In this document: one piece after another, positions 1 to 64,000 of the stretch
How positions within the stretch are numbered: position 1 is the stretch's first letter
Layout of the letters: each line of letters opens with the position of its first letter
Assembly (NCBI RefSeq): GCF_040450955.1
Contig: NZ_CP144373.1
Coordinates: 1,406,486-1,470,485, forward strand
DNA from: Thermodesulfovibrio sp. 3907-1M
GTDB lineage: Bacteria > Nitrospirota > Thermodesulfovibrionia > Thermodesulfovibrionales > Thermodesulfovibrionaceae
Length of the DNA: 64,000 nt
Reading direction: 5' to 3'
Program-made: the position numbers and the translations under genes
The notes under the pieces: generated by a model
Databases searched by the model: none
Told to the model about the DNA's origin: nothing
Seen by the model: only the letters and a program-made list of their open reading frames with translations

Positions 1-384
1 TAGATGATGTTCTTTGTCATTCAGAGGGCTTGTCCCGAGCCGAAGGCGAGGGATCTCCTTGTGACAGCGAAAAAAGCGGAGGAGATTCCTCGCTTCGCTC
101 GGAATGACAAAAAAGGGTAAACAAGGAATGACAAAGAAGGGTAAAAAAGGAATGACAAAGAAGGGTAAAAAAGGAGGAGATTCCTCGTTGCTAACGCTCC
201 TCGGAATCACAAAGTAAAGGGCAGGAATGACAAAGTAAAGGAACAGAATAACAAAGAAAAAGACCAGAATGACAAAGTAAAAGAGACTTGGAATGAAAAA
301 GTAAGGGTTGCTTTAACAAGAAAAAAAGCGTTGTAGAATGGTAGAAAAATTTGACATTGTAAAAGGAATACATTAGAAAAAGTC
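1..384. repeat. Gene-free repeat region: inverted repeat plus 21/24-bp tandem repeats
   Basis: This stretch holds no convincing gene. Around 16-61 lies a sequence beginning TGTCATTC that is partly complementary to 80-109, ending GGAATGACA, so the two can fold into an imperfect hairpin. From 101, units beginning GGAATGACAAA repeat with a 24-bp period at 101, 125 and 149. A second hairpin-like insert follows at about 173-210, and decaying units with 21- or 24-bp spacing start at 203, 224, 245, 266 and 290. Dispersed GGAATGACA-type palindromes are common in many bacterial genomes; their function is unknown. The only open frame here, on the minus strand, simply translates the repeats. Confidence 0.75.
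351..379 (+). promoter_or_regulatory. Candidate promoter of the transglutaminase-Mla operon
   Basis: A perfect TTGACA at 351-356 is followed, after 17 bases, by TAGAAA at 374-379, a 4/6 match to the -10 consensus. Transcription would begin at about 386, on top of the ATG at 385. No Shine-Dalgarno sequence precedes that ATG, so the mRNA may be leaderless or the true promoter may lie further upstream. Confidence 0.4.
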
Positions 385-2013
385 ATGAGAAAAATTTTGA
401 TAGTTTATAAAATTCTGATACTATTTTTTATAGTTTTCCTCTGCCCTTCTGCATTCTCAAAAACTCTTATTCTTGAAGGAAGTCTTCAAAGCAGGATAAA
501 GGTAACCCAGCAGATGCGATTTGATGTACCAGAGCCTCTTGAAACACTGAGTTTCAAATTTGCTCTTCCAAAGAATTTCTTAAATAAATTCATGTCCCAG
601 AAAATCCAGAATCTTGATATAAAAATTGAGCCAGAGCCAGAAAAATTTGAAACAGTAACTGACAGGTATGAAAATCACTGGGGCATTGCAAGCTGGAAAA
701 ATCTCACAAAATCAGTGAAAGTAATAGTTACCTTTGAAGCTTTTGTTGGCTCAGAGCTTAAAGCAGAAAACTCATTAGCAGAGTTTCCTCTAAAAAGCAT
801 TCCTGAATCTGAAAGACTTTTTCTCAAATCAACAGAGCTCGTGCAGTCTGAACATCCTGAAATCATAAAGCTTACACAGGAGCTTACAAAAGATGCTCAA
901 ACAGAATATGAAGCAGTTACAAGGATTCTCAACTGGGTTGTTGACCACATAAAATACACCTACAATCCACCTCAGTTTGATGCCCTATGGACACTTAAAA
1001 CAGGTAAGGGAAACTGTCAGAACTTTGCCCACATTGCAATAGCACTTCTTAGAGCATCTGGAATTCCATCAAGAGTTGTGGGAGGACTCACTTTGAAGGA
1101 ACAGTGGAAGATTCCAATGGGAAAAAGCTTTCTTGTTCAGAGCATGGGACAGGGAGGACATGCATGGATAGAGATTTATTTCCCTGATCTTGGATGGCTG
1201 AGCTATGACCCCCAACAGTCAAAACAGTTTACATCAACAAGGCACATAAAGCAAACTCACGCTCTTGAATCAGACGAGGTGAATGATACATGGAAAGCTT
1301 ATCCTTACCTGCCTGCATATACTGAAACAATCAATGCACAGTTTCTCTTTGACAGAATTAATATATCACCAAAAGCTTCAGAGAATTATCCAAAAGCCTA
1401 TCTTTTAAGCAACAAAATGATAGTTAAAAGAGAGATAGTGGAAAAGCCACCTCCTCCGCCGCCACCTCCACTATTACCAAAAGAAAAGGTATTTGAATTC
1501 GGAAATATGGATTTCCCTAATCTCGTTGAGCTATATCAGATTTCTGGAGACAGAGCAATGAAAATACTTGATAGGGAAACAGCAGAGTATGTTACTTCAA
1601 AATACATCTATGCTCAGGCATTCAGAGTTGACGAACTTGTAGAGATTGAAAAAATATCCCTTGCAATGAGAAAATTCGGTGGTGATGGGACTATTTATAT
1701 TGATCTCGTATATGATGAAAACAGTAAGCCAGGGCTTAAAGGATTCAGGTCAAATCCTGTATTTCTTGAAAACATTCAAAAAAGACCGGGCTATTACTGG
1801 ATTGATTTTACATTCCCAGATAAGGTAATTATAGAAAAGGGAAGATACTGGATAGTGCTTAGGCATTCTGGAGATGTTATAATAAACTGGTTTTTCATAC
1901 CGGGGAATCCCTATGGAGATGCTGATGATACCCGTTCAACTCTTAAAGGATACAGCTGGGAAGATATTTTAAACTATGACTTTGTATTTAAAGTAAGGGC
2001 AAAAAGACAGTAA
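385..2013 (+). CDS. Exported transglutaminase-like (papain-fold) protein
   Basis: The 542-residue protein has a signal peptide at about 1-26 (hydrophobic core, then SAFSKT). A transglutaminase-core domain lies at about 165-310. The catalytic triad is visible as Cys in GKGNCQNFA (about residue 212), His in GGHAWIEIY and Asp in LSYDPQQ. A Pro-only run follows near 355-362, then a beta-rich C-terminal domain of about 150 residues that I do not recognise. The fold is shared by cysteine proteases, amidases and true transglutaminases, so the reaction is not settled; an envelope role is implied by the signal and neighbours. Its stop overlaps the start of the MlaE-like permease (TAATG). There is no visible ribosome binding site. 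Confidence 0.8.
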   Translation: MRKILIVYKILILFFIVFLCPSAFSKTLILEGSLQSRIKVTQQMRFDVPEPLETLSFKFALPKNFLNKFMSQKIQNLDIKIEPEPEKFETVTDRYENHWGIASWKNLTKSVKVIVTFEAFVGSELKAENSLAEFPLKSIPESERLFLKSTELVQSEHPEIIKLTQELTKDAQTEYEAVTRILNWVVDHIKYTYNPPQFDALWTLKTGKGNCQNFAHIAIALLRASGIPSRVVGGLTLKEQWKIPMGKSFLVQSMGQGGHAWIEIYFPDLGWLSYDPQQSKQFTSTRHIKQTHALESDEVNDTWKAYPYLPAYTETINAQFLFDRINISPKASENYPKAYLLSNKMIVKREIVEKPPPPPPPPLLPKEKVFEFGNMDFPNLVELYQISGDRAMKILDRETAEYVTSKYIYAQAFRVDELVEIEKISLAMRKFGGDGTIYIDLVYDENSKPGLKGFRSNPVFLENIQKRPGYYWIDFTFPDKVIIEKGRYWIVLRHSGDVIINWFFIPGNPYGDADDTRSTLKGYSWEDILNYDFVFKVRAKRQ

Positions 2014-2684
2014 TGTCACCTGTTAAAGAAGTTCTTTTAAGACAGATATACTTTACAGGAATTCAGGCAGTTGTTGCAGTAACAATTTCAGGATTGCTGA
2101 TAGGCTTTGTTATAGTTCTTCAGACAGCTTCAATAGCTGGAGCAGGCTCAAGCAATATGATTGGTAAAATACTTTTATGGCTCGTTTTAAAAGAAATTGC
2201 TCCATTTTTTACAGGACTCATAATTCTCACAAGAAGTGGCTCTGCTATTGCAACAGAGCTTGCAACAATGAAACTTGGCAGAGAAATTGAGTATCTTGAA
2301 GCAATGGGAATAAAACCTGAAGTTTATTTAATAAAACCCCGGCTTTACGGAATTATGTGTTCTGCTATTGTTCTTTCTGTATATTTTCAGCTTACAGCCA
2401 TTTTTGGAGGCATTTTTCTTGCAACCCTTATAAGTGGGATTTCTTTTTCAGATTACGGAGATGCTATTGTATCACAGTTTTCCTTTAAAGAAGTTGTCAT
2501 ATCTTTTATAAAGTCTTTTGTTTTTGGATTTGCTATTTCTCTAATCTGTATTTGGCAGGGACTCTCTGTCGTAAAAAGTCCAACTGAAGTGCCCCAGATA
2601 GCAACAAAAGCTGTTACTGGAAGTCTTTTTTCATTGTTTCTGATTGATGTTATAATGGACTTTATTGCGAAAATTATTGAATGA
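2013..2684 (+). CDS. MlaE-family ABC transporter permease
   Basis: This 223-residue membrane protein has about five hydrophobic segments. It carries the MlaE family signature around residues 75-105, in which SGSAIATEL and then YLEAMGI are recognisable. The N terminus is short: the protein starts close to the conserved RQIYFTG element, whereas E. coli MlaE has about 45 extra residues there. MlaE-type permeases form the inner-membrane core of MCE lipid transporters that move phospholipid between the membranes. The gene overlaps both neighbours, which encode the other transporter parts, so the proteins are probably translated together. Confidence 0.88.
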   Translation: MSPVKEVLLRQIYFTGIQAVVAVTISGLLIGFVIVLQTASIAGAGSSNMIGKILLWLVLKEIAPFFTGLIILTRSGSAIATELATMKLGREIEYLEAMGIKPEVYLIKPRLYGIMCSAIVLSVYFQLTAIFGGIFLATLISGISFSDYGDAIVSQFSFKEVVISFIKSFVFGFAISLICIWQGLSVVKSPTEVPQIATKAVTGSLFSLFLIDVIMDFIAKIIE

Positions 2685-3310
2685 TAAAAGCCTTTGATTT
2701 AACTGGTGAATTTATTAAAAGAGAAATGAACTTTGAGATTAAAAAAGGTTCAAAAACTGTTTTTATTTTTGAAAAGGAAGAGCAGGGAAGTGAGTTTTTA
2801 AAACTCATTACAGGTATTAAAAATCCTGAAAAAGGAGAGATTATCTTCATGGGAAAAAACCTGAAAGAAACAACAAGAGATGACCTTTTTGAATTAAGAA
2901 GAAAAACAGGCATTGTTTTCAAAACAGGAGGACTTATAAGCAATTTAAAGGCATGGGAAAATTTAATACTTCCTGCTGTTTATCATAAAGTGGATGATGA
3001 GGAAAAAATTATTAAAAGAGGGATGGAATTACTTAAAAAACTTGAATTTAAAAAAGAACCAATGAGTGCTATAGCAGAGCTTACAAATTTTGAAAAAAGG
3101 ATCATTGCAATTGCAAGGGCAGTTTTAATGAATCCTGAGATTTTTATCTTTGAATATCCCTTTGATGGAGCTGAAGAATCAGAAAAAAAGTGGCTCATTG
3201 AGAAAATACAAGCGCTCACAGACAGTAGCACAATGCTTTACATTCTTGGTTCAGAAAGAGAAAGTTTATTAATTGAAAAGGCAGATGTAATTAAATATGC
3301 AGAAAATTAA
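2681..3310 (+). CDS. MlaF-like ABC ATPase homologue with all nucleotide-binding motifs lost
   Basis: The 209 residues align along the length of an MlaF-type ATPase: for example KGEIIFMGKNL matches the region after the P-loop, and IAIARAVLMNPE matches the helix before Walker B. Every catalytic motif is altered. The Walker A position reads FEKEEQGSEF with no GKT/S. The Q-loop Gln is Lys (IVFKTGG). The LSGG signature reads LTNF. Walker B reads IFIFEYPF, so the Asp-Glu pair is Glu-Tyr. The H-loop His is absent (YILGSERE). The reading frame is intact and overlaps mlaE- and mlaD-like genes, so it is maintained as a protein but cannot be a normal ATPase. A structural role, or pairing with an ATPase encoded elsewhere, is inference. 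Confidence 0.8.
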   Translation: MIKAFDLTGEFIKREMNFEIKKGSKTVFIFEKEEQGSEFLKLITGIKNPEKGEIIFMGKNLKETTRDDLFELRRKTGIVFKTGGLISNLKAWENLILPAVYHKVDDEEKIIKRGMELLKKLEFKKEPMSAIAELTNFEKRIIAIARAVLMNPEIFIFEYPFDGAEESEKKWLIEKIQALTDSSTMLYILGSERESLLIEKADVIKYAEN

Positions 3311-4187
3311 ACAGACAGATCCGAGATTTATTTTTCTCAAAGGTAAAGTTTTTTTATTTATTGCAATAGCTCTCATAGGAGTGAGCATCCTTCTTTTTTT
3401 CATTGCAAAACACAGAGGAGTATTTATAAAAACAGAAAACTTCTACTTCATTACAACAAAAGCAACAGGACTTTACAGTGGTATGCCTGTTAAACTATCA
3501 GGATTCAAAATTGGAAGAGTTAAAGATATGCAACTTCAGGATAATGGCTTTGTAAAAGTAATCCTTTCCATAGAAGAAAATCAAGCTAAATGGTTTAAGG
3601 AAGGCACAGTAGCAATTTTTGCCAAGGAGGGATTTATTGGCGAGTCTTACATTGCAATTTTACCTGGAGATGGAAAGCCTCTTAAGCCAGGGCAGTCAAT
3701 AAAGTTTTTCAAGCAGACAGGGATTGAGGAGATTGCAGGAGAGCTCAAGGGCGAGATTTCCGATATTCTTCAGGGTATAAGGGAAACGATAAACTACATA
3801 AATGAACCCCAGGGTAATATTAAAAAAAGCATTGAAAACATTGAAAAAATATCCAGAAATTTAATAGAGACCACAGAGCAAATTAACAGATTACTTAAGG
3901 AACTGAACAGAAAAACTCCTGAGATAGCAGAAAAATCAGATAAAGCACTGCAGGAGCTTACAGAGCTTATAAAATCTCTGCAAAGGCTTTCTCAAGAGCT
4001 TAATGAAACAGCAAAAGTGATTAAGGGAGCAACAAAGGAGGATTTACCCATAATGGTTGAAAGAGCCAAAAAGAACATGCAAGATCTTGATGAGATACTG
4101 CAGAGCATAAAGGGACTTTGGCCCATAAGAGAGGGAATTAAACCACAGAAAATAAAGCCTGTAGAGGCAGATACCTATGAAAAATAA
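3297..4187 (+). CDS. MlaD-like MCE-domain protein
   Basis: The 296-residue protein has one N-terminal transmembrane helix (about 17-37) and then an MCE domain at about 45-125, including GLYSGMPVKLSGFKIGRV. A long alpha-helical tail rich in Lys, Glu and Ile follows from 140 to about 275, probably coiled coil. MCE proteins form periplasmic hexameric rings or tubes that carry lipids and are anchored to MlaE-type permeases. The gene overlaps the MlaF-like gene by 14 bases and the lipoprotein gene by 11. The long helical tail is like that of Mce/PqiB/YebT-type or Pst-type tunnels more than the short E. coli MlaD. Confidence 0.88.
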   Translation: MQKIKQTDPRFIFLKGKVFLFIAIALIGVSILLFFIAKHRGVFIKTENFYFITTKATGLYSGMPVKLSGFKIGRVKDMQLQDNGFVKVILSIEENQAKWFKEGTVAIFAKEGFIGESYIAILPGDGKPLKPGQSIKFFKQTGIEEIAGELKGEISDILQGIRETINYINEPQGNIKKSIENIEKISRNLIETTEQINRLLKELNRKTPEIAEKSDKALQELTELIKSLQRLSQELNETAKVIKGATKEDLPIMVERAKKNMQDLDEILQSIKGLWPIREGIKPQKIKPVEADTYEK

Positions 4188-4980
4188 ATTGAAAATTTCA
4201 GGAATAACTCTTTTATTCCTTTTCATAATTCAGGCATGCTATAAAGCTCCATTGGAGCAACCTTACAGAATAAAAGAACTGAATAGTTTAATTTTGCAGG
4301 CAAATAAAGCCTTTGAAAGAGGACAAAATGAAAGAGCAAAAAATCTTTACACAGAGGCTTTAAAAAAATCCCGTTTAATTCAGGATGACAATGCCACTGT
4401 TATAATTTTGATAAGTCTATCAAGGCTTTATACATCAGAAAAACAGATAAAGGAGGCTAAAAATTTTATTGATACAGCAGTAGAGCTTTCTAAAAGAGCA
4501 TCTCTGCCAGAGGAAACAATTGAAGAGCTTGATTTTGAAAGGGCAAGAATAGGCTTTATTGTCAATGAGGATGTGGAAGAGTTTTTAAGAAAACTCACTC
4601 TTTCAGAGATCACCAGCATAAAGATAAAATCATTAAACCTTCTTGCAAGAGTCAGAATAAAACAAAATAAAAATGATGAGGCTGAAAAGTTACTCAATGA
4701 AGCTCTTGATATTAACCAGAAAATGAGCAGAGTTGAAGAGGCTAATTCATTAAGACTTCTTGGTATTGTTTACTTAGATAGGGATAAAAAAAGAGCAGAA
4801 GACTATTTTCTTAGAGCACTGGAGATTGACAAAGAACTGGCAATTCCGAAAAAAATAGCCCTTGATATGCAAACTCTTGCCATATTTTATGAAAAAATTG
4901 GTGACCAGGAGAAAGCAAAAGAATACCTTATGAGAGCCCATGAAATCTGGAATGGACTCGGCAAGGATGACATTGAATAA
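4177..4980 (+). CDS. TPR-repeat lipoprotein
   Basis: The 267-residue protein has a lipoprotein signal with lipobox IIQAC, giving a lipid-anchored Cys at about residue 21. The rest is helical and contains tetratricopeptide-like repeats, for example ANKAFERGQNERAKNLY near 45 and GDQEKAKEYLMRA near the end. TPRs bind partner proteins. Its place between mlaD-like and FecR genes suggests an outer-membrane or periplasmic scaffold of the same system; that role is inference. The E. coli Mla system has a lipoprotein (MlaA) and a soluble carrier (MlaC); this protein resembles neither. Confidence 0.75.
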   Translation: MKNKLKISGITLLFLFIIQACYKAPLEQPYRIKELNSLILQANKAFERGQNERAKNLYTEALKKSRLIQDDNATVIILISLSRLYTSEKQIKEAKNFIDTAVELSKRASLPEETIEELDFERARIGFIVNEDVEEFLRKLTLSEITSIKIKSLNLLARVRIKQNKNDEAEKLLNEALDINQKMSRVEEANSLRLLGIVYLDRDKKRAEDYFLRALEIDKELAIPKKIALDMQTLAIFYEKIGDQEKAKEYLMRAHEIWNGLGKDDIE

Positions 4981-4996
4981 AAAGCAGGAGGTAATT

Positions 4997-6040
4997 ATGA
5001 AGGCAGTAATTTTTGTTATTTTATCCATATTTTATTTATCAGCAGTTGCCTATGGAGCAGTTGGAGAGATTGAGAAAATTGAAGGCAATGTTTTTTACAG
5101 AGAGCACTCAGGTATTCCCTATAAAAAAGCAACAGCAGGGTTATTATTAAACTCTGGCTACTGGATAAAAACAGAGTCAAAAAGCTGGACAAACATAAAA
5201 CTCATCGATGGAAGCAGATTTATCCTCTCTGATAACACAGAACTTGAGATTTCAGATTATCTGTTTGACAGAGGCAGAAAGAGCGGAGTTTTTTATGTAA
5301 CTCAGGGTAAAATAAGAGCAACCGTTTTAAAACTTACAGGACAGACAACGAACTTCAGGGTAAAAACACCTACAGCAGTGGCAGGAATAAAAGGGACAGA
5401 ATTTATGATGCTTGCAAAAGGACAGGCTAATGTATTTTTTGGTAACGAAAATACGGTCTACGTCTCAGGATATAATACAGTGGAAAAAACTCTTACCGCT
5501 GATACAATGGTTCAGAATACAAGAGGTCTTACACCCACAGAACCTGTAAAAGTGGAAGAAGGAACACTTCTTTATGATGCAAAGATAGGACTTTCACAGA
5601 TTACAGGAGCAGCTCCACCGAAGGAGTGGGAGATTTCAGGTGAGTTGCCACATATAATAGCAAGGTGGAATATAAATTATGGGCATTATCTCGCCGATGC
5701 TGGTAGATATGAAGAAGCACTTTATGTGTTTCAGATAGCTCTTGACCTGAGTGATAATTCAGAAATAAGGGCAGATGCAAGACTTGAAAGAGGTGCTGTA
5801 TACTCAAGATTTTTAAGAAATCCTGAGGCTGCGCTTTCTGAATATCTTCTTATTCTTGAGGAGTATCCAGAGACTCCTCAAAAAGAAACAGCTCTTTATC
5901 TTACAGCAATGACTCTTTATGAACTGAAGTTTAAAAAACAGGCAAAGCAAAGACTTACTCAGTATAAAAAGGAGTATCCTGATGGAAAATATTTGACAAA
6001 TATAGAGACAATTCTGAAACTTCTGGACGATGAAAAGTAA
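4997..6040 (+). CDS. Secreted FecR-domain protein with C-terminal TPRs
   Basis: The start at 4997 is chosen because AGGAGG sits at the right distance upstream and a signal peptide (MKAVIFVILSIFYLSAVAYG) follows directly; an in-frame ATG at 4940 would destroy the signal. The 347-residue product has a FecR domain at about 30-160 with the motif TPTAVAGIKGTEF, then TPR-like helices from about 215 to the end. FecR domains occur in sigma-regulator proteins and in many secreted proteins of unknown role. The gene overlaps the CHASE2 cyclase by 11 bases. FecR-CHASE2 cyclase pairs are a common arrangement, suggesting the FecR protein works with the periplasmic sensor domain. Confidence 0.82.
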   Translation: MKAVIFVILSIFYLSAVAYGAVGEIEKIEGNVFYREHSGIPYKKATAGLLLNSGYWIKTESKSWTNIKLIDGSRFILSDNTELEISDYLFDRGRKSGVFYVTQGKIRATVLKLTGQTTNFRVKTPTAVAGIKGTEFMMLAKGQANVFFGNENTVYVSGYNTVEKTLTADTMVQNTRGLTPTEPVKVEEGTLLYDAKIGLSQITGAAPPKEWEISGELPHIIARWNINYGHYLADAGRYEEALYVFQIALDLSDNSEIRADARLERGAVYSRFLRNPEAALSEYLLILEEYPETPQKETALYLTAMTLYELKFKKQAKQRLTQYKKEYPDGKYLTNIETILKLLDDEK

Positions 6041-8105
6041 ACTTCTGATTTTTCTGTGCATTGGCTTTGTTTCAGCTTTCATTGTTTCTTTTTTATACAT
6101 TTTAAAGATTGATTTTTTAACATCCTTTGACTTGAAACTTAAAGATGTAAGATTCCGTCTTAGGGGAAATCTTGAGCCTGACAGAAGGGTTTTAATTGTT
6201 GCTATAGATTCAAAAAGTATTGACAGACTTGGCAGATGGCCATGGGACAGAAAAATAATCGCAAAATTGATAGAAAATCTTAAAAAAGCAAAAGTCATTG
6301 CACTTGATATTGTTTTTTCAGAAGTCTCCAATCCTCAGGCTGACAGAATTCTCTCTGAAACAGTAAATAAAAATGCAGTTGTGGGATATTATTTCAGAGA
6401 TGACGAAACATACATCAATCCCCGATCTTATGAAAATCTTAGAGAATCAAGAATAAAAATAATCAAGACAGAACAAGAAGTAAAAACCCTGCCAGTGCGA
6501 GAATTTGCCTATGCAGAGCTTAATATCCCCTCAATAAAAACCCAGGCAGGTTTTTTTAATATTTTTCCCGATAATGATGGAGTTTACAGAAAAATTGCGC
6601 TCCTTGCTCTATACAATGGAGAGCTTTATCCCCATCTTGCACTTAAAGCAGTTGCACAATTTAAAGAAGTTCCAGTCATTGTTGAAATAGCCCAGTATGG
6701 AATAAAAAGCATAAAAATTGGATATGAAACAGCGCCTGTTGATGAATCTGGCAGTCTTACTCTTAACTATTACGGAAAAGCTGGCACATTTAAAACAGTT
6801 TCAGCAGTTGATGTTATTGATGGAAATGTGCAGATTCCTGAGGACTCAATAATTTTTATTGGTGCTACAGAAATAGGAATTGCTGACATCCGTAGTACGC
6901 CAGTGGATCCTGTTATGCCGGGAGTTGAAATATCTGCAACCGCTGTTTCAAATATCCTGAAAAATCAGTATTTAATTTACAATGCATGGGTTACACTGGT
7001 TGATATTTTATTTATAACAGTGCCTGCAATTTTGCTGAGCTTTATTTTCATCAAAGTATCAAGAACTTTCCTTTCACTCACCATATTTATGGCTTTTTCG
7101 TTTTTAACATATTTTGTCAATCTTTTTATATTCAAAAACTACTTTTTGGATCTCTCTTTGATTTACCCTTTTGTTGCTCTTTCTTTGTGTTATGTGCTTT
7201 CAGAGGCATACAGAAACTTAATAATTGAGAAAAAAAGCAGATTTCTTAAAAAAGCCTTCTCAAGCTATGTCTCACCTGAAGTTGTTAACATAATAATGAA
7301 AAATCCTGATGCATTAAAGCTTGGTGGAGAAAAAAGAACAATAACTGTGCTTTTTTCAGATGTAAGAGGTTTTACTACAGTATCAGAGCAGCTTAAGCCT
7401 GAAAAACTCGTATTGCTTCTTAATAGTTATCTTGATCCAATGACGAAGATTGTTCTTAAACACAGAGGAATGCTTGATAAATACATAGGTGATGCCATAA
7501 TGGCATTATATAACGCACCCGTGGAGTTTTCGGAACATGCTAAAGAAGCAGTCTTAACTGCTATTGAGATGACAAAAGAGCTTAAAAATTTAAATGAAAA
7601 GTTTATTCAATATGGATTTCCCGAAATAGATATTGGAATAGGAATAAATACAGGAGAGGCAGTAATAGGAAATATGGGTACAGATATGAGATTTGACTAC
7701 ACTGCCATTGGAGATACCGTAAATTTAGCATCAAGGCTTGAAGGATTAAATAAATTTTATGGAACAAGAATAATAATAAGTGAAAGCACCTTCAATGCTT
7801 TAAAACAGAAGAAAGAGTTTATTATAAGAGAACTTGATCTCATAAGAGTTAAAGGTAAAAAAGAGCCTGTAAAGATATATGAAGTTATAGAAAACCTTGC
7901 TTTTGAGCCTGCAATAAAAGATTTTGAAAAAGCTCTAAATCTTTACAGAAATTTCAGATTTAAGGAAGCGATCGAAATATTTAGCTATATTAAAGAAAAA
8001 TTTAATGATAAAGCTTCATCTGTTTATGAAGAAAGATGCAAAGCCTATCTTCAGAATCCTCCTGCATCAGACTGGGATAAAGTTTACACTGCCAGAGAAA
8101 AGTAA
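6030..8105 (+). CDS. CHASE2-domain class III adenylate cyclase
   Basis: The 691-residue protein has an N-terminal helix (8-28), a periplasmic CHASE2 sensor domain (about 30-305, with DVRFRLRG and RWPWDR), three hydrophobic helices (about 315-395) and a class III cyclase domain (about 425-615). Metal-binding Asps are in LFSDVRGFT (about 442) and YIGDAIM (about 487). The Lys in LDKYIGD, with FDYTAIGDTVNLASRLE, fits ATP as substrate. A short TPR-like tail follows. The family makes cAMP in response to an unknown periplasmic signal. It ends the envelope part of the operon, 13 bases before uvrC. Two proteins with cyclic-nucleotide-binding folds are at the far end of the window, but they look unable to bind cAMP in the usual way. 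Confidence 0.9.
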   Translation: MKSKLLIFLCIGFVSAFIVSFLYILKIDFLTSFDLKLKDVRFRLRGNLEPDRRVLIVAIDSKSIDRLGRWPWDRKIIAKLIENLKKAKVIALDIVFSEVSNPQADRILSETVNKNAVVGYYFRDDETYINPRSYENLRESRIKIIKTEQEVKTLPVREFAYAELNIPSIKTQAGFFNIFPDNDGVYRKIALLALYNGELYPHLALKAVAQFKEVPVIVEIAQYGIKSIKIGYETAPVDESGSLTLNYYGKAGTFKTVSAVDVIDGNVQIPEDSIIFIGATEIGIADIRSTPVDPVMPGVEISATAVSNILKNQYLIYNAWVTLVDILFITVPAILLSFIFIKVSRTFLSLTIFMAFSFLTYFVNLFIFKNYFLDLSLIYPFVALSLCYVLSEAYRNLIIEKKSRFLKKAFSSYVSPEVVNIIMKNPDALKLGGEKRTITVLFSDVRGFTTVSEQLKPEKLVLLLNSYLDPMTKIVLKHRGMLDKYIGDAIMALYNAPVEFSEHAKEAVLTAIEMTKELKNLNEKFIQYGFPEIDIGIGINTGEAVIGNMGTDMRFDYTAIGDTVNLASRLEGLNKFYGTRIIISESTFNALKQKKEFIIRELDLIRVKGKKEPVKIYEVIENLAFEPAIKDFEKALNLYRNFRFKEAIEIFSYIKEKFNDKASSVYEERCKAYLQNPPASDWDKVYTAREK

Positions 8106-8118
8106 TACAATAAATTAT

Positions 8119-9882
8119 ATGATTGATTTAACCACTGTGCCTTCTTTACCAGGAGTTTATCTATTTAAAGATGCGTCGGGAAAGGTTCTTTATGTTGGAA
8201 AGGCGAAAAATCTTAAAAATAGGCTCAAGAGTTATTTTCAAAGCAGTGAGCTTGATGAAAGAAAGAAAAAAATGGTTCAGCTTGTAAAAAACTTCTCCTA
8301 CATCGTTACATCAAATGAGTATGAAGCCCTTGTTCTTGAAGCAAATCTTATAAAGGAGTATAAGCCACCTTATAATGTTTTATTAAGAGATGATAAAAAC
8401 TATCCATACCTGAGAATAACAATTGCTGAAGAGTGGCCCAGAATAGATGTTGTTCGGAAGCCAAAGAGAGATGGTAATTTATATTTTGGTCCCTATGTTC
8501 CTGCTCAGTCAATGTGGGAAGCTTTATCTTTTATCAGGAGAAACTTTCCAATAAGAACCTGTAAACACAGTTTAAACAAACCAGTGCGTCCATGTGTTCA
8601 GTATCAGATGAAAAGATGTCCTGCTCCCTGTGCTGGATTGATAAAAAAAGAAGACTACATGAAAGGAGTTGATGAGGTTATCTTATTTTTAAATGGGAGG
8701 AAAACTAAGTTGCTTGATAGATTACATGAAAAGATGAGAAAACTCTCTCAAGAACTTAAATTTGAAGAAGCTGCTGTTGTTAGAGATCAGATTAGAAGAC
8801 TTGAAAGAATATTTTCTCAGCAGAGGGTGGTCTCTCAATCTGTTGAAGATATGGATGTTATAGGAATTTATACGGAAAATTCAAAAATATCCGTCAATGT
8901 TTTATTTGTAAGGAATGGCTTGCTTATTGGTTCAAAGGACTGGATAGTTAAAAAGGCTTTTTATGAAAATGAGAGAGAACTCATCACTTCAGTAGTTGAG
9001 GCTCTCTATTCAAAGGAAATGCTTATTCCTTCAACCATTATGATGAAAAACTTACCAGAAAGTTTGGATGAAATAAAGGAATGGTTAAAAGCTAAAAGAG
9101 GTGCTCCAGTTGAGCTCAAAACCCCTTATTCCGAAGAAGAAAGAGCACTTCTTGATATGGCATTAAATAATGCAAAGATTCATATAGAATCAAAGCTTTC
9201 GCCGGTAGAGACCACACTTGAAGAGCTCAAACAGAGACTTAATCTTATAGAAACTCCTTCCAAAATTGGCGCCTTTGATGTATCAACTCTTTTTGGAGCT
9301 CATTCTGTAGGAAGCTTCATTTACTGGGAAGACGGAAACTTTAACAAAAATTTTTACAGACATTTAAAAATAAAGGAAACTCAAGGAATTGATGATTATT
9401 CAGCCATGAAGGAGATTGTTTTAAGAGTTGTAAGAAAGTTTGATACAGATGAGGGAGTTCCAAAACCAGATTTAGTTCTTATTGATGGTGGTTTGGGACA
9501 CTTAAATACTGCATTGAAAGTCATAAATGATTTAAAAGAGGAACTACCATGTTTTGCAATTGCTAAGGAACCTGACAGGCTTGTTTTTCCAGATGGAAGG
9601 GAGATGCTTCTTGAAGATAAAAAATCCTCTTCCCTTCTATTAAAAAAAATAAGAAATGAGGCTCACAGATTTGCCATATCCTATCATAAAAAGCTCAGAA
9701 AGAAAGCCACTTTTCAGTCAGTTCTTGAAAAAATTCCTGGAGTTGGCAAAAAAAGAAGGCTTACGCTGCTCAGACATTTTGGTAGCATTGAAAAAATAAA
9801 GTCTGCATCCTTAGAGGAAATAGCATCTTTGCCTGGATTTAACCTGAAAGTTGCTCAAAAAGTTATTGAAGCACTTAATTAA
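8119..9882 (+). CDS. uvrC: UvrABC excinuclease subunit C
   Basis: The start at 8119 gives MIDLTTVPSLPGVYLF, the usual UvrC N terminus; longer in-frame starts lie inside the cyclase gene. The 587-residue protein has a GIY-YIG nuclease domain (GVYLF, VLYVGKAKNLKNRL), a four-Cys cluster (RTCKH, RPCVQ, RCPAPC) that in E. coli UvrC binds an iron-sulfur cluster, a UVR motif near 205-240, an RNase H-like second nuclease domain (GAFDVSTL, LVLIDGG) and a C-terminal helix-hairpin-helix pair (IPGVGKKRR, LPGFNLKVA). It makes the two incisions in nucleotide-excision repair. Placement behind a sensor operon is probably incidental. Confidence 0.95.
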   Translation: MIDLTTVPSLPGVYLFKDASGKVLYVGKAKNLKNRLKSYFQSSELDERKKKMVQLVKNFSYIVTSNEYEALVLEANLIKEYKPPYNVLLRDDKNYPYLRITIAEEWPRIDVVRKPKRDGNLYFGPYVPAQSMWEALSFIRRNFPIRTCKHSLNKPVRPCVQYQMKRCPAPCAGLIKKEDYMKGVDEVILFLNGRKTKLLDRLHEKMRKLSQELKFEEAAVVRDQIRRLERIFSQQRVVSQSVEDMDVIGIYTENSKISVNVLFVRNGLLIGSKDWIVKKAFYENERELITSVVEALYSKEMLIPSTIMMKNLPESLDEIKEWLKAKRGAPVELKTPYSEEERALLDMALNNAKIHIESKLSPVETTLEELKQRLNLIETPSKIGAFDVSTLFGAHSVGSFIYWEDGNFNKNFYRHLKIKETQGIDDYSAMKEIVLRVVRKFDTDEGVPKPDLVLIDGGLGHLNTALKVINDLKEELPCFAIAKEPDRLVFPDGREMLLEDKKSSSLLLKKIRNEAHRFAISYHKKLRKKATFQSVLEKIPGVGKKRRLTLLRHFGSIEKIKSASLEEIASLPGFNLKVAQKVIEALN

Positions 9883-9883
9883 G

Positions 9884-10654
9884 CTATTTATCTTTTTCTT
9901 TCTGAAGGATTTCTTCTGCAAGTTCCCTGTAAGCAATAGTTCCCTGAGCCTCTGGAGCATAAAAAATAGCAGGCAATCCATTCATGGATGCCTCAGCAAG
10001 GGCAATGTTTCTTGGGATGCAGGTTTCAAAGGTTTTTGAACGAAAAACTTTTTTTATATCCTCTGCAATGGTTCTGCTTAAAGTAAGATGTTTGCTGAAC
10101 ATGGTAAGAAGAATTCCTTCAAGTTCAAGAGCTTCGTTGAAATTTCCTTTAATTCTCCAAAGCAGCTTTATAAATACTCTCAAAGCTTCAAGAGCAAACT
10201 GCTCACACTGAACAGGAATTATTACAGAGTCTGAGGCAACAAGGGCACAGAGAGCAAGAAAAGAAAAAGATGGAGGACAATCAATGAAAATATAATCAAA
10301 TTCGTCTTTACAGGGCTCAAGTAAACACTTCAGCCTTTTGTCTCTCTCTTCAGTTTCAAATATCTCAAGTTCTGCCATGAATAGATCAATTCTCGAAGGA
10401 ATTACATAAAGGTTTTCAAATGGCTGGATTAAAACTTCTTTGAGTGTTGCTTTGTCTGCGTAAAGTTCGTATAGTCCTTTAATTTTTTCTCCATTTTTTC
10501 TCATCCCCAATCCAAAGGTAAGACTTGCCTGAGGATCTGAATCTATTACGAGAACTTTTTTACCTTTTACTGCCAGAGAAGCTGAAAGATTAATAGCTGT
10601 TGTTGTTTTGCCAACACCACCCTTCTGACTGGCTATTGCTATAACCTTCCCCAT
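9884..10654 (-). CDS. ParA/Soj-family P-loop ATPase (orphan, no ParB alongside)
   Basis: The 256-residue protein starts with the deviant Walker [12 protein letters not shown] and has IDSDPQASL and FIDCPPSF, as in chromosome-partitioning ParA/Soj proteins. ParA ATPases form ATP-dependent dimers on DNA and position cargo such as parS-ParB complexes or other protein clusters. No ParB-like gene is next to it; it is the last gene of the infB-rbfA-nrnA run. So it may be a general ParA-like positioning protein and not the chromosomal ParA. Its 3' end meets uvrC with one base between. Confidence 0.85.
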
Positions 10655-10671
10655 TTATCTCAATTTGAATT

Positions 10672-11682
10672 TTAAACTTTGAAATCTAAATCGCCACTCA
10701 GAACATTATAAATCTTCAGTTTCTCTATAAGTTGCCTCCGTGCTTCTTCAAAGGATGTTTTGATTCTAAATCCGGCTGCATTTTTGTGACCTCCACCACC
10801 AAACTCTATTGCAATCCTACTAACATCCACATCACCCTTTGAACGAAGGCTTACTTTAATGAAGTTTTTTTCCATCTCTCTAAAAAGCACTGCAGCTTTG
10901 ACATCTTTCAAAATTCTCAAAAACTCCACAAATCTCTCAGTATCTGGCTCAGAAGTTTCAGTCTCTTCAAAATCCTCTTTACTTATAAAAGCTATTGCAA
11001 CAGGAGGTATTAATTCCACTCTGTTCAGCATTTTTATAAAAAGTTTAAATCTATTTTCACTCCACGATTCAAAACTATTTTGATAAATATATGAAGGTTT
11101 AGCTCCACATATTACCAGCTCTGATGCTATCTGAAAAACCTCTTCATTAGTGTTGTCAAACTGGAAATTACCGGTATCCACAATTATTGCTGTATAAAGA
11201 TTTGTGGCAATTTGAGGAGTTATTTTACCGTTGAGGCTTTTTATAAGATAATAAATCATTATGCCTGTAGCTGCAGCCTCTGGTTCAATCCACTTTATAC
11301 TCGATGCATCAACTGTTTTGTTAGTTTCAATGTGATGGTCAATAATTAATTTAGTGCTAAAAGTTGAGGCATTAATAGTTTCAATAATTTCTTTTTTATA
11401 GCTGATTCTGGCAACAGTATTGCAATCAACAAGAATCAAAACAGGCTTAAGGATTGAGGATTGAAGGTTTTCAATGTTTTTAATTAATCCAATTCCTGGA
11501 AGAAACTGATACTGCTGAGGGGCTGGTTCTGCATAAATTTCTGCTTTTTTGCCAAGCTGTTCAAGCAAAAATTTTAAAGCAATTGCTGAACCAAAGGCGT
11601 CTCCATCAGGCGTTGTATGGGTAAGTATCAAAAAAGAGTTATTCTTCTGGATTGCGTCAATTAAATCTTTCGGTGGTTTCAA
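10672..11682 (-). CDS. nrnA: DHH/DHHA1 phosphoesterase, NrnA-like nanoRNase/pAp phosphatase
   Basis: The 336-residue protein has THTTPDGDAFGSA near the start, LVDCN, the eponymous DHH in IIDHHIETN (about 115-120) and a C-terminal DHHA1 domain with GGGGHKNAAGF. This is the layout of NrnA, which degrades 2-5-nt RNAs and can dephosphorylate pAp. The gene overlaps rbfA by 4 bases, and infB-rbfA-nrnA linkage is common in bacteria. Confidence 0.9.
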   Translation of the reverse strand: MKPPKDLIDAIQKNNSFLILTHTTPDGDAFGSAIALKFLLEQLGKKAEIYAEPAPQQYQFLPGIGLIKNIENLQSSILKPVLILVDCNTVARISYKKEIIETINASTFSTKLIIDHHIETNKTVDASSIKWIEPEAAATGIMIYYLIKSLNGKITPQIATNLYTAIIVDTGNFQFDNTNEEVFQIASELVICGAKPSYIYQNSFESWSENRFKLFIKMLNRVELIPPVAIAFISKEDFEETETSEPDTERFVEFLRILKDVKAAVLFREMEKNFIKVSLRSKGDVDVSRIAIEFGGGGHKNAAGFRIKTSFEEARRQLIEKLKIYNVLSGDLDFKV

Positions 11683-12035
11683 ACCTCCTCCGGAGCCTTT
11701 TTAATTTCTTTTAAAAGCTGATCAATTCTAAATCCTCGCTCTATGGATTCATCAAAAACAAATTCAAAAGTAGGTATTATCTTTATTCTGAGTCTTTTGG
11801 CTATCTCACTTCTTATAAATCCCTTTGCTTCATTTAAAATCTGAATTGAAAGCTCTCTTTCTTCTGCCTTAAGCACAGAGATAAAAACTCGTGCCTGTCT
11901 TAGGTCATCTGAAAGTTTCACATCAGTTACTGTAACAAAACCGAGTCTGGGGTCTTTTATTTTATGTAAAATTATCTGGGCAACCTCTTCTTTTAAGAGA
12001 ACTCCAAGTCTCTCAGACCTTTTATATGGATGCAT
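11679..12035 (-). CDS. rbfA: Ribosome-binding factor A
   Basis: The 118-residue protein has the KH-like fold sequence of RbfA: N-terminal RSERLGVLLKEEVAQII, then DPRLGFVTVTDVKLSDDLRQARVFISV. RbfA helps mature the 30S subunit by acting near the 16S 5' end. It lies one base after infB and overlaps nrnA. Confidence 0.95.
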   Translation of the reverse strand: MHPYKRSERLGVLLKEEVAQIILHKIKDPRLGFVTVTDVKLSDDLRQARVFISVLKAEERELSIQILNEAKGFIRSEIAKRLRIKIIPTFEFVFDESIERGFRIDQLLKEIKKAPEEV

Positions 12036-12036
12036 T

Positions 12037-14289
12037 TTAAATTCCTTTTACGGGAATTTTTTCAAGAACATAATTTTCAAGAATATCGCCTTCTTTAATG
12101 TCATTAAAGTTTTCTATTGTTAAACCGCATTCATAACCAGCCTGAACTTCTCTTACATCTTCTTTAAATCTTTTTAAAGAACTGATTCTGCCTTCATAGA
12201 TCACGACGTTGTCTCTTATTACTCTTATGCCGTCACTTGCTCTTGATATTACACCATTTAAAACATAGCATCCTGCCACAGTTCCAACTTTTGAAATCTT
12301 AAATACTGCTCTTACCTCTGCTCTACCTATAACTCTTTCTTTAATTTCTGGTTCAAGCATTCCCTGCAGAGCTTTCTTTACATCATCAATTACTTCATAA
12401 ATAATACTATAAAGCTTTATGTCAACACCAAGCTGGTCAGCCAGTTCCTGAGCTTTTGTTTCTGGACGAACATTAAATCCTATTATTATTGCATTGGCAG
12501 TGGCTGCAAGATTAACATCACTCTCTGTTATACCTCCAACAGCTGTATGTATAACCCTGACTTTAATATCAGGATGAGTTATCTCCTCCACTGCTTTTTT
12601 CAATGCTTCCACTGAACCCTGAACATCACCTTTTATGATTAAATTAAGCTCCTTAACTTCTCCTTCTTTAATTTTCTCATACAAATCCTGCAGCGTCAGT
12701 TTCTGGGCTTTTTGCATCTCGGCAAGTCTTTTCTTCTGTGCTCTTGCATTAGCTATTTGACGGGCAATCTTTTCATCTTCCACAACTGTGAAACTGTCTC
12801 CTGCTTGAGGCACTTCTTCAAACCCTACTACTTCAACAGGAGTTGATGGTGGAGCTTCATTAACTCTTTTACCTGTATCATCAATTAATGCTCTTACTTT
12901 TCCATAAGTTGTTCCTGCAACAAAAGCATCTCCAACCCTTAAAGTCCCGTTTTGAACAATCACTGTTGCCACAGGACCACGACCTTTGTCAAGTCTGGAT
13001 TCAATTATTGTTCCCCTTGCAGGCTTATTTGGATTTGCTTTGAGTTCCATTATTTCTGCCTGAAGGAGTATCATTTCCAGTAAATTTTCTATACCTATTC
13101 TCTTTTTTGCTGAAATATCAACGAATATATTCTGACCACCCCATTCTTCAGGAATAACTCCATGTTCACTGAGCTGGGTTCTCACTCTCTGGGGATTTGC
13201 CTCTGGTTTGTCTATTTTGTTTACAGCAACCACTATAGGAACACCTGCTGCCCGAGCATGATTTATTGCTTCAATTGTCTGTGGCATTACTCCATCATCA
13301 GCAGCAACAACAAGAACAACAATATCAGTAACCTTTGCTCCTCTTGCTCTAAGAGCTGTAAATGCTTCATGCCCTGGTGTGTCAAGAAATGTAATATCTT
13401 TACCTGCAAGACTAACCTTATAGGCACCTATGTGCTGCGTGATTCCTCCTGCTTCCTGTTCTGTAACTTTTGTTTTTCTTATTGCATCAAGCAGTGAAGT
13501 TTTACCATGGTCAACATGACCCATAACAGTTACAATAGGAGGTCTCGGTTGAAGAAGCTCTGGAGTATCTTCTGGCTCTTCTATTACATCAATTTCCTCA
13601 GCCTGAGAGAGCTCTACTTTCACTCCAAAGCTTTCTGCTACAAGCTGGGCTGCATCCAAGTCAACAGGCTGATTAATTGTTGGCATGTAACCGAGTTCCA
13701 TGAATTTTTTTATAACATCAGAGACTTTCTGACCTATGAGTTCTGCAAACTCTTTAACTGTTGTGCCTTCTTCTATCTTGATAGACTTTTTTCTCGGAGC
13801 AGTTGATGGTACCTGAACAGGCTCTTCTTTTTTTAGTTTGTTTTTAACTTTTTTTTGCTCCTTTATATCAAGCCACTTCTTTGGTTCTGATTTTTTGGGA
13901 GGTATTCTGTTTATCACGGGTTTTGGCTTTATTTTTTCAATTTTTTCAAAAGTTATTTCTCTTCTAAATCTACCGGGCAGATGTATCTCTTCTTCATCTT
14001 TTATTTCTTCTTCAATAATTTTAGGCGCTTCTTCTTTTTTCTCTATCTCTTTTGTCTCTTCAATCTTTTTTACTTCAACTGTTTCTATTTTTTCGTCCAT
14101 TTTTTCTGGTTGTTTTTCTTTTTTAAAATGCTGTTTTATTAAGTCAACTTCCTCTGGTTCTATGTTGATGTTTGTAGTTCTTTTTTTGAACTGGACATTT
14201 CTAATTTTTTCAACGAATTTTACAATTTCTGAAGGTTTTACGCCAAGCTGTTTGGCTAATTCTATGCTTCTAACTGCTTTATCAGACAT
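12037..14289 (-). CDS. infB: Translation initiation factor IF-2
   Basis: The 750-residue GTPase has an IF2_N domain at the start ([18 protein letters not shown]), a long charged Lys/Glu linker (about 65-170), a second IF2_N domain, the G domain ([28 protein letters not shown]), domain II, and C-terminal domains ending near [10 protein letters not shown]. It delivers initiator tRNA and joins the ribosomal subunits. infB is usually preceded by rimP-nusA; here the upstream neighbour is the divergent rpmB, so infB heads its own transcript. Confidence 0.97.
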
Positions 14290-14307
14290 AATTTAATTCT
14301 TCCCTCC

Positions 14308-14336
14308 TTGTCTCTAAATCAATAAAATGTTATCAT
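14308..14336 (+). promoter_or_regulatory. Promoter for rpmB and downstream genes
   Basis: TTGTCT at 14308-14313 and TATCAT at 14331-14336 (5/6 match) are separated by 17 bases. Transcription would start about 30 bases before the rpmB ATG, leaving room for the strong AAGGAGG at 14360-14366. Confidence 0.6.
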
Positions 14337-14373
14337 AAATAATTAAGTATATGCAAATTAAGGAGGAGGGAAA

Positions 14374-14562
14374 ATGGCAAGCTGCTATGTATGTGGCAAG
14401 AAAAAAGTGGTGGGACACAATGTAAGTCACGCAAACAACAAAACAAAAAGATACTTCTTTCCAAATCTTCAGAGAATGAAAATTATTACTGAAAAAGGTC
14501 CAAGAAGAGTGCATGTATGCACAAGATGTCTTCGTTCAGGTCTTATCAAAAAAGCGATTTAG
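14374..14562 (+). CDS. rpmB: 50S ribosomal protein L28, zinc-ribbon type
   Basis: The 62-residue protein has [10 protein letters not shown] at the N terminus and [10 protein letters not shown] near the C terminus, the two Cys pairs of zinc-binding (C+) L28, with [10 protein letters not shown] between them. AAGGAGGAGGG lies upstream. It is the first gene of a plus-strand run ending at 16337. Confidence 0.97.
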
Positions 14563-14564
14563 AC

Positions 14565-15023
14565 ATGGAGAGAATAGGACAAGTTTTACCTACTTTATTC
14601 AATAATTTTGGTATAGAAGAAGCAGTATCACTAAAATTTTTAAGAAAACGATGGAATGATCTATTCGGTTGTCCTGTTAAAGATCATACTTTTCCAAAGG
14701 ATTTAAAAAATGGCGTTCTTTATGTGGTAGTTAACTCCCATGCATGGCTTTCTCAGCTAATTCTGTTAAAAGATGAATTTATTAAAAAACTTCATGTATA
14801 TGGAATCAAGGATGTGGAATTCTGTTTTGGAAGAATTTACAGGAATCAGAAAGAAAAAGAAGAGGAGAGAGAAATCACCGGTTTATCTGCACAACAGCGA
14901 GAATGGATGGAAGATATTACGAAAAATATAAGAGATGAGGAGATAAGAACAACTGCTGAAGAACTCTTAAAAAAATATCTTCTTTTTATAAATCAAATTA
15001 AATCTGGGCAAAATAAAAATTAA
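14565..15023 (+). CDS. DUF721 / DciA-like protein
   Basis: The ATG at 14565, two bases after the rpmB stop, gives 152 residues; an in-frame start inside rpmB is unlikely. The N-terminal ~95 residues match the DUF721 pattern (a K-homology-like fold), with RKRWNDLFGCPVKDHTFP and LYVVVNSHAWLSQL. The family includes DciA, the ancestral loader of the DnaB helicase in bacteria lacking DnaC or DnaI. The remaining 55 residues are charged and helical. The family call is good, but replicative loading by this copy is inference. Confidence 0.75.
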   Translation: MERIGQVLPTLFNNFGIEEAVSLKFLRKRWNDLFGCPVKDHTFPKDLKNGVLYVVVNSHAWLSQLILLKDEFIKKLHVYGIKDVEFCFGRIYRNQKEKEEEREITGLSAQQREWMEDITKNIRDEEIRTTAEELLKKYLLFINQIKSGQNKN

Positions 15024-15034
15024 GGAGTTTAATA

Positions 15035-15382
15035 ATGACAGAGTTTAATTTCATCTTTAAGGATTACTCAGAGGAAGAAAGCAGAATTTATGAAGGAGCC
15101 ATGAAAGAAATAATGCAGAACATAAAGAACGGAATGTCCTTCAGAGACGCTGTTGACAGTGTCCAGGTGGATGATAATGAATTAAAAGCTTTGATAGAAG
15201 ATGATGCATTAAAGATACTTATTGCAGAGCTCTGTTATGTTTCAAAAATCCCCTTTGAAGAGTTGGCAAATATGTTAAAACTACCTCTTGAAACAATAAG
15301 AAAGGCAAACTTTGAGATGCTTGAAGATGTTCAATTAACCCTTGACAATACTTTTAATAAAAAGAGGAAAGGCAATGCATAA
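15035..15382 (+). CDS. Conserved-looking small protein of unknown function
   Basis: I do not recognise this 115-residue acidic protein. It is predicted mostly helical and lacks a signal peptide or Cys. The C-terminal half (FEELANMLKLPLETIRKAN) resembles a helix-turn-helix, and NGMSFRDAVDSVQVDDNEL before it could be a second. AAGGAG precedes the ATG, and its 3' end overlaps the glutaredoxin start by 8 bases. Position suggests co-expression with the thiol-redox pair. Confidence 0.7.
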   Translation: MTEFNFIFKDYSEEESRIYEGAMKEIMQNIKNGMSFRDAVDSVQVDDNELKALIEDDALKILIAELCYVSKIPFEELANMLKLPLETIRKANFEMLEDVQLTLDNTFNKKRKGNA

Positions 15383-15641
15383 AAGAGTTAGATTATATTC
15401 ATTGAGCACATGCCCTGTATGTAAAAAAGTAAAAGAATTTTTAAAGAATAACTCTGTAGAATATGATTTAATTGAAGTTGATACTCTTGACAGTGGTGAA
15501 CAATGGCTTGCAATGAAAGAACTGAAAAAAATCAATCATCTGGAAACCTTTCCAACAGTTGTTGTTGAGACAGCTGTAGTAGGCTTTGATGAGGAAAGCC
15601 TCAGAAAAATTCTGGAACTTAATACCTCATATGACACCTGA
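15375..15641 (+). CDS. Glutaredoxin-family protein with CPVC active site
   Basis: The start at 15375 (after AAGAGGAAAGGC) gives 88 residues beginning MHKRVRLYSLSTCPVCKKV. The CPVC pair and the cis-Pro segment ETFPTVVVE show a glutaredoxin/thioredoxin fold. The stop overlaps the start of the reductase catalytic subunit, so the two are probably a functional pair in which electrons pass from ferredoxin through the Fe-S reductase to this small redox protein. Confidence 0.85.
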   Translation: MHKRVRLYSLSTCPVCKKVKEFLKNNSVEYDLIEVDTLDSGEQWLAMKELKKINHLETFPTVVVETAVVGFDEESLRKILELNTSYDT

Positions 15642-15948
15642 AAAACTCTATGAAATTTTAGAAAAATATGCCAGGTCAAGGGGCTGGCAGTTAAACAAGG
15701 ATAAAGACTTTGTATTTGAACTTTTGAAAGGGTTGATTAAAAATGAAGAACGTTATGGTTACAGATCGTGCCCTTGTAGACTGGCTTCAGGAGACAAAAA
15801 GACAGATGCTGATATAATCTGTCCCTGCCTCTACAGCGTAGAGGACATAAAAGAATATGGAAGATGCTATTGCGGTCTTTATGTAACAAAAGAGTATAAT
15901 GAAGGAAAGATAAAAAGTAATGTCGTCCCAGAAAGAAGAAAGAAATAG
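15631..15948 (+). CDS. Ferredoxin-thioredoxin reductase catalytic-subunit homologue
   Basis: The start at 15631 overlaps the glutaredoxin end by 11 bases and gives 105 residues. Three Cys clusters are visible: SCPCRL, ICPCLY and RCYCGLY, as in the catalytic beta subunit of ferredoxin-thioredoxin reductase, where they hold a 4Fe-4S cluster and the redox disulfide. No variable alpha subunit is nearby, as is usual in anaerobes. It probably reduces the adjacent glutaredoxin-like protein using ferredoxin. Confidence 0.85.
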   Translation: MTPEKLYEILEKYARSRGWQLNKDKDFVFELLKGLIKNEERYGYRSCPCRLASGDKKTDADIICPCLYSVEDIKEYGRCYCGLYVTKEYNEGKIKSNVVPERRKK

Positions 15949-15965
15949 AAGAGGGAGGTGATTTC

Positions 15966-16337
15966 ATGATTTTCAGTGAATTAATCACGCTTAAAGAACT
16001 AAAAGAGGATCCCTATTTTAGAGAAAATATGTTGTGGGATGTTGAGCCACAGGAAGTCATGTCTCCAAGATGTGTAAAAGAAGGAGATAAATTAGTTTAT
16101 AAAGGTCCTATTAAGGGTTATATCCCATACATTGACACTTCAGGTGCAAAGCCTGTTCTTTTTATAATGAGACATACCCAGATGGATTATGGAGAAACCA
16201 TAGCAAGAATAGATGAAATCCCTGAAGAAATGCTTATTGAAGCAGTTAATGAAAACAGGGATAAAATATGCTTCGGAATGTGTCCAATAAATGAAAAGAT
16301 AAAACAGTGGCTAAAAAGAGAACTTGGAGCTTTATAA
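15966..16337 (+). CDS. Unknown 123-residue protein
   Basis: I do not recognise this family. The ATG follows GAGGGAGG. There is no signal peptide and no membrane segment. Two Cys are close together near the C terminus (KICFGMCPINE), and a VLFIMRHTQMDYGE segment might form a strand and loop. It closes the run rpmB to here, next to the redox pair. Its 3' end overlaps the convergent HAD gene by 6 bases. Confidence 0.65.
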   Translation: MIFSELITLKELKEDPYFRENMLWDVEPQEVMSPRCVKEGDKLVYKGPIKGYIPYIDTSGAKPVLFIMRHTQMDYGETIARIDEIPEEMLIEAVNENRDKICFGMCPINEKIKQWLKRELGAL

Positions 16338-16985
16338 ATTAAAAATCTCCTCAAAGCTCATTATTGTTAAAAAATGCTTTGATTTCCGTGGAATAGAGCG
16401 GGCAGAGGAAACTGCTCTTAAAATAGGTAGTTTTACTCCTGCAAGTTTGGCTGTATGGAGAATTTCTTCTGTATCGTCAACAAAGATTGAATAGTCTGGT
16501 TCAAAAGAAACTCTTTCTTTAAGTCTTTTCCAGAATTCAATTTTCTCTTTGGGATAGCCAATATCAAAGGATGTAAACACGTCATGAAAATATTTATCAA
16601 AGCCTGTTTTCTTAAGTTTAAGCTCCATTACTTTGTTGTGAGCGTTTGTTACAAGATAAACTTTTTTACCATTGGAGTTTACAAATTTTAAAAATTCTTC
16701 AGCATCTGGATGAGGACAAATAAGATGATCCACTTCCTTTTTAAGCTGGAATATATCAAGACCTGTTTTACATGACCAGAAATCTACGTCTGTCCAATTA
16801 AGACTCCCTTCTTCTGTTTTGTACATTGAGAAAAGTATTCTTTGAGCTTCATCAAAGCTTATTCCTTCTTTTTCAGCATACTTTTGAGGTACATAAATCT
16901 CCCAGAAGTAATCGTCATAATACTTATCCAGTATTGTTCCGTCCATATCCAGAAGAATTGTTTTTATTTCATTAAAAAGTTTCAT
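16332..16985 (-). CDS. HAD-superfamily hydrolase (nucleotidase-like)
   Basis: The start at 16985 places MKLFNEIKTILLDMDGT at the N terminus; a longer frame would begin with unrelated sequence. The 217-residue protein has motif I (DMDGTILD), motif II (VTNAHN), the motif III Lys (PKEKIEFW) and motif IV (FVDDTEEI), with a helical cap between I and II. The pattern resembles GMP/IMP nucleotidase YrfG-type subfamily IA phosphatases. The substrate is not certain. The gene overlaps the upstream unknown gene by 14 bases. Confidence 0.85.
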   Translation of the reverse strand: MKLFNEIKTILLDMDGTILDKYYDDYFWEIYVPQKYAEKEGISFDEAQRILFSMYKTEEGSLNWTDVDFWSCKTGLDIFQLKKEVDHLICPHPDAEEFLKFVNSNGKKVYLVTNAHNKVMELKLKKTGFDKYFHDVFTSFDIGYPKEKIEFWKRLKERVSFEPDYSIFVDDTEEILHTAKLAGVKLPILRAVSSARSIPRKSKHFLTIMSFEEIFNL

Positions 16986-17541
16986 CTTCTGCTGAATACC
17001 AGGACATATCAATATAAAATCTTGTTCTCTCGTAAATGGTGCGTAAGATATTGCTTAATTCAAAAAATATCTCTTCATAAAACTGAAGATCCTTTAATTC
17101 TTCTTGAGAAGCAGGATAGGAATAAGCAATTTCATACTCTTCACCCTCCATCAAATCTTTTCCAATGAACTCTTTTTTTACTAAAACCATATCCAGCTCA
17201 GGATACTCATTAACTATCTCTTCAAAAAGTTCACTTATATGATTGTATCCTTCAATAAATGGAAGGTTTATGACAAATTCAATCTCTACCATGTTTTCAA
17301 ACTCATCAGAGTTCTGGTCCTCCTCATCATAAAGAAAAGAACTACTTGTCTGATGGGCATCATAAGAAAATGACACTGTAGCACTTATTGGATAGGGAGG
17401 CTTAATTTCTGGCAAGGTCATTAAAAGCTTGCTCTCTTTATTTAAGGAATACTGCTCAATGTATGTGGACATATCATACACATCAAGATAATTTTTTGCT
17501 GCATCCATTATTCTCATCTGTAATTCTTCAAATCTTATCAC
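16972..17541 (-). CDS. Unknown acidic 189-residue protein
   Basis: I recognise no family. The protein is rich in Glu, Asp and Tyr and has no signal peptide and no Cys. It looks like an alpha/beta domain with strands around ATVSFSYD and MVEIEFVINLPF and helices in both halves. An extended -10 promoter and AAGGAGG precede it. It is co-transcribed with the HAD phosphatase. Confidence 0.65.
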   Translation of the reverse strand: MIRFEELQMRIMDAAKNYLDVYDMSTYIEQYSLNKESKLLMTLPEIKPPYPISATVSFSYDAHQTSSSFLYDEEDQNSDEFENMVEIEFVINLPFIEGYNHISELFEEIVNEYPELDMVLVKKEFIGKDLMEGEEYEIAYSYPASQEELKDLQFYEEIFFELSNILRTIYERTRFYIDMSWYSAEDETF

Positions 17542-17558
17542 AGTTCCTCCTTATCGGG

Positions 17559-17586
17559 TTGCCTTTAGTTTATATAACATTATACC
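17559..17586 (+). promoter_or_regulatory. Candidate bioD promoter overlapping the divergent promoter
   Basis: TTGCCT at 17559-17564 and TATACC at 17581-17586 are 16 bases apart. The -10 element overlaps the opposite-strand -10, so the two directions would compete for polymerase. Confidence 0.35.
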
Positions 17587-17587
17587 A
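17579..17587 (-). promoter_or_regulatory. Extended -10 promoter of the unknown-HAD gene pair
   Basis: On the minus strand the bases read TGGTATAAT, a perfect -10 with the TGn extension. No good -35 is 17 bases upstream, which is acceptable for extended -10 promoters. The predicted start is about 30 bases before the ATG at 17541. Confidence 0.5.
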
Positions 17588-17622
17588 TATAACGATAATA
17601 TTCTTTGAAAGGGAGGATTAAT

Positions 17623-18348
17623 ATGAAAGCTGGATACTTTATTACAGGCACAGATACAGGAGTGGGGAAAACTATTGTTACTGCTGCAATACTTAGGAGT
17701 TTTATAAAAAAAGGATTAAAGGTTGGTGCAATGAAGGTTGTTGAAACAGGATGTCTTAACAAAGATGGGATACTGTTACCAAGTGATGGAATGCTTTTAA
17801 GAGACATGGCTGAAATGAATGACTCTGTTGATTTAATAACGCCTGTAAAAATGGAGAATCCATTGAGCCCCCTTGTGGCATCAAGGCTTGAAAATATAGA
17901 AGTTGACATTGATAGAATATTTAAGTCCTTTGAAACTCTTAAGAAAAAGTATGACTATCTTGTTATTGAAGGTGTAGGTGGATTAATGGTTCCTCTTATC
18001 AAAGAAGAAAAAAGGAAAACAAATTTTTATTTTGTCAGGGATTTAATCAAAGATATGGAGTTACCTGTAATAATCGTAACGAGACCATCTCTTGGCACCA
18101 TTAATCACACACTTCTTACATTGGAGGCATTGAAAAATAAAAAAATTCCTGTAAAGGGTTACATTATTAATTTTTCTGAGCCCGCAAAAAATGACATTGC
18201 TGAAAAAACAAATCCGCAGGTTTTAAAAGAATTGCTTGATATACCCTGTCTCGGAGTTCTTCCATATTTAACTGAACTGAATAAAGACAGAATAGGAGAA
18301 ACAGCTCTAAAAAGTCTTGATGTTGAAGCCTTGATTCAAGGAGTATAA
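17623..18348 (+). CDS. bioD: Dethiobiotin synthetase
   Basis: The ATG at 17623 after GGGAGG gives 241 residues. TGTDTGVGKTIVTAA is the P-loop of BioD, followed by KVVETGC and VIEGVGGLMVPL. BioD closes the ureido ring of dethiobiotin from diaminopelargonate, CO2 and ATP. No other bio gene is in the window. Its 3' end overlaps convergent panD by 13 bases. Confidence 0.92.
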   Translation: MKAGYFITGTDTGVGKTIVTAAILRSFIKKGLKVGAMKVVETGCLNKDGILLPSDGMLLRDMAEMNDSVDLITPVKMENPLSPLVASRLENIEVDIDRIFKSFETLKKKYDYLVIEGVGGLMVPLIKEEKRKTNFYFVRDLIKDMELPVIIVTRPSLGTINHTLLTLEALKNKKIPVKGYIINFSEPAKNDIAEKTNPQVLKELLDIPCLGVLPYLTELNKDRIGETALKSLDVEALIQGV

Positions 18349-18698
18349 ACCTTTACAGGATTGTTATTTTCATCAAGGATTACAATCTTTGGTTTGTGCA
18401 AAGGAATTTCATTTTCCGTAAAATAGCCATAGGAAAAAATAACAATTCTGTCTCCTACCTGAGCTTTTTTTGCAGCTGGACCATTAAGTCCTATTGTTTT
18501 TGAGCCTTTTGGTGCAGGAATAACATAGGTATCAAATCGCTCACCATTATTCATGTTGCTTATCCATACTCTTTCATAAGGCAATATTCCAGCCAGCTCA
18601 ATTAGCTCAGCATCAATGCTTATTGAGCCTTCATAAAATAAATTAGTCTCTGTTACCTTTGCCAGATGTAGTTTTGCTCTTAAAAAACTTCTAAGCAT
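18336..18698 (-). CDS. panD: Aspartate 1-decarboxylase proenzyme
   Basis: The 120-residue protein has the self-cleavage site Gly24-Ser25 (YEGSISID), which generates the pyruvoyl group, in the same position as in E. coli PanD. It makes beta-alanine for pantothenate. It follows gatC by one base and is the last gene of the long yebC-glm-uvrD run. Confidence 0.96.
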   Translation of the reverse strand: MLRSFLRAKLHLAKVTETNLFYEGSISIDAELIELAGILPYERVWISNMNNGERFDTYVIPAPKGSKTIGLNGPAAKKAQVGDRIVIFSYGYFTENEIPLHKPKIVILDENNNPVKVYTP

Positions 18699-18699
18699 C

Positions 18700-18987
18700 T
18701 TACTCTATTATTTTAGGAACTTTAAAAAATTTATCTGTAGCCTGGGGAGCATTTTTTAACACTTCCTGTCTCGGTAAAGACTCCTTAACAACATCCTCTC
18801 TGAATACATTATTAAGCTCAATAACATGGGATGTAGGCTCTATAGCAGCTGTATCAATTTCATTTAATTTTTCAACATACTCAAGAATGCGGCTTAATTG
18901 ATCCTGATAAAGCTCTAATTCTTTCTCATCAAGCTCAAGCCTACTCAGCATTGCAATATGTTTTACCTCTTGTTTTGTTATTTTCAT
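18700..18987 (-). CDS. gatC: Asp/Glu-tRNA amidotransferase subunit C
   Basis: The 95-residue protein begins MKITKQEVKHIAMLSRLEL and has LNEIDTAAIEPTSHV and VFREDVV, the standard GatC pattern. GatCAB converts misacylated Glu-tRNA(Gln) or Asp-tRNA(Asn). gatA and gatB are not adjacent, which is common. It lies two bases after uvrD. Confidence 0.95.
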   Translation of the reverse strand: MKITKQEVKHIAMLSRLELDEKELELYQDQLSRILEYVEKLNEIDTAAIEPTSHVIELNNVFREDVVKESLPRQEVLKNAPQATDKFFKVPKIIE

Positions 18988-18989
18988 CT

Positions 18990-21089
18990 TTACACCCTCT
19001 CTAAGTTTACAATTTTTGGAGCTAATTTTTTAACCCCTATGCCTGGAAAGTTAACAACAACCTTTAAATCATCTCCTTCTCCATAACAGTCTCTTACAAC
19101 TCCAACTCCCCATGTGGGATGCTTTACTTTGCATCCTATCACAAATGGATGCTTGACCCTGGATTTTTCTGATTCCTTTTTTTCTGGAGTAAATGAGGAA
19201 TAATCTTTTCTGATGCATGTGCAGTATTCAGGTGGAATGTCTTTGATAAAGCTTGATGGCTCCTGTTTCTGAACTTTTGAATAAAGCTTTCTCTGCCTTA
19301 CACTTGTAAGGTATAAAAGATTCTTGGCTCTTGTCATTCCCACATAAAAAAGCCTTCTTTCTTCCTGTAATTCCACAGGATCTTCAAGTGCCTTAAAGTA
19401 AGGTAAAATTCCCTCTTCACAGCCTACGATGAAAACCACCGGAAACTCAAGTCCCTTGGCTGCATGAAGGGTAAGAAGACAGACTCCGTTTTTCCTGTTT
19501 TCCCATGTATCCACGCTTGAAAGAAGAGCAACTTTATCAAGAAATTCCCTTAATGATACTTTTTCTGCAGAACTAAGAAGCTCTAAAACATTCTGAATTC
19601 TGTCCTCTTCAATTTCCTCAAGATATCCAGTAAGATTCAATATATCCCTTATCATTGACGCAGCATCCTGATACTCTTTCTCAGAAAGCTCATCTATAAT
19701 TGTGGTAAAGGATAAAAGCTTTTCTTTTAAATTAACAGCAACAGAATCATCTTTTATCATTTTTTTTATTGCTTCATAGGTTGATATCATATGTTTTTTA
19801 GCTTCATTTTCAATTTTTAATAAAGCTCCTGCTCCAATTCCCCTTGGAGGAGTATTTATGATTCTCATAAGGCTTACATTGTCTTCTTTGTTTAAAATAA
19901 ATCGCATGTAAGCAAGCACATCTTTTATTTCTTTACGGTGGTAAAAGCTTACTCCACTTATCACCTGATAGGGTATCCCTTCCATACGCAAAGCCTCTTC
20001 CAGAGCTCTTGCCTGAAGAACCAATCTGTAAAGAATTGCAAAATCTCTAAATTCATACTCACCTTTAAGATAAAGTTCCTTTATATTTTTTGCTATGTAC
20101 TTTGCTTCTTCCTCTTCATTGCTCAATTGACAGTAAAAAACTTTTTCACCCCAATCTCTTTCTGTCCAGAGAGATTTTGGTTTTCTCATTGGATTTTTTG
20201 AAATCATGGCAGTTGAGGCAAGAATTATATGCTTTGTAGAACGATAATTCTGCTCCAGTTTAACTACTTTTGTCTTTGGAAAGTCTTTTTCAAAGTTAAG
20301 AATGTTATAAACATTTGCTCCTCTGAATTTGTAAATACTCTGATCATCATCTCCAACAGCACAGATATTTCCATGATATTTGCAAAGAAGTTGTAACAGT
20401 TCATACTGAGATTTATTGGTATCCTGAAATTCATCCACAAGTACGTATCTGAACTGTTCAGAGTATCGTCTGAGTAAATCTTCATTTTCCCTGAATAACC
20501 TTATTACGCAAAGAATCAGATCATCAAAATCCAGAGCATTGCATTTTTGAAGCTCTGTCTGGTATCGCATATATATCCTGCCCAGTCTTTCTTCAAACTC
20601 GTAACCTTCAATATTTGAGATATAATCTTCCGGAGTGACCAGATTTGATTTAAGATTGCTTATTTTGTTCACAACACATTTACATAAAGCTTCATGCATG
20701 TTCAGATCTTTTAAGATTCTCTTTATCAGCCCTGCCTGATCATCTTCGTCATAAATGATAAAGTCTTTTTTATAACCAATTTTTTCAATTTGAGCTCGCA
20801 GTATTCTTACACAGAGTGAATGGAATGTTCCTATCCAAGGATTTTTAAGAGTGCCGTTACAGATTTTAAAGATTCTTTCCTTCATTTCATCAGCTGCCTT
20901 ATTTGTAAAAGTTACGGTGAATATGGAAGATGGATGGAATCCCATTGCTTCTTTGAGATAGGCATACTTATAAGTAATCACTCTTGTTTTACCACTTCCT
21001 GCTCCTGCAAGAACAAGAAGTGGACCTTCACAGTAAAGAACTGCTTCCTGTTGTGCCGGATTTAATTCCGACAGAGGGAAATCTTTCAT
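18990..21089 (-). CDS. uvrD: UvrD/PcrA-family superfamily 1 DNA helicase
   Basis: The 699-residue protein has LNPAQQEAV, Walker A GAGSGKT, TFTNKAADEMKER, DEFQDTN, GDDDQSIYKFRGA, LEQNYRST and, near the end, LTLHAAKGLEFPVVF and VGMTRAKN. This is the complete set of 3'-5' UvrD/PcrA helicase motifs. A C-terminal Tudor-like segment (VKHPTWGVGVVRDCYGEG) is typical of PcrA, where it contacts RNA polymerase. Confidence 0.93.
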   Translation of the reverse strand: MKDFPLSELNPAQQEAVLYCEGPLLVLAGAGSGKTRVITYKYAYLKEAMGFHPSSIFTVTFTNKAADEMKERIFKICNGTLKNPWIGTFHSLCVRILRAQIEKIGYKKDFIIYDEDDQAGLIKRILKDLNMHEALCKCVVNKISNLKSNLVTPEDYISNIEGYEFEERLGRIYMRYQTELQKCNALDFDDLILCVIRLFRENEDLLRRYSEQFRYVLVDEFQDTNKSQYELLQLLCKYHGNICAVGDDDQSIYKFRGANVYNILNFEKDFPKTKVVKLEQNYRSTKHIILASTAMISKNPMRKPKSLWTERDWGEKVFYCQLSNEEEEAKYIAKNIKELYLKGEYEFRDFAILYRLVLQARALEEALRMEGIPYQVISGVSFYHRKEIKDVLAYMRFILNKEDNVSLMRIINTPPRGIGAGALLKIENEAKKHMISTYEAIKKMIKDDSVAVNLKEKLLSFTTIIDELSEKEYQDAASMIRDILNLTGYLEEIEEDRIQNVLELLSSAEKVSLREFLDKVALLSSVDTWENRKNGVCLLTLHAAKGLEFPVVFIVGCEEGILPYFKALEDPVELQEERRLFYVGMTRAKNLLYLTSVRQRKLYSKVQKQEPSSFIKDIPPEYCTCIRKDYSSFTPEKKESEKSRVKHPFVIGCKVKHPTWGVGVVRDCYGEGDDLKVVVNFPGIGVKKLAPKIVNLERV

Positions 21090-21122
21090 AGCTGTACCCC
21101 TCTTATTTTATTTTTTATCAAA

Positions 21123-22964
21123 CTATTCAACGGTAACACTTTTTGCAAGATTTCTCGGTTGATCCACATCACATCCTCTTAAAACCGCCACATGATAAGC
21201 AAGCAACTGAAGAGGAATAGTGAAAAGCACTGTATTGAGATAGGTGTTTATTCCCTCAACATAAATAAATCTATCAGACAACTTTTTGAGTTTTTCATCT
21301 TTACTGTCTGAAATGGTTATTATAAAGCCGTCTCTTGCCTTTATTTCCTGCATGTTTGACAGGGTCTTGTCAAAATAAAGATCGTCGGAAACAATGAAAA
21401 CTACAGGAAATCCTTCCTCTACTAAAGCAATGGGTCCGTGTTTCATCTCTCCAGCAGGATATCCTTCTGCATGAATATAGGATATTTCCTTGAGTTTAAG
21501 CGCTCCTTCAAGGGCAACAGGATAGAGCGGTCCTCTACCAAGATAAAGAAAATTTTGCTTTCTGTAAACTTCCTTTGCAAGCTCCATTATCTTATCTTCA
21601 AGCTTTAAAGCCTCTTCAGCCATCCGCGGAAGCATGATAAGATGTCTCAAAAAACCTGAGTAGAGATCCGCTGTAAATATTCTCTTTGCCTTTGCCATAG
21701 CAAGAGTAAGAAGATACAGGGCTACAATCTGACAGGTAAAAGCCTTTGTTGAGGCAACCCCTATCTCAGGTCCTGAATGGGTATAAAAAACACCATCTGC
21801 TTCCCTTGATGCTGTGCTTCCTACAACATTGCATATGGCAAGAGTTTTTACTCTTGATTTTTTAGCAAATCTTAGAGCTGCAAGAGTATCCGCTGTTTCT
21901 CCAGACTGGGTTATTGCTATAAATAGAGAGCCTTCCTCAAAGGGAACATTTCTGTATCTGAATTCAGAGGCAATATCTACTTCTACAGGTGTTTCTGCCA
22001 TATTTTCAATCATGTATTTACCAATAAGACAGGCATGGTAGGAGGTACCACAGGCAACGAGATATATTCTTTGTGTAAGAGCAAGATCTTCAAAGCTTAT
22101 TCCAAGCTCTTTGTACACCACCTTTGAAGCATCAGGTAAAACTCTTCCCCTTATTGTATCTGCAATGGCTCTCGGTTGTTCATGTATTTCCTTAAGCATG
22201 AAATGCTTGTATCCACCTTTTTCAGCCATTGAGGCTGTCCATGTAACGGTCTGTATTTTTTTGCTTTTCTCTTTACCATTTATGTCAAACACTTTAAAAT
22301 CGTCCTTTTTGAGCACAATCATCTCACCATCATCAAGAAAGATTACTCTGTTACAGTGATTTAGAAATGCTGGTACATCAGAAGCAATGAACTTTTCATT
22401 ATCCATAATTCCAGCAACAAGAGGGCTTTCCATTCTTACGCCAATGATTTTATCAGGCTCTTTCTCATCAATTACTACAAGAGCATAGGAGCCTTTGAGC
22501 AATTTAACTGCCTGTCTTACTGCTTCCTCAAGATTAAAATTGGCTCTATATTTATTTATGAGATGTGCAATTACTTCTGTATCAGTCTCAGAAATGAATT
22601 TATAGCCTTCCCGTGTTAATTCATCTTTCAGGGCAGCATAGTTTTCAATAATACCATTATGAACAATAGCAATTCCACCAGAACAGTGGGGATGTGCATT
22701 TAAACTTGATGGTTTACCATGAGTTGCCCATCTCGTATGTCCTATTGCCAGAAAGGGTTGTGAACTCAAAAGTTGAGGATTCTGAGTTTTAATAAGTTGT
22801 TCCAGATCATTAATCTTTCCTTTGCATTTGACAGTTTTAATTCTACCATCAGTCAAACAGGCTATTCCTGCTGAATCATATCCCCTGTATTCAAGCCTCT
22901 TTAATCCATCAAGCACTACTTCAATGGCATTTTTACTTCCTACGTAGCCGATAATGCCACACAT
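21123..22964 (-). CDS. glmS: Glutamine-fructose-6-phosphate aminotransferase
   Basis: The 613-residue protein starts MCGIIGYVG, with the catalytic Cys of the class II glutaminase exposed after Met removal. Two SIS domains follow (ACGTSYHAC, TQSGETADT, GRGPLYPVALEGALKLKE), and it ends DQPRNLAKSVTVE. It commits fructose-6-phosphate to UDP-GlcNAc synthesis. The start overlaps the glmU stop, so there is no room for a glmS ribozyme leader. Confidence 0.97.
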   Translation of the reverse strand: MCGIIGYVGSKNAIEVVLDGLKRLEYRGYDSAGIACLTDGRIKTVKCKGKINDLEQLIKTQNPQLLSSQPFLAIGHTRWATHGKPSSLNAHPHCSGGIAIVHNGIIENYAALKDELTREGYKFISETDTEVIAHLINKYRANFNLEEAVRQAVKLLKGSYALVVIDEKEPDKIIGVRMESPLVAGIMDNEKFIASDVPAFLNHCNRVIFLDDGEMIVLKKDDFKVFDINGKEKSKKIQTVTWTASMAEKGGYKHFMLKEIHEQPRAIADTIRGRVLPDASKVVYKELGISFEDLALTQRIYLVACGTSYHACLIGKYMIENMAETPVEVDIASEFRYRNVPFEEGSLFIAITQSGETADTLAALRFAKKSRVKTLAICNVVGSTASREADGVFYTHSGPEIGVASTKAFTCQIVALYLLTLAMAKAKRIFTADLYSGFLRHLIMLPRMAEEALKLEDKIMELAKEVYRKQNFLYLGRGPLYPVALEGALKLKEISYIHAEGYPAGEMKHGPIALVEEGFPVVFIVSDDLYFDKTLSNMQEIKARDGFIITISDSKDEKLKKLSDRFIYVEGINTYLNTVLFTIPLQLLAYHVAVLRGCDVDQPRNLAKSVTVE

Positions 22965-24319
22965 TATTGTCTCCCCTTCTTTTTCTTTGCCCAGCCTTCA
23001 ATGTGTTTTTGAGGTGTTCTTGATATGGCAAGAGCATCCTCTGGAACATCTTTTGTAATTGTAGAGCCTGCACCTATGTATGCACCTTTTCCAACTTTTA
23101 CAGGTGCCACAAGCTGAGTGTCACTTCCTATGAAAACTTCATCTTCTATTTTTGTCTTGTGCTTTTTCTTTCCGTCATAATTGCATGTAATCGTGCCTGC
23201 ACCTATGTTTACATTCTTACCTATTTCAGCATCTCCGAGATAACTTAGATGAGCAGCCTTCGTTCTATCTCCAATTACTGATTTCTTAACTTCTACAAAA
23301 TTGCCGATTCTGCACTCCTTACCAATAAAGCTCTCAGGTCTTATATGGGCAAAAGGACCAATTTTTGAACCTGATTTTATATGAGAGCCTTCAATAACTG
23401 TGTAGTCCCTCACCTCAACCCTGTCTTCAATTATGCTGTCACGGATTCTTACTCCCTGATAAATAACACAGTTTCGACCGATTGAGGTATTTCCTTCAAG
23501 AAAAACATTTGGATAAACTATTGTATCCTGCCCAATTTTCACTGAAGGACCAATCCAGACTGAGTCCGGATCATAAAATGTAACCCCTTCATTCACCCAC
23601 TCTTTAACAACTCTGTCTCTTAAATACTTTATGGCAAGGGAAAGCTCTTCCCGATTGTTTATTCCGATTAGTTCATCTTCTTCTGCCATTGCATAGGCAT
23701 CCACTTTATATCCTTTAGCTATGGCTATTTCTACAAGGTCTGTTAAGTAAAACTCTCCCTTACGAGGGTTTTCCTTAATCTCTTTAACGAGCTTGAGGAC
23801 TTCTTTTTTTACCAGATAAACTCCGCTGTTAGCCTCATCTGATTCAGAGCCAGAGTAATCAGTGATTTCCAATATTTTTTCAACCTCACCCTTAGAGTTT
23901 CTTAAAATTCTTCCATATGAATGCTTTCTGCTTGGATAAAAAGAGAGAATTGCCATATCCAGAGATTTCTCATCAAACACCTCTAAAAAATTAAGTAGTG
24001 TGTCCTTTTTTATCAAGGGTGTATCACCATTAAGAATAAGGATTTTTTCACTTTTTATACGAGGCAGAGCAACTTCCACAGCATTAGCTGTTCCCTTCGG
24101 CTCGTTCTGAAAAACAATTTTTACATTTCTCGTACTCAGATATTCTATAACTTCAGTTAAAGATGGATTGACAACAACAAATATACTGGCAGGACTTAAA
24201 CTCTGAGCACACTCTACAACATAGTCTATAATTGGTTTATCAAAAATTCTGTGAAGCACTTTTGGCAGCGTGGATTTCATTCTTGTGCCCATTCCTGCTG
24301 CCAAAATTATCACATCCAC
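22964..24319 (-). CDS. glmU: Bifunctional GlcNAc-1-P uridyltransferase / GlcN-1-P acetyltransferase
   Basis: The 451-residue protein has an N-terminal nucleotidyltransferase domain (ILAAGMGTRMKS, LNGDTPLI) and a left-handed beta-helix with hexapeptide repeats and NIGAGTITCNYDG in the C-terminal half. It performs the last two steps to UDP-GlcNAc, next to GlmS. It overlaps neighbours on both sides by one base. Confidence 0.97.
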   Translation of the reverse strand: MDVIILAAGMGTRMKSTLPKVLHRIFDKPIIDYVVECAQSLSPASIFVVVNPSLTEVIEYLSTRNVKIVFQNEPKGTANAVEVALPRIKSEKILILNGDTPLIKKDTLLNFLEVFDEKSLDMAILSFYPSRKHSYGRILRNSKGEVEKILEITDYSGSESDEANSGVYLVKKEVLKLVKEIKENPRKGEFYLTDLVEIAIAKGYKVDAYAMAEEDELIGINNREELSLAIKYLRDRVVKEWVNEGVTFYDPDSVWIGPSVKIGQDTIVYPNVFLEGNTSIGRNCVIYQGVRIRDSIIEDRVEVRDYTVIEGSHIKSGSKIGPFAHIRPESFIGKECRIGNFVEVKKSVIGDRTKAAHLSYLGDAEIGKNVNIGAGTITCNYDGKKKHKTKIEDEVFIGSDTQLVAPVKVGKGAYIGAGSTITKDVPEDALAISRTPQKHIEGWAKKKKGRQ

Positions 24320-24930
24320 TATTTATCACCTCTTATTATCTGTGGTGCTGCTATTCCACCTGAAAGAATTATCTTTATTCCTTCCTGCACTGGAATATTT
24401 GTATGAATTACACTTTCAGGTTCAAAAAGCACAACTTCTCCAAGATAGAGATTATTCGTTGGTATATAAACTGCAATAAGTCTTTTTTCCATATTATTTT
24501 CTTTTAATAAACACTCCTTTGTCTGAAATCCGAACACGAAACTGTCCTTTCTTGGATACTCAACAATTACAAACTTCTGAAAGGATGTTTTATTTTCAGG
24601 TGAAAAAGCATCAATTAGCTGTTTCAGTGAAGAATAAAGGCTTTTAAAAATGGGAATTTTAAGAAAGAGCAGTTTTTCAATCTGGTCTAAAAGCTTTTTC
24701 CCAAAAACATTGGTTGATATAACTCCTACTATAAATACAAGCAGTAGCGCTGTTATAAATCCCAATCCAGCGATGTGCTTGCCAAAAATATAGTCATATA
24801 TAGGACCCAAAAGACCATCTATGATTTTAAAAAGTTGAATAAGGATAAAGATGCTTATTGCTACAGGAATTGTTACTATTAGACCTGCAATAAATTTTCT
24901 CTTAAAAGTAAGCCTAATAGATGGTTCCAT
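24319..24930 (-). CDS. DUF502-family membrane protein
   Basis: The 203-residue protein has two transmembrane helices (about 13-35 and 55-75), with the segment PIFKSLYSSLKQLIDAF and a soluble domain ending in GIKIILSGGIAAPQ, as in the DUF502 family. The function is unknown. It is translationally coupled to glmU and sits one base after yebC. Confidence 0.85.
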   Translation of the reverse strand: MEPSIRLTFKRKFIAGLIVTIPVAISIFILIQLFKIIDGLLGPIYDYIFGKHIAGLGFITALLLVFIVGVISTNVFGKKLLDQIEKLLFLKIPIFKSLYSSLKQLIDAFSPENKTSFQKFVIVEYPRKDSFVFGFQTKECLLKENNMEKRLIAVYIPTNNLYLGEVVLFEPESVIHTNIPVQEGIKIILSGGIAAPQIIRGDK

Positions 24931-24931
24931 G

Positions 24932-25687
24932 CTATGCTTCTGCCTTACTCATAGCCTCATCTGGTATATCAAAGTTTGCATATACATTCTGAACATCGTC
25001 ATGATCCTCTAAGGCATCCATCAGTTTCAACATTTTTTCTGCATCTTCTCCTTCTACGGAAACATAGTTTTTAGGCAACATCGTAACCTCTGCCAGAGAA
25101 ACATTTATACCAGCCTTCTGAAGAACCTCCTTCACATTTTTTAAATTTTCTGGTGAAACAATTATTTCATAATTTTCCTCTTTTGGATCATTCTTTACAT
25201 CTTCTACGCCTGCATCCAGTGCAACTGAAAGAAGAGTATCTTCATCTACAGATTTTTTATCAACAAGAATATATCCTTTTTTCTCAAAAATCCATGAAAC
25301 ACATCCTGACTCACCAAGACTTCCACCATGCTTTGAAAGAATATGCCTTATTTCAGAAACAGTTCTGTTTTTATTGTCTGTCATTGCTTCAATTAGAAGG
25401 GCAACTCCTCCCGGACCATAGCCTTCATAGACAACCTCCTCATATGCTGTTCCAGCAAGCTCTCCAGTGCCTTTCATTATTGCTCTTTTTATGTTGTCAG
25501 AGGGCATGTTTACTTCTCTTGCCTTCTCAATGGCTACTCTCAGCCTGGGATTTTTTTCAGGGTCTCCACCGCCAAGACGAGCTGCTACTGATATTTCTTT
25601 TACAAGCTTTGTAAAAATTTTCCCTTTTCTGGCATCAACCTGAGCTTTTTTATGTTTGATTTGTGCCCATTTGGAATGACCTGCCAC
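24932..25687 (-). CDS. yebC: YebC/PmpR-family protein
   Basis: The 251-residue protein begins [21 protein letters not shown] and has [10 protein letters not shown]-type ([12 protein letters not shown]) and MTDNKNRT motifs, diagnostic for YebC/PmpR. Members act as transcription regulators or, as shown for some, help ribosomes through difficult sequences. It is the first gene of the run down to panD. Confidence 0.95.
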
Positions 25688-25720
25688 AATAACCTCCCCG
25701 AGAAGGATGGAATATTTTTA

Positions 25721-25750
25721 ATAATAATAAGATTTTTCTTTTTATGTCAA
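25721..25750 (-). promoter_or_regulatory. Promoter of the yebC-glmU-glmS-uvrD-gatC-panD operon
   Basis: On the minus strand, TTGACA (25750-25745) is followed after 18 bases by TATTAT (25726-25721, 5/6 match). The TGA stop of the upstream Cys-cluster gene lies inside the -35 hexamer. A GGGGAGG ribosome site precedes the yebC start. Confidence 0.65.
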
Positions 25751-26496
25751 ATTCTTATCTCTTCTATAACATTCAAAGCATCAATAAATAAAGAATTTTT
25801 AATGCCTCCAACTGTAAGCTCCTTAATAAACAAACTTCTTTGCGCCTTTATAAATTCAGATTTATCAATTGAAGCAATACTGCATATTTCATCAATAAAC
25901 TCAGGAATAACAGGAACTTCAAAGAGGCTGTTTTCATTCATCATGAATTTTCTAAAAAAAGGATTATTCTCAAACTCTAAAAAAATCCTTTCCATGATAT
26001 TTTTTTGAAAAATAAGATTCTGCTGAAGTTTATAAAAATTCTCTTTAAGCTCTTTATCTGTAAACTCACCGTCCCATATCAAAGGAGCATCATCATGAAA
26101 TCCCTTACATGCCCGAAAAGCACCTTTTTTTCTTTCTGTTATTACAAGATCTTGTAAGTCTTCTGGAAAAGTAACTGAAAACGGAATAACATTGCATTGA
26201 AGAGGTTTCTCTTTTCCATGTAGGGAACATAAAGAATCTCTCAACATTTTACATCTTTTTTTAAAACGGTTTCCAGCTATAAAATCTCCAATTATGTAAG
26301 AGTTTTTGTATTTAATGGCAAACTCTTCTATATAAGTTTTATGAGACGAATTAAAAGGATGTATTTTTCTGAATCCGACTGTAATCGGGAAAAATCTGTA
26401 AAGTCTGCCAGACTCTTTCAATGTAAGAATTGTTGCTCCTCCACAACAGACAGAGGAGCAATTAATCATGCATTGAAATCTGATCTGCTTTTTCAC
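25747..26496 (-). CDS. Cysteine-cluster protein, YkgJ/UPF0153-like
   Basis: The 249-residue protein has an N-terminal cluster C9, C13, C17-C18 (QCMINCSSVCCGG) and later C82, C90, C101 and a Cys in FRACKGF, the pattern of the YkgJ family, annotated as a putative zinc or iron chelating domain. The remaining C-terminal ~100 residues are helical and unrecognised. It overlaps the pyrE stop by 4 bases and ends the long minus run. Confidence 0.75.
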   Translation of the reverse strand: MKKQIRFQCMINCSSVCCGGATILTLKESGRLYRFFPITVGFRKIHPFNSSHKTYIEEFAIKYKNSYIIGDFIAGNRFKKRCKMLRDSLCSLHGKEKPLQCNVIPFSVTFPEDLQDLVITERKKGAFRACKGFHDDAPLIWDGEFTDKELKENFYKLQQNLIFQKNIMERIFLEFENNPFFRKFMMNENSLFEVPVIPEFIDEICSIASIDKSEFIKAQRSLFIKELTVGGIKNSLFIDALNVIEEIRI

Positions 26497-27062
26497 TTTC
26501 TAAACTGCATTACATCATCCCTTAATACAACTGCTTCAAGCTGCGCAGGAAATCCGCATTCTTCAAGAAATTTTAATATATTTTCCCTTCCGCCTTCCTG
26601 CCTGTCAACAAGAACCACAACCTTTTTTACAAAAATTCCTGCCTCCTTAAGCCGGGTTATTGCCTGGATTGTTGAGCTACCTGTTGTAATAACATCATCC
26701 ACAACTACCACACTATCACCTTCCTTAATATTTCCTTCAATCCACTGCATTGTGCCATGTTCCTTTGCTTTTTTTCTTACGACGAATGCTTCTACTGGAT
26801 TACCTCTTAGATAGGATGTATAGGCTACAGCACTGGCAATTGGATCAGCACCGAGAGTAAGCCCTCCGATGCCTTTTACATTAAGGCTGGCAATCATGTC
26901 ATAAATAATGTTGCCTATCAAATACATTCCTTCTGGAGAAAATGTTACTGCTTTGCAGTTAAAATAATAATTACTTAGCCTTCCAGAGGTAAGCTTGAAT
27001 ACAGGTGTTTCAGAGTATTTAAATGCCTTTTCATAAATAAGTTTAATGAGTTTTTCTTTCAT
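26493..27062 (-). CDS. pyrE: Orotate phosphoribosyltransferase
   Basis: The 189-residue protein has the PRPP-binding motif VVVVDDVITTGSS and the PyrE N terminus FKLTSGRLSNYYFNCK. It adds phosphoribose to orotate. pyrF lies 2.3 kb upstream on the same strand, with a cluster of small remnant genes between them. Confidence 0.94.
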   Translation of the reverse strand: MKEKLIKLIYEKAFKYSETPVFKLTSGRLSNYYFNCKAVTFSPEGMYLIGNIIYDMIASLNVKGIGGLTLGADPIASAVAYTSYLRGNPVEAFVVRKKAKEHGTMQWIEGNIKEGDSVVVVDDVITTGSSTIQAITRLKEAGIFVKKVVVLVDRQEGGRENILKFLEECGFPAQLEAVVLRDDVMQFRK

Positions 27063-27121
27063 GACTTTCAGTTTCAGCCTCCAGTAGTTTAGTTATAGTT
27101 TCTTTAAAATCTATCTCAGGA

Positions 27122-27582
27122 TTAAACACCTGAGGCTAAGACCTCCTTTATATGTCTCATCCAGTAAGGATAAAAATCAGCATAGGCTTTAAGAGTATAG
27201 ATTAAAAAATCTTCCCATAGTTCTTCATTCTTTAAAGTTATAAGCCTGCCTCTTACTACATTATAAGCAAAAAGAACATATGCATCATTTAAAACTTTGC
27301 AGTCAACAGGATAGTTTACTTTTTTTCTACTTTATCAAGTAAAGTAATCTCGTAGTAATACCAGTCGCTTTCTTTAAAATTTTCAACAAAAACAGCTATA
27401 TCAATATCTCTAAAGTAAGCATTCTCAATGAAAGAGCCAAATAAATAGGCAAACGCAATACGGTCTTCCTCTTCAAGCTCTGATTTTATAATGTTAGATA
27501 TTTTTCTTTTTTCTTCCTCAGGAATCTGGTATAGCTTTATTTCTCTATTTTTAATAGCTTCTTTCCTGCTTTTCAGACTCAC
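27122..27582 (-). pseudogene. Frameshifted minimal nucleotidyltransferase (MntA-like)
   Basis: From the GTG at 27582 an 88-codon frame runs to a TAA directly after a run of seven A. It contains the nucleotidyltransferase motif FGSF (Gly49-Ser50) and DIDIAVF (Asp59, Asp61). Adding one A to that run joins it to a second frame that continues with about 68 more residues, rich in helices (CKVLNDAYVLFAY, DFLIYTLKAYADFYPYW), and stops at 27122. The joined length, about 153 residues, is normal for MntA-type antitoxin nucleotidyltransferases. So this is a single-base deletion, a sequencing error, or slippage at the A run. No HepT partner is adjacent. It overlaps the lipoprotein gene by 32 bases. Confidence 0.7.
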
Positions 27583-27982
27583 ATACCTCTTTTACAGTAT
27601 CTTTCACAAGTTTTCCATTTTCCCAGACTTTTTCTGATACTTTTCTGCATTTTGTATAAGGGTCCTTATAGTAGTAATCGCTTGCTGGTTCTGCTCTGTA
27701 GTAGCCTCTTCCATCTTCAGTCCTGTATTCAACAGGTCTTCCACTCTGATAGGCTTCTCTTGAACCTCTTGTTGAAATATCAGCAATAGTTGCACCAAAT
27801 ACAGCTCCCAATCCCGCACCGATAACTCCACCACGCCATGGATTTTTTTTGTCAAGGAGTGCTCCTGCTATCCCACCAACCACTGCACCTGCACCTGCTC
27901 CTTCATAGTGTTGTTGCTGAAGCTGCCCGCATGCCACTGTAAAAAGCATTAATGCTGCCAAGACCAGGGCTAATCCCTTCAT
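27551..27982 (-). CDS. Glycine-zipper lipoprotein
   Basis: The 143-residue protein has a lipoprotein signal with lipobox FTVAC and then a glycine-zipper segment (GAGAGAVVGGIAGALL and GGVIGAGLGAVFGA), which can form membrane-embedded hairpins as in YMGG/SlyB-like proteins. A Tyr-rich hydrophilic tail follows with two Cys (YTKCRK, EVCES). AAGGAGG precedes the ATG. It is probably an outer-membrane lipoprotein of envelope maintenance; the exact role is unknown. Confidence 0.85.
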   Translation of the reverse strand: MKGLALVLAALMLFTVACGQLQQQHYEGAGAGAVVGGIAGALLDKKNPWRGGVIGAGLGAVFGATIADISTRGSREAYQSGRPVEYRTEDGRGYYRAEPASDYYYKDPYTKCRKVSEKVWENGKLVKDTVKEVCESEKQERSY

Positions 27983-28004
27983 ACATCAACCTCCTTTTTT
28001 TCTT

Positions 28005-28214
28005 TTATTCTAACTTATTAGGATGATATCTGAAAATTTTTGAAAAATCTTTATCCATTGTAATAATTATGCGATTCTGCTGACAGGCTATTTTATACAC
28101 TTCATCATCTTTTATCCCTGATAATCTACCGCGTATACTCAATACATCATGTCCTTGTTCTCTCAAGTATTCAATAATCGGTTCAAATAAGTTCTCATCA
28201 GCAAGAAATCTCAT
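28005..28214 (-). CDS. Truncated DUF5615 PIN-like protein (toxin remnant)
   Basis: The 69 residues match the first part of DUF5615 PIN-like nucleases: FLADENL (Asp6), GIKDDEVYKIA (Asp36-Asp37-Glu38) and ITMDKDFSKI (Asp54, Asp56). Family members I know run to roughly 110-120 residues; here the frame stops at KLE, removing the last strands and helix. The lipoprotein gene's ribosome site follows within about 10 bases. It is paired with a DUF433 gene, overlapping by 4 bases, as in the usual antitoxin-toxin order. It is probably inactive. Confidence 0.75.
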   Translation of the reverse strand: MRFLADENLFEPIIEYLREQGHDVLSIRGRLSGIKDDEVYKIACQQNRIIITMDKDFSKIFRYHPNKLE

Positions 28215-28432
28215 ATAAACACACCAGCTTCTTCATCAGCAAGAGTCGCAGCATAACTCAAACATGCCTTAATATCTTCATCTGTAATGTTAGGATAGGC
28301 TTTTTTTATATCTTCAAAACTTTCTCCTGAAGCCAAGAGTTCAAGAATTATATGAACAGGAATTCTTGTTCCTTTTATGCAGGGCTTTCCACTGCAAATT
28401 TGAGGATCCACTGAAATTCTCTCTACTTTCAT
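28211..28432 (-). CDS. DUF433 antitoxin-like protein
   Basis: The 73-residue protein has DPQICSGKPCIKGTRIPV and YPNITDEDIKACLSYA, the DUF433 signature, a winged-helix-like fold usually encoded before a DUF5615 PIN-like gene and treated as its antitoxin. It is complete, whereas its partner is shortened. GGAGGGC precedes the ATG. Confidence 0.88.
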   Translation of the reverse strand: MKVERISVDPQICSGKPCIKGTRIPVHIILELLASGESFEDIKKAYPNITDEDIKACLSYAATLADEEAGVFI

Positions 28433-28447
28433 TTGCCCTCCTTTTTT

Positions 28448-29341
28448 TTATTCTACATCAATTGCTTCAAAAATTACTCTATTTCTTCCTGACTGCTTTG
28501 CTTTGTAAAGAGCTATATCCGCTTTCTGGATTATTTCATCAATTGAATATCCCTCTTCTCCATAGTATGTGGTAAATCCTATGCTTATGGTGTTTTTAAT
28601 TCTTTCGCCTTTGAATGTATAAAAATCATTTTTTTCAACTTTTTCTCTGAAACTCTCAAGAATTTCTCTTGCTGTATTTTCATCTGTGCCTGGCAGAAGA
28701 ATACAAAACTCTTCACCTCCATATCTTCCAATCAGTGCCCTTTCAGGCATGCTATTGTGAGCAAGATGTATCAACTCAATTAAAACTTTATCACCTGTTT
28801 GATGCCCGTAGGTATCATTAACTTTTTTGAAGAAGTCTATGTCAAACATTGCCAGAGTTAAAGGTTCTTTATAAAGATTGCACCACTGAATCTCCTCATG
28901 CATCTTTTCTAATAAAAAGCCTCTTTGATAGGCTCCTGTTAAAGGGTCTTTTGTTAGAAGGCTATTAAAATCTTTCTTAAACTCAACAATTTCACTGGCT
29001 TTATTTATCTTCATTAAGATTTCACATTTCAAAAAAGGCTCTATGACATAGTCAAAAATCTCATAGTTACAGAGTTTTTCAATGGTTTTTTCATCTTTTC
29101 TCCTTAATATCAGAATCAATGGAATCTCTCTTAGAGAGGGTGCTTGAACAATTTTTTTCAATAACTTCCAGCATGTCCTCAGGCAAAAATCAAGAATAAT
29201 TATATCAGGCTGGCTTTTATAAATTCTATCAATAGTTTCATCATCAATGGGAGAAACGAAAAGATTTTTCACTTCTTCTTTAAGAAAATCAGACAATTTT
29301 TTTATAAATTTTTCTCTATTAGAACAAACAAAGAGATTCAT
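28448..29341 (-). CDS. Receiver-like plus GGDEF diguanylate cyclase
   Basis: The ATG at 29341 shares its A with the pyrF stop; the protein is 297 residues. Residues 1-120 look like a response-regulator receiver (IIILDFCLRTCW carries the Asp) but lack the usual Lys-Pro (VIEPFL). The GGDEF domain (about 130-295) has FDIDFFKKVNDTYGH and RYGGEEFCILL, so diguanylate cyclase activity is expected. The inhibitory RxxD site is absent: Ala occupies the Asp position four before RYGGEEF. It would make c-di-GMP in response to an unknown input. Confidence 0.9.
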   Translation of the reverse strand: MNLFVCSNREKFIKKLSDFLKEEVKNLFVSPIDDETIDRIYKSQPDIIILDFCLRTCWKLLKKIVQAPSLREIPLILILRRKDEKTIEKLCNYEIFDYVIEPFLKCEILMKINKASEIVEFKKDFNSLLTKDPLTGAYQRGFLLEKMHEEIQWCNLYKEPLTLAMFDIDFFKKVNDTYGHQTGDKVLIELIHLAHNSMPERALIGRYGGEEFCILLPGTDENTAREILESFREKVEKNDFYTFKGERIKNTISIGFTTYYGEEGYSIDEIIQKADIALYKAKQSGRNRVIFEAIDVE

Positions 29342-30048
29342 CACTGCGGATTTATCATTGTAATAATTGCCCTCCTTGGTGATGTCTCAGTAATGGCTCT
29401 TCCAATAACTATGTAGTCTGCACCCTCACAAAAGGCTTCATAAGGTGTGGCAACTATTTTTTGATCGTGAAAATTAGCATCTTTCAGCCTTATTCCTGGA
29501 GTTACAACAGTGAAATCCTTTCCGCACAGCTCTTTAATGGTTTTTACTGAAGAAACTGCAGATACAACTCCATCCAGTTCTGCCTGTTTTGCCTTTAAAG
29601 CTAAATTTTTAGCAAGAACTTCCCGGGCAACTGGGGAAGAAAACACCTGAGTTAATTCTTCGTCGTTCAGACTTGTTAAAACAGTAACCCCTAAAATCTT
29701 AGGTGGTGGTATATTTTCTCTGTAAGAATATTCTTTTACAGCCATGACAGCTCTTTGCATCATTTCAATACCGCCTGAGGCATGAACTGTAAACATGTCA
29801 ATCTCATATTGAAGCACAGATTTTACAGCTTTGTAAACAGTGTTGGGAATGTCGTGAAATTTGAGATCAAGGAAAACTTTCTTTCCTTTATTTTTGAGAA
29901 TTTTTAAAATCTGAGCTCCTTCGCTCAGAAAAAGCTCAAGTCCTACTTTGTAAAAATTAATAAGCCCTTCGAGTTCATCAACAATCTTTAAAGCATCTTC
30001 TTTTTTTGAAAAATCAAGGGCAACTATGATGCGACCCGGGTCAATCAT
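29341..30048 (-). CDS. pyrF: Orotidine-5'-phosphate decarboxylase
   Basis: The 235-residue protein has [13 protein letters not shown], the catalytic [12 protein letters not shown] (Asp-Lys-Asp) and TPGIRL, as in group 1 PyrF. It makes UMP. It overlaps dcd by 4 bases and the GGDEF gene by one, so three nucleotide-related genes are coupled. Confidence 0.96.
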
Positions 30049-31844
30049 ATCTTTGGCAGCACTATGCCCTGTTGAGCCTGATACTTTCCTTTTCTGTCAG
30101 CATAGGAGACCTCGCATTCTTCCTCAGCCTTTAAGAAAATGAGCTGGGCAATTCCTTCATTGGCATAAATCTTTGCAGGCAGAGGCGTTGTATTTGATAT
30201 CTCTATTGTTAAGTAACCTTCCCAGCAGTTACTTGACCAGCATGCTTTACCGTTTCTCCTAACATAAAGTGTATGATTTGGAACAGTAACATCATACACA
30301 TAATCATCATATGGAACTTTACTGAATGAATTTTTGTAAATTTTAGGTGTTAGATGTTTCTTTGAAATTCTTATTTTGTATATATCGTGATTGCTTTTAA
30401 CAATGTGGTTTTTTAAGACTTTCTCTTTATGATTTTCTTTTGGAATTCTTCTTATAATTGATGCCCAGCCTGCTTTTAAAATGAGCTCCTGTAAGTCATC
30501 TGCCAGTCTCTTTGATGATGTTGTAAATGTCTCTGTCTGCATATTACCATCGCCAAACATGAAAGCTGAAAGGAAAACTCTTATCTGCCTGCTGCTTAAT
30601 TCCTTAATAATTTTCGGAACAAATTTATCAGATGCTTTACCAAACTGCATAAGATATTTGGCAAGCTGTTTACTGTTACACTGAAAGCCTGTTTCTGTCT
30701 CAATAAAATTAAAAGGTAGTACTTCAAGCCACTTTTTAACAATCTCTTTTTTACTGCCAAAACACGCTATTTTAACAAGATAATTGCCATTTTTTCCTTT
30801 ATAGGCACTTCCTTCAGCAAGCCATAATCCAAAAAATCTAAGCCAGTCATCCATTTTTATCCTTAATGGAGGTAAATAATCAGGGATTGATTCATATTTT
30901 ATTTTTTTCCATAAATTAATACCTACACTGTGACCATTTATAATTTTCCTATTCTTTTTCTTTTCAATAAAACCCTGTTCATGAAGTTTTTCCAGATGAT
31001 ATAAGAATGTTCTTTCAGAAACAGTAACTTCACAGGCTTCATAAAGCTCTTCTGTCTCCACATACTCACCATCAAGACGACTGAGAATGGTATTTCTTAT
31101 TTCAACTCCTCTTTTTTCAATATCATCCAGCATTATGGAAGGCAGTTCAAAATACTCCACATCTGGTGCATTCCATATGCAGTCTCTTTTGAGTTCATAG
31201 TTATGCTTTCCATAAATCTTTTCTGCAGGAATAAACTCAAAATGCTCTCTGTATTTATTTCTAACATACATTAAATGCGCTGGGGTTACTAAAAGGTCAA
31301 TACTTCTTCCTTTAATCTGAATCATCTGTCCTTTAAATCTAAACTTCTGCATTTTTTCAATCTTTTGATACTCAAGCACACCTTCTTTATTTAAAGTGGC
31401 AACTTCTTCATCTCCCCTTAACTCTTCAAACCTTTTCCAGCCTTCTTTTGTTAAAATCTCTGTTTCCCTGTCATAACAGGGCTCAAGAGGCGTTACATTT
31501 ACAATTATTCCGCATCTTGCATAAGTTGATTTCCCAATGCATATTACAAGCACATCTCTTGGAATTCTGAAATACTCCACAGAACGGGCAAGGGCAAAGG
31601 AGTTTGGTGGAATTATGCACACAGGACCTTTAAATTCAACAAAGCTTTTCGGGTCAAAGTTTTTTGGATCAACGACGGTGGTGTTTATATTAGTAAATAT
31701 CTTAAACTCATCGGCAACTCTCATGTCATAGCCATAGGAACTTACACCAAAAGAAATAACTCCTTCTCTGACAAGTCCTTCCTCAAAGGGCTCAATCATT
31801 CCTTTGCGAGCCATCTGTTTTATCCATCTGTCATTTCTTACCAT
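30045..31844 (-). CDS. dcd: dCTP deaminase precursor interrupted by an intein
   Basis: The 599-residue frame splits cleanly. Residues 1-122 (ending NVTPLEP) and 540-599 (starting [18 protein letters not shown]) join into a 182-residue dCTP deaminase of normal length. Residues 123-539 are an intein. The catalytic Glu region (TIEISN) is just after the splice point, so the unspliced precursor should be inactive. The host enzyme deaminates dCTP to dUTP; whether it also has dUTPase activity cannot be told here. It is followed by overlapping pyrF, consistent with pyrimidine nucleotide synthesis. Confidence 0.93.
30228..31478 (-). mobile_element. Intein in Dcd with LAGLIDADG endonuclease and a winged-helix-like insert
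   Basis: The element is 417 residues (precursor 123-539). It begins with Cys123 ([14 protein letters not shown], block A), has block B as TPAH (His190), and ends [10 protein letters not shown]...CWSSN (blocks F/G) before Cys540. The last residue is Asn, but the penultimate one is Ser rather than the usual His. Two LAGLIDADG-type helices are recognisable: FFGLWLAEG (337-345, Glu344) and [10 protein letters not shown] (424-433, Asp432). Both acidic residues are kept, so the homing endonuclease may be active. Residues about 241-300 look like a winged helix ([20 protein letters not shown]) placed between the splicing and nuclease parts. Confidence 0.92.
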
Positions 31845-31849
31845 ACGAT

Positions 31850-33751
31850 CTACTCCTTCTCATCAATTGTGTTTCTTATTTTAAATAAAATCTCCTCAGG
31901 AGATACGGTTTTTTCTACAGAGATAACATCTTTAAGTTGCACTGGATGACCGCTCATTATGATAACCTTTGCCTCTGGTTTTATTCTCTTAATATGTCTC
32001 ATAACTTCAATTCCAGGAATTCCTGGCATAACAAGGTCAATAAGACAAAGGGCAATCTCATCCTTGTGTTTTTCATAAAGCTCTAAAGCTTCATCTCCAT
32101 TTTTAGCTTCATAAACAGTATAACCGTATTCTTTAAGAAAGGATGAGACAAATCCTCTCGTCTGCTCGTCATCATCAACAACGAGAATTGTTTCTTTGCC
32201 CTTCAAAACTTCAGGATCTATGGAATGTTTTGTTTTCCTGTCTTTTGCCGGTAAATATATCTTAAATGTTGTTCCTTTGCTTGGCTCACTATAAACATGA
32301 ATGTGTCCATCATACTGCCTTACAAGTCCGAAAACAGTAGCAAGTCCTAAACCTGTTCCTTTACCTTTTGGTTTTGTTGTAAAAAAGGGTTCAAATATTT
32401 TTTGCTTTGTCTCTTCATCCATTCCTTTTCCTGTATCAGAAACACACAGAAGAACATAATCCCCTGGCTTTACAAGAGGATGAGTGTAAGAATACTCAGC
32501 ATCTATATAGATTTCTTTAAGCCCTATTGAAAGCTTTCCTCCTTCTGGCATTGCATCACGGGCATTTGTAACGAGATTCATAAGAATTACTTCAAGATGA
32601 GTTTTATCTATTTTATAAAAAATTTCTTCCTCAGGAAAATGGAGTTTTAACTCAATATCTTTCCCGATAATTGGTCTTACAAAATCTGAAAACTCTTTAA
32701 GATACTTATTTAAACTGATTTTCTGAACTTCTCCAACTTCCTCTTTTCTGCTGAATGTGAGTAGTTTCTTTGCCAGATCTCTTGCTCTTTCTCCAGCATC
32801 AAGGATTTTTTCAACAAAGTTTTTAAGAGCTGGCTCTTCTATTTTTGTATGAAGAAGCCCTGCAAATCCTATTATTCCAGTAAGAATGTTGTTAAACTCA
32901 TGGGCAACCCTTCCTGAAAGAACACCTAAGGATTCCATTTTTTGGGAATGAATTATCTGTTCCTGTATCTTTTTTCTCTCTGAGATGTCTATTATTGAGG
33001 CGACTGATTTTTTCGTATAGGGAATCATTGCTACACTTAAAAGGACATCTCTAACTTTTCCGTTTCTGTCCTTCAGTTTTGATTCATACTGCCTTGGAGC
33101 AAGGGATGGAGAGATTCTTCTTAATTTGTAATACTCTATCATTTTTTCAAGCATCTCCTCAGCAAAAAACTCTGTCCACTTCATTTTACCTTCAATCTCT
33201 TCTTTTTTATATCCCGTTAAAGCCTCAAATTCTTCATTGGTGAATTCAATGGTCATATCTTCTTCAACAACTATAATTGCAACTCCTACGGATGATATAA
33301 TTGTCTTTTGTTGTTCATAAAGATGAAGAATTTCTTCATCTTGTTTTTTAATGTCACTGATAAATTTCATGAATGTTTCTTTTTGTTTATTAATCAACTG
33401 ACCGAGCATTCTTACGATTTCCACAGGAGAGTCTTCAGATGCAGTTGCTGTAAAGTCTCCTTCATGAATGCTTCTTAATACATCAAAATGCTCACAGATT
33501 CCAATTGCAAGCTCATGAGTAAGCTCTATCATTGCAGAGAGTTCTTCTGAAACTTTGTTTATGGAATTGATAAGTCTTTGAACTGCATATCTTTCACACT
33601 GAAGGTCTATTTTATAAGAAGTATCTCCCTCGGCAATCTTTAATAGAACATCAGAACAAAGATGAAGGACCTCACTTAAACTATGTCTATATTCGCATAA
33701 GGGATTATTGCACTTAAGATATCCACCATAAGGACAGGGATACTGTTCCAT
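31850..33751 (-). CDS. Cytoplasmic hybrid histidine kinase (PAS-HK-receiver)
   Basis: The 633-residue protein has no transmembrane helix. A Cys/His cluster opens it (C6, C14, C19, H23). HAMP-like helical repeats (about 25-135), a PAS domain (about 150-265), a dimerisation helix with phospho-His in [12 protein letters not shown] (about 290), an ATPase domain ([32 protein letters not shown]) and a receiver domain (520-633, Asp572 in CLIDLVMPG) follow. The receiver is shortened after beta4 and lacks the usual KPF. It is 2 bases from the TusA-like gene in the hydrogenase maturation run, so redox or hydrogen sensing is a plausible inference. Confidence 0.88.
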
Positions 33752-33753
33752 TA

Positions 33754-33975
33754 CTAAATCCTTATCGTAACCTTTAGTTTATTTCCGAATTTTTCTATGT
33801 TAAGGATTGTTTTGCCAAGCTTCTGGCACCAGGCTTTTATGTCTTTTTCAAAGGTAGGGCAGTCTCCTATTACTTCTATAACTTCGCCCTTTTTGAATTC
33901 TGGATAAACAGCACTTAGTTTAAGAACAGGGATGGGACATTTTAATCCTGAAAAATCTAAGCTTCTGTCTGCCAA
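33754..33975 (-). CDS. TusA/SirA-like sulfur carrier protein
   Basis: The 73-residue protein has the motif LKCPIPVLKL near residues 11-20, with the reactive Cys of TusA-family proteins, and DCPTFEKDIKAWC further on. TusA proteins carry persulfide sulfur for tRNA thiolation, molybdenum cofactor or sulfur metabolism. It overlaps hypC by 19 bases, so an involvement in hydrogenase assembly or regulation is possible but unproven. Confidence 0.88.
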   Translation of the reverse strand: MADRSLDFSGLKCPIPVLKLSAVYPEFKKGEVIEVIGDCPTFEKDIKAWCQKLGKTILNIEKFGNKLKVTIRI

Positions 33976-34211
33976 GCTTTTTCCTGTTCCTCCATTTCTT
34001 TGAATATTTTTTCAAAAATTTTCAATGCCTCTTCTGCCTCTGCTGGCTCCATCTTATTTATTGCAAAACCTGCATGGACAAGAACATAATCACCAATTTT
34101 TGGCTCTTCAGGAAGCAACATTAAACTGACCTGTTTCCTCAGTCCCATTACATCAACAGTTGCCGTGAAGCCTTCAATCTCTACTATTCTTGATGGCACT
34201 GCAAGACACAT
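33957..34211 (-). CDS. hypC: Hydrogenase maturation factor HypC
   Basis: The 84-residue protein begins MCLAVPSRIVEI; Cys2 is the essential residue that carries the Fe(CN)2CO unit with HypD. GDYVLVHAGFAINKM is the second family motif. It overlaps the protease gene by 28 bases. HypA, B, D, E and F are not in the window. Confidence 0.95.
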   Translation of the reverse strand: MCLAVPSRIVEIEGFTATVDVMGLRKQVSLMLLPEEPKIGDYVLVHAGFAINKMEPAEAEEALKIFEKIFKEMEEQEKAWQTEA

Positions 34212-34672
34212 CTTACCCCCCAGTTTTTTAAAATCTCTAAAACTACACCTACTAACTCACCTATTTTACCAGCTATTGTCTCTGAAAGGTCAAGTCCAAC
34301 ATCTATAACCTCAGGCTGAATACCAACCAGAACGAGCTCCTCTGGCATTATACCCATAAGCCTCGCAATCTCAAGGAGATCCTGCACTCCCACATGATGA
34401 AGAGAAAGCTTCGTTTTTAAATACGGAGGGATCTCTTGTCCTTTTAAAATGCCTATATATCCTGGTTCTTTATGAAAATCAACTATGTCTATCAAAAGAA
34501 CTTTTTTATACTTTTCAATGTATGGAAGAAGTTCAAGCCCCAGTGTCCCACCATCAATTATTTCAATCTCGGGTTCAAACTTATAATTTTTCCTAAGTAT
34601 TTCAATGACTTTTGGACCAACTCCTTCATCCCTTAAGAGAATATTGCCTATTCCGATTATACCAATTTCCAT
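34184..34672 (-). CDS. [NiFe]-hydrogenase maturation endopeptidase
   Basis: The 162-residue protein has GIGNILLRDEGVGP, with the nickel-sensing Glu/Asp, IIDGGTLGLELLPYI and LSLHHVGVQDLL, as in HyaD/HybD proteases. It removes the C-terminal tail of the large subunit after nickel insertion. Here the expected cut is after His548 of the large subunit encoded just upstream. GGAGGAGAG precedes the ATG. Confidence 0.93.
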   Translation of the reverse strand: MEIGIIGIGNILLRDEGVGPKVIEILRKNYKFEPEIEIIDGGTLGLELLPYIEKYKKVLLIDIVDFHKEPGYIGILKGQEIPPYLKTKLSLHHVGVQDLLEIARLMGIMPEELVLVGIQPEVIDVGLDLSETIAGKIGELVGVVLEILKNWGVRCVLQCHQE

Positions 34673-34681
34673 CTCTCCTCC

Positions 34682-34717
34682 AATAAAAAGCCCTCCCCGC
34701 GGGGAGGGCTTTTTATT
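34682..34717 (-). terminator. Perfect 36-bp palindrome, probable rho-independent terminator
   Basis: The two halves of 34682-34717 are exact reverse complements: a GC-rich core (AAAGCCCTCCCC and its complement) flanked by an A run on one side and a T run on the other. As RNA it forms a strong hairpin followed by U residues in either direction. It lies between the hydrogenase large-subunit stop and the maturation protease start, so it ends, or attenuates, the structural-gene transcript. Confidence 0.88.
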
Positions 34718-34738
34718 TTTTGTTCTGAGTTTATTACT

Positions 34739-36406
34739 CTATTCTTCTCTCACCTCAATCATGTGCATTCCGCATGCCATACATGGATCATAAGAATGTA
34801 TGGTTCTCAAAAGTTCAAGAGGAAGTTTGGAATCGGCAACAGGTGTGCCAACAAGTGCTTCTTCAACAGGACCACGCTGCCCTTTATGGTCTCTTGGTGA
34901 AAGATTCCATGTTGATGGAACAACCATCTGATAGTTTGCAATCTTTCCATCTTTTATAACAACAAAGTGAGCAAGACATCCACGAGGTGCATCGTGTAAT
35001 CCTACTCCTTTACACTCTTTGGGCCATGTTTTCGGATCCCACTTGTCGGTGTCAGCTATCTTTGTATCTGCTTTTTTCATATTCTGGGCAAGCTCAAGGA
35101 TATAATCCTTTGTCTTTCTTGCCATGAGCAAAGTCTCAATTCCTCTTGCAGCGGTTCTTCCAAGTGTGGAGAACAATGCCTCAGGTCCTACTCCGAGTTT
35201 CTTAAGAACCATGTCAACAACTTCCTTTACATCCTTATGCCCTAGTCCATAGGCAACAAGCATTCTTGCAAGAGGACCTACTTCCATTGGAAGGTCTTCG
35301 TATCTGATTGCTTTACCCCAGCTGTATTTTCCTTCAACATTTAGATATTCATAAGGAGGTTTTGGTCCAGTATAGTTGGGTGTTGTCTCACCTTCCCATG
35401 GATGAAGTCCTACATCACCTTTTGAGTATTTATACCATGAATGTGTAATATACTCTTTGAATTTTTTGTGGTCTAATGGTTCTATCTTTGCCAAATTCTT
35501 GTTCTTAATAACTCCACCTGGCAGATACATCTTGCCATTTGCATCAGGCCAGTCTCCACAAGCAAGGAAGTTATTAAATCCACCAATTCCAGCCCATTCT
35601 TTATAAAATGAAGCAACTGCAAGAAGATCAGGTATATAGACCTTCTCAACAAACTCAAGAGCCATATCAGCATACTTGAGCATAAATGCAATACTGTCGG
35701 CATTAAGTGCATTCTGGCTTTCCGGGTCAACTGGTGTTGACTGTCCACCAACAACAAATGTCTGTGGATGAGGATTCTTTGCACCAAGAAGTGCCTGAAT
35801 CTTGATTATCTCTCTCTGAACATCCAGTGCCTCAAGATAGTGGGCAACTGCCATTAAGTTTGCTTCTGGTGGAAGTTTATATGCTGGATGTCCCCAGTAG
35901 GCATTGCTGAATATTCCAAGCTGCCCTGACTCTACAAAAGCCTTGACTTTATCCTGAACTGCCTTGAAGTATGTGGCAGAATTCTTGGGCCATGAAGATA
36001 TGCTCTTTGCAAGCTCTGATGTTTTAACAGGATCTGCCTTTAATGCTGAAACAACATCAACCCAGTCAAGTGCATGAAGATGATAGAAATGAATAATGTG
36101 GTCCTGAACATTCTGATTTGCCATTATAATGTTTCTTAAGATTCTCGCATTATCTGGAATCTTTGCTCCAATTGCATCTTCAACTGCTCTTACTGATGCA
36201 ATTGCATGAACAGTGGTACAAACACCGCATGCTCTCTGTGCGTATGCCCATGCATCTCTTGGATCTTTCCCTCTGAGGACAATTTCCATACCACGCCACA
36301 TTGTGCAGGAAGACCAGGCATCTTTTACCTTTCCACCATTCACGGTGGCTTCTACTCTTAAATGCCCCTCAATCCTTGTTACAGGATCAATGACTAACCT
36401 TGCCAT
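34739..36406 (-). CDS. [NiFe] hydrogenase large subunit (group 1-like uptake type)
   Basis: The 555-residue protein has PVTRIEGHLRVE, the N-terminal nickel-ligand pair RACGVC (Cys60, Cys63) and the C-terminal pair DPCMACGMH (Cys542, Cys545). The last seven residues after His548 are the tail removed by the maturation protease. All four nickel ligands are Cys; none is selenocysteine. Large subunits of this type sit in the periplasm with a Tat-exported small subunit and oxidise hydrogen. Confidence 0.96.
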   Translation of the reverse strand: MARLVIDPVTRIEGHLRVEATVNGGKVKDAWSSCTMWRGMEIVLRGKDPRDAWAYAQRACGVCTTVHAIASVRAVEDAIGAKIPDNARILRNIIMANQNVQDHIIHFYHLHALDWVDVVSALKADPVKTSELAKSISSWPKNSATYFKAVQDKVKAFVESGQLGIFSNAYWGHPAYKLPPEANLMAVAHYLEALDVQREIIKIQALLGAKNPHPQTFVVGGQSTPVDPESQNALNADSIAFMLKYADMALEFVEKVYIPDLLAVASFYKEWAGIGGFNNFLACGDWPDANGKMYLPGGVIKNKNLAKIEPLDHKKFKEYITHSWYKYSKGDVGLHPWEGETTPNYTGPKPPYEYLNVEGKYSWGKAIRYEDLPMEVGPLARMLVAYGLGHKDVKEVVDMVLKKLGVGPEALFSTLGRTAARGIETLLMARKTKDYILELAQNMKKADTKIADTDKWDPKTWPKECKGVGLHDAPRGCLAHFVVIKDGKIANYQMVVPSTWNLSPRDHKGQRGPVEEALVGTPVADSKLPLELLRTIHSYDPCMACGMHMIEVREE

Positions 36407-36424
36407 ACATGCCCCCTTTATAAT

Positions 36425-37432
36425 TTATTCTGTTTTTACTTTATTTGCTATACCAGCCATTGCAGCAAGACCAACTGCTTTAGCATAGAAACTATTTTTC
36501 TCTGCTTCTGCATACAGATTATTATCCCAGAACTTTGGCTCTGAACAACCGATGCAAGGATGCCCTGCCATCACCGGCCAGCTAACACCCTCATTCCATC
36601 TAATCGTAGGGCAGTTGTGATTTGTGAATGGACCTTTACAACCCATCTGGAATAAGCACCAGCCCTGTCTGTGACCTTTGTCTCCCCATGCTTTTACATA
36701 CTCACTTGCATCAAAGTGTCCTCTTCTTTCACAGTTATCGTGAATGAGTTTTCCGTATGCAAAAAGAGGTCTTTTGAGTTTGTCAACTGCTGGAAGTTTT
36801 CCAAAAGTGAGGAAGTAAACCACCGTTGCAGTAAAGTTTTCCACATTAAGTGGACATCCTGGCAGATTAATGACTGGTTTGTCCTTAATTATATCCATTA
36901 CTCCTACAGCACCTGTTGGATTTGGCTTTGCTGCTGGTACTCCACCAAAGCATGCACAGTTTCCAACGGCAATCACTGCCATAGCATCTTTACATATTTC
37001 TTTAATGAGATCAACTGCTGATTTCCCACCAATTGTGCAGTAAACTCCACCATCCTTCAATGGAATTGCACCTTCAACTACCACTAAATACTTACCCTTG
37101 TAATTCTTGATTGCATCATGCAGAGATTTTTCTGCCTGATGTCCTGCTGCAGCCATAATTGTCTCATGATACTCAAGAGATACAACATCAAGAACAATCT
37201 GACCAATTGTTGGTTTGCTTGCTCTTAGAATACTTTCAGAACAACCTGCACAATCCTGATATTCAAGCCAGACAACAACAGGTTTTTGTTTTTTCTCCAT
37301 TGCTTCAGCTATCTTTGGAACAAAAGAAGAGGAAAGTCCTAATACTGCTGCAGTAGAAGCACAAAACTTAAGGAAGTCTCTTCTTGAAACCCCTTTACGA
37401 ACCAATCCTTCATAGATTGTTTCTCTCTCCAT
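36425..37432 (-). CDS. [NiFe] hydrogenase small subunit, Tat-exported
   Basis: The start at 37432 follows GGGGGGC and gives 335 residues with the Tat motif SRRDFLK (16-22), a hydrophobic core and a likely cut after AEA. Cluster ligands are visible: DCAGCSE, GNCACFGG, PGCPLN, CERRGH, GCKGP and HPCIGCSEP. The C terminus ends NKVKTE without a membrane anchor helix. No cytochrome b gene follows, so electrons probably go to a soluble cytochrome c or another carrier; that is inference. The large subunit comes along for export. Confidence 0.94.
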   Translation of the reverse strand: MERETIYEGLVRKGVSRRDFLKFCASTAAVLGLSSSFVPKIAEAMEKKQKPVVVWLEYQDCAGCSESILRASKPTIGQIVLDVVSLEYHETIMAAAGHQAEKSLHDAIKNYKGKYLVVVEGAIPLKDGGVYCTIGGKSAVDLIKEICKDAMAVIAVGNCACFGGVPAAKPNPTGAVGVMDIIKDKPVINLPGCPLNVENFTATVVYFLTFGKLPAVDKLKRPLFAYGKLIHDNCERRGHFDASEYVKAWGDKGHRQGWCLFQMGCKGPFTNHNCPTIRWNEGVSWPVMAGHPCIGCSEPKFWDNNLYAEAEKNSFYAKAVGLAAMAGIANKVKTE

Positions 37433-37466
37433 ACATGCCCCCCAAAAAAATTTTTTTCTGTATAAA

Positions 37467-37495
37467 AGTCTATATATTTTTTTATAATTTGTCAA
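37467..37495 (-). promoter_or_regulatory. Candidate hydrogenase promoter
   Basis: On the minus strand, a perfect TTGACA (37495-37490) and TAGACT (37472-37467, 4/6) are spaced by 17 very AT-rich bases. The start site would be about 25 bases before the small-subunit ATG. Confidence 0.5.
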
Positions 37496-37502
37496 GAGAT
37501 TT

Positions 37503-38666
37503 TTAAAATTTTTTATGAATGATAATTTTTACTTCTGTTCCTTTATCCACCTCACTGTCAATTTTAAACTGCCATCCATGAGCTAAAACAAGGTGTTTAA
37601 CTATAGCCAACCCCAATCCTGTTCCTCCAAGCTGTCTTGAACGAGCTCTGTCAACTCTATAAAATCTTTCTCCAATTCTATGAAGATAATCCTTTGGAAT
37701 TCCAATTCCTGTATCTTCCACTGAAAGAATTTCTTTATCATTTTCTTTAAAAAATCTCACTTTTACTAAGCCTTTTTCAGTAAATTTTATGGCATTGTCT
37801 ATGAGGTTTACCATTATCTGAGTGAATCTGTTTTTATCAGCGTAAATAAATGTTTCTGAAGGAATTTCTTTTTCTAAGATAAGTCCCTTTTTTTCTGCCC
37901 TGTCTTTAAAAATCTCAAAAACTGAGTCTACCAGACTCTCAAGCAGTATCTTTTGCTTTTCAATTTTTATATCTCCTGATTCAATTCTTGAAAGAGTCAA
38001 CAGGTCTTCCACAAGTGCATCAAGTCTGTCTGCCTGATTTTTTATGATCTGAATAAATTTTTTTGCATTCTCTCTGTCATCAATGGCTCCATCAAGAAGA
38101 GCTTCTGCATAGCCTTTTATAGCAGTAACAGGAGTTTTAAATTCATGAGAAACATTTGCAACAAAATCTCTTCTTATATTTTCAAGTTGTTTAAGTCTGC
38201 TTATATCATGAAGAAGAATTATTAAAAAAGATACACTACCTGAATCAATCACAGGCATTGCTTTGGCAAGAAGATATATGTCTTTTCCTCCTTTTTTAAC
38301 TGTAATTTCTTCGGTCAAATCCTGTTTTTCACTCATTGCTGAGCTTATAAGATTTATTAAATCTATGTTTCTAATAACCTCAATTACAGGTTTTCCTTCC
38401 GGAGGTTCGTCTATCTTTAAAATATCTCTAAGGCTTTGATTTGCAAGCATTATATAACCTCTGGGATCAATTATAAGAAGTCCTTCTGTTATTGATTTCA
38501 AAACTGTTTCAAAGCTTTGAGGTGATTTGATTTGAGGTAATTCATAAAGATTTTTCTCAGACCGCAGAGTCTGTATTCTTTGAGAAAGCGTTTTTATTCT
38601 GCCTGCCATTATCAAAATTATAAGAATTAAAAGAAAAATCAGAAATATTAAAAGTTCCGATACCAT
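37503..38666 (-). CDS. phoR: PhoR-like sensor histidine kinase
   Basis: The 387-residue protein has one N-terminal membrane helix (3-21) and no periplasmic domain, a PAS domain (about 50-160), the phospho-His in NVSHEFKTPVTAIKGY and an ATPase domain (MVNLIDNAIKFTEKG, DTGIGIP, GGTGLGLAIVKH). This is the layout of PhoR-type kinases. It overlaps phoB by one base. Phosphate sensing is inferred from the pair; no pst genes are in the window. Confidence 0.82.
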   Translation of the reverse strand: MVSELLIFLIFLLILIILIMAGRIKTLSQRIQTLRSEKNLYELPQIKSPQSFETVLKSITEGLLIIDPRGYIMLANQSLRDILKIDEPPEGKPVIEVIRNIDLINLISSAMSEKQDLTEEITVKKGGKDIYLLAKAMPVIDSGSVSFLIILLHDISRLKQLENIRRDFVANVSHEFKTPVTAIKGYAEALLDGAIDDRENAKKFIQIIKNQADRLDALVEDLLTLSRIESGDIKIEKQKILLESLVDSVFEIFKDRAEKKGLILEKEIPSETFIYADKNRFTQIMVNLIDNAIKFTEKGLVKVRFFKENDKEILSVEDTGIGIPKDYLHRIGERFYRVDRARSRQLGGTGLGLAIVKHLVLAHGWQFKIDSEVDKGTEVKIIIHKKF

Positions 38667-39355
38667 TAAGCCTCTATGTAATAGCCGATACCACGAAGTG
38701 TTTTTATATATTCTGGATTGTCAGGATCGTCTTCAATTTTTAAACGAAGTCTTCTTATGTGAACATCCACTGTTCTTGAATCCACATAAATATCCTGTCC
38801 CCATACTGCATCAAGAAGGTGGTCTCTGTTGAAAATTTTATTTGGTCTTTCTGCAAGGTATAAAAGAAGTTTAAACTCAGTTGCTGAAAGTCTTTTTGGT
38901 TGACCTTTTACTGTTACCAGATATTTTTCCTTATCTATTACCATTTCTTTTATTTTTATAATTCCCTGCTCAGAATTTGCTCGGATTGTTCTTCTTAAAA
39001 CTGCTTTTATCCTTGCCAGAAGCTCTTTTGGACTGAAAGGCTTTGTAATGTAGTCGTCTGCTCCTGCCTCCAGTCCCGTAACTTTATCAAACTCTTCACC
39101 TTTTGCAGTTACAATTATTATTCCTGTTTTCTGCATCTTTGGATTATTTCTTATAACTTTGCATATCTCAAGTCCTTGAATCTTAGGTAGCATGAGGTCT
39201 AAAACTACGAGGTCAAAGAAATTCTCTCTCAATTTCTTTAAAGCTATCTCGCCATCAAGAGCCACTGTTACTTCAAAATTTTCCTTTTTAAGAGTGTAAG
39301 CTATTAAATCAGCAATCTCTTTTTCGTCCTCAACAATTAAAATTTTTTCATTCAT
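38666..39355 (-). CDS. phoB: PhoB-like OmpR-family response regulator
   Basis: The 229-residue protein has a receiver domain (phospho-Asp53 in LVVLDLMLP, Lys in ITKPF) and a winged-helix DNA-binding domain (TEFKLLLYLAERP, VDVHIRRLRLKIEDDP, TLRGIGYYIE). It overlaps aroB by 8 bases and phoR by one. Confidence 0.85.
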   Translation of the reverse strand: MNEKILIVEDEKEIADLIAYTLKKENFEVTVALDGEIALKKLRENFFDLVVLDLMLPKIQGLEICKVIRNNPKMQKTGIIIVTAKGEEFDKVTGLEAGADDYITKPFSPKELLARIKAVLRRTIRANSEQGIIKIKEMVIDKEKYLVTVKGQPKRLSATEFKLLLYLAERPNKIFNRDHLLDAVWGQDIYVDSRTVDVHIRRLRLKIEDDPDNPEYIKTLRGIGYYIEA

Positions 39356-40427
39356 TTAAAACCTTTTTTAAATCTTCCTCTGATATTTCAAAATTTATTT
39401 TCATTTTGCCTATTGCCTCTGGAATAACCATTCTCAGCTTCCCTTCAATATTCTTTTTATCAAGCAAAATGGTTTTTATCATGGCTGAGGAATCTACATT
39501 AAGGGGAAGATTTATGGGTAATCCAAAATTTTTCAAAATATTTTTTATTCTTTCCAGAGTCCCCCTGTCAAGAAAACCAAGCATTCCACTCAGCTTTGCC
39601 TCATAGACCATTCCAATTGATATTGCCTCTCCGTGAAGATAACTTCTGTAACCTGTTAAAGTTTCAAGAGCATGCCCAATGGTATGACCATAATTTAGTA
39701 TAGCTCTGAGAGAGCTTTCTCTTTCATCCTTTGAAACAACCTCTGCCTTGATCTCACAGGCTCTTTTTATTATCTGGATCAGTATTTCTTTTTCTTTTCT
39801 TAGAATTTTTTCTCTATTCGTCTCAAGAAATTCAAAAAACGCACTGTCCCATATAATCCCGTACTTTATTACCTCAGACAAACCTGAAATAAACTCTCTT
39901 TCAGGTAAAGTATCAAGAGTATCAACATCAATCCATACTAAGGAAGGTTGCCAGAAACTACCAATCATGTTTTTGCCAAGGGAATGATTAACAGCTGTTT
40001 TCCCGCCAACTGAACTATCAACCTGGGCAAGCAAAGTTGTTGGTATCTGAATGTAAGGTATGCCTCTCATGTAAATGGAGGCAACAAAGCCTGTAATGTC
40101 TCCGATCACACCTCCTCCCAGGGCAATAAGTGAGGAGCGTCTGTCAAATCCAGCTTCAAGAAGCTGAGTAAGAATATGATATGCCCAGAAATAGTCTTTA
40201 TAAAGCTCTCCATCGGGGATTAAAACTACATAAGCGTCAAATCCTTCATTTTTTAGAGATGATATTACTTTTTCGCCATAAAGCTCAAAAATCTTTGGAT
40301 TGCTAATTAGAGCTACTTTCTTTCCTATAGAAAATCTGAGCAATCTTTCTCCAATAAGAGAGAGATTTCCTCTGTCAATAAGAATTTCATAACTTCGTTC
40401 ACCCAGTTCAACTCTAAGTTTTTCCAT
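39348..40427 (-). CDS. aroB: 3-dehydroquinate synthase
   Basis: The 359-residue protein has IALGGGVIGDITGFVASIYMRG, IPTTLLAQVDSSVGGKT and NYGHTIGHALE, as in AroB. It forms the first ring of the shikimate pathway. It overlaps aroK by 14 bases, and aroK-aroB pairing is common. Confidence 0.96.
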   Translation of the reverse strand: MEKLRVELGERSYEILIDRGNLSLIGERLLRFSIGKKVALISNPKIFELYGEKVISSLKNEGFDAYVVLIPDGELYKDYFWAYHILTQLLEAGFDRRSSLIALGGGVIGDITGFVASIYMRGIPYIQIPTTLLAQVDSSVGGKTAVNHSLGKNMIGSFWQPSLVWIDVDTLDTLPEREFISGLSEVIKYGIIWDSAFFEFLETNREKILRKEKEILIQIIKRACEIKAEVVSKDERESSLRAILNYGHTIGHALETLTGYRSYLHGEAISIGMVYEAKLSGMLGFLDRGTLERIKNILKNFGLPINLPLNVDSSAMIKTILLDKKNIEGKLRMVIPEAIGKMKINFEISEEDLKKVLNE

Positions 40428-40926
40428 CTCTCAACCTCTCAATTATTTTTTCTGCCACCTGCTCAGGAGTTAATCCTTCGGTGTCAATGCAAAAATCTGC
40501 TTTTTCGTAAAGAGGCTTTCTTCTGTTAAAAAGTTCCTTTATCCTTTCCTCAGGATTTTCAACCTGCAGTAAAGGTCTGTCTTTGCAATGTTTCACTCTT
40601 TCAAAAATAACATTTTCTGAAGCTTTAAGGCAAAAAATTACACCATTTCCCCTAAGTTTTTTCATATTTTCATCTCTTAATACAACTCCTCCTCCAGTGG
40701 CAATAACCTGTGAGTCCCTTTTAGTTATAAGATTTATAACTTCTGATTCAATATCTCTGAAACGGGACTCTCCAAATCTTGAAAAGATTTCACTTATTTT
40801 CATCCCTGTAGTTTTTTCAATCACTTCATCAACATCAATGAACTTAAAGCCAAGCTTTTCTGATAGAATCTTCCCAACTGAGGTTTTCCCTGTGCCCATG
40901 AATCCTATGAGAACAATGTTTTTCAT
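40414..40926 (-). CDS. aroK: Shikimate kinase
   Basis: The 170-residue protein has the P-loop GFMGTGKTSVGK, DVDEVIEKTTG, FRDIE and ATGGGVVLR. It phosphorylates shikimate. Only 14 bases separate its start from the divergent nuclease gene. A TATAAT on the minus strand at 40956-40951 could be its -10, but no good -35 is seen. Confidence 0.95.
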   Translation of the reverse strand: MKNIVLIGFMGTGKTSVGKILSEKLGFKFIDVDEVIEKTTGMKISEIFSRFGESRFRDIESEVINLITKRDSQVIATGGGVVLRDENMKKLRGNGVIFCLKASENVIFERVKHCKDRPLLQVENPEERIKELFNRRKPLYEKADFCIDTEGLTPEQVAEKIIERLRDGKT

Positions 40927-40940
40927 GCTAAAATTAAATT

Positions 40941-41498
40941 ATGCAATATTATTATACTAAAAATTTTATAGGCTTCGGGATTCTTCTGTTTCTTGTATTT
41001 TTTATTTTTACCACTGCCTGTGCAAAAAAAGAGGCTGATTACTATAAGGTTACAGAAATCAACGATGGAGATACTGTCACCATCGTTACAGGTAGTTTTT
41101 TTGGAATTATGGTTAAAACTGAGAGAGTCCGTCTTACTGGAATAGATGCACCAGAGCTTGCTCAGGAACCATGGGGAAGAAGAGCTAAAAATCATCTAAG
41201 AAAACTCATTAAAGAAAGTGACTGGCAGGTTCAACTTGAGCTTGATATTCAGCGTAGAGATAGATACGGAAGAATTCTTGCCTATCTATGGGACAAAAAC
41301 GGAAGAATGCTCAACTATATGATGGTAAGAGATGGATATGCTATGGTTTATACAGTGCCACCAAATGTTAAATATGCTGAATGGTTTCTGCAAGCACAAA
41401 GACTGGCAAGAGAGGAAAAAAGAGGGATTTGGGGGAAGGATGGACTCAGTGAGAGCCCATCTAAATGGAGAAAACAGCATCCTCAAAATCGTCTGTAA
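40941..41498 (+). CDS. Thermonuclease-family (SNase-like) lipoprotein
   Basis: The 185-residue protein has a lipoprotein signal with lipobox FTTAC and then a staphylococcal-nuclease-like OB fold. INDGDTVTI, RVRLTGIDAPEL (with the catalytic Arg and Asp), RRDRYGRILAYL and MMVRDGYAMVY are visible. It is probably a membrane-anchored secreted nuclease that degrades DNA or RNA outside the cytoplasm. No Shine-Dalgarno sequence precedes the ATG. Confidence 0.85.
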   Translation: MQYYYTKNFIGFGILLFLVFFIFTTACAKKEADYYKVTEINDGDTVTIVTGSFFGIMVKTERVRLTGIDAPELAQEPWGRRAKNHLRKLIKESDWQVQLELDIQRRDRYGRILAYLWDKNGRMLNYMMVRDGYAMVYTVPPNVKYAEWFLQAQRLAREEKRGIWGKDGLSESPSKWRKQHPQNRL

Positions 41499-41585
41499 GA
41501 TTTTAAACTGAAACCGTGAATAGAAGTAGTAAAGATTTACATTGAGGAGTGAAACTCTGGAAAAACTACAGTATAACAATTTTAC

Positions 41586-41608
41586 GAAAGTCTAAAGAGA
41601 GGACTTTC
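41586..41608 (-). terminator. Weak hairpin downstream of tRNA-Ala
   Basis: GAAAGTC at 41586-41592 and GACTTTC at 41602-41608 form a 7-bp stem with a 9-base loop, 22 bases beyond the tRNA 3' end. No clear T run follows, so termination here is uncertain. The rest of 41499-41630 shows nothing else I can name. Confidence 0.3.
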
Positions 41609-41630
41609 ACAAAGCCTTGATAATTCTTGA

Positions 41631-41703
41631 TGGACGGTAGGGGAGTTGAACCCCCGACCTCCAGAGTGCGATTCTGGCGCTCTCCCATCTGAGCTAACCG
41701 CCC
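41631..41703 (-). tRNA. tRNA-Ala (anticodon CGC)
   Basis: The minus strand folds into a full cloverleaf: the 7-bp acceptor is GGGCGGT paired with ACCGTCC, the D arm is GCTC-AGATGGGA-GAGC, the anticodon stem is CCAGA/TCTGG around ATCGCAC, and the T loop is TTCAACT. The anticodon is CGC (alanine codon GCG). A G3-U70 pair, the alanine identity element, is present. CCA is not encoded. Confidence 0.95.
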
Positions 41704-41753
41704 GATCTGTTTTATAATATTATTTTAGCAAAAAAATTTCTAAGGAGGAAAAG

Positions 41754-42770
41754 ATGAACTGGCAAGATGTGAAAAAAAATGCAAAAGAAAAGTTAAAACC
41801 TTACTGCCGTGTATGTCCTATTTGCAATGGTATTGCCTGCGCAGGAGAAGTTCCCGGCATGGGAGGTGTTGGAACAGGCTCTTCTTTCAAAGCCAATATT
41901 GAAGCTTTAAATAAGATCAAACTCAATCTTTCTACTATTCATAATGTAAAAGAACCTGATACAGCATTGGAAATTTTTGGTCAGAGTCTTTCTCTTCCTG
42001 TAATGGCTGCTCCTATAACAGGGACAACATATAATATGGGAGGAGCAATTACAGAAGAGGTTTATACTGAAGAGGTAATTGCAGGCTCCGTTATGGCAGG
42101 AACAATTGGCTGGACAGGTGATGGAGCAGATCCATTAATGTATGGAAGCGGAATTAATGCAATTAAGAAAAATAATGGCAAAGGAATTCCTGTAATTAAG
42201 CCAAGAGCACAGGATGAGATAATCAAAAGAATAAGGCAGGCTGAGGATGCAGGAGCAATAGCAGTAGGAGTTGATATTGACGGAGCAGGGCTTATTACAA
42301 TGGCGCTTAAGGGACAGCCCGTAAGTCCAAAATCTCCTGAGGAAATTGAAGAACTCGTTAAGGCAACAAAACTTCCTTTTATTTTGAAAGGAATAATGAC
42401 TTTAAGAGAGGCTGAGATTGCATATAATATAGGAGTAGCTGCCATTGTTGTATCAAATCACGGTGGAAGAATTCTTGACCACACTGCAGGTGTTGCAGAG
42501 GTTCTGCCAGAGATTGCTGAAAAATTTAAAGGTAAAATTACAATTATTGCAGATGGAGGAGTTCGCTCTGGTGTTGATGTCCTTAAGCTTCTTGCTCTTG
42601 GTGCAGATGCTGTGCTTATTGGAAGACCAGTGGTTGTAGCGGTTTTTGGTGGTGGAAGAGAAGGTCTTAAGCTTTATTTTGACAATATAAAGAATGAACT
42701 TAAACAGGCAATGCTTCTTACAGGGGTTGCCTCAGTGAAGGATGTTCCAAAAGCTATTTTAAGGGTCTAA
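41754..42770 (+). CDS. FMN-dependent alpha-hydroxyacid dehydrogenase-like protein
   Basis: The 338-residue protein is a TIM barrel of the FMN-binding alpha-hydroxyacid dehydrogenase group: LPVMAAPITGTT, FILKGIMTLREAEIA (Lys), VVSNHGGRILD (His) and IIADGGVRSGVDVLK with ADAVLIGRP (phosphate binding). The N terminus carries CRVCPICNGIACAGEVPGMGG, a Cys-rich segment found in an anaerobe subgroup that may hold metal. The substrate is unknown; lactate or a related hydroxyacid is a guess. AAGGAGG precedes the ATG. Confidence 0.78.
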   Translation: MNWQDVKKNAKEKLKPYCRVCPICNGIACAGEVPGMGGVGTGSSFKANIEALNKIKLNLSTIHNVKEPDTALEIFGQSLSLPVMAAPITGTTYNMGGAITEEVYTEEVIAGSVMAGTIGWTGDGADPLMYGSGINAIKKNNGKGIPVIKPRAQDEIIKRIRQAEDAGAIAVGVDIDGAGLITMALKGQPVSPKSPEEIEELVKATKLPFILKGIMTLREAEIAYNIGVAAIVVSNHGGRILDHTAGVAEVLPEIAEKFKGKITIIADGGVRSGVDVLKLLALGADAVLIGRPVVVAVFGGGREGLKLYFDNIKNELKQAMLLTGVASVKDVPKAILRV

Positions 42771-43934
42771 TTTCATACTGCTCAGGCATATTGCCTGAGC
42801 AGCTATCCCCTCACCTCTTCCAATAAATCCCATGCCTTCAGCTGTTTTTGCTTTAATGTTTACTTTTAGTCCAAGTTTTCTGAAGTTTTCAATCATTTCT
42901 GGTATGTAAGGGCTAAGCCTTGGTTTTTCAGCAAAGACTGTGCAGTCAATCCAGATTGGTTCAATTTTTTGCTCCCTTGTGAACTTTAAAGTTTTTTCAA
43001 GCAAAACAAGGCTTGAAATATCTTTATATTGAGGATCTGAATCGGGAAAATGTTTTCCTATGTCGCCTGCTCCTGCAGCACCCAGTATTGCATCAATTAT
43101 AGCATGAATTAGGACATCTGCATCTGAATGCCCTTCGAGTCCTTTTTCATAAGGGATCTCAACTCCACCAATAATAAGTTTTTTCCCTGAGACGAGTCTG
43201 TGGCTGTCATATCCTATGCCAACTCTTATGTTTAGGCTGAAAGTTTTAATATTGTTTATATTGAGAATTGATTCCATCTTTTCAATGTCCTGTTTTGTTG
43301 TTATTTTAATATTTTTTTCATCACCATCTACAGTATAAACTTTACCGCTGTATCTTTCTATTAAAAATGCGTCATCAGTTCCATAAACACCTTCACTGTA
43401 AGCTTTTTCGTACACCTCAAGAATCTTTTTAAACCAGAATGCCTGAGGTGTTTGCACTGCTCTTAGCATTTCTCTATTAATTGTTCCACCAACAATGTTT
43501 CTACCTTTAATCCATTTAACTGTATCGGTTATTCTTGTTACGGGGATTACACCGTCAATCTGTGGATTCAAGGCATTAAACACTCTTTCTACTAATTCTT
43601 TACTGACCAGAGGACGGGCTGCATCGTGAATTAAAACAATCTCTGTATCCGCAGGCATTAATTTTAGAGCGTTGTAAACAGAGTCCTGTCTTTCATTTCC
43701 GCCTTCAACAACTTCTCTAACTTTTTTAATATTAAAAATTTTTAGATAAGATCGCACCTTTTGGACTGCATCTTTTCTTGTTACGATCCAAATATCATTG
43801 ATAAAATCAAGATTATCAAAAGTTTGAACAGCCCACATAAAAATGGGTTTGTCATTTACTTCAAAAAATACTTTATCTGGTGAACCAAATCTTTTCCCTA
43901 AGCCTGCTGAAACTATTATGGCACTGCATTTCAT
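42759..43934 (-). CDS. ispDF: Bifunctional IspD-IspF fusion
   Basis: The 391-residue protein joins an IspD cytidylyltransferase (about 1-225; VSAGLGKRFGSPDK, HDAARPL) to an IspF cyclase (about 236-391; GIGYDSHRL and GHSDADVLIHAIIDA give the metal ligands; TTE-type region FIGRGEGI near the end). It catalyses two non-consecutive steps of the MEP isoprenoid pathway. It overlaps the PIN-TRAM gene by 4 bases and the convergent FMN enzyme by 12. Confidence 0.95.
   Translation of the reverse strand: MKCSAIIVSAGLGKRFGSPDKVFFEVNDKPIFMWAVQTFDNLDFINDIWIVTRKDAVQKVRSYLKIFNIKKVREVVEGGNERQDSVYNALKLMPADTEIVLIHDAARPLVSKELVERVFNALNPQIDGVIPVTRITDTVKWIKGRNIVGGTINREMLRAVQTPQAFWFKKILEVYEKAYSEGVYGTDDAFLIERYSGKVYTVDGDEKNIKITTKQDIEKMESILNINNIKTFSLNIRVGIGYDSHRLVSGKKLIIGGVEIPYEKGLEGHSDADVLIHAIIDAILGAAGAGDIGKHFPDSDPQYKDISSLVLLEKTLKFTREQKIEPIWIDCTVFAEKPRLSPYIPEMIENFRKLGLKVNIKAKTAEGMGFIGRGEGIAAQAICLSSMKLDP
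42778..42802. terminator. 11-bp perfect stem-loop between convergent genes
   Basis: CTGCTCAGGCA and TGCCTGAGCAG flank the loop TAT. The hairpin lies 8 bases beyond the FMN enzyme stop and inside the last codons of ispDF. No T run follows on either strand, so it may end transcription weakly, stabilise an mRNA end, or be fortuitous. Confidence 0.4.
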
Positions 43935-44929
43935 GGGTGTGTTTCAGAAGAGGAGTCTTCGCTTTTTGGTTTGCCGAATATCATTCTTCCAGTTCCTGTT
44001 TGTAAAACACTATGAATTACAACATCAATAGTCTTACCAATATATTGTTTTCCTTCTTCAACAACTACCATTGTTCCATCATCAAGATAAGCAACTCCCT
44101 GCTCAGGCTCTTTACCTTCTTTAACTATAAAGAGTTTTAAAATCTCACCCGGAAGCACAGGAGGCCTCATTGCCTGAGCAAGTTCATTCATATTCAACAC
44201 AGGCACTCCTCTTAATTGAGCAATTTTTATGAGGTTTAAATCGTTTGTAATCAGCGTACCTTTTAGAATTCTTGTAATTTCAACTAGTTTGGTATCAACT
44301 TCCTTTATTTCAGGAATGTCTTTTTCCACAATCTCAAATCTTATTTTTTCGGCACTCTTAATTTTATGAAGTACATCAAGTGCTCTTCTTCCTTTTGCTC
44401 TTCTCAGAGGATCTGGTGAGTCTGCAATGTACTGGATTTCTCTTAAAACAAATCTTGGAATTAATACTGTGCCTTTTATGAAGCCTAACTCTACGAGATC
44501 GGCAATTCTACCATCTATGAGAACATTGGTATCAAGGATTTTTGGCTCTTCCCATATAGCCTCTTTTTTAATTATCCATAAAATATCTCCAATTTTGATT
44601 GTCTGAGCCTTTTTTAAACCAAAAATTGCACCAGCATATCCAAAACCTGTAACAATGCTAAAAACAAGAAGTCTCAGATCAGAGAAAATTAGAAGAGGAA
44701 TGCTTAAAAGAAGTCCTGTTAAAATTCCGAAAAAAAGCCCTAAAAATCCAAACATTATTTGCGAACTATTCATTTTTTTCAGTTTTGAGTATATAAAAAG
44801 CAGCAAAAAAATACTGCCTGATAAAACAATCAGGCTTTTTATAATAGGATTGACGAAAAATGAATCACTTAAGTTGAAAAGACTAACAATGCCGATAGTT
44901 ATCACAAAAAGAAGAACTAACAGGCTCAT
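43931..44929 (-). CDS. Membrane PIN-TRAM protein (YacL-like)
   Basis: The 332-residue protein has four hydrophobic segments in the first ~115 residues, a PIN nuclease domain (about 130-245; LDTNVLIDGRIADL, EVDTKL, ITNDLNLIKIA) and a C-terminal TRAM domain (about 255-320; GVAYLDDGTMVVVE). All PIN acidic residues are visible. This is the Bacillus YacL layout, often next to ispD as here. It is probably an RNase or RNA-binding membrane protein. Confidence 0.88.
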   Translation of the reverse strand: MSLLVLLFVITIGIVSLFNLSDSFFVNPIIKSLIVLSGSIFLLLFIYSKLKKMNSSQIMFGFLGLFFGILTGLLLSIPLLIFSDLRLLVFSIVTGFGYAGAIFGLKKAQTIKIGDILWIIKKEAIWEEPKILDTNVLIDGRIADLVELGFIKGTVLIPRFVLREIQYIADSPDPLRRAKGRRALDVLHKIKSAEKIRFEIVEKDIPEIKEVDTKLVEITRILKGTLITNDLNLIKIAQLRGVPVLNMNELAQAMRPPVLPGEILKLFIVKEGKEPEQGVAYLDDGTMVVVEEGKQYIGKTIDVVIHSVLQTGTGRMIFGKPKSEDSSSETHP

Positions 44930-46356
44930 GATCCCAGAATCATATAAAATTTTTTACCGCCTCTGTTTATCAAAACCAGAACATCAGCTCTTGAGATTCT
45001 CTGAATTGCCTTTTGAAAATCAGATGCAGACAGTATCCTCTGTCTTTCAATCTCCATTATAAGGTCTCCCTTTCTAAGTCCAGTTGTTTCAGCTGGTGAG
45101 CCAGGTTCAATTTTGTAAACAACAACTCCTCTGTCTTCAGGATCAACTCCAATCTGTTTTGCCATAGACGGGTCAAGGTCAATTACTGATAGTCCTTTAA
45201 AGGGATTTTCAGGCTTTCCTGTTGATTTTTTTAAAATTTTTGTCTCCTGAATCTGCTCTGAAGGAAGTTGAGCAATTGTCACTGGTATTATATAAATCTG
45301 ACCATCTCTGAAAATTTTTAGATTCACGATTGAACCAATTTTGCTTTGAGCTACGAGATTTCTAAGTATAGCACTTTCTGTTATCTGTTTGCCATCGTAT
45401 TCAAGAATTATGTCACCTCTACGGAGTCCTGCACTGTAAGCAGGAGACTGTTTTGTTACATCTGTAATTATAACTCCATATGCCTCTTTTAAGTTAAATC
45501 TTTCTGCAAGCTCTGCAGTTAAATCCTGAACCATTATTCCTATCCATCCCCTTATTACCCTGCCTTCTTTTATTAAACTGTCTTTTATCACACGAGCCAT
45601 GTTGCTTGGCACAGCAAATCCTATTCCCTGATACCCTCCTGTTCTTGAAAATATTGCTGTATTTATTCCTATGATTTCTCCTTTTATGTTTACAAGAGGT
45701 CCTCCTGAATTTCCGGGATTAATTGCTGCATCTGTTTGAATAAAGTCTTCATAATCAGCTATCCCTACATCTGCTCTCCCTGTAGCACTTATAATTCCCA
45801 TTGTAACTGTATGAGTTAATCCATAGGGATTACCAATTGCAAGAACAAAATCTCCCACCTGAAGATTGTCTGAATCTCCCCATGGAGCAACTGGTAAATC
45901 CTTTGCATTTATTTTGATTACCGCAAGATCTGTTTTCGGATCAGCTCCTACTAAGATGGCTTTAAATGTTCTTCTATCATAGAGAGTTACTTTTATGTCC
46001 TCTGCCTGTTCAATAACATGATAGTTTGTAAGTATATATCCATCAGCGGAAACAATCACCCCTGATCCCATACTCATTTCTTTCCATTTTTTACCCTGAG
46101 AATTTCCAAAGGGTGGTAAAAACTCAAAGAGATCTTCCAGTGTTGGCGGACTCTGAACTGTTCTTGTTGTAGAGATATTTACCACGGAAGGAGAGACAGC
46201 TTTAACTATCTCAGCAAAACTTTTAACAGGCTCAGCAATATCTCTATAAATAGGGATAGACTGTCTTGGTGTGGTTATAAGATAAAATGATGTTATCCCT
46301 GTTAAGCATCCAATGATGAAAGTTAAAATGAGTAAAGCAAGTTTTTTTCTTGTCAT
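44926..46356 (-). CDS. HtrA/DegQ-family periplasmic serine protease
   Basis: The ATG at 46356, one base after the selB stop and behind GAGGAT, gives 476 residues with a membrane signal segment (about 5-25). The trypsin-like domain has His in TNYHVIEQ, Asp in TDLAVIKI and Ser in GNSGGPL. Two PDZ domains follow (GWIGIMVQDLT..., GLSVIDLD...; each with a G(L)RxGDxI carboxylate loop). It degrades or refolds damaged envelope proteins. Confidence 0.93.
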   Translation of the reverse strand: MTRKKLALLILTFIIGCLTGITSFYLITTPRQSIPIYRDIAEPVKSFAEIVKAVSPSVVNISTTRTVQSPPTLEDLFEFLPPFGNSQGKKWKEMSMGSGVIVSADGYILTNYHVIEQAEDIKVTLYDRRTFKAILVGADPKTDLAVIKINAKDLPVAPWGDSDNLQVGDFVLAIGNPYGLTHTVTMGIISATGRADVGIADYEDFIQTDAAINPGNSGGPLVNIKGEIIGINTAIFSRTGGYQGIGFAVPSNMARVIKDSLIKEGRVIRGWIGIMVQDLTAELAERFNLKEAYGVIITDVTKQSPAYSAGLRRGDIILEYDGKQITESAILRNLVAQSKIGSIVNLKIFRDGQIYIIPVTIAQLPSEQIQETKILKKSTGKPENPFKGLSVIDLDPSMAKQIGVDPEDRGVVVYKIEPGSPAETTGLRKGDLIMEIERQRILSASDFQKAIQRISRADVLVLINRGGKKFYMILGS

Positions 46357-46357
46357 T

Positions 46358-48229
46358 CTATCCTCTTTTAACCATTTTCCTGATCTCTCCAATCCTGAGA
46401 GTTATTTTATGTGAATCAAGATGCTCAAGATATGCTATAGCATATCTTCTCGTTGTATTAAGAAGAGTTCTAAATTCAGAAACTGTCATTTCATTCTTTT
46501 TTGAAAAGAAATCTTTAAGGAGTTCAAGCATTTTGTTATAACTTTCCACTGGAAGATACAGGGAGTCATTTATCCGTACTATCTTGCCTTTTTTGACAAT
46601 TATTTTTAATATGTCTGACAATTTTGATTCAGAGATTGAAAGTTTTTGAGCAAGCTCCTCTTTAAGTGGTGGTTGAAAATCTCTTTGAAGTTCTTTTATT
46701 ATTCTTTCCTCAAGCTCTGGGTCAATCTCTTCCCTTTGTGCTGACTTAAGCTTTACTGTGTTGCCCTGTACTGAGATATCCTCTATGTAGGGTAAAAGCA
46801 TTAAGACCTCTGGGAATCTATCAAAGGAAAGTTTTGTTTTAAGTTCCTCCTTTGGTAATCCTTCTTTAAGGGGGTTTACCCGATGAAACTCCTTGAGAAA
46901 ATTCAAGATAGATGATTTGAAACTATTGAAAACATCCGTGTGGAAAAGATGATTTTCTGTCTTTATAATCTTTCTTTTTTCAAGAAGTTCATCTATAGCT
47001 TTTTTAATCTCCTTTAAATCTGCATTTATCCAGCCTTCAAGCTCAGACATTGAGATTCCGCTAAATGCTTTTCTTTTAATTTTGACTTCTATCTTTTCTG
47101 AAAGCTTGCCACCTGAAAGCAACTCAAGATGCTCAGGCTGTATTTCTTTCTTTTTTCTTGGTGGTTGAGGGTCAAGAACAATTCCTCCTCCAAGAGTTTC
47201 AAGGGGAGAAAATCTCCTGAAAATAAATTTATCTTGAGCCATTGCCACTATGGGTTCCTGCAGTTTAACATAAGCAAAAGCTTCTTCTTCAGGTAAAATT
47301 TCAGCTTTGTTGAAAAGCTTTATCCTGCCTACTGTTTCCGATGTATTAAGATAAAAATGAATGGGAGCTCCGTTTTTGAGGGGACTTACATCTTTTAAAA
47401 GCTTTATCTTTACTTCCAGAAATGTGGTAGGTTTAAGTTTTTTAGGGATGGTGACAACATCTCCTCTTTTAAGGTCTTCTTTTGATACTCCCTGAAGATT
47501 TATTCCAACTCTCTGTCCTGCATAGGCTTCATTAAGTCTTTGTCCGTGACTTTGAAGTCCTCTTATTTTTGAACTAATTCCTGCAGGAATAATTTCTACT
47601 GAGGAGTCAACAGAAATTTTACCTGAAAGAACAGTGCCTGTAACAACAGTTCCAAAGCCTTTTAAAGTGAAAACTCTGTCAATGGGCATTCTGAATATTC
47701 CGCCGGTTGATTTTTCTTCAACTGAAAGTGCAAGCTCTCTGATTTTTTCTTTTAAAAGTTCTATGTTGTATCCACTTCTTGCTGAAACCGGTATTATCTG
47801 AGCATTCTCAAGAAATGTTCCTTTAACAGCTTCCTTTACATCTTCTTTTGCAAGTTCCACTGTTTCTTCATCAACAAGATCTACTTTATTCAGAGCAATC
47901 AACCCTGATTTTATTTTTAGCAGATCACATATTGCAAGGTGTTCTTTTGTCTGAGGCATAACTCCTTCATCTGCAGCCACTACCAGCATGACTATATCAA
48001 TTCCACCAACTCCTGCAAGCATGTTTTTAATGAGTCTTTCATGCCCTGGGACATCAACTATGCCAACAATCAGGTCTGGATATTTTATGTTTGCAAAACC
48101 AAGATCAATTGTTATTCCTCTTTCTTTTTCCTCTTTGAGTCTGTCAGGATCAATTCCAGTTAATGCCTTTACTATAGCACTTTTACCGTGATCAATATGT
48201 CCTGCTGTGCCAAGAATTACCTTTTTCAT
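46358..48229 (-). CDS. selB: Selenocysteine-specific elongation factor SelB
   Basis: The 623-residue protein has an EF-Tu-like GTPase domain ([34 protein letters not shown]), two beta barrels and C-terminal winged-helix domains that read the SECIS hairpin. It brings Sec-tRNA to in-frame UGA. selA, selC, selD and any obvious selenoprotein are outside the window. It overlaps hisH by 4 bases. Confidence 0.94.
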
Positions 48230-48837
48230 CTACTGAACTGAACGAAGTTTCTCAGAAGCTTAAGTCCTGTTTTCTGTGATTTTTCAGGATGAAACTGTGT
48301 GGCAAAAATATTCTCATAAATTATCATTGATGTAAAATCTCTTCCATAATCTGTAACTCCAGCAATAATCCTTTCATCTTCAGGGACAACATAGTAAGAG
48401 TGGACAAAGTAAAAATAGGAGTTATCAGGAATACTCTCGACTATTTTGTTTTTTCTTTTGAATTTAACTACATTCCATCCCATATGAGGGATTTTGTATT
48501 CTCTTGGAAGATCGAATCTTACAACCCTTCCTTTGAATATGTCAAGCCCTTTGCAGAGTCCGAACTCTTCAGATTCACTGAAAAGTATCTGCATTCCAAG
48601 ACATATTCCAAGATAAGGTTTGCCATTGAGAATTTCTTCCTTTATTGTTTGTAATAGTCCCAATTCTGAAAGGTTTACCATGCAGTCACGGAAAGCTCCA
48701 ACTCCTGGAAGCACCAGAGCTCGGGCATTTTTAATATCCTCTGCATTCTGAGTGATTTTTACCTGAGCTCCAACTGCCTCTACTGCCTTTGAAACGCTCC
48801 TTATATTTCCCATTCCATAGTCAATGACTGCTATCAT
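48226..48837 (-). CDS. hisH: Imidazole glycerol phosphate synthase, glutaminase subunit
   Basis: The 203-residue class I glutamine amidotransferase has the nucleophile in LGICLGMQ (Cys79) and the His-Glu pair in ATQFHPEKS; VIDYGMGNIRSVSKA and LPGVGAFRDCM are HisH-specific. It supplies ammonia to HisF in histidine synthesis. HisF and other his genes are not adjacent. Confidence 0.95.
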   Translation of the reverse strand: MIAVIDYGMGNIRSVSKAVEAVGAQVKITQNAEDIKNARALVLPGVGAFRDCMVNLSELGLLQTIKEEILNGKPYLGICLGMQILFSESEEFGLCKGLDIFKGRVVRFDLPREYKIPHMGWNVVKFKRKNKIVESIPDNSYFYFVHSYYVVPEDERIIAGVTDYGRDFTSMIIYENIFATQFHPEKSQKTGLKLLRNFVQFSR

Positions 48838-48846
48838 TTTTAAAGT

Positions 48847-51105
48847 TTACCATAAAATAAAAAGTTTTTTTAAATTTTCCCAGTCTTTATATGGCTTAAA
48901 TACGGCATCTTTAAAGGTTTGCACTCTAAGGCTTCCATCTGGTAATTCTTTAATCTGAATTGCTCCGTCTTCATCAGTTCTATAAATCTTGCATTTTTTA
49001 TTTAGATTTTCAATGATTTCCTTATGAGGATGTCCATAGGGATTCTGTTTTCCTGCACTTATTATACAAATCTCAGGCTCTGTTGCTTTATAAAATTCTG
49101 GATAAAAAGAGCGTTTACTTCCATGATGGGGAATTTTTACTACATCTGATTTTAAGTAATTCACAGGAATTGTCTGTAAAGCATCAATCCCAGCATCTGA
49201 TGTAAAGAGAAAAGTTTTTTTAAAACATTGAAATTTAAATATCAGGCTCACTTCATTGCTGTCTTCCAATAAAGAAGGACTCCAGAATCCTTTATAAGGA
49301 TGAAGTATTATGAAGAAGCATCTGTCTGTCTTTAAAACATCGCCTCTTTTAAGATGCCTGATTAAAATATCATTGATAAGCTCTTTGCTGTAATTAATAT
49401 ATCCTGTGTCCCATATTTCTTTTATCTGAAAGTTTTGTAAAATTCTCTCAACTCCTCCTGCATGATCCTTTTGTTCATGAGTAATAATCAATATCAGCTC
49501 TTTAGCGTCATAGGCTTTAAGAAACTGATTAGCCTCCCATCCTGTTTTCCCTGTATCTATAAGAAAAAATCCAGTTGAAGTTTTTAAAACCACTGATTCT
49601 GCCTGACCAACATCAAGCAATGTAATTTTCAGGCTTTCTTTATCTTTTACATGCATAAAAATTGGGATTAAAATAGAAGTTAAAAATAACATCAGGGAAA
49701 AACCAAAAGTAATTATTTTTGTCTTCTTTAAACAATAAAAACTAAATAACAAGACAAAAACAGCCATATAGAAATTAACCAGTGCTACAGGAGGAACTGG
49801 AGGAATCCATATTGATGAATATTTAAAAGAGGCAAGAATGTGCATTGTTTTAAAAGAAAGCTTTCCAATAAAATCAATTAATTCTGGAAAAGGATAATAT
49901 CCTGTAATTAAAAAAATTGCTACAAACAATAGATGAAGAGGAAAAAGAATCATCCCTATCAAAACTCCTGCTGTAAGGTTTGCTAAAGGTGATATTAAGG
50001 ATAAATAGTGAAATCTGTAAATTATTAAGGGTGCTGTAATTAGCGTTGCTGAGACAGTTACAAGGAAACTTAAAAGAAGATAGGAGACTCTCTTTGGAAT
50101 TTTATCTTTAAAATTTTTATAAAGATCTGATGCAAAGCCTATTCCTGCAGTGGCAAGAAAGCTGAGTTGAAAGGAAACATCTTTTATTGCCTGAGGTTCA
50201 AGAATTAAAATCATAAAGCATGCAAAGCTTACAGTAAAAATCCACAGGGATTTCCTCTCTGATAAAACTCCTATCATAAAAAGTATTGCCATAATAAAAG
50301 AGCGAGTGCTTGGATAATTTGGTTCAACAATAAGAAAGTAGCATAAAATAACAGGAAAGGTAAAAAAAGTGGCTAACTGAGAAGGTTTCCAGTAAAGGGT
50401 AATTTTTAACAGAACACTGTAGGGAAGCCTTTTAATGAGAAATTTAAATATCAAAAAACAAACCGTAAATAAAAGACTGAAATGAGCTCCTGATATGCTG
50501 AGAAGATGAATCAGTCCTGTTTTTCTGAAGTCTTCGTGAATCTCTAACGGAATTGAGGTTCTTTCACCTGTTGTCATTGCAATGAGTGTTCCAGAGATTT
50601 CTCTATCAAGGCTCTCTGAGATTTTTCTATTTATTTTTTCTCTTACTTCATCAACAGCAGGTTTATGAGATTGCTCTTGCAGCTTCAGTCTTTTCAAAAA
50701 ACAGAGAGAATCTCCATATTGATAGGGATTTAAATGTTTTTTACCCATGCGGCATTCTATCTCATATGTTTCTCCTTCTTTTAAAGTTTGGTTTGAGTAT
50801 ACTTTCAAGAGTGTTTTTTTTATTTCGGAATTGGAGTTAATAACCTTAAACTCGTATGTATTGCCAGTTTTATTTTTTAAATATCCTGTAAAGTGGATAT
50901 TTTCAGGTGTTTTGGCATCTTTAGTGTAAGTAATGCTTCCATAGAGAATCCCAAGAAATATTGATATTGCAAGGAGTATAGCGATAAACCTTTTATTTTT
51001 AAAGGTAAAAATTAAAAGAATTGAAAGAGCTATTGTTATTACAGGGAAATAAGTAAAAAGATATCCAAGAAGAATTCCCAAGAGTAAACATGGGATAACG
51101 GGCAT
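48847..51105 (-). CDS. comEC: ComEC/Rec2-family DNA uptake channel
   Basis: The 752-residue protein has N-terminal helices, a soluble domain (about 70-160), the multi-helix competence core with LLSISGAHFSLLF and EPNYPSTRSFIMA, and a C-terminal metallo-beta-lactamase-like domain (ITLLDVGQAESVV, THEQKDHAGG, KIPHHGSKRSF). It would carry single-stranded DNA through the inner membrane in transformation. Third metal position is Gln instead of the usual Asp or His (H-E-Q-K-D-H). One base joins it to glmM. Confidence 0.88.
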   Translation of the reverse strand: MPVIPCLLLGILLGYLFTYFPVITIALSILLIFTFKNKRFIAILLAISIFLGILYGSITYTKDAKTPENIHFTGYLKNKTGNTYEFKVINSNSEIKKTLLKVYSNQTLKEGETYEIECRMGKKHLNPYQYGDSLCFLKRLKLQEQSHKPAVDEVREKINRKISESLDREISGTLIAMTTGERTSIPLEIHEDFRKTGLIHLLSISGAHFSLLFTVCFLIFKFLIKRLPYSVLLKITLYWKPSQLATFFTFPVILCYFLIVEPNYPSTRSFIMAILFMIGVLSERKSLWIFTVSFACFMILILEPQAIKDVSFQLSFLATAGIGFASDLYKNFKDKIPKRVSYLLLSFLVTVSATLITAPLIIYRFHYLSLISPLANLTAGVLIGMILFPLHLLFVAIFLITGYYPFPELIDFIGKLSFKTMHILASFKYSSIWIPPVPPVALVNFYMAVFVLLFSFYCLKKTKIITFGFSLMLFLTSILIPIFMHVKDKESLKITLLDVGQAESVVLKTSTGFFLIDTGKTGWEANQFLKAYDAKELILIITHEQKDHAGGVERILQNFQIKEIWDTGYINYSKELINDILIRHLKRGDVLKTDRCFFIILHPYKGFWSPSLLEDSNEVSLIFKFQCFKKTFLFTSDAGIDALQTIPVNYLKSDVVKIPHHGSKRSFYPEFYKATEPEICIISAGKQNPYGHPHKEIIENLNKKCKIYRTDEDGAIQIKELPDGSLRVQTFKDAVFKPYKDWENLKKLFILW

Positions 51106-52460
51106 TAGCAGAGTTTTTGTTTTATTAACTCTTCCAGTTCCTCTAAAACCTTATTGGCTCTTTCTGGATCTTCTTCCTCCACCATAACTCTTATTTTTGG
51201 CTCTGTTCCTGATAGTCTTATAAGTATTCTTCCGTTTATTTTCTGTTGAAGCTTTGATACTTTGCAATTTAAATCTTCAATTTTTTTTATAGCCTCATTT
51301 TTTGAAATTCTCTCAGGAATCTTAATGTTCTTTAAAAGCTGTGGATACCTTAATATTTCCTTTGTTAATTCACTGAGAAGTTTACCATTTTTCATCATAA
51401 TGTAAGCCATCTGAACAGCTGTTATTGCTCCGTCTCCTGTGCATGAATAATCAAGACAAACGATATGTCCTGACTGTTCTCCACCGAGATTGTATCCACC
51501 TTTAAGCATCTCCTCCACCACATATTTATCACCAACCTGCGTTCTTACGAGTTTTATTCCATGTTTCTTAAGATAGTTCTCAACTCCACTGTTTGTCATA
51601 ACAGTAGCAACGACTGTATTCTTTTTAAGTTTTTTTTCTTTTTTCAGATTCATTGCCCACAGAGAGAGAATAAAATCACCATCAATAATGTTTCCCTTTT
51701 CATCAACTAAAATTGTTCTGTCTGCATCTCCATCATGGGCAATTCCAAGATGTGACTGAGTTTCTTTTACTTTTTTTACTAACCCTTCAGGATAAAGAGC
51801 TCCGCATTCCTTATTTATATTCAGTCCATCAGGTTTATCATTGATTGTTATTACTTCTGCTCCAAGTTCTTTGAAAAGTGTTGGAGTAATTTTGTAAGCT
51901 GCTCCATTCGCCGGATCAATTACTACTTTAAGTCCTTCAAAGGTGAAATTTTTTGGTAGAGTTGATTTAACAAACTCTATGTATCTTCCTACAGCATCTT
52001 CAATTCTAAAAGCTTTCCCAAGAACCTCTGCCTGAGGTCTGCTTTGAGGAAAATCAGGTTCATTTAAAAGTTTTTCAATAGTGTTCTCAATATCCTCAGA
52101 CAGCTTAAAACCATCAAAGGAAAATATCTTTATTCCATTATCGGGAAATGGATTATGAGAGGCTGAAATCACCACTCCGGCATCCTGACGCATGCTTTTT
52201 ACAAGAAAAGCAACTGCTGGAGTGGGAATTGGTCCAACAAGATAAACATCTCCTCCCATTGAAGTTATTCCTGCTGTTAAAGCTGATTCAATCACATAGC
52301 CTGAGATTCTTGTGTCCTTTCCAATAAGGATTTTTGGTTTGTGAGAAATCCTCTGTTTTAGAAGAAAACATAGAGACATCCCTGCTTTCATGCATAATTC
52401 AGGTATCATTGGATACTGATTTATTGTCCCTCTAATTCCATCTGTGCCAAAAAGTTTCAT
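51105..52460 (-). CDS. glmM: Phosphoglucosamine mutase
   Basis: The 451-residue protein has the phospho-Ser loop VVISASHNPFPDNG, the metal loop AHDGDADRT, the sugar loop GGEQSGHIV and the phosphate loop IRLSGTEPKIRV. It makes glucosamine-1-phosphate for GlmU. It follows cdaA-cdaR, the classic conserved triad, overlapping cdaR by 4 bases; in other bacteria GlmM can bind and inhibit CdaA. Confidence 0.96.
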   Translation of the reverse strand: MKLFGTDGIRGTINQYPMIPELCMKAGMSLCFLLKQRISHKPKILIGKDTRISGYVIESALTAGITSMGGDVYLVGPIPTPAVAFLVKSMRQDAGVVISASHNPFPDNGIKIFSFDGFKLSEDIENTIEKLLNEPDFPQSRPQAEVLGKAFRIEDAVGRYIEFVKSTLPKNFTFEGLKVVIDPANGAAYKITPTLFKELGAEVITINDKPDGLNINKECGALYPEGLVKKVKETQSHLGIAHDGDADRTILVDEKGNIIDGDFILSLWAMNLKKEKKLKKNTVVATVMTNSGVENYLKKHGIKLVRTQVGDKYVVEEMLKGGYNLGGEQSGHIVCLDYSCTGDGAITAVQMAYIMMKNGKLLSELTKEILRYPQLLKNIKIPERISKNEAIKKIEDLNCKVSKLQQKINGRILIRLSGTEPKIRVMVEEEDPERANKVLEELEELIKQKLC

Positions 52461-53113
52461 TTCTTCCTCCCCAGTTTGACATTTATATAAACTGTGTCCT
52501 CAGCTGTTCTGAAAATTTTTCCTTCCGGGTCTATTTTTGCCTGAATTTTCAAGTCTTCAGCGATGCCTTCTATGTCCACTGGCTCGGTTTTAATTACACG
52601 AATTCTGTTGAGTTCCTTTTTTGCTCCTTCTATTTTTATGGTATGAGGCTCAGAGCTTACTGATGCAATATAAAATCCTCTGGCAGGACTCCCAGAGAGA
52701 ATCACTTTTACAGGAACTATTTTTTGTAATTTTTCGTCCATGTAAACTTTTACCTGCGAAGGTTCAATTCTCAATATTTCAATTCCTCTTGGCAGTTTAA
52801 TGGAGGACTTTGTTATGGGGATTGAATTTTCACCAAGTTTAGCAGCAGACAGGTCAATTACCACTCTGATATTATTTTGCACTAATTCCTTAAGAATTCT
52901 TTCCCTTGCAGAGATCGCAATTGTTACCTTTTTTACGCTTTGTTTTAAAATCTCCATCTCTGCTGGAGTATTTTTAAACTCTATAGGAACTTCAACAGAG
53001 GTTTCTGTTTGTCCTTTAAATGTGACGAAAAACCAAAGAAATATCGCTAAAGCAATGGATATTAATTTAAATGTAAGATTTTCCGCTAAAAGTTTTTGCA
53101 AAACTCTGCTCAT
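52457..53113 (-). CDS. cdaR: YbbR-domain protein, CdaR-like
   Basis: The 218-residue protein has an N-terminal membrane helix (about 13-32, SIALAIFLWFFVTF) and two YbbR-type extracytoplasmic repeats of about 85 residues, for example VEVPIEFKNTPAEM and VPVKVILSGSPARGF. CdaR regulates CdaA in Firmicutes. It overlaps both cdaA and glmM. Confidence 0.88.
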   Translation of the reverse strand: MSRVLQKLLAENLTFKLISIALAIFLWFFVTFKGQTETSVEVPIEFKNTPAEMEILKQSVKKVTIAISARERILKELVQNNIRVVIDLSAAKLGENSIPITKSSIKLPRGIEILRIEPSQVKVYMDEKLQKIVPVKVILSGSPARGFYIASVSSEPHTIKIEGAKKELNRIRVIKTEPVDIEGIAEDLKIQAKIDPEGKIFRTAEDTVYINVKLGRKK

Positions 53114-53877
53114 TTTCTCTCTCTTTCCGTTGTAAATAGATTTGTTAATTTCTCTCTCAGATTTTCCATATCAAGGTTGCTGAGAAGCTCTCCATTTACT
53201 GCTAAAGAGATAGCTCCTGTTTCCTCTGAAACTATAACAGCAACAGCATCTGTTTCTTCTGTAATACCAAGAGCAGCTCTATGTCTTGTCCCATATGTTT
53301 TCTTTAAGTCTGCTCCGAGCTTTATGGGAAGAAAACATCCGGCAGCTATTATTCTGTTCTTTTTTATGATTACAGCACCATCATGAATCGGGCTTGTGGG
53401 ATGAAATATACTCATTAAAAGCTCTTTTGTGACTCTTGCTTCAAGAGGAACACCTATCTCAATGTACTCATTGAGACTCACATTTCTTTCAAAAACAATT
53501 AATGCACCTATTTTTTTGTTAGCAAGCCCCTGAGATGCCTTAACTATTTCTTCAATCGTTTTCATTTCTTCTGCAGAACTGAATCTATGAAGTATTGGAG
53601 CTTCTCCCATCTGAGCAAGAGCTTTTCTTATCTCAGGCTGAAAAAGAATTATCAAAACTATTACTATCTGGGTCCAGAAACTCTGGATAAGCCAGTCAAG
53701 AGTATAAAGTTCTAAAAATCTTGAAATTACAGAAATTGCAAGAAGAACCCCAACTCCAATGAGCATTCTTGCAGCACGAGTTCCTTTAACAAGAATAAAT
53801 ATCTTGTAAATGATAAAAGAAACAATGGCAATATCAATTAAATCCTGCCATCTTAGTTGATCAAAAAATTTTTCCAT
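53110..53877 (-). CDS. cdaA: Diadenylate cyclase CdaA
   Basis: The 255-residue protein has three membrane helices in the first ~85 residues and a DisA_N diadenylate cyclase domain (about 100-240) with the catalytic SPIHDGAVII and GTRHRAALGI motifs. It makes c-di-AMP from two ATP at the membrane. Linked to cdaR and glmM as in Gram-positive bacteria. Confidence 0.95.
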   Translation of the reverse strand: MEKFFDQLRWQDLIDIAIVSFIIYKIFILVKGTRAARMLIGVGVLLAISVISRFLELYTLDWLIQSFWTQIVIVLIILFQPEIRKALAQMGEAPILHRFSSAEEMKTIEEIVKASQGLANKKIGALIVFERNVSLNEYIEIGVPLEARVTKELLMSIFHPTSPIHDGAVIIKKNRIIAAGCFLPIKLGADLKKTYGTRHRAALGITEETDAVAVIVSEETGAISLAVNGELLSNLDMENLREKLTNLFTTERERK

Positions 53878-53881
53878 ATTT

Positions 53882-54472
53882 TCAGGATAATGCTTCTTTA
53901 TTAATTTTTATTGGAATGTTTGATTTCACCGCCTTTAAAAATGATTTAAAAAAAGCTTCATCAGATATATCAGCTCTGTCCTTTGCTAACATGATAATTT
54001 GGAAAATCTTTCCAATAGTTATATCTCTTTTTAAAGAGGCTTCATACTGCTCTGGAGTAATTCTATTAAGTCTTAAAATTTGAAAATATATGTCTTTCTG
54101 GAAAATTCCATTTCGTTGAAATCTCGGATCATTAATAATTGCATCCTGAATTTCTCTTTCTGTTGCCTCTACTGCATACTTTTTTGCTAAATAAAGCAGA
54201 ACTTCTTCATTAATTAAATCTTCCAGAACTTTTTCCTTCAGGTTTTCTTCCATTTTTGCTGCCTTCTCTTTAAATACTTCTCTATAAAGCCTTCTTGTCT
54301 CTTCATAGCTTCTCCAAAACCTTTCTGATGTAATTTTCTGCCCTGCCACCTCTGCTACTACAGAAGAGTGCTGTTTATCCACGGTTCCCACACCCCAGAA
54401 AACAAAGGTGATAATTACAAGAAAAAACAGAAAGTAGAAATATTTTGCATTTTTTCTAAGTGTTTTTATCAC
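53882..54472 (-). CDS. SurA_N-type periplasmic chaperone fragment-like protein (PpiD N-terminal)
   Basis: The GTG start at 54472 is chosen because GGGAGG lies six bases upstream and the N-terminal pattern of PpiD (IKTLRKNAKYF, then the hydrophobic helix ending FVFWGVG) begins there. The 196 residues contain a SurA_N domain (VAGQKITSERFWRSY, ITPEQYEASLKRDI) and stop before any parvulin prolyl isomerase domain. Family members usually run on for a further 200-400 residues. It may be a short chaperone or a shortened remnant; it ends 4 bases from cdaA. Confidence 0.75.
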   Translation of the reverse strand: MIKTLRKNAKYFYFLFFLVIITFVFWGVGTVDKQHSSVVAEVAGQKITSERFWRSYEETRRLYREVFKEKAAKMEENLKEKVLEDLINEEVLLYLAKKYAVEATEREIQDAIINDPRFQRNGIFQKDIYFQILRLNRITPEQYEASLKRDITIGKIFQIIMLAKDRADISDEAFFKSFLKAVKSNIPIKINKEALS

Positions 54473-54537
54473 ATCGAACCTCCCTGAATAAATTAACTCT
54501 TTTACTTTAAAAGAATTTTTTAACATAAGGCAAGCTA

Positions 54538-54546
54538 TGATATAAT
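54538..54546 (+). promoter_or_regulatory. Extended -10 promoter before the fmdB-gyrA run
   Basis: TGATATAAT is a perfect TATAAT (54541-54546) with the TGn extension. The -35 region is only weakly matched (TTTTAA at 54518-54523, 17-base spacing). The start site would be about 30 bases before the ATG at 54583. Confidence 0.55.
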
Positions 54547-54582
54547 AAAAAAGCTTAAATCAAAATTTTATGAGGTGAATTG

Positions 54583-54783
54583 ATGCCTATTTATGAGTAT
54601 GAATGCAAAAAATGCGGAGAGGCTTTTGAGTTACTGGTTTTTGGGAACAAAAGTGTTTCATGCCCTAAATGTGGTTCAGAGGAAGTTATTAAAAAATTTT
54701 CCACCTTTGCAACCAAAGGAGTGCAAAAAGGAAACTCCAAATGTTCTTCCTGCGGAGCCTCTTCGTGCAGTTCCTGTAAATAA
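54583..54783 (+). CDS. FmdB-like zinc-ribbon protein
   Basis: The 66-residue protein begins MPIYEYECKKCGEAFEL and has SCPKCGSEEV, the two Cys pairs of the FmdB/CxxC zinc ribbon. A Cys-rich tail (CSSCGASSCSSCK) follows. FmdB-type proteins are proposed regulators but mostly unstudied. The ATG at 54583 is preferred to an overlapping TTG; GAGGTG lies upstream. Confidence 0.9.
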   Translation: MPIYEYECKKCGEAFELLVFGNKSVSCPKCGSEEVIKKFSTFATKGVQKGNSKCSSCGASSCSSCK

Positions 54784-54831
54784 CTTATCAGTCTTCATTT
54801 ACTTACCAGAAGATTATAAAAAGGAGTCAGT

Positions 54832-57312
54832 ATGCCAGATGTCCTAAAAGTTAATATTGAAGAAGAGATGAAAACAAGCTACCTTGATTACGCCATGAGC
54901 GTAATCATTGGTAGAGCACTTCCTGATGTAAGAGATGGGCTTAAACCTGTGCAGCGCAGAATTCTTTATGCCATGTTCAGAGAAGGACTTCTTGCCGGGA
55001 AAAAGTATTCAAAGTGTGCTGGTGTTGTTGGCGAGGTTCTTAAAAAATATCATCCCCATGGAGACCAGGCTGTTTATGATGCTTTAGTCAGGCTTGCACA
55101 GGACTTTAACATGCGGTATCCATTAATTGATGGGCAGGGAAATTTTGGTTCCATTGATGGAGATCCTCCAGCAGCCTATCGTTATACAGAAGCGAGACTT
55201 ACAAAGATAGCTGAAGAACTCTTGCAGGATATTGATAAGGAGACGGTTCCATTTGTTCCAAACTTTGATGCAACCACTGAAGAGCCTCTCGTGCTTCCAG
55301 CCAGAATTCCCAATCTTCTCATAAATGGTTCTTCAGGAATTGCTGTTGGCATGGCAACAAATATACCTCCCCATAATCTCAATGAAATTATAGATGCATT
55401 AGTCAGTCTTCTTGAGAATCCTCAGATTTCATCAGAAGAACTCATGAATTTTGTAAAAGGTCCTGATTTTCCAACAGGTGGCACAATTTATGGCATAGAA
55501 GGAATCAAAGACCTTTATTTAACAGGAAGAGGACTTATTAAAATAAGGGCAAAGGTTAAAATTGAAAGGGAAACAAAAGGTAAAAAACTTAAGGAAAGCT
55601 CTCTTTTTGAAGGAGAAACAGAAGGCAAGGCAGTTAAAGAAAGAGTTGTAATAACAGAGATTCCCTATCAGGTAAACAAAGCGAAGCTTATTGAAAAGAT
55701 TGCAGAACTTGTAAGAGAAAAAAAGATTGAAGGTATAACTGAAATAAGAGATGAGTCAAACAGGGAAGGTATAAGAGTTGTTCTTGAGCTTAAAAAAGGT
55801 GAAATGCCTGAGGTAATTTTAAATAATCTTTATAAACATACTCAGATGGAAACCACATTTGGTGCCATAATGCTTGCTATTGTTGATGGACAACCAAGAA
55901 TTTTAAACCTTAAGGAATCTTTGTGGGAATTTCTTAAGCACAGAAAAGATGTTGTCCTTAAGAGAACAGCTTTTGATTTAAAGAAAGCAGAACACCAGGC
56001 TCATATTTTACTTGGGTTAAAAATTGCTGTAGAAAATCTTGATGAAGTAATTTCCATTATAAGAAAATCACAAAATCCAGAAGAGGCTAAAATTCGCCTT
56101 ATGAGTAGATTTCCTTTAACAGAAACTCAGGCACAGGCAATACTTGATATGAGACTGCAGAGACTTACAGGACTTGAAAGGGAAAAAATAATTCAGGATT
56201 ATGAAACAATGCTAAAAGAAATTGAAAGCCTTAAAGCAATACTTGAAAATGATGCTCTTGTGAGAGAAATTATCAGGGATGAACTTATTGAAATCAAACA
56301 AAAATACGGTGATGAGAGAAGAACACAGATAGTAGCTGAAATAAAGGAAATAAATGTAGAAGATCTCATTGCCCAGGAAGATATGGTAATCACCCTTACG
56401 CATCTTGGCTATATAAAAAGAACTTCTCTTTCTGATTATCGCAGTCAGAAAAGAGGCGGTAAGGGACTTACTCCAATGGAAACAGTTTCAGAGGATTATC
56501 TCACAGATGTGCTGGTTGGTTCAACACATGACCACATCCTGTTTTTCAGTAATTTTGGCAGGGTCTACTGTCTTAAAGTCTATCAGATTCCAGAGGCAGG
56601 AAGGCTGTCTCGTGGAAAAGCAATTATCAATCTTCTGCCTCTCAGCGAAGGAGAAAAGATTACCACTGCTCTGATATGCAAGGATCTTGAAAAGGGTTTC
56701 CTTACGATGTTTACAAAAAGGGGATTTGTTAAAAAAACATCCATTGAAGAGTTTAAAAACATACGCAGTAAAGGTGTTATCGCAATAGACCTTGAAGAGA
56801 CAGATAAATTAATTTCAGTGATAAAGACAGATGGGCATAATCATCTAATCATTGCGACTAAAAAAGGAATGTCCATAAGATTCGATGAAAAAGATGTAAG
56901 ACCCACTGGAAGAACAGCACGGGGTGTAATTGGCATTAGATTCTCAGAGCAGGGCGATGAAGTGGTATCTGCAGATGTGGTATCTGAAGGCTCATATGTT
57001 CTTACAATTACTGAAAAGGGGATTGGGAAAAAAACGCCAATTGAGGAGTATAGACTTCAGCATAGAGGAGGCACTGGCATAAAAAACATTAAGCTTTCTC
57101 CAAAAACAGGCAATGTTGTAGCATCATTACAGGTTAAAGAGGAGGATGAAGTTATAGTTTGTAGCAGCAGTAAGATGCTGAGGCTTAAAGTTTCCCAGCT
57201 GAGACCCCAGGGAAGAGCCACAACAGGTGTTAGACTAATAGAGCTTTCTCATGACGACACTGTAGTCAGTGTGGGCAGGATTCTGGAAGGAGAGGCAAAT
57301 GTCAATTTATAA
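54832..57312 (+). CDS. gyrA: DNA gyrase subunit A
   Basis: The 826-residue protein has the catalytic Tyr118 in RYTEARL, the winged-helix [19 protein letters not shown], and a C-terminal beta-pinwheel with the GyrA box QKRGGKG, so it is gyrase rather than topoisomerase IV. About 20 charged residues ([11 protein letters not shown]...KAVKE, near residues 247-268) are inserted before [21 protein letters not shown] precedes the ATG. gyrB is not in the window. Confidence 0.95.
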
Positions 57313-59992
57313 TCTTGATTATTTTTTTAATCCAAGAAGAATTGCAGTAATTGGAGCTAATGACAGACCTGGAAGTATTGGCTATACGGTTTTTAGAAAC
57401 CTCATTGGTGAAGGCTACAGAGGAATTGTTTATCCTGTGAACTCAGGAGCAGATTCTGTTCAGGGAGTTGAAGCATATAAACGCCTGAGTGATATTTCAA
57501 AAGAGATTGATCTTGTTGTGCTGGCAGAAGAATGTGGCACAGGCATTCTGAATGTTCTTGAAGAATGTGGGCAAAAAGGAGTTAAAGGAGTTATTTTGCT
57601 CTGTCCTGATTTTAGAACAAAGGTCAAAGAAGCAATGCATCTTGAAGAAAAGATAGAGGAAATTCACCGAAAATATGGTTTCAGACTTTTGGGACCAAAC
57701 ACCCTTGGCTTTATCAGGCCAGGGATAAATTTAAATGTGAGCCTGTTCAGAAGAAGACTTAACAAGGGCAATATTGCATTGATAGCACAGAGTGCAACCC
57801 TTTCAGTTGCCCTATTAGATAGAGCTGCTGATAAAAATATTGGTTTCAGTTATTTTGTCTCTCTCGGTTCTGATATAGACATAGACTTTGCTGATCTTAT
57901 AGATTTTTTCGGTGTTGACCCATCTACAAGAGCAATTGTTATATATATGCAATCTATTAAAAATGGAAGAAAGTTTATGACTTCTGCCCGCTCTTTTGCT
58001 TTTTCAAAGCCTATAGTTATAGTAAAATCAGGAAAGTTTGTGGAATCACTGGAAGTTGCTTTAACTCACTCAGGACTTCTTGCAGGTGAAGACAAAGTTT
58101 ATGATGCTGCCTTTAAAAGAGCAGGTGCTGTAAGGGTTGATGAAACGCTTGATATGTTTTATATTACAGAAACTCTTTCAAAGCAACGGAGACCAAGAGG
58201 TAAAAGGCTTGCAATAATTACGAATGCTGGAGCTCCAGCTGTTACTGCAGTGGATAGCCTTCTAAGACTTGGAGGGGAGCTTGCTGAGTTTTCAGAGGAA
58301 ACAATAAAAGAACTTGAAGGCAATGTGCCTACTCGTTTTATTAGAAATCCCTTAGACTTAGTTTCAGATGCAAACCCTGACCACTATGAAAAGGCTTTGA
58401 GAATAGTAATAAAAGATAAAAATGTAGATGCAGTATTGGTAATGTTGACTCCATCCCTGGGAACAGAGCCTGTTCAGACAGCTCAGAGAGTTATAAAAAT
58501 AGTAAAGGAGAATCCATACAAACCTGTTCTTACCAACTGGATGGGCGCAGCACTGGTTGATGAAGCAAGAGAATTGCTCAATTCCAATGGAATTCCAACA
58601 TTTGTAACTCCTGAACAGGCAGTAAGAACATTTATGTATATGTATCGTTATGATTTTAACCTGAAACTTCTTCTTGAGACTCCTCAAACAATTCTTAAGG
58701 ATGTAAAATTTGATACTGAAAAAGCAGAAAGCATAATAGAAAAGGCAATTTCAGAAGGAAGGTCTATCCCAACATTCTTTGAAGCCTCAGAAATTCTTTC
58801 TGGCTATGGAATCCCTGTAATTTTAACAAAAAGAGCTAACAGTATTGAAGAACTCAAGCAAGCAATAGCTGAAATTGGATATCCAATTGTTTTAAAAATA
58901 GATACGCCAAAAATAATACACAAATTTAAAAAAGGTGGAGTAATTCTTGATGTAAGAGATGAGCTGGAAGCTGTAGAAGGATTTAAATGGCTGAAAAGAC
59001 TTGCTGAAGAGCATGGAGACCCTGATGCTTCTGTTATTGTTCAACCAATGGTCATAACCTATGGATATGAAATTGCTCTTGGAGCCAAGAAGGAGCCAAC
59101 CTTTGGTTCAGTTATTTTATTTGGAACAGGAGGGAATCTTCTTGAAGCACTTGAAGACTACTCAATAGGCCTTCCACCTCTTAATCAGACTCTTGCAAAG
59201 AGACTTATGGAAGAGACGAAAATTTATCGTTACCTTAAAAAATACCCTTACTATGAAGATATTTTACGCAGGCTTGAAGAGACTGTGGTAAAATTCTCTT
59301 ATCTTATATCAGATTTTCCCCAGATAAAGGAGTTTGACATTAATCCTATATTTATCACTGATTCAGAAATATTTGCCCTTGACTGCAGCATAATTCTTGA
59401 TAAAACAGCGCCAAAGAAAAAGGCAGTGATCAAGGGAGAGTTCTGCCCACCCCACCTGAGTATATGTCCATATCCAGTGCATCTTTACAAAGAAGTGGAA
59501 TTAAAAGATAGAACAAAGGCAATTGTAAGGCCCATTAAGGCTGAAGATGAATCTCTTATTGCAGCTCTGCTTGGAAGATGTTCAGAAAGAACAATAAGCT
59601 TAAGATTTTTCCAGAGAGCAATTGATTTGAGACATGAAAATCTGGTTAGATTCTGTCAGGTTGACTATGATAGAGAACTTGCCTTTGTGTGCGTTATTAA
59701 GGATGGTGAAGAGGAAAAGATTGTTGCAGATGTGAGACTTTCAAAGGATCCTGATGGCACAGATGCTGAAATGGCAATTTTAGTTGAAGATGCATGGCAG
59801 GGTAAAGGAGTTGGAAAAGCACTTTGCAGTTATGCTATTGAGGTAGCAAGGGATTTAGGTGTAAAAAGAATCTGGATGGATATTTTAAGAATAAATACTT
59901 ATATGTTGGGACTTTCAGACAGATTAGGATTCCAGAGACACCATGTTGATGAGGACAGTGTCAAGGTATTATTAAATCTTGATAGCACCTGA
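57299..59992 (+). CDS. ADP-forming acyl-CoA synthetase fused to a GNAT acetyltransferase
   Basis: The ATG at 57299 follows GGAAGGAGAGG and overlaps gyrA by 14 bases. The 897 residues comprise a CoA-binding Rossmann domain ([16 protein letters not shown]), a succinyl-CoA-ligase-like domain, an ATP-grasp domain (about 495-705, [15 protein letters not shown]) and a C-terminal GNAT domain (about 745-890, [18 protein letters not shown]). His257 ([11 protein letters not shown]) matches the phosphorylated His of ADP-forming acetyl-CoA synthetases. Pat/PatZ-type lysine acetyltransferases share the layout but often lack that His, so this protein may act as synthetase, acetyltransferase or both. Confidence 0.88.
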
Positions 59993-61335
59993 TGAATGAA
60001 AGAATTCTTGTAGTAGATGAAGATGGAGTTTTAAGAGAAAACTTAAGTAACTATCTGAAAAAACTGGGTTTTACTGTAGATGTAGCAGCAACATTTCAGG
60101 AAGCAATAAATACTTATGCATCCTATATCCATGACTTTGTGATTGTTGAGATAGAGCTTCCAGATGGAGATGGACTGGAGTTTATAAACAAAATCAAATC
60201 ATTAAATCCTTCTGTAAAAACTATTGTAACTACATCCTGTCCATCAGTAAACTCTGCGCTTAAAGCATTAAAACTTAAAGTGGACGATTATCTTATAAAA
60301 CCTTTTGTTTATGAGGAAATTCTCACATTTTTCAAGAAACCAGCAGAAAAACAGAAGACTGAAAAGATTATTCCATCCTTTGAAGAAAAATTTTTTTCAA
60401 TAATCGGTGAATCAGTGGAGATTAAACTTTTGCTTGAAAAAATAAAAAAGATAGCAAACACTCCAACGAATGTTTTACTTCTTGGTGAGACAGGAACAGG
60501 AAAAGAGCTTTTTGCAAGAGCAATTCATGAAGCAAGCTACAGAAAGAAAAAACCATTTGTAGCAATTAATTGCGCCAGTCTGCCTGAGAATCTTCTTGAA
60601 AGTGAGCTTTTTGGTTTTATAAAAGGTGCTTTCACTGGAGCCACATCTGACAAAAAGGGGCTTCTTGAAATAGCTGATGGTGGCACTGTATTTCTTGATG
60701 AAATAGGTGATATGCCAGTAGGGCTACAGGCAAAACTCTTGAGAGTGATTGAAGACAAGGAAATTCGCCCACTTGGCAGTGTTACCACTAAAAAGATTGA
60801 TCTTAGGTTTATTTCAGCCACAAATAAGGACCTCTTAGAAGAGGTAAGAGAAGGTAAATTTAGAGAAGACCTTTTTTTCAGGCTGAATGTGATAACACTT
60901 CATATTCCTCCTCTTAGGGAAAGAGGAAAAGATATAGAAATTCTTGCATATCATTTTATGAGAAAATTTGCCATAAAGATGGGAAAAGATATTAAAAAAT
61001 TTGAGCCACAGACAATCCAGATTCTGCTTAAATATCCTTGGCCAGGAAACATAAGAGAACTTCAAAATGTAATAGAGCAGGCAGTAGTATTTGCCGAGTC
61101 AGATACAATAAAGCCAGAGCATCTTCCAGAGCATGTAAGAAACATGGAAGTTACTCCAGAAAAGAAAAAGGATATTCCTCTTATTTCAATTGAAGAATTT
61201 ACAAAGGAATTTATTTTGAAATATCAGTCAGTTTACACTGAACAGGAGCTTGCAGACATGCTTGGAATAACAAGAAAGGCTTTATGGGAAAAAAGGAAAA
61301 AATGGGGTCTTCCAAGACCCGGAGAGAAAATATAA
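59992..61335 (+). CDS. NtrC-family sigma54 activator with Glu at the phosphoacceptor
   Basis: The 447-residue protein has a receiver domain (1-115), a sigma54-activator AAA+ domain (about 140-375; Walker A GETGTGKE, GAFTGA loop, DEIGDMP) and a C-terminal Fis-type helix-turn-helix (EQELADMLGITRKALWEKRKK). The conserved Asp that is phosphorylated in NtrC is Glu53 here (IVEIELPDGDG); the other receiver residues (Asp9-Glu10, Thr84 region, Lys in IKPF) are kept. It begins at the last base of the synthetase stop. No histidine kinase is adjacent. Its likely target is the sigma54 promoter at 63308. Confidence 0.9.
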   Translation: MNERILVVDEDGVLRENLSNYLKKLGFTVDVAATFQEAINTYASYIHDFVIVEIELPDGDGLEFINKIKSLNPSVKTIVTTSCPSVNSALKALKLKVDDYLIKPFVYEEILTFFKKPAEKQKTEKIIPSFEEKFFSIIGESVEIKLLLEKIKKIANTPTNVLLLGETGTGKELFARAIHEASYRKKKPFVAINCASLPENLLESELFGFIKGAFTGATSDKKGLLEIADGGTVFLDEIGDMPVGLQAKLLRVIEDKEIRPLGSVTTKKIDLRFISATNKDLLEEVREGKFREDLFFRLNVITLHIPPLRERGKDIEILAYHFMRKFAIKMGKDIKKFEPQTIQILLKYPWPGNIRELQNVIEQAVVFAESDTIKPEHLPEHVRNMEVTPEKKKDIPLISIEEFTKEFILKYQSVYTEQELADMLGITRKALWEKRKKWGLPRPGEKI

Positions 61336-61360
61336 ATTTTTTAAAAAGCAAAAATTATTG

Positions 61361-61366
61361 TAAAAT
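61361..61366 (+). promoter_or_regulatory. Possible -10 element before the first CNB-CBS gene
   Basis: TAAAAT (5/6) is preceded by TTG rather than a clear -35. The start site would fall about 3 bases before the ATG at 61376, and no Shine-Dalgarno sequence is at a proper distance. Co-transcription with the upstream activator is an alternative. Confidence 0.25.
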
Positions 61367-61375
61367 ATCTCAGGT

Positions 61376-63214
61376 ATGGAAGAACTTATTCAATTTTTAA
61401 GAAATACTTATCCCTTTAACAGACTTCCTCTGGAAGAAATAAAAAATTTATCCAAATTTTTATTAAAAAGAGATTATCAGAAGGGCGATATAATTTTTAA
61501 AGAAGGAGCTCAACCTTTACAATTTCTTTATATAATTCACAAAGGTGAAGTTTTTCTTGAAAAAAACAATCAACTTGTATATCACCTGAAAGATGGAGAT
61601 ATTTTCGGTTATGTTTCCCTGCTTGGAGAGCTTCCTCCTGCTACCACAGCAAGAGTTGTGGAAGACAGGACAGTTATACTGGAGTTGCCAAAAGATATTT
61701 TTCTTAACCTTTTAACCGGATACGATGAATTTGCAAGATTTTTTACAAAGGAGCTGGCAAAGAGAGTTCACAGAGTTCCTCAAACAAAAACTTCTTTTCA
61801 GATGGAAAGACTTATTGATGTAAGAGTTAAGGACATAAAATTAAAAGAGCCAGTAATTATTGCCTCAGAAACAGTACTTCAAGAAGCAATAAAATTAATG
61901 GCAGAGAAAGACTCAACTTTCTGTCTTGTTAAAACAGACAGTACAGTTGGTATTATTACTGAAAGAGATATAATAAAAAAAGTTCTTGCAAAAGATTTAA
62001 ATCCTCAACAGATAAAAGCAAAAGATATAGCAACTTTTCCTGTAATAGAAATATCTTCATCTGAGCCACTTTTCAATGCTCTTCTTACAATGGCAAAGCA
62101 TGGAATAAGAAAGCTTGTAATAAAGGATGGTAACACTATTTCAGGCGTTCTTGATGACAGAACAGTTATATCCCATGAAAGTAAAAACATAATTTTCCTT
62201 ATCAAAGAGATTGATAAAGCAAAATCAGCAGAAGAACTTGCTTATATTTACTCAATCATACAGGACAGTATTATTGAAGGTGTTTTAAGTGGAATGGATC
62301 CAGAATATGTGGGCAAGTATATTGCAGAATTAAATGATCATTTTATGAAAAAAGCGGCACAGCTTACAGAAAATCTTTATGGAACAGCATCTTCTTTATA
62401 CAGTATTATGGTTATTGGCTCAGAAGGAAGAAGAGAGCAGAGTCTTAAGACTGATCAGGATAATGCTTTAATTTATGAAAATAAAAGAGAAGACTATTTT
62501 GAAAGATTCTCTCAAACTTATATTGAACTGCTTCTTAAAATAGGCTTCCCACCCTGTCCTGGAAATGTTATGCTCAATAATCCTTACTGGAGAAAAAGCA
62601 AAGAAGAATGGTTTAAGGAGATACACCAATGGATGGAAAATCCCAAGCCAGAAAATGTTCTTAATATCAGTATATTTTTTGATTTCAGAAGTGTTGCAGG
62701 TTCTGAATCCCTTGTTGAGGAATTAAGAGATCATGTAAAGAAAAAAATAAAGGCAAGTAAAACTTTTCTCCCTTTTCTTGCCTCTGAAGCAGTGAGGTTT
62801 AAGCCTCCATTGAGCTTTTTTAAAACTTTTTTAGTCGAGAAATCAGGTGAACACAAGGGAAAAATTGATATAAAAAAATACGGAATTTTTCCAATAGTCC
62901 AGGGGATAAGAGTTTTAGCTCTTGATAACGAAATAAATGAGACTAATACTTTTGAGAGAATAAGAGGGTTAAAAAGTAAAGGAGTATTCACAGAAGAATT
63001 TGCAAGAGACTTAGAAGAATCCTATAGATTTTTAATGAGCCTCAGATTAAAATCTCAGGCTACGCAAATAAGGGAAGGAAAGACACCGGATAACTACATC
63101 GCTCCCTACAGTCTTTCAAAAACGGAAAAAGGGGTTTTAAAGGATTCCTTTAAGAAGATTGAAGAGTTTCAAAAGCTTCTTTTTAATAAATACAATTTAA
63201 GATATTTTTCTTAA
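61376..63214 (+). CDS. CNB-CBS-DUF294 nucleotidyltransferase-like signalling protein
   Basis: The 612-residue protein has a cyclic-nucleotide-binding fold (about 10-130), two CBS domains (about 150-280), a DUF294 nucleotidyltransferase domain (about 335-465; VIGSEGRREQSLKTDQDNAL has the GS and DxD motif) and DUF294_C. This is a GlnD-related layout of unknown target. The CNB phosphate-binding segment reads GYVSLLGELPPATTARV, without the Glu and Arg that hold cAMP in CRP, so cAMP binding is doubtful. CBS domains may sense adenosine nucleotides. Such genes often neighbour acetate or acyl-CoA metabolism, as here. Confidence 0.88.
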   Translation: MEELIQFLRNTYPFNRLPLEEIKNLSKFLLKRDYQKGDIIFKEGAQPLQFLYIIHKGEVFLEKNNQLVYHLKDGDIFGYVSLLGELPPATTARVVEDRTVILELPKDIFLNLLTGYDEFARFFTKELAKRVHRVPQTKTSFQMERLIDVRVKDIKLKEPVIIASETVLQEAIKLMAEKDSTFCLVKTDSTVGIITERDIIKKVLAKDLNPQQIKAKDIATFPVIEISSSEPLFNALLTMAKHGIRKLVIKDGNTISGVLDDRTVISHESKNIIFLIKEIDKAKSAEELAYIYSIIQDSIIEGVLSGMDPEYVGKYIAELNDHFMKKAAQLTENLYGTASSLYSIMVIGSEGRREQSLKTDQDNALIYENKREDYFERFSQTYIELLLKIGFPPCPGNVMLNNPYWRKSKEEWFKEIHQWMENPKPENVLNISIFFDFRSVAGSESLVEELRDHVKKKIKASKTFLPFLASEAVRFKPPLSFFKTFLVEKSGEHKGKIDIKKYGIFPIVQGIRVLALDNEINETNTFERIRGLKSKGVFTEEFARDLEESYRFLMSLRLKSQATQIREGKTPDNYIAPYSLSKTEKGVLKDSFKKIEEFQKLLFNKYNLRYFS

Positions 63215-63217
63215 AAT

Positions 63218-63258
63218 TGTAACTTTTCTACACATCAGCATGTTACTTTTCGTAACAT
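63218..63258 (+). promoter_or_regulatory. Two tandem inverted repeats, candidate activator binding sites
   Basis: The dyads TGTAACTTTTCTACA (63218-63232) and ATGTTACTTTTCGTAACAT (63240-63258) share the TGTWACTTTTC core. Their TGT cores start 23 bases apart, about two helical turns. They end about 75 bases before the predicted start site, a normal place for enhancer sites of a sigma54 activator. Confidence 0.65.
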
Positions 63259-63307
63259 TAAAAAGAGTCTCCTTTTATAAATTTTTGATTTTTAACATTT
63301 TTTTATC

Positions 63308-63323
63308 TGGCATTTCTTTTGCT
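63308..63323 (+). promoter_or_regulatory. Sigma54 (-24/-12) promoter
   Basis: TGGCATTTCTTTTGCT matches the consensus TGGCACRNNNNTTGCW, with the invariant GG and GC and exact spacing. The predicted start is about 63334, two bases before the ATG at 63336. Confidence 0.82.
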
Positions 63324-63335
63324 AAATTTTAAGGC

Positions 63336-64000
63336 ATGGTCAAAATAATAGAAGATACGATAGAGTTTCTAAAAAGCGTGCCACCTTTTGAGTTTTTAGA
63401 TACAGAGGTGGTAAATTCCATAGCTGTTAAAACCTCTATGGAGTATTATCCGAAAGGAACTCATATACTTATTCAGGATGGTTCGCCAAGTGAATTCCTC
63501 TATATTATAAAAAAAGGCGGGATAAAGGTTTACAGAAAAGTTGATACAGAAGAAGTAACAATTGACTTCCGAAGTGAGGGTGATTCTTTTGGATTTGTAT
63601 CTTTAATAAGCGGAGACAAATCACGTGCAAATGTTGTTGCCATAGATGACACGATCTGTTATTTAATTCCAAAAGATGTAATCCTTAATCTCATGAACAG
63701 ATATCCTGAAGTAAGGGATTTTTATTTAAAATCTTTCATGAACATATATATTGATAAAAAATATGCTGAAGAGACTTCCAAAAAAACTCTGACAGCTACG
63801 GTTGATAAAATTCTTTTCACTACAACTGTAGAAGAAATTGCTTCAAAAAATGTTATTTCAGTGCCTGAACATACTCCTCTTAGAGAAGCTGCAAGAATAA
63901 TGTGCGAGAATGGAATAAGCTCTCTTGTTATAATGAACTCCGAAGGAATTCCTGTAGGTATAATAACGGATAAAGACCTCAGAAGAAAGGTAGTTGCAGC
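63336..64000 (+). CDS. CNB-CBS protein, 3' end beyond the window
   Basis: The frame is open from the ATG at 63336 to the window end (221 codons). The visible part has a cyclic-nucleotide-binding fold (about 10-130; GDSFGFVSLISGDKSRANVVA), and the first CBS repeat of a CBS pair starts at about 165 (ASKNVISVPEHTPLREAA). It is a paralogue of the upstream gene, so a DUF294 nucleotidyltransferase is likely to follow. The CNB segment keeps an Arg but has Phe in place of Glu. No ribosome binding site is visible before the ATG. Confidence 0.85.
   Translation, partial: MVKIIEDTIEFLKSVPPFEFLDTEVVNSIAVKTSMEYYPKGTHILIQDGSPSEFLYIIKKGGIKVYRKVDTEEVTIDFRSEGDSFGFVSLISGDKSRANVVAIDDTICYLIPKDVILNLMNRYPEVRDFYLKSFMNIYIDKKYAEETSKKTLTATVDKILFTTTVEEIASKNVISVPEHTPLREAARIMCENGISSLVIMNSEGIPVGIITDKDLRRKVVA

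Follow-up and report, generated by a model that had tools for sequence, protein, structure and literature searches.

What does a hybrid histidine kinase with a cluster of cysteines at its N terminus sense, and is the position of its gene directly behind a set of hydrogenase genes a clue to the signal? We addressed this question for a kinase gene of Thermodesulfovibrio sp. 3907-1M, using a window of 64,000 nucleotides (G000:C1:1406486-1470485) from the 1.94-Mb genome of this organism. An initial annotation of the same DNA had described the product as a cytoplasmic kinase and a candidate redox or hydrogen-linked sensor. The features of the locus are collected in Table 1.

Table 1. Coordinates of the kinase, its parts and the neighboring genes (positions are those of the window).
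Feature	Position	Strand	Remarks
Hybrid histidine kinase, 633 aa	31850..33751	-	Cys tip - tandem HAMP-like coil - PAS - DHp - CA - receiver
Kinase residues 1-32, conserved C6, C14, C19, C32	33656..33751	-	14/15 orthologues; partly lost in L049
Two HAMP-like units, kinase residues 20-133	33353..33694	-	AlphaFold2 model; Pfam HAMP in relatives
PAS domain, kinase residues ~149-257	32981..33307	-	Pfam PAS_9 7.4e-9; model; fold search
Kinase core HisKA + HATPase_c, residues ~278-503	32243..32920	-	H284, N392/N396, DTGKGM, GTGLGL
Receiver without alpha4, kinase residues ~518-633	31853..32200	-	D526/D527, D572, S600, K614 kept; KPF replaced by KTV
TusA-like sulfur carrier, 73 aa	33754..33975	-	Pfam TusA 1.5e-18; CPxP Cys kept in 15/15
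hypC	33957..34211	-	overlaps tusA by 19 bases
hupD/hycI-type hydrogenase maturation protease	34184..34672	-	
hupL, NiFe hydrogenase large subunit	34739..36406	-	L1 motif RACGVC
hupS, NiFe hydrogenase small subunit, Tat signal	36425..37495	-	listed start TTG; in-frame ATG 21 codons inward
dcd (dCTP deaminase) with LAGLIDADG intein	30045..31844	-	3' neighbor of kinase
pyrF	29341..30048	-	neighbor
REC-GGDEF	28448..29344	-	receiver without acidic pair

The open reading frame begins with ATG and encodes a genuine soluble hybrid kinase of 633 amino acids. Its domain order is directly supported: in Pfam searches PAS, HisKA and HATPase_c scored above cut-off, the receiver was matched over profile positions 1-80 of 111, and the residues that define a hybrid histidine kinase are all in place (H284 in HisKA, N392 in HATPase_c, and D526/D527, D572, S600 and K614 in the receiver). 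No transmembrane stretch was found with 19-residue hydropathy windows, which bears out the description of the kinase as cytoplasmic; the sole window above 1.6 is strand beta3 of the receiver. The N-terminal region of the kinase is present in 15 of the 16 genomes of the genus and in all 11 that are at least 90% complete, and the single genome without it is 63% complete. One orthologue (L046:5703-7591) lies in two frames with a break near the HisKA region, which could be real or a sequencing error.

We compared the N terminus of the window protein with those of 14 relatives. L049 lacks the segment and was left out of the alignment, which therefore has 14 rows, the window protein and 13 others with 45-77% identity to it over 150 residues. 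As directly observed, 14 of the 15 orthologues have C6, C14, C19 and C32, spaced C-x7-C-x4-C-x12-C, and together with C86 these four are the only invariant cysteine columns of the 14 rows. Residues 1-40 contain five invariant columns, and four of these are the cysteines (hypergeometric 5.5e-5; 14 rows). The codons at the cysteine sites alternate between TGT and TGC across the orthologues. The window has 55 open frames that are 150 codons or longer, and CX7CX4CX12C occurs in the kinase alone.

The initial annotation had named a motif C6-C14-C19-H23 and had let its proposal stand or fall with the conservation of the named cysteines in orthologues. All four residues are present and the three cysteines are conserved in 14 of the 15 genus orthologues; since their synonymous codons vary, a thiol or metal function is credible. 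The histidine did not hold up. H23 is a histidine in two of the 14 rows and elsewhere Tyr, Asn, Gln or Glu, so that it was ruled out as a ligand, and the invariant fourth residue is C32. H30, on the other hand, is conserved in 13 of the 14 rows. A conserved set of four potential ligands, as is characteristic of an Fe-S or zinc Cys4 sensor, is thus found in 14 of the 15 orthologues. The exception is L049, in which C6 and C14 are gone, apparently through a small deletion just after the start codon, while C19 and C32 are retained and the remaining kinase frame is open. Either the full set of cysteines is not absolutely required or the L049 copy is decaying. Taken together, the cysteine tip makes the kinase a promising candidate redox or sulfur sensor, and a cysteine-based switch is plausible.

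How could such a tip be connected to the kinase core? An AlphaFold2 model of residues 1-270 (mean pLDDT 77.7, 11 sequences) contains helices at 20-40, 55-96 and 111-153 with short loops that begin with GD, and then a PAS fold. In the model, this series of helices has the pattern of two HAMP units in tandem, placed directly behind the cysteine tip. Pfam HAMP matches were obtained for 12 of the 14 rows (E up to 1, best 4.4e-5), and the window's own row had no match. When the model of the input region was used in a fold search, the best 50 matches were mainly PAS structures, with a WalK model at the top (TM 0.40), and no stand-alone poly-HAMP structure was among these 50. What supports the HAMP reading is therefore the arrangement of the helices, together with the GD loops and the Pfam matches of the relatives. 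A sequence search of the PDB gave only weak PAS or HAMP matches (E 0.05-0.1).

Residues 1-20 were modelled at low confidence (pLDDT 47-63). C32 lies within the first helix, ten residues ahead of the loop glycine, which we take to be a core-facing position of the first HAMP helix. A continuous helix 20-40 would put C19 and C32 approximately 18 A from each other (12 residues at 1.5 A), which makes it hard to draw a single mononuclear site from the four cysteines of one chain. A four-cysteine site would need contacts across a dimer, or a first helix that starts later than modelled.

At the other end of the protein, the receiver is indeed shortened, as had been noted initially. The distance from Ser to Lys is 15 residues compared to 23 in L118, and in the receiver model (pLDDT 93.4) beta4 and beta5 (strands 82-86 and 96-99) are joined without a helix. 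The acidic pair, the Asp, the Ser and the Lys are nevertheless invariant in all 10 receivers aligned. The receiver had also been said to lack the KPF; this is true of the PF, but all 10 retain the lysine (K614 in the window protein) as EK-T/S/N or DK-S, whereas its context in the other kinases compared is KP. In a fold search the CckA receiver 6TNE was the fourth of 550 matches (E up to 0.001), many of them ordinary receivers. According to the CckA study (PMC9981736), a disordered beta4-beta5 linker replaces alpha4 in the crystal structure of this receiver, so that both proteins are without an ordered alpha4. Because its phosphotransfer residues are intact and the CckA receiver also has no ordered alpha4, the shortening of the window receiver fits an intermediate receiver and not a loss of phosphotransfer. 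The two differ in that the beta4-beta5 segment of the window kinase is shortened and not merely disordered, with KTV in place of the Lys-Pro pair. The window receiver thus clearly illustrates how, in nature, the alpha4 segment can disappear at the level of the sequence without the phosphotransfer residues being lost, which agrees with how intermediate receivers are seen in the CckA study (PMC9981736).

The likeness to CckA extends to the rest of the kinase. CckA-type kinases (NF046020/NF046026) share the order PAS-DHp-CA-Rec, and a CckA model gave the best NCBIfam score of the window kinase (295.8 bits), followed by PRK13557 (294.5) and the other CckA model (284.9). These scores are far below the family cut-off of 1000 bits, and by score the window kinase is not a member. 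It also differs in its cysteine tip and tandem HAMP-like coil, and no membrane part was found in it. Because no free-standing HPt domain over the Pfam cut-off was found in the host genome, the onward path of the phosphoryl group from the kinase is uncertain. The three HPt matches over this cut-off sit within frames of 569-883 amino acids, and a weak partial match (23.3 bits) adjoins the genome's most similar kinase. The neighboring REC-GGDEF protein is an unlikely target, as its receiver has no acidic pair in the 10 genus copies compared over the aligned N terminus. Three sister-family copies of REC-GGDEF are also without the full acidic pair; L090 keeps one Asp.

These data led us to a working scheme that we consider evenly poised between right and wrong: a soluble dimeric hybrid kinase with its N-terminal cysteines as a redox or sulfur switch, a HAMP-PAS relay and a CckA-like shuttle receiver. 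C6, C14, C19 and C32 would respond to redox or sulfur conditions, whether as ligands of a metal or Fe-S center or through disulfide or persulfide formation. Any change in their state would shift the first helix of the tandem HAMP-like coil. The second HAMP-like unit and then the PAS domain would relay the shift to the kinase core, where it would set the level of H284 phosphorylation. D572 of the receiver would then be an intermediate station for the phosphoryl group, a shuttle or sink as in CckA, and not the switch of an output domain. The chemistry of the switch, the path of the signal and the dimer are what we infer here. If the cysteine tip is a switch, the protein would be a compact soluble module in which a redox or sulfur signal could be traced into a kinase without a membrane, and it would offer a specific candidate for the regulation of hydrogen and sulfur metabolism in Thermodesulfovibrio.

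Alternatively, the cysteine tip could have a structural role, as a zinc knuckle or a helix cap, with sensing left to a partner or to a PAS domain that may hold a cofactor, as in an ordinary PAS hybrid kinase. The four conserved cysteines form no CxxC and are as compatible with structural zinc as with a switch. The PAS domain is well conserved in the genus, with many invariant columns, and its fold matches include the heme PAS domains of DOS and FixL. Position 208, in model helix 198-213, is a histidine in all 14 relatives, and in FixL and DOS the heme ligand presumably lies in the equivalent helix. Because of H208 we raised our estimate for this explanation slightly, although we still hold it to be rather unlikely. 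The window protein itself has a tyrosine at position 208, its PAS region (149-257) contains no cysteine, and the partial loss of the tip in L049 without loss of the gene is not what would be expected of a purely structural cap. A YH pair at the 208 site is also common in PAS domains without heme. Judging from the aligned residues, a PAS cofactor, including heme, may be possible for the kinase family, with histidine at 208 in the relatives and tyrosine in the window protein.

The switch proposed for the cysteine tip can be set beside related sensors outside the genus. The HAMP-like part had matches in 22 of 295 genomes of the phylum (E up to 0.001): 11 are from the genus, nine from family f10 of the same order, and two from elsewhere, near the threshold. 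The best f10 match had an E value of 1.3e-16 at approximately 32% identity. The f10 proteins carry a longer cysteine-rich element ahead of the tandem HAMP-like module, and among the matches listed one of the three f10 proteins, L020, contains the two-CW domain NF045718 (37.9 bits, cut-off 35). These sensors (L020-L036) resemble the window kinase in having a cysteine-rich element, a tandem HAMP-like module and GD loops, and the PAS domains of L025 and L036 are similar to that of the window kinase. The spacing and flanking residues of the cysteines, however, differ, and homology of the genus tip to the two-CW domain was ruled out because none of the 14 genus rows matched NF045718 at E up to 1. 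In the window genome the only match to this model was another protein, below cut-off, and our literature search returned no paper on the term "two-CW domain". A cysteine element as the input to a tandem HAMP-like module thus appears, from the protein families compared, to occur at least twice.

Relatives of the kinase core are much more widespread. They occur in 99 of the 121 genomes of the order (E up to 1e-80, genus included), with 37-48% identity outside the genus among the matches listed. The N terminus of the genus type was absent from the 11 core relatives inspected outside the genus, some of whose loci are cut before the N terminus, and a profile scan of the genome contigs with the N-terminal alignment gave 10 loci, none of them attributed outside the genus. 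Viral contigs contained no relatives of the kinase, and TusA had no match in PHROGs. A search of the literature on Thermodesulfovibrio hydrogenase and histidine kinase yielded no report of the kinase gene by title.

We then considered the gene neighborhood. On the minus strand the order is hupS, hupL, hupD, hypC, tusA, kinase, dcd (with its intein), pyrF and REC-GGDEF, and the genes overlap or nearly touch from hupD onward. The kinase starts 2 bases past tusA, which in turn overlaps hypC, both as initially annotated. The position of the kinase behind tusA is fixed: the TTG start of tusA is identical in all 15 loci of the genus, and the tusA-kinase gap ranges from -4 to +15 across the same 15. 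All 15 loci have the order hypC-tusA-kinase-dcd-pyrF (in L046 with the kinase in two frames), and hupS-hupL-hupD-hypC-tusA-kinase is intact in all 14 loci that have every gene in view. REC-GGDEF comes next in 14 of the 15 loci; it is absent in L041 and only 133 amino acids long in L043. The kinase had been placed within a hydrogenase maturation run, and this proved incorrect, as it follows the last hydrogenase-related gene and dcd, pyrF and REC-GGDEF lie downstream of it.

Several differences between the window and its relatives were seen in these flanking regions. Among the 14 relatives, a dcd frame of intein length occurs only in L039 (G047), and the others have an intein-free dcd of 182-185 amino acids. 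A phoB-phoR pair lies upstream of hupS in the window and was not seen in L040-L043, L048 or L049, which have upstream sequence in view. At 28005-28432, between the GGDEF and glycine-zipper genes, there is a DUF433-DUF5615 (Mut7-C/PIN-like) pair that is toxin-antitoxin-like by its family names; among the 14 relatives it was seen only in L042.

The intact run from hupS to the kinase in 14 of 14 loci, with its tight gene junctions from hupD, could indicate that the kinase is a hydrogenase regulator. It would sense hydrogen turnover, maturation or electron flow from HupSL and control the hup operon in the manner of HupT/HoxJ, soluble PAS kinases that adjoin uptake-hydrogenase genes and are paired with HupUV/HoxBC. 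In contrast to those systems, a HupL search detected no regulatory hydrogenase in the window genome: HupL itself scored 1301 bits and the other matches at most 52.6 bits, so that no second HupL-like large subunit fit to be a sensor hydrogenase was found. The window kinase also differs from HupT/HoxJ in having a receiver and a cysteine tip. When the sequence upstream of hupS was searched with a crude pattern, none of 14 loci showed a sigma-54 site.

Comparison with sister families also argues against a regulator of this kind. We collected 20 sister-family loci. In 16 of them hypC and what lies behind it can be read; L086 and L097 break off too soon, and no hypC was seen in L100 and L103. Neither tusA (blastp, E up to 1e-4) nor an orthologous kinase was found behind hypC in any of the 16. 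In seven of the 20, however, hypC is followed by dcd-pyrF, directly in four and after one to five open reading frames in three. These seven loci have an open reading frame of 213-222 amino acids between hupL and hupD, which in L084 is a cytochrome b (Ni_hydr_CYTB). Since the sister loci have hypC-dcd-pyrF without the pair, tusA and the kinase look like a genus-level insertion into an old block.

Divergence within the genus gave a similar picture. Over the related genomes, the identity of the kinase was correlated with that of aroB (r 0.86, 7 genomes with aroB in view), hypC (0.50), pyrF (0.49), tusA (0.45) and dcd (0.43), but not with that of hupS (0.05) or hupL (-0.05); these coefficients are descriptive only. 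The window hupSL genes share 91-97% identity with their L040 and L041 counterparts and 77-81% with those of the other relatives, while the window kinase is 80% and 75% identical to the L040 and L041 kinases, respectively. The genes next to hupSL also show a pattern of identity that differs from theirs. This suggests that the hydrogenase structural genes were exchanged within the genus while the kinase stayed. Given these observations, we regard control of the hup operon by the kinase as improbable.

A better supported possibility, to which we give somewhat less than an even chance, is that the kinase is a neighbor of the hydrogenase by position only. In that case an old hypC-dcd-pyrF-GGDEF block of the chromosome would have received tusA and the kinase, and the pair would serve cytoplasmic sulfur or redox control with no functional tie to the hydrogenase. 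It is consistent with the seven sister loci in which dcd-pyrF follows hypC without tusA or an orthologous kinase, with the continuation of the block into nucleotide genes in the genus, and with the divergence of the kinase, which resembles that of the housekeeping gene aroB. It accounts less well for the fact that the position has been held in 15 of 15 loci despite the apparent exchange of the hydrogenase genes. This possibility is compatible with a cysteine switch and differs from it only on the hydrogenase link. Of the initial proposal of a redox or hydrogen-linked sensor, the redox half is credible by virtue of the conserved cysteines. The hydrogen link is supported by gene position only and is unproven.

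The TusA neighbor points to another kind of signal. In staphylococcal NreB the cluster cysteines are spaced C-x2-C-x11-C-x2-C, which differs from the spacing in the window kinase, and we know of no tandem HAMP or receiver in NreB. A closer precedent comes from Bacillus licheniformis: there, NreB is a kinase encoded with a TusA homologue that senses sulfide, and its PAS domain is set apart from known Fe-S or heme PAS domains (PMC9918477). This NreB and the window kinase are both soluble PAS kinases with a tusA-type gene alongside. The TusA neighbor and the NreB precedent (PMC9918477) therefore indicate sulfur chemistry at least as much as hydrogen. It could be speculated that TusA hands sulfane sulfur to the cysteines of the kinase, which would read the persulfide load of this dedicated carrier and thereby tie hydrogen oxidation to the state of sulfate reduction. 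We consider this very unlikely; if it were true, the kinase would be one with its own sulfur delivery protein.

The sister-family loci provided a separate observation on the hydrogenase itself. The HupL L1 motif RxCGxC is a Ni ligand motif. In place of the RACGVC of the window, the L1 motif of the sister families is RIUGVU, with both cysteine codons replaced by in-frame TGA, in 16 of the 17 loci translated (L084-L093, L095, L096 and L098-L101). L094 has cysteine, and the count leaves out L097, L102 and L103. No other TGA occurs before the end of these genes, and the C-terminal DPCxxC has cysteine in the five of the 16 that were inspected. Matches with two in-frame TGA codons numbered 17, namely the 16 sister loci and G118. 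SelB was over cut-off in 19 of the 20 genomes searched, and tRNA-Sec scored at least 65 bits in 16 of the 20. As read from the codons, an L1 motif with two selenocysteines would be unusual; we found no report of such a hydrogenase in the literature searched, which included passages of selenoproteome reviews and of PMC9469722. Outside the window, at G000:C1:1931153, the host genome has a second hydrogenase-like large subunit frame of 510 amino acids with one in-frame TGA. Similar frames occur in several genomes of the genus, and the product is possibly a selenoprotein.
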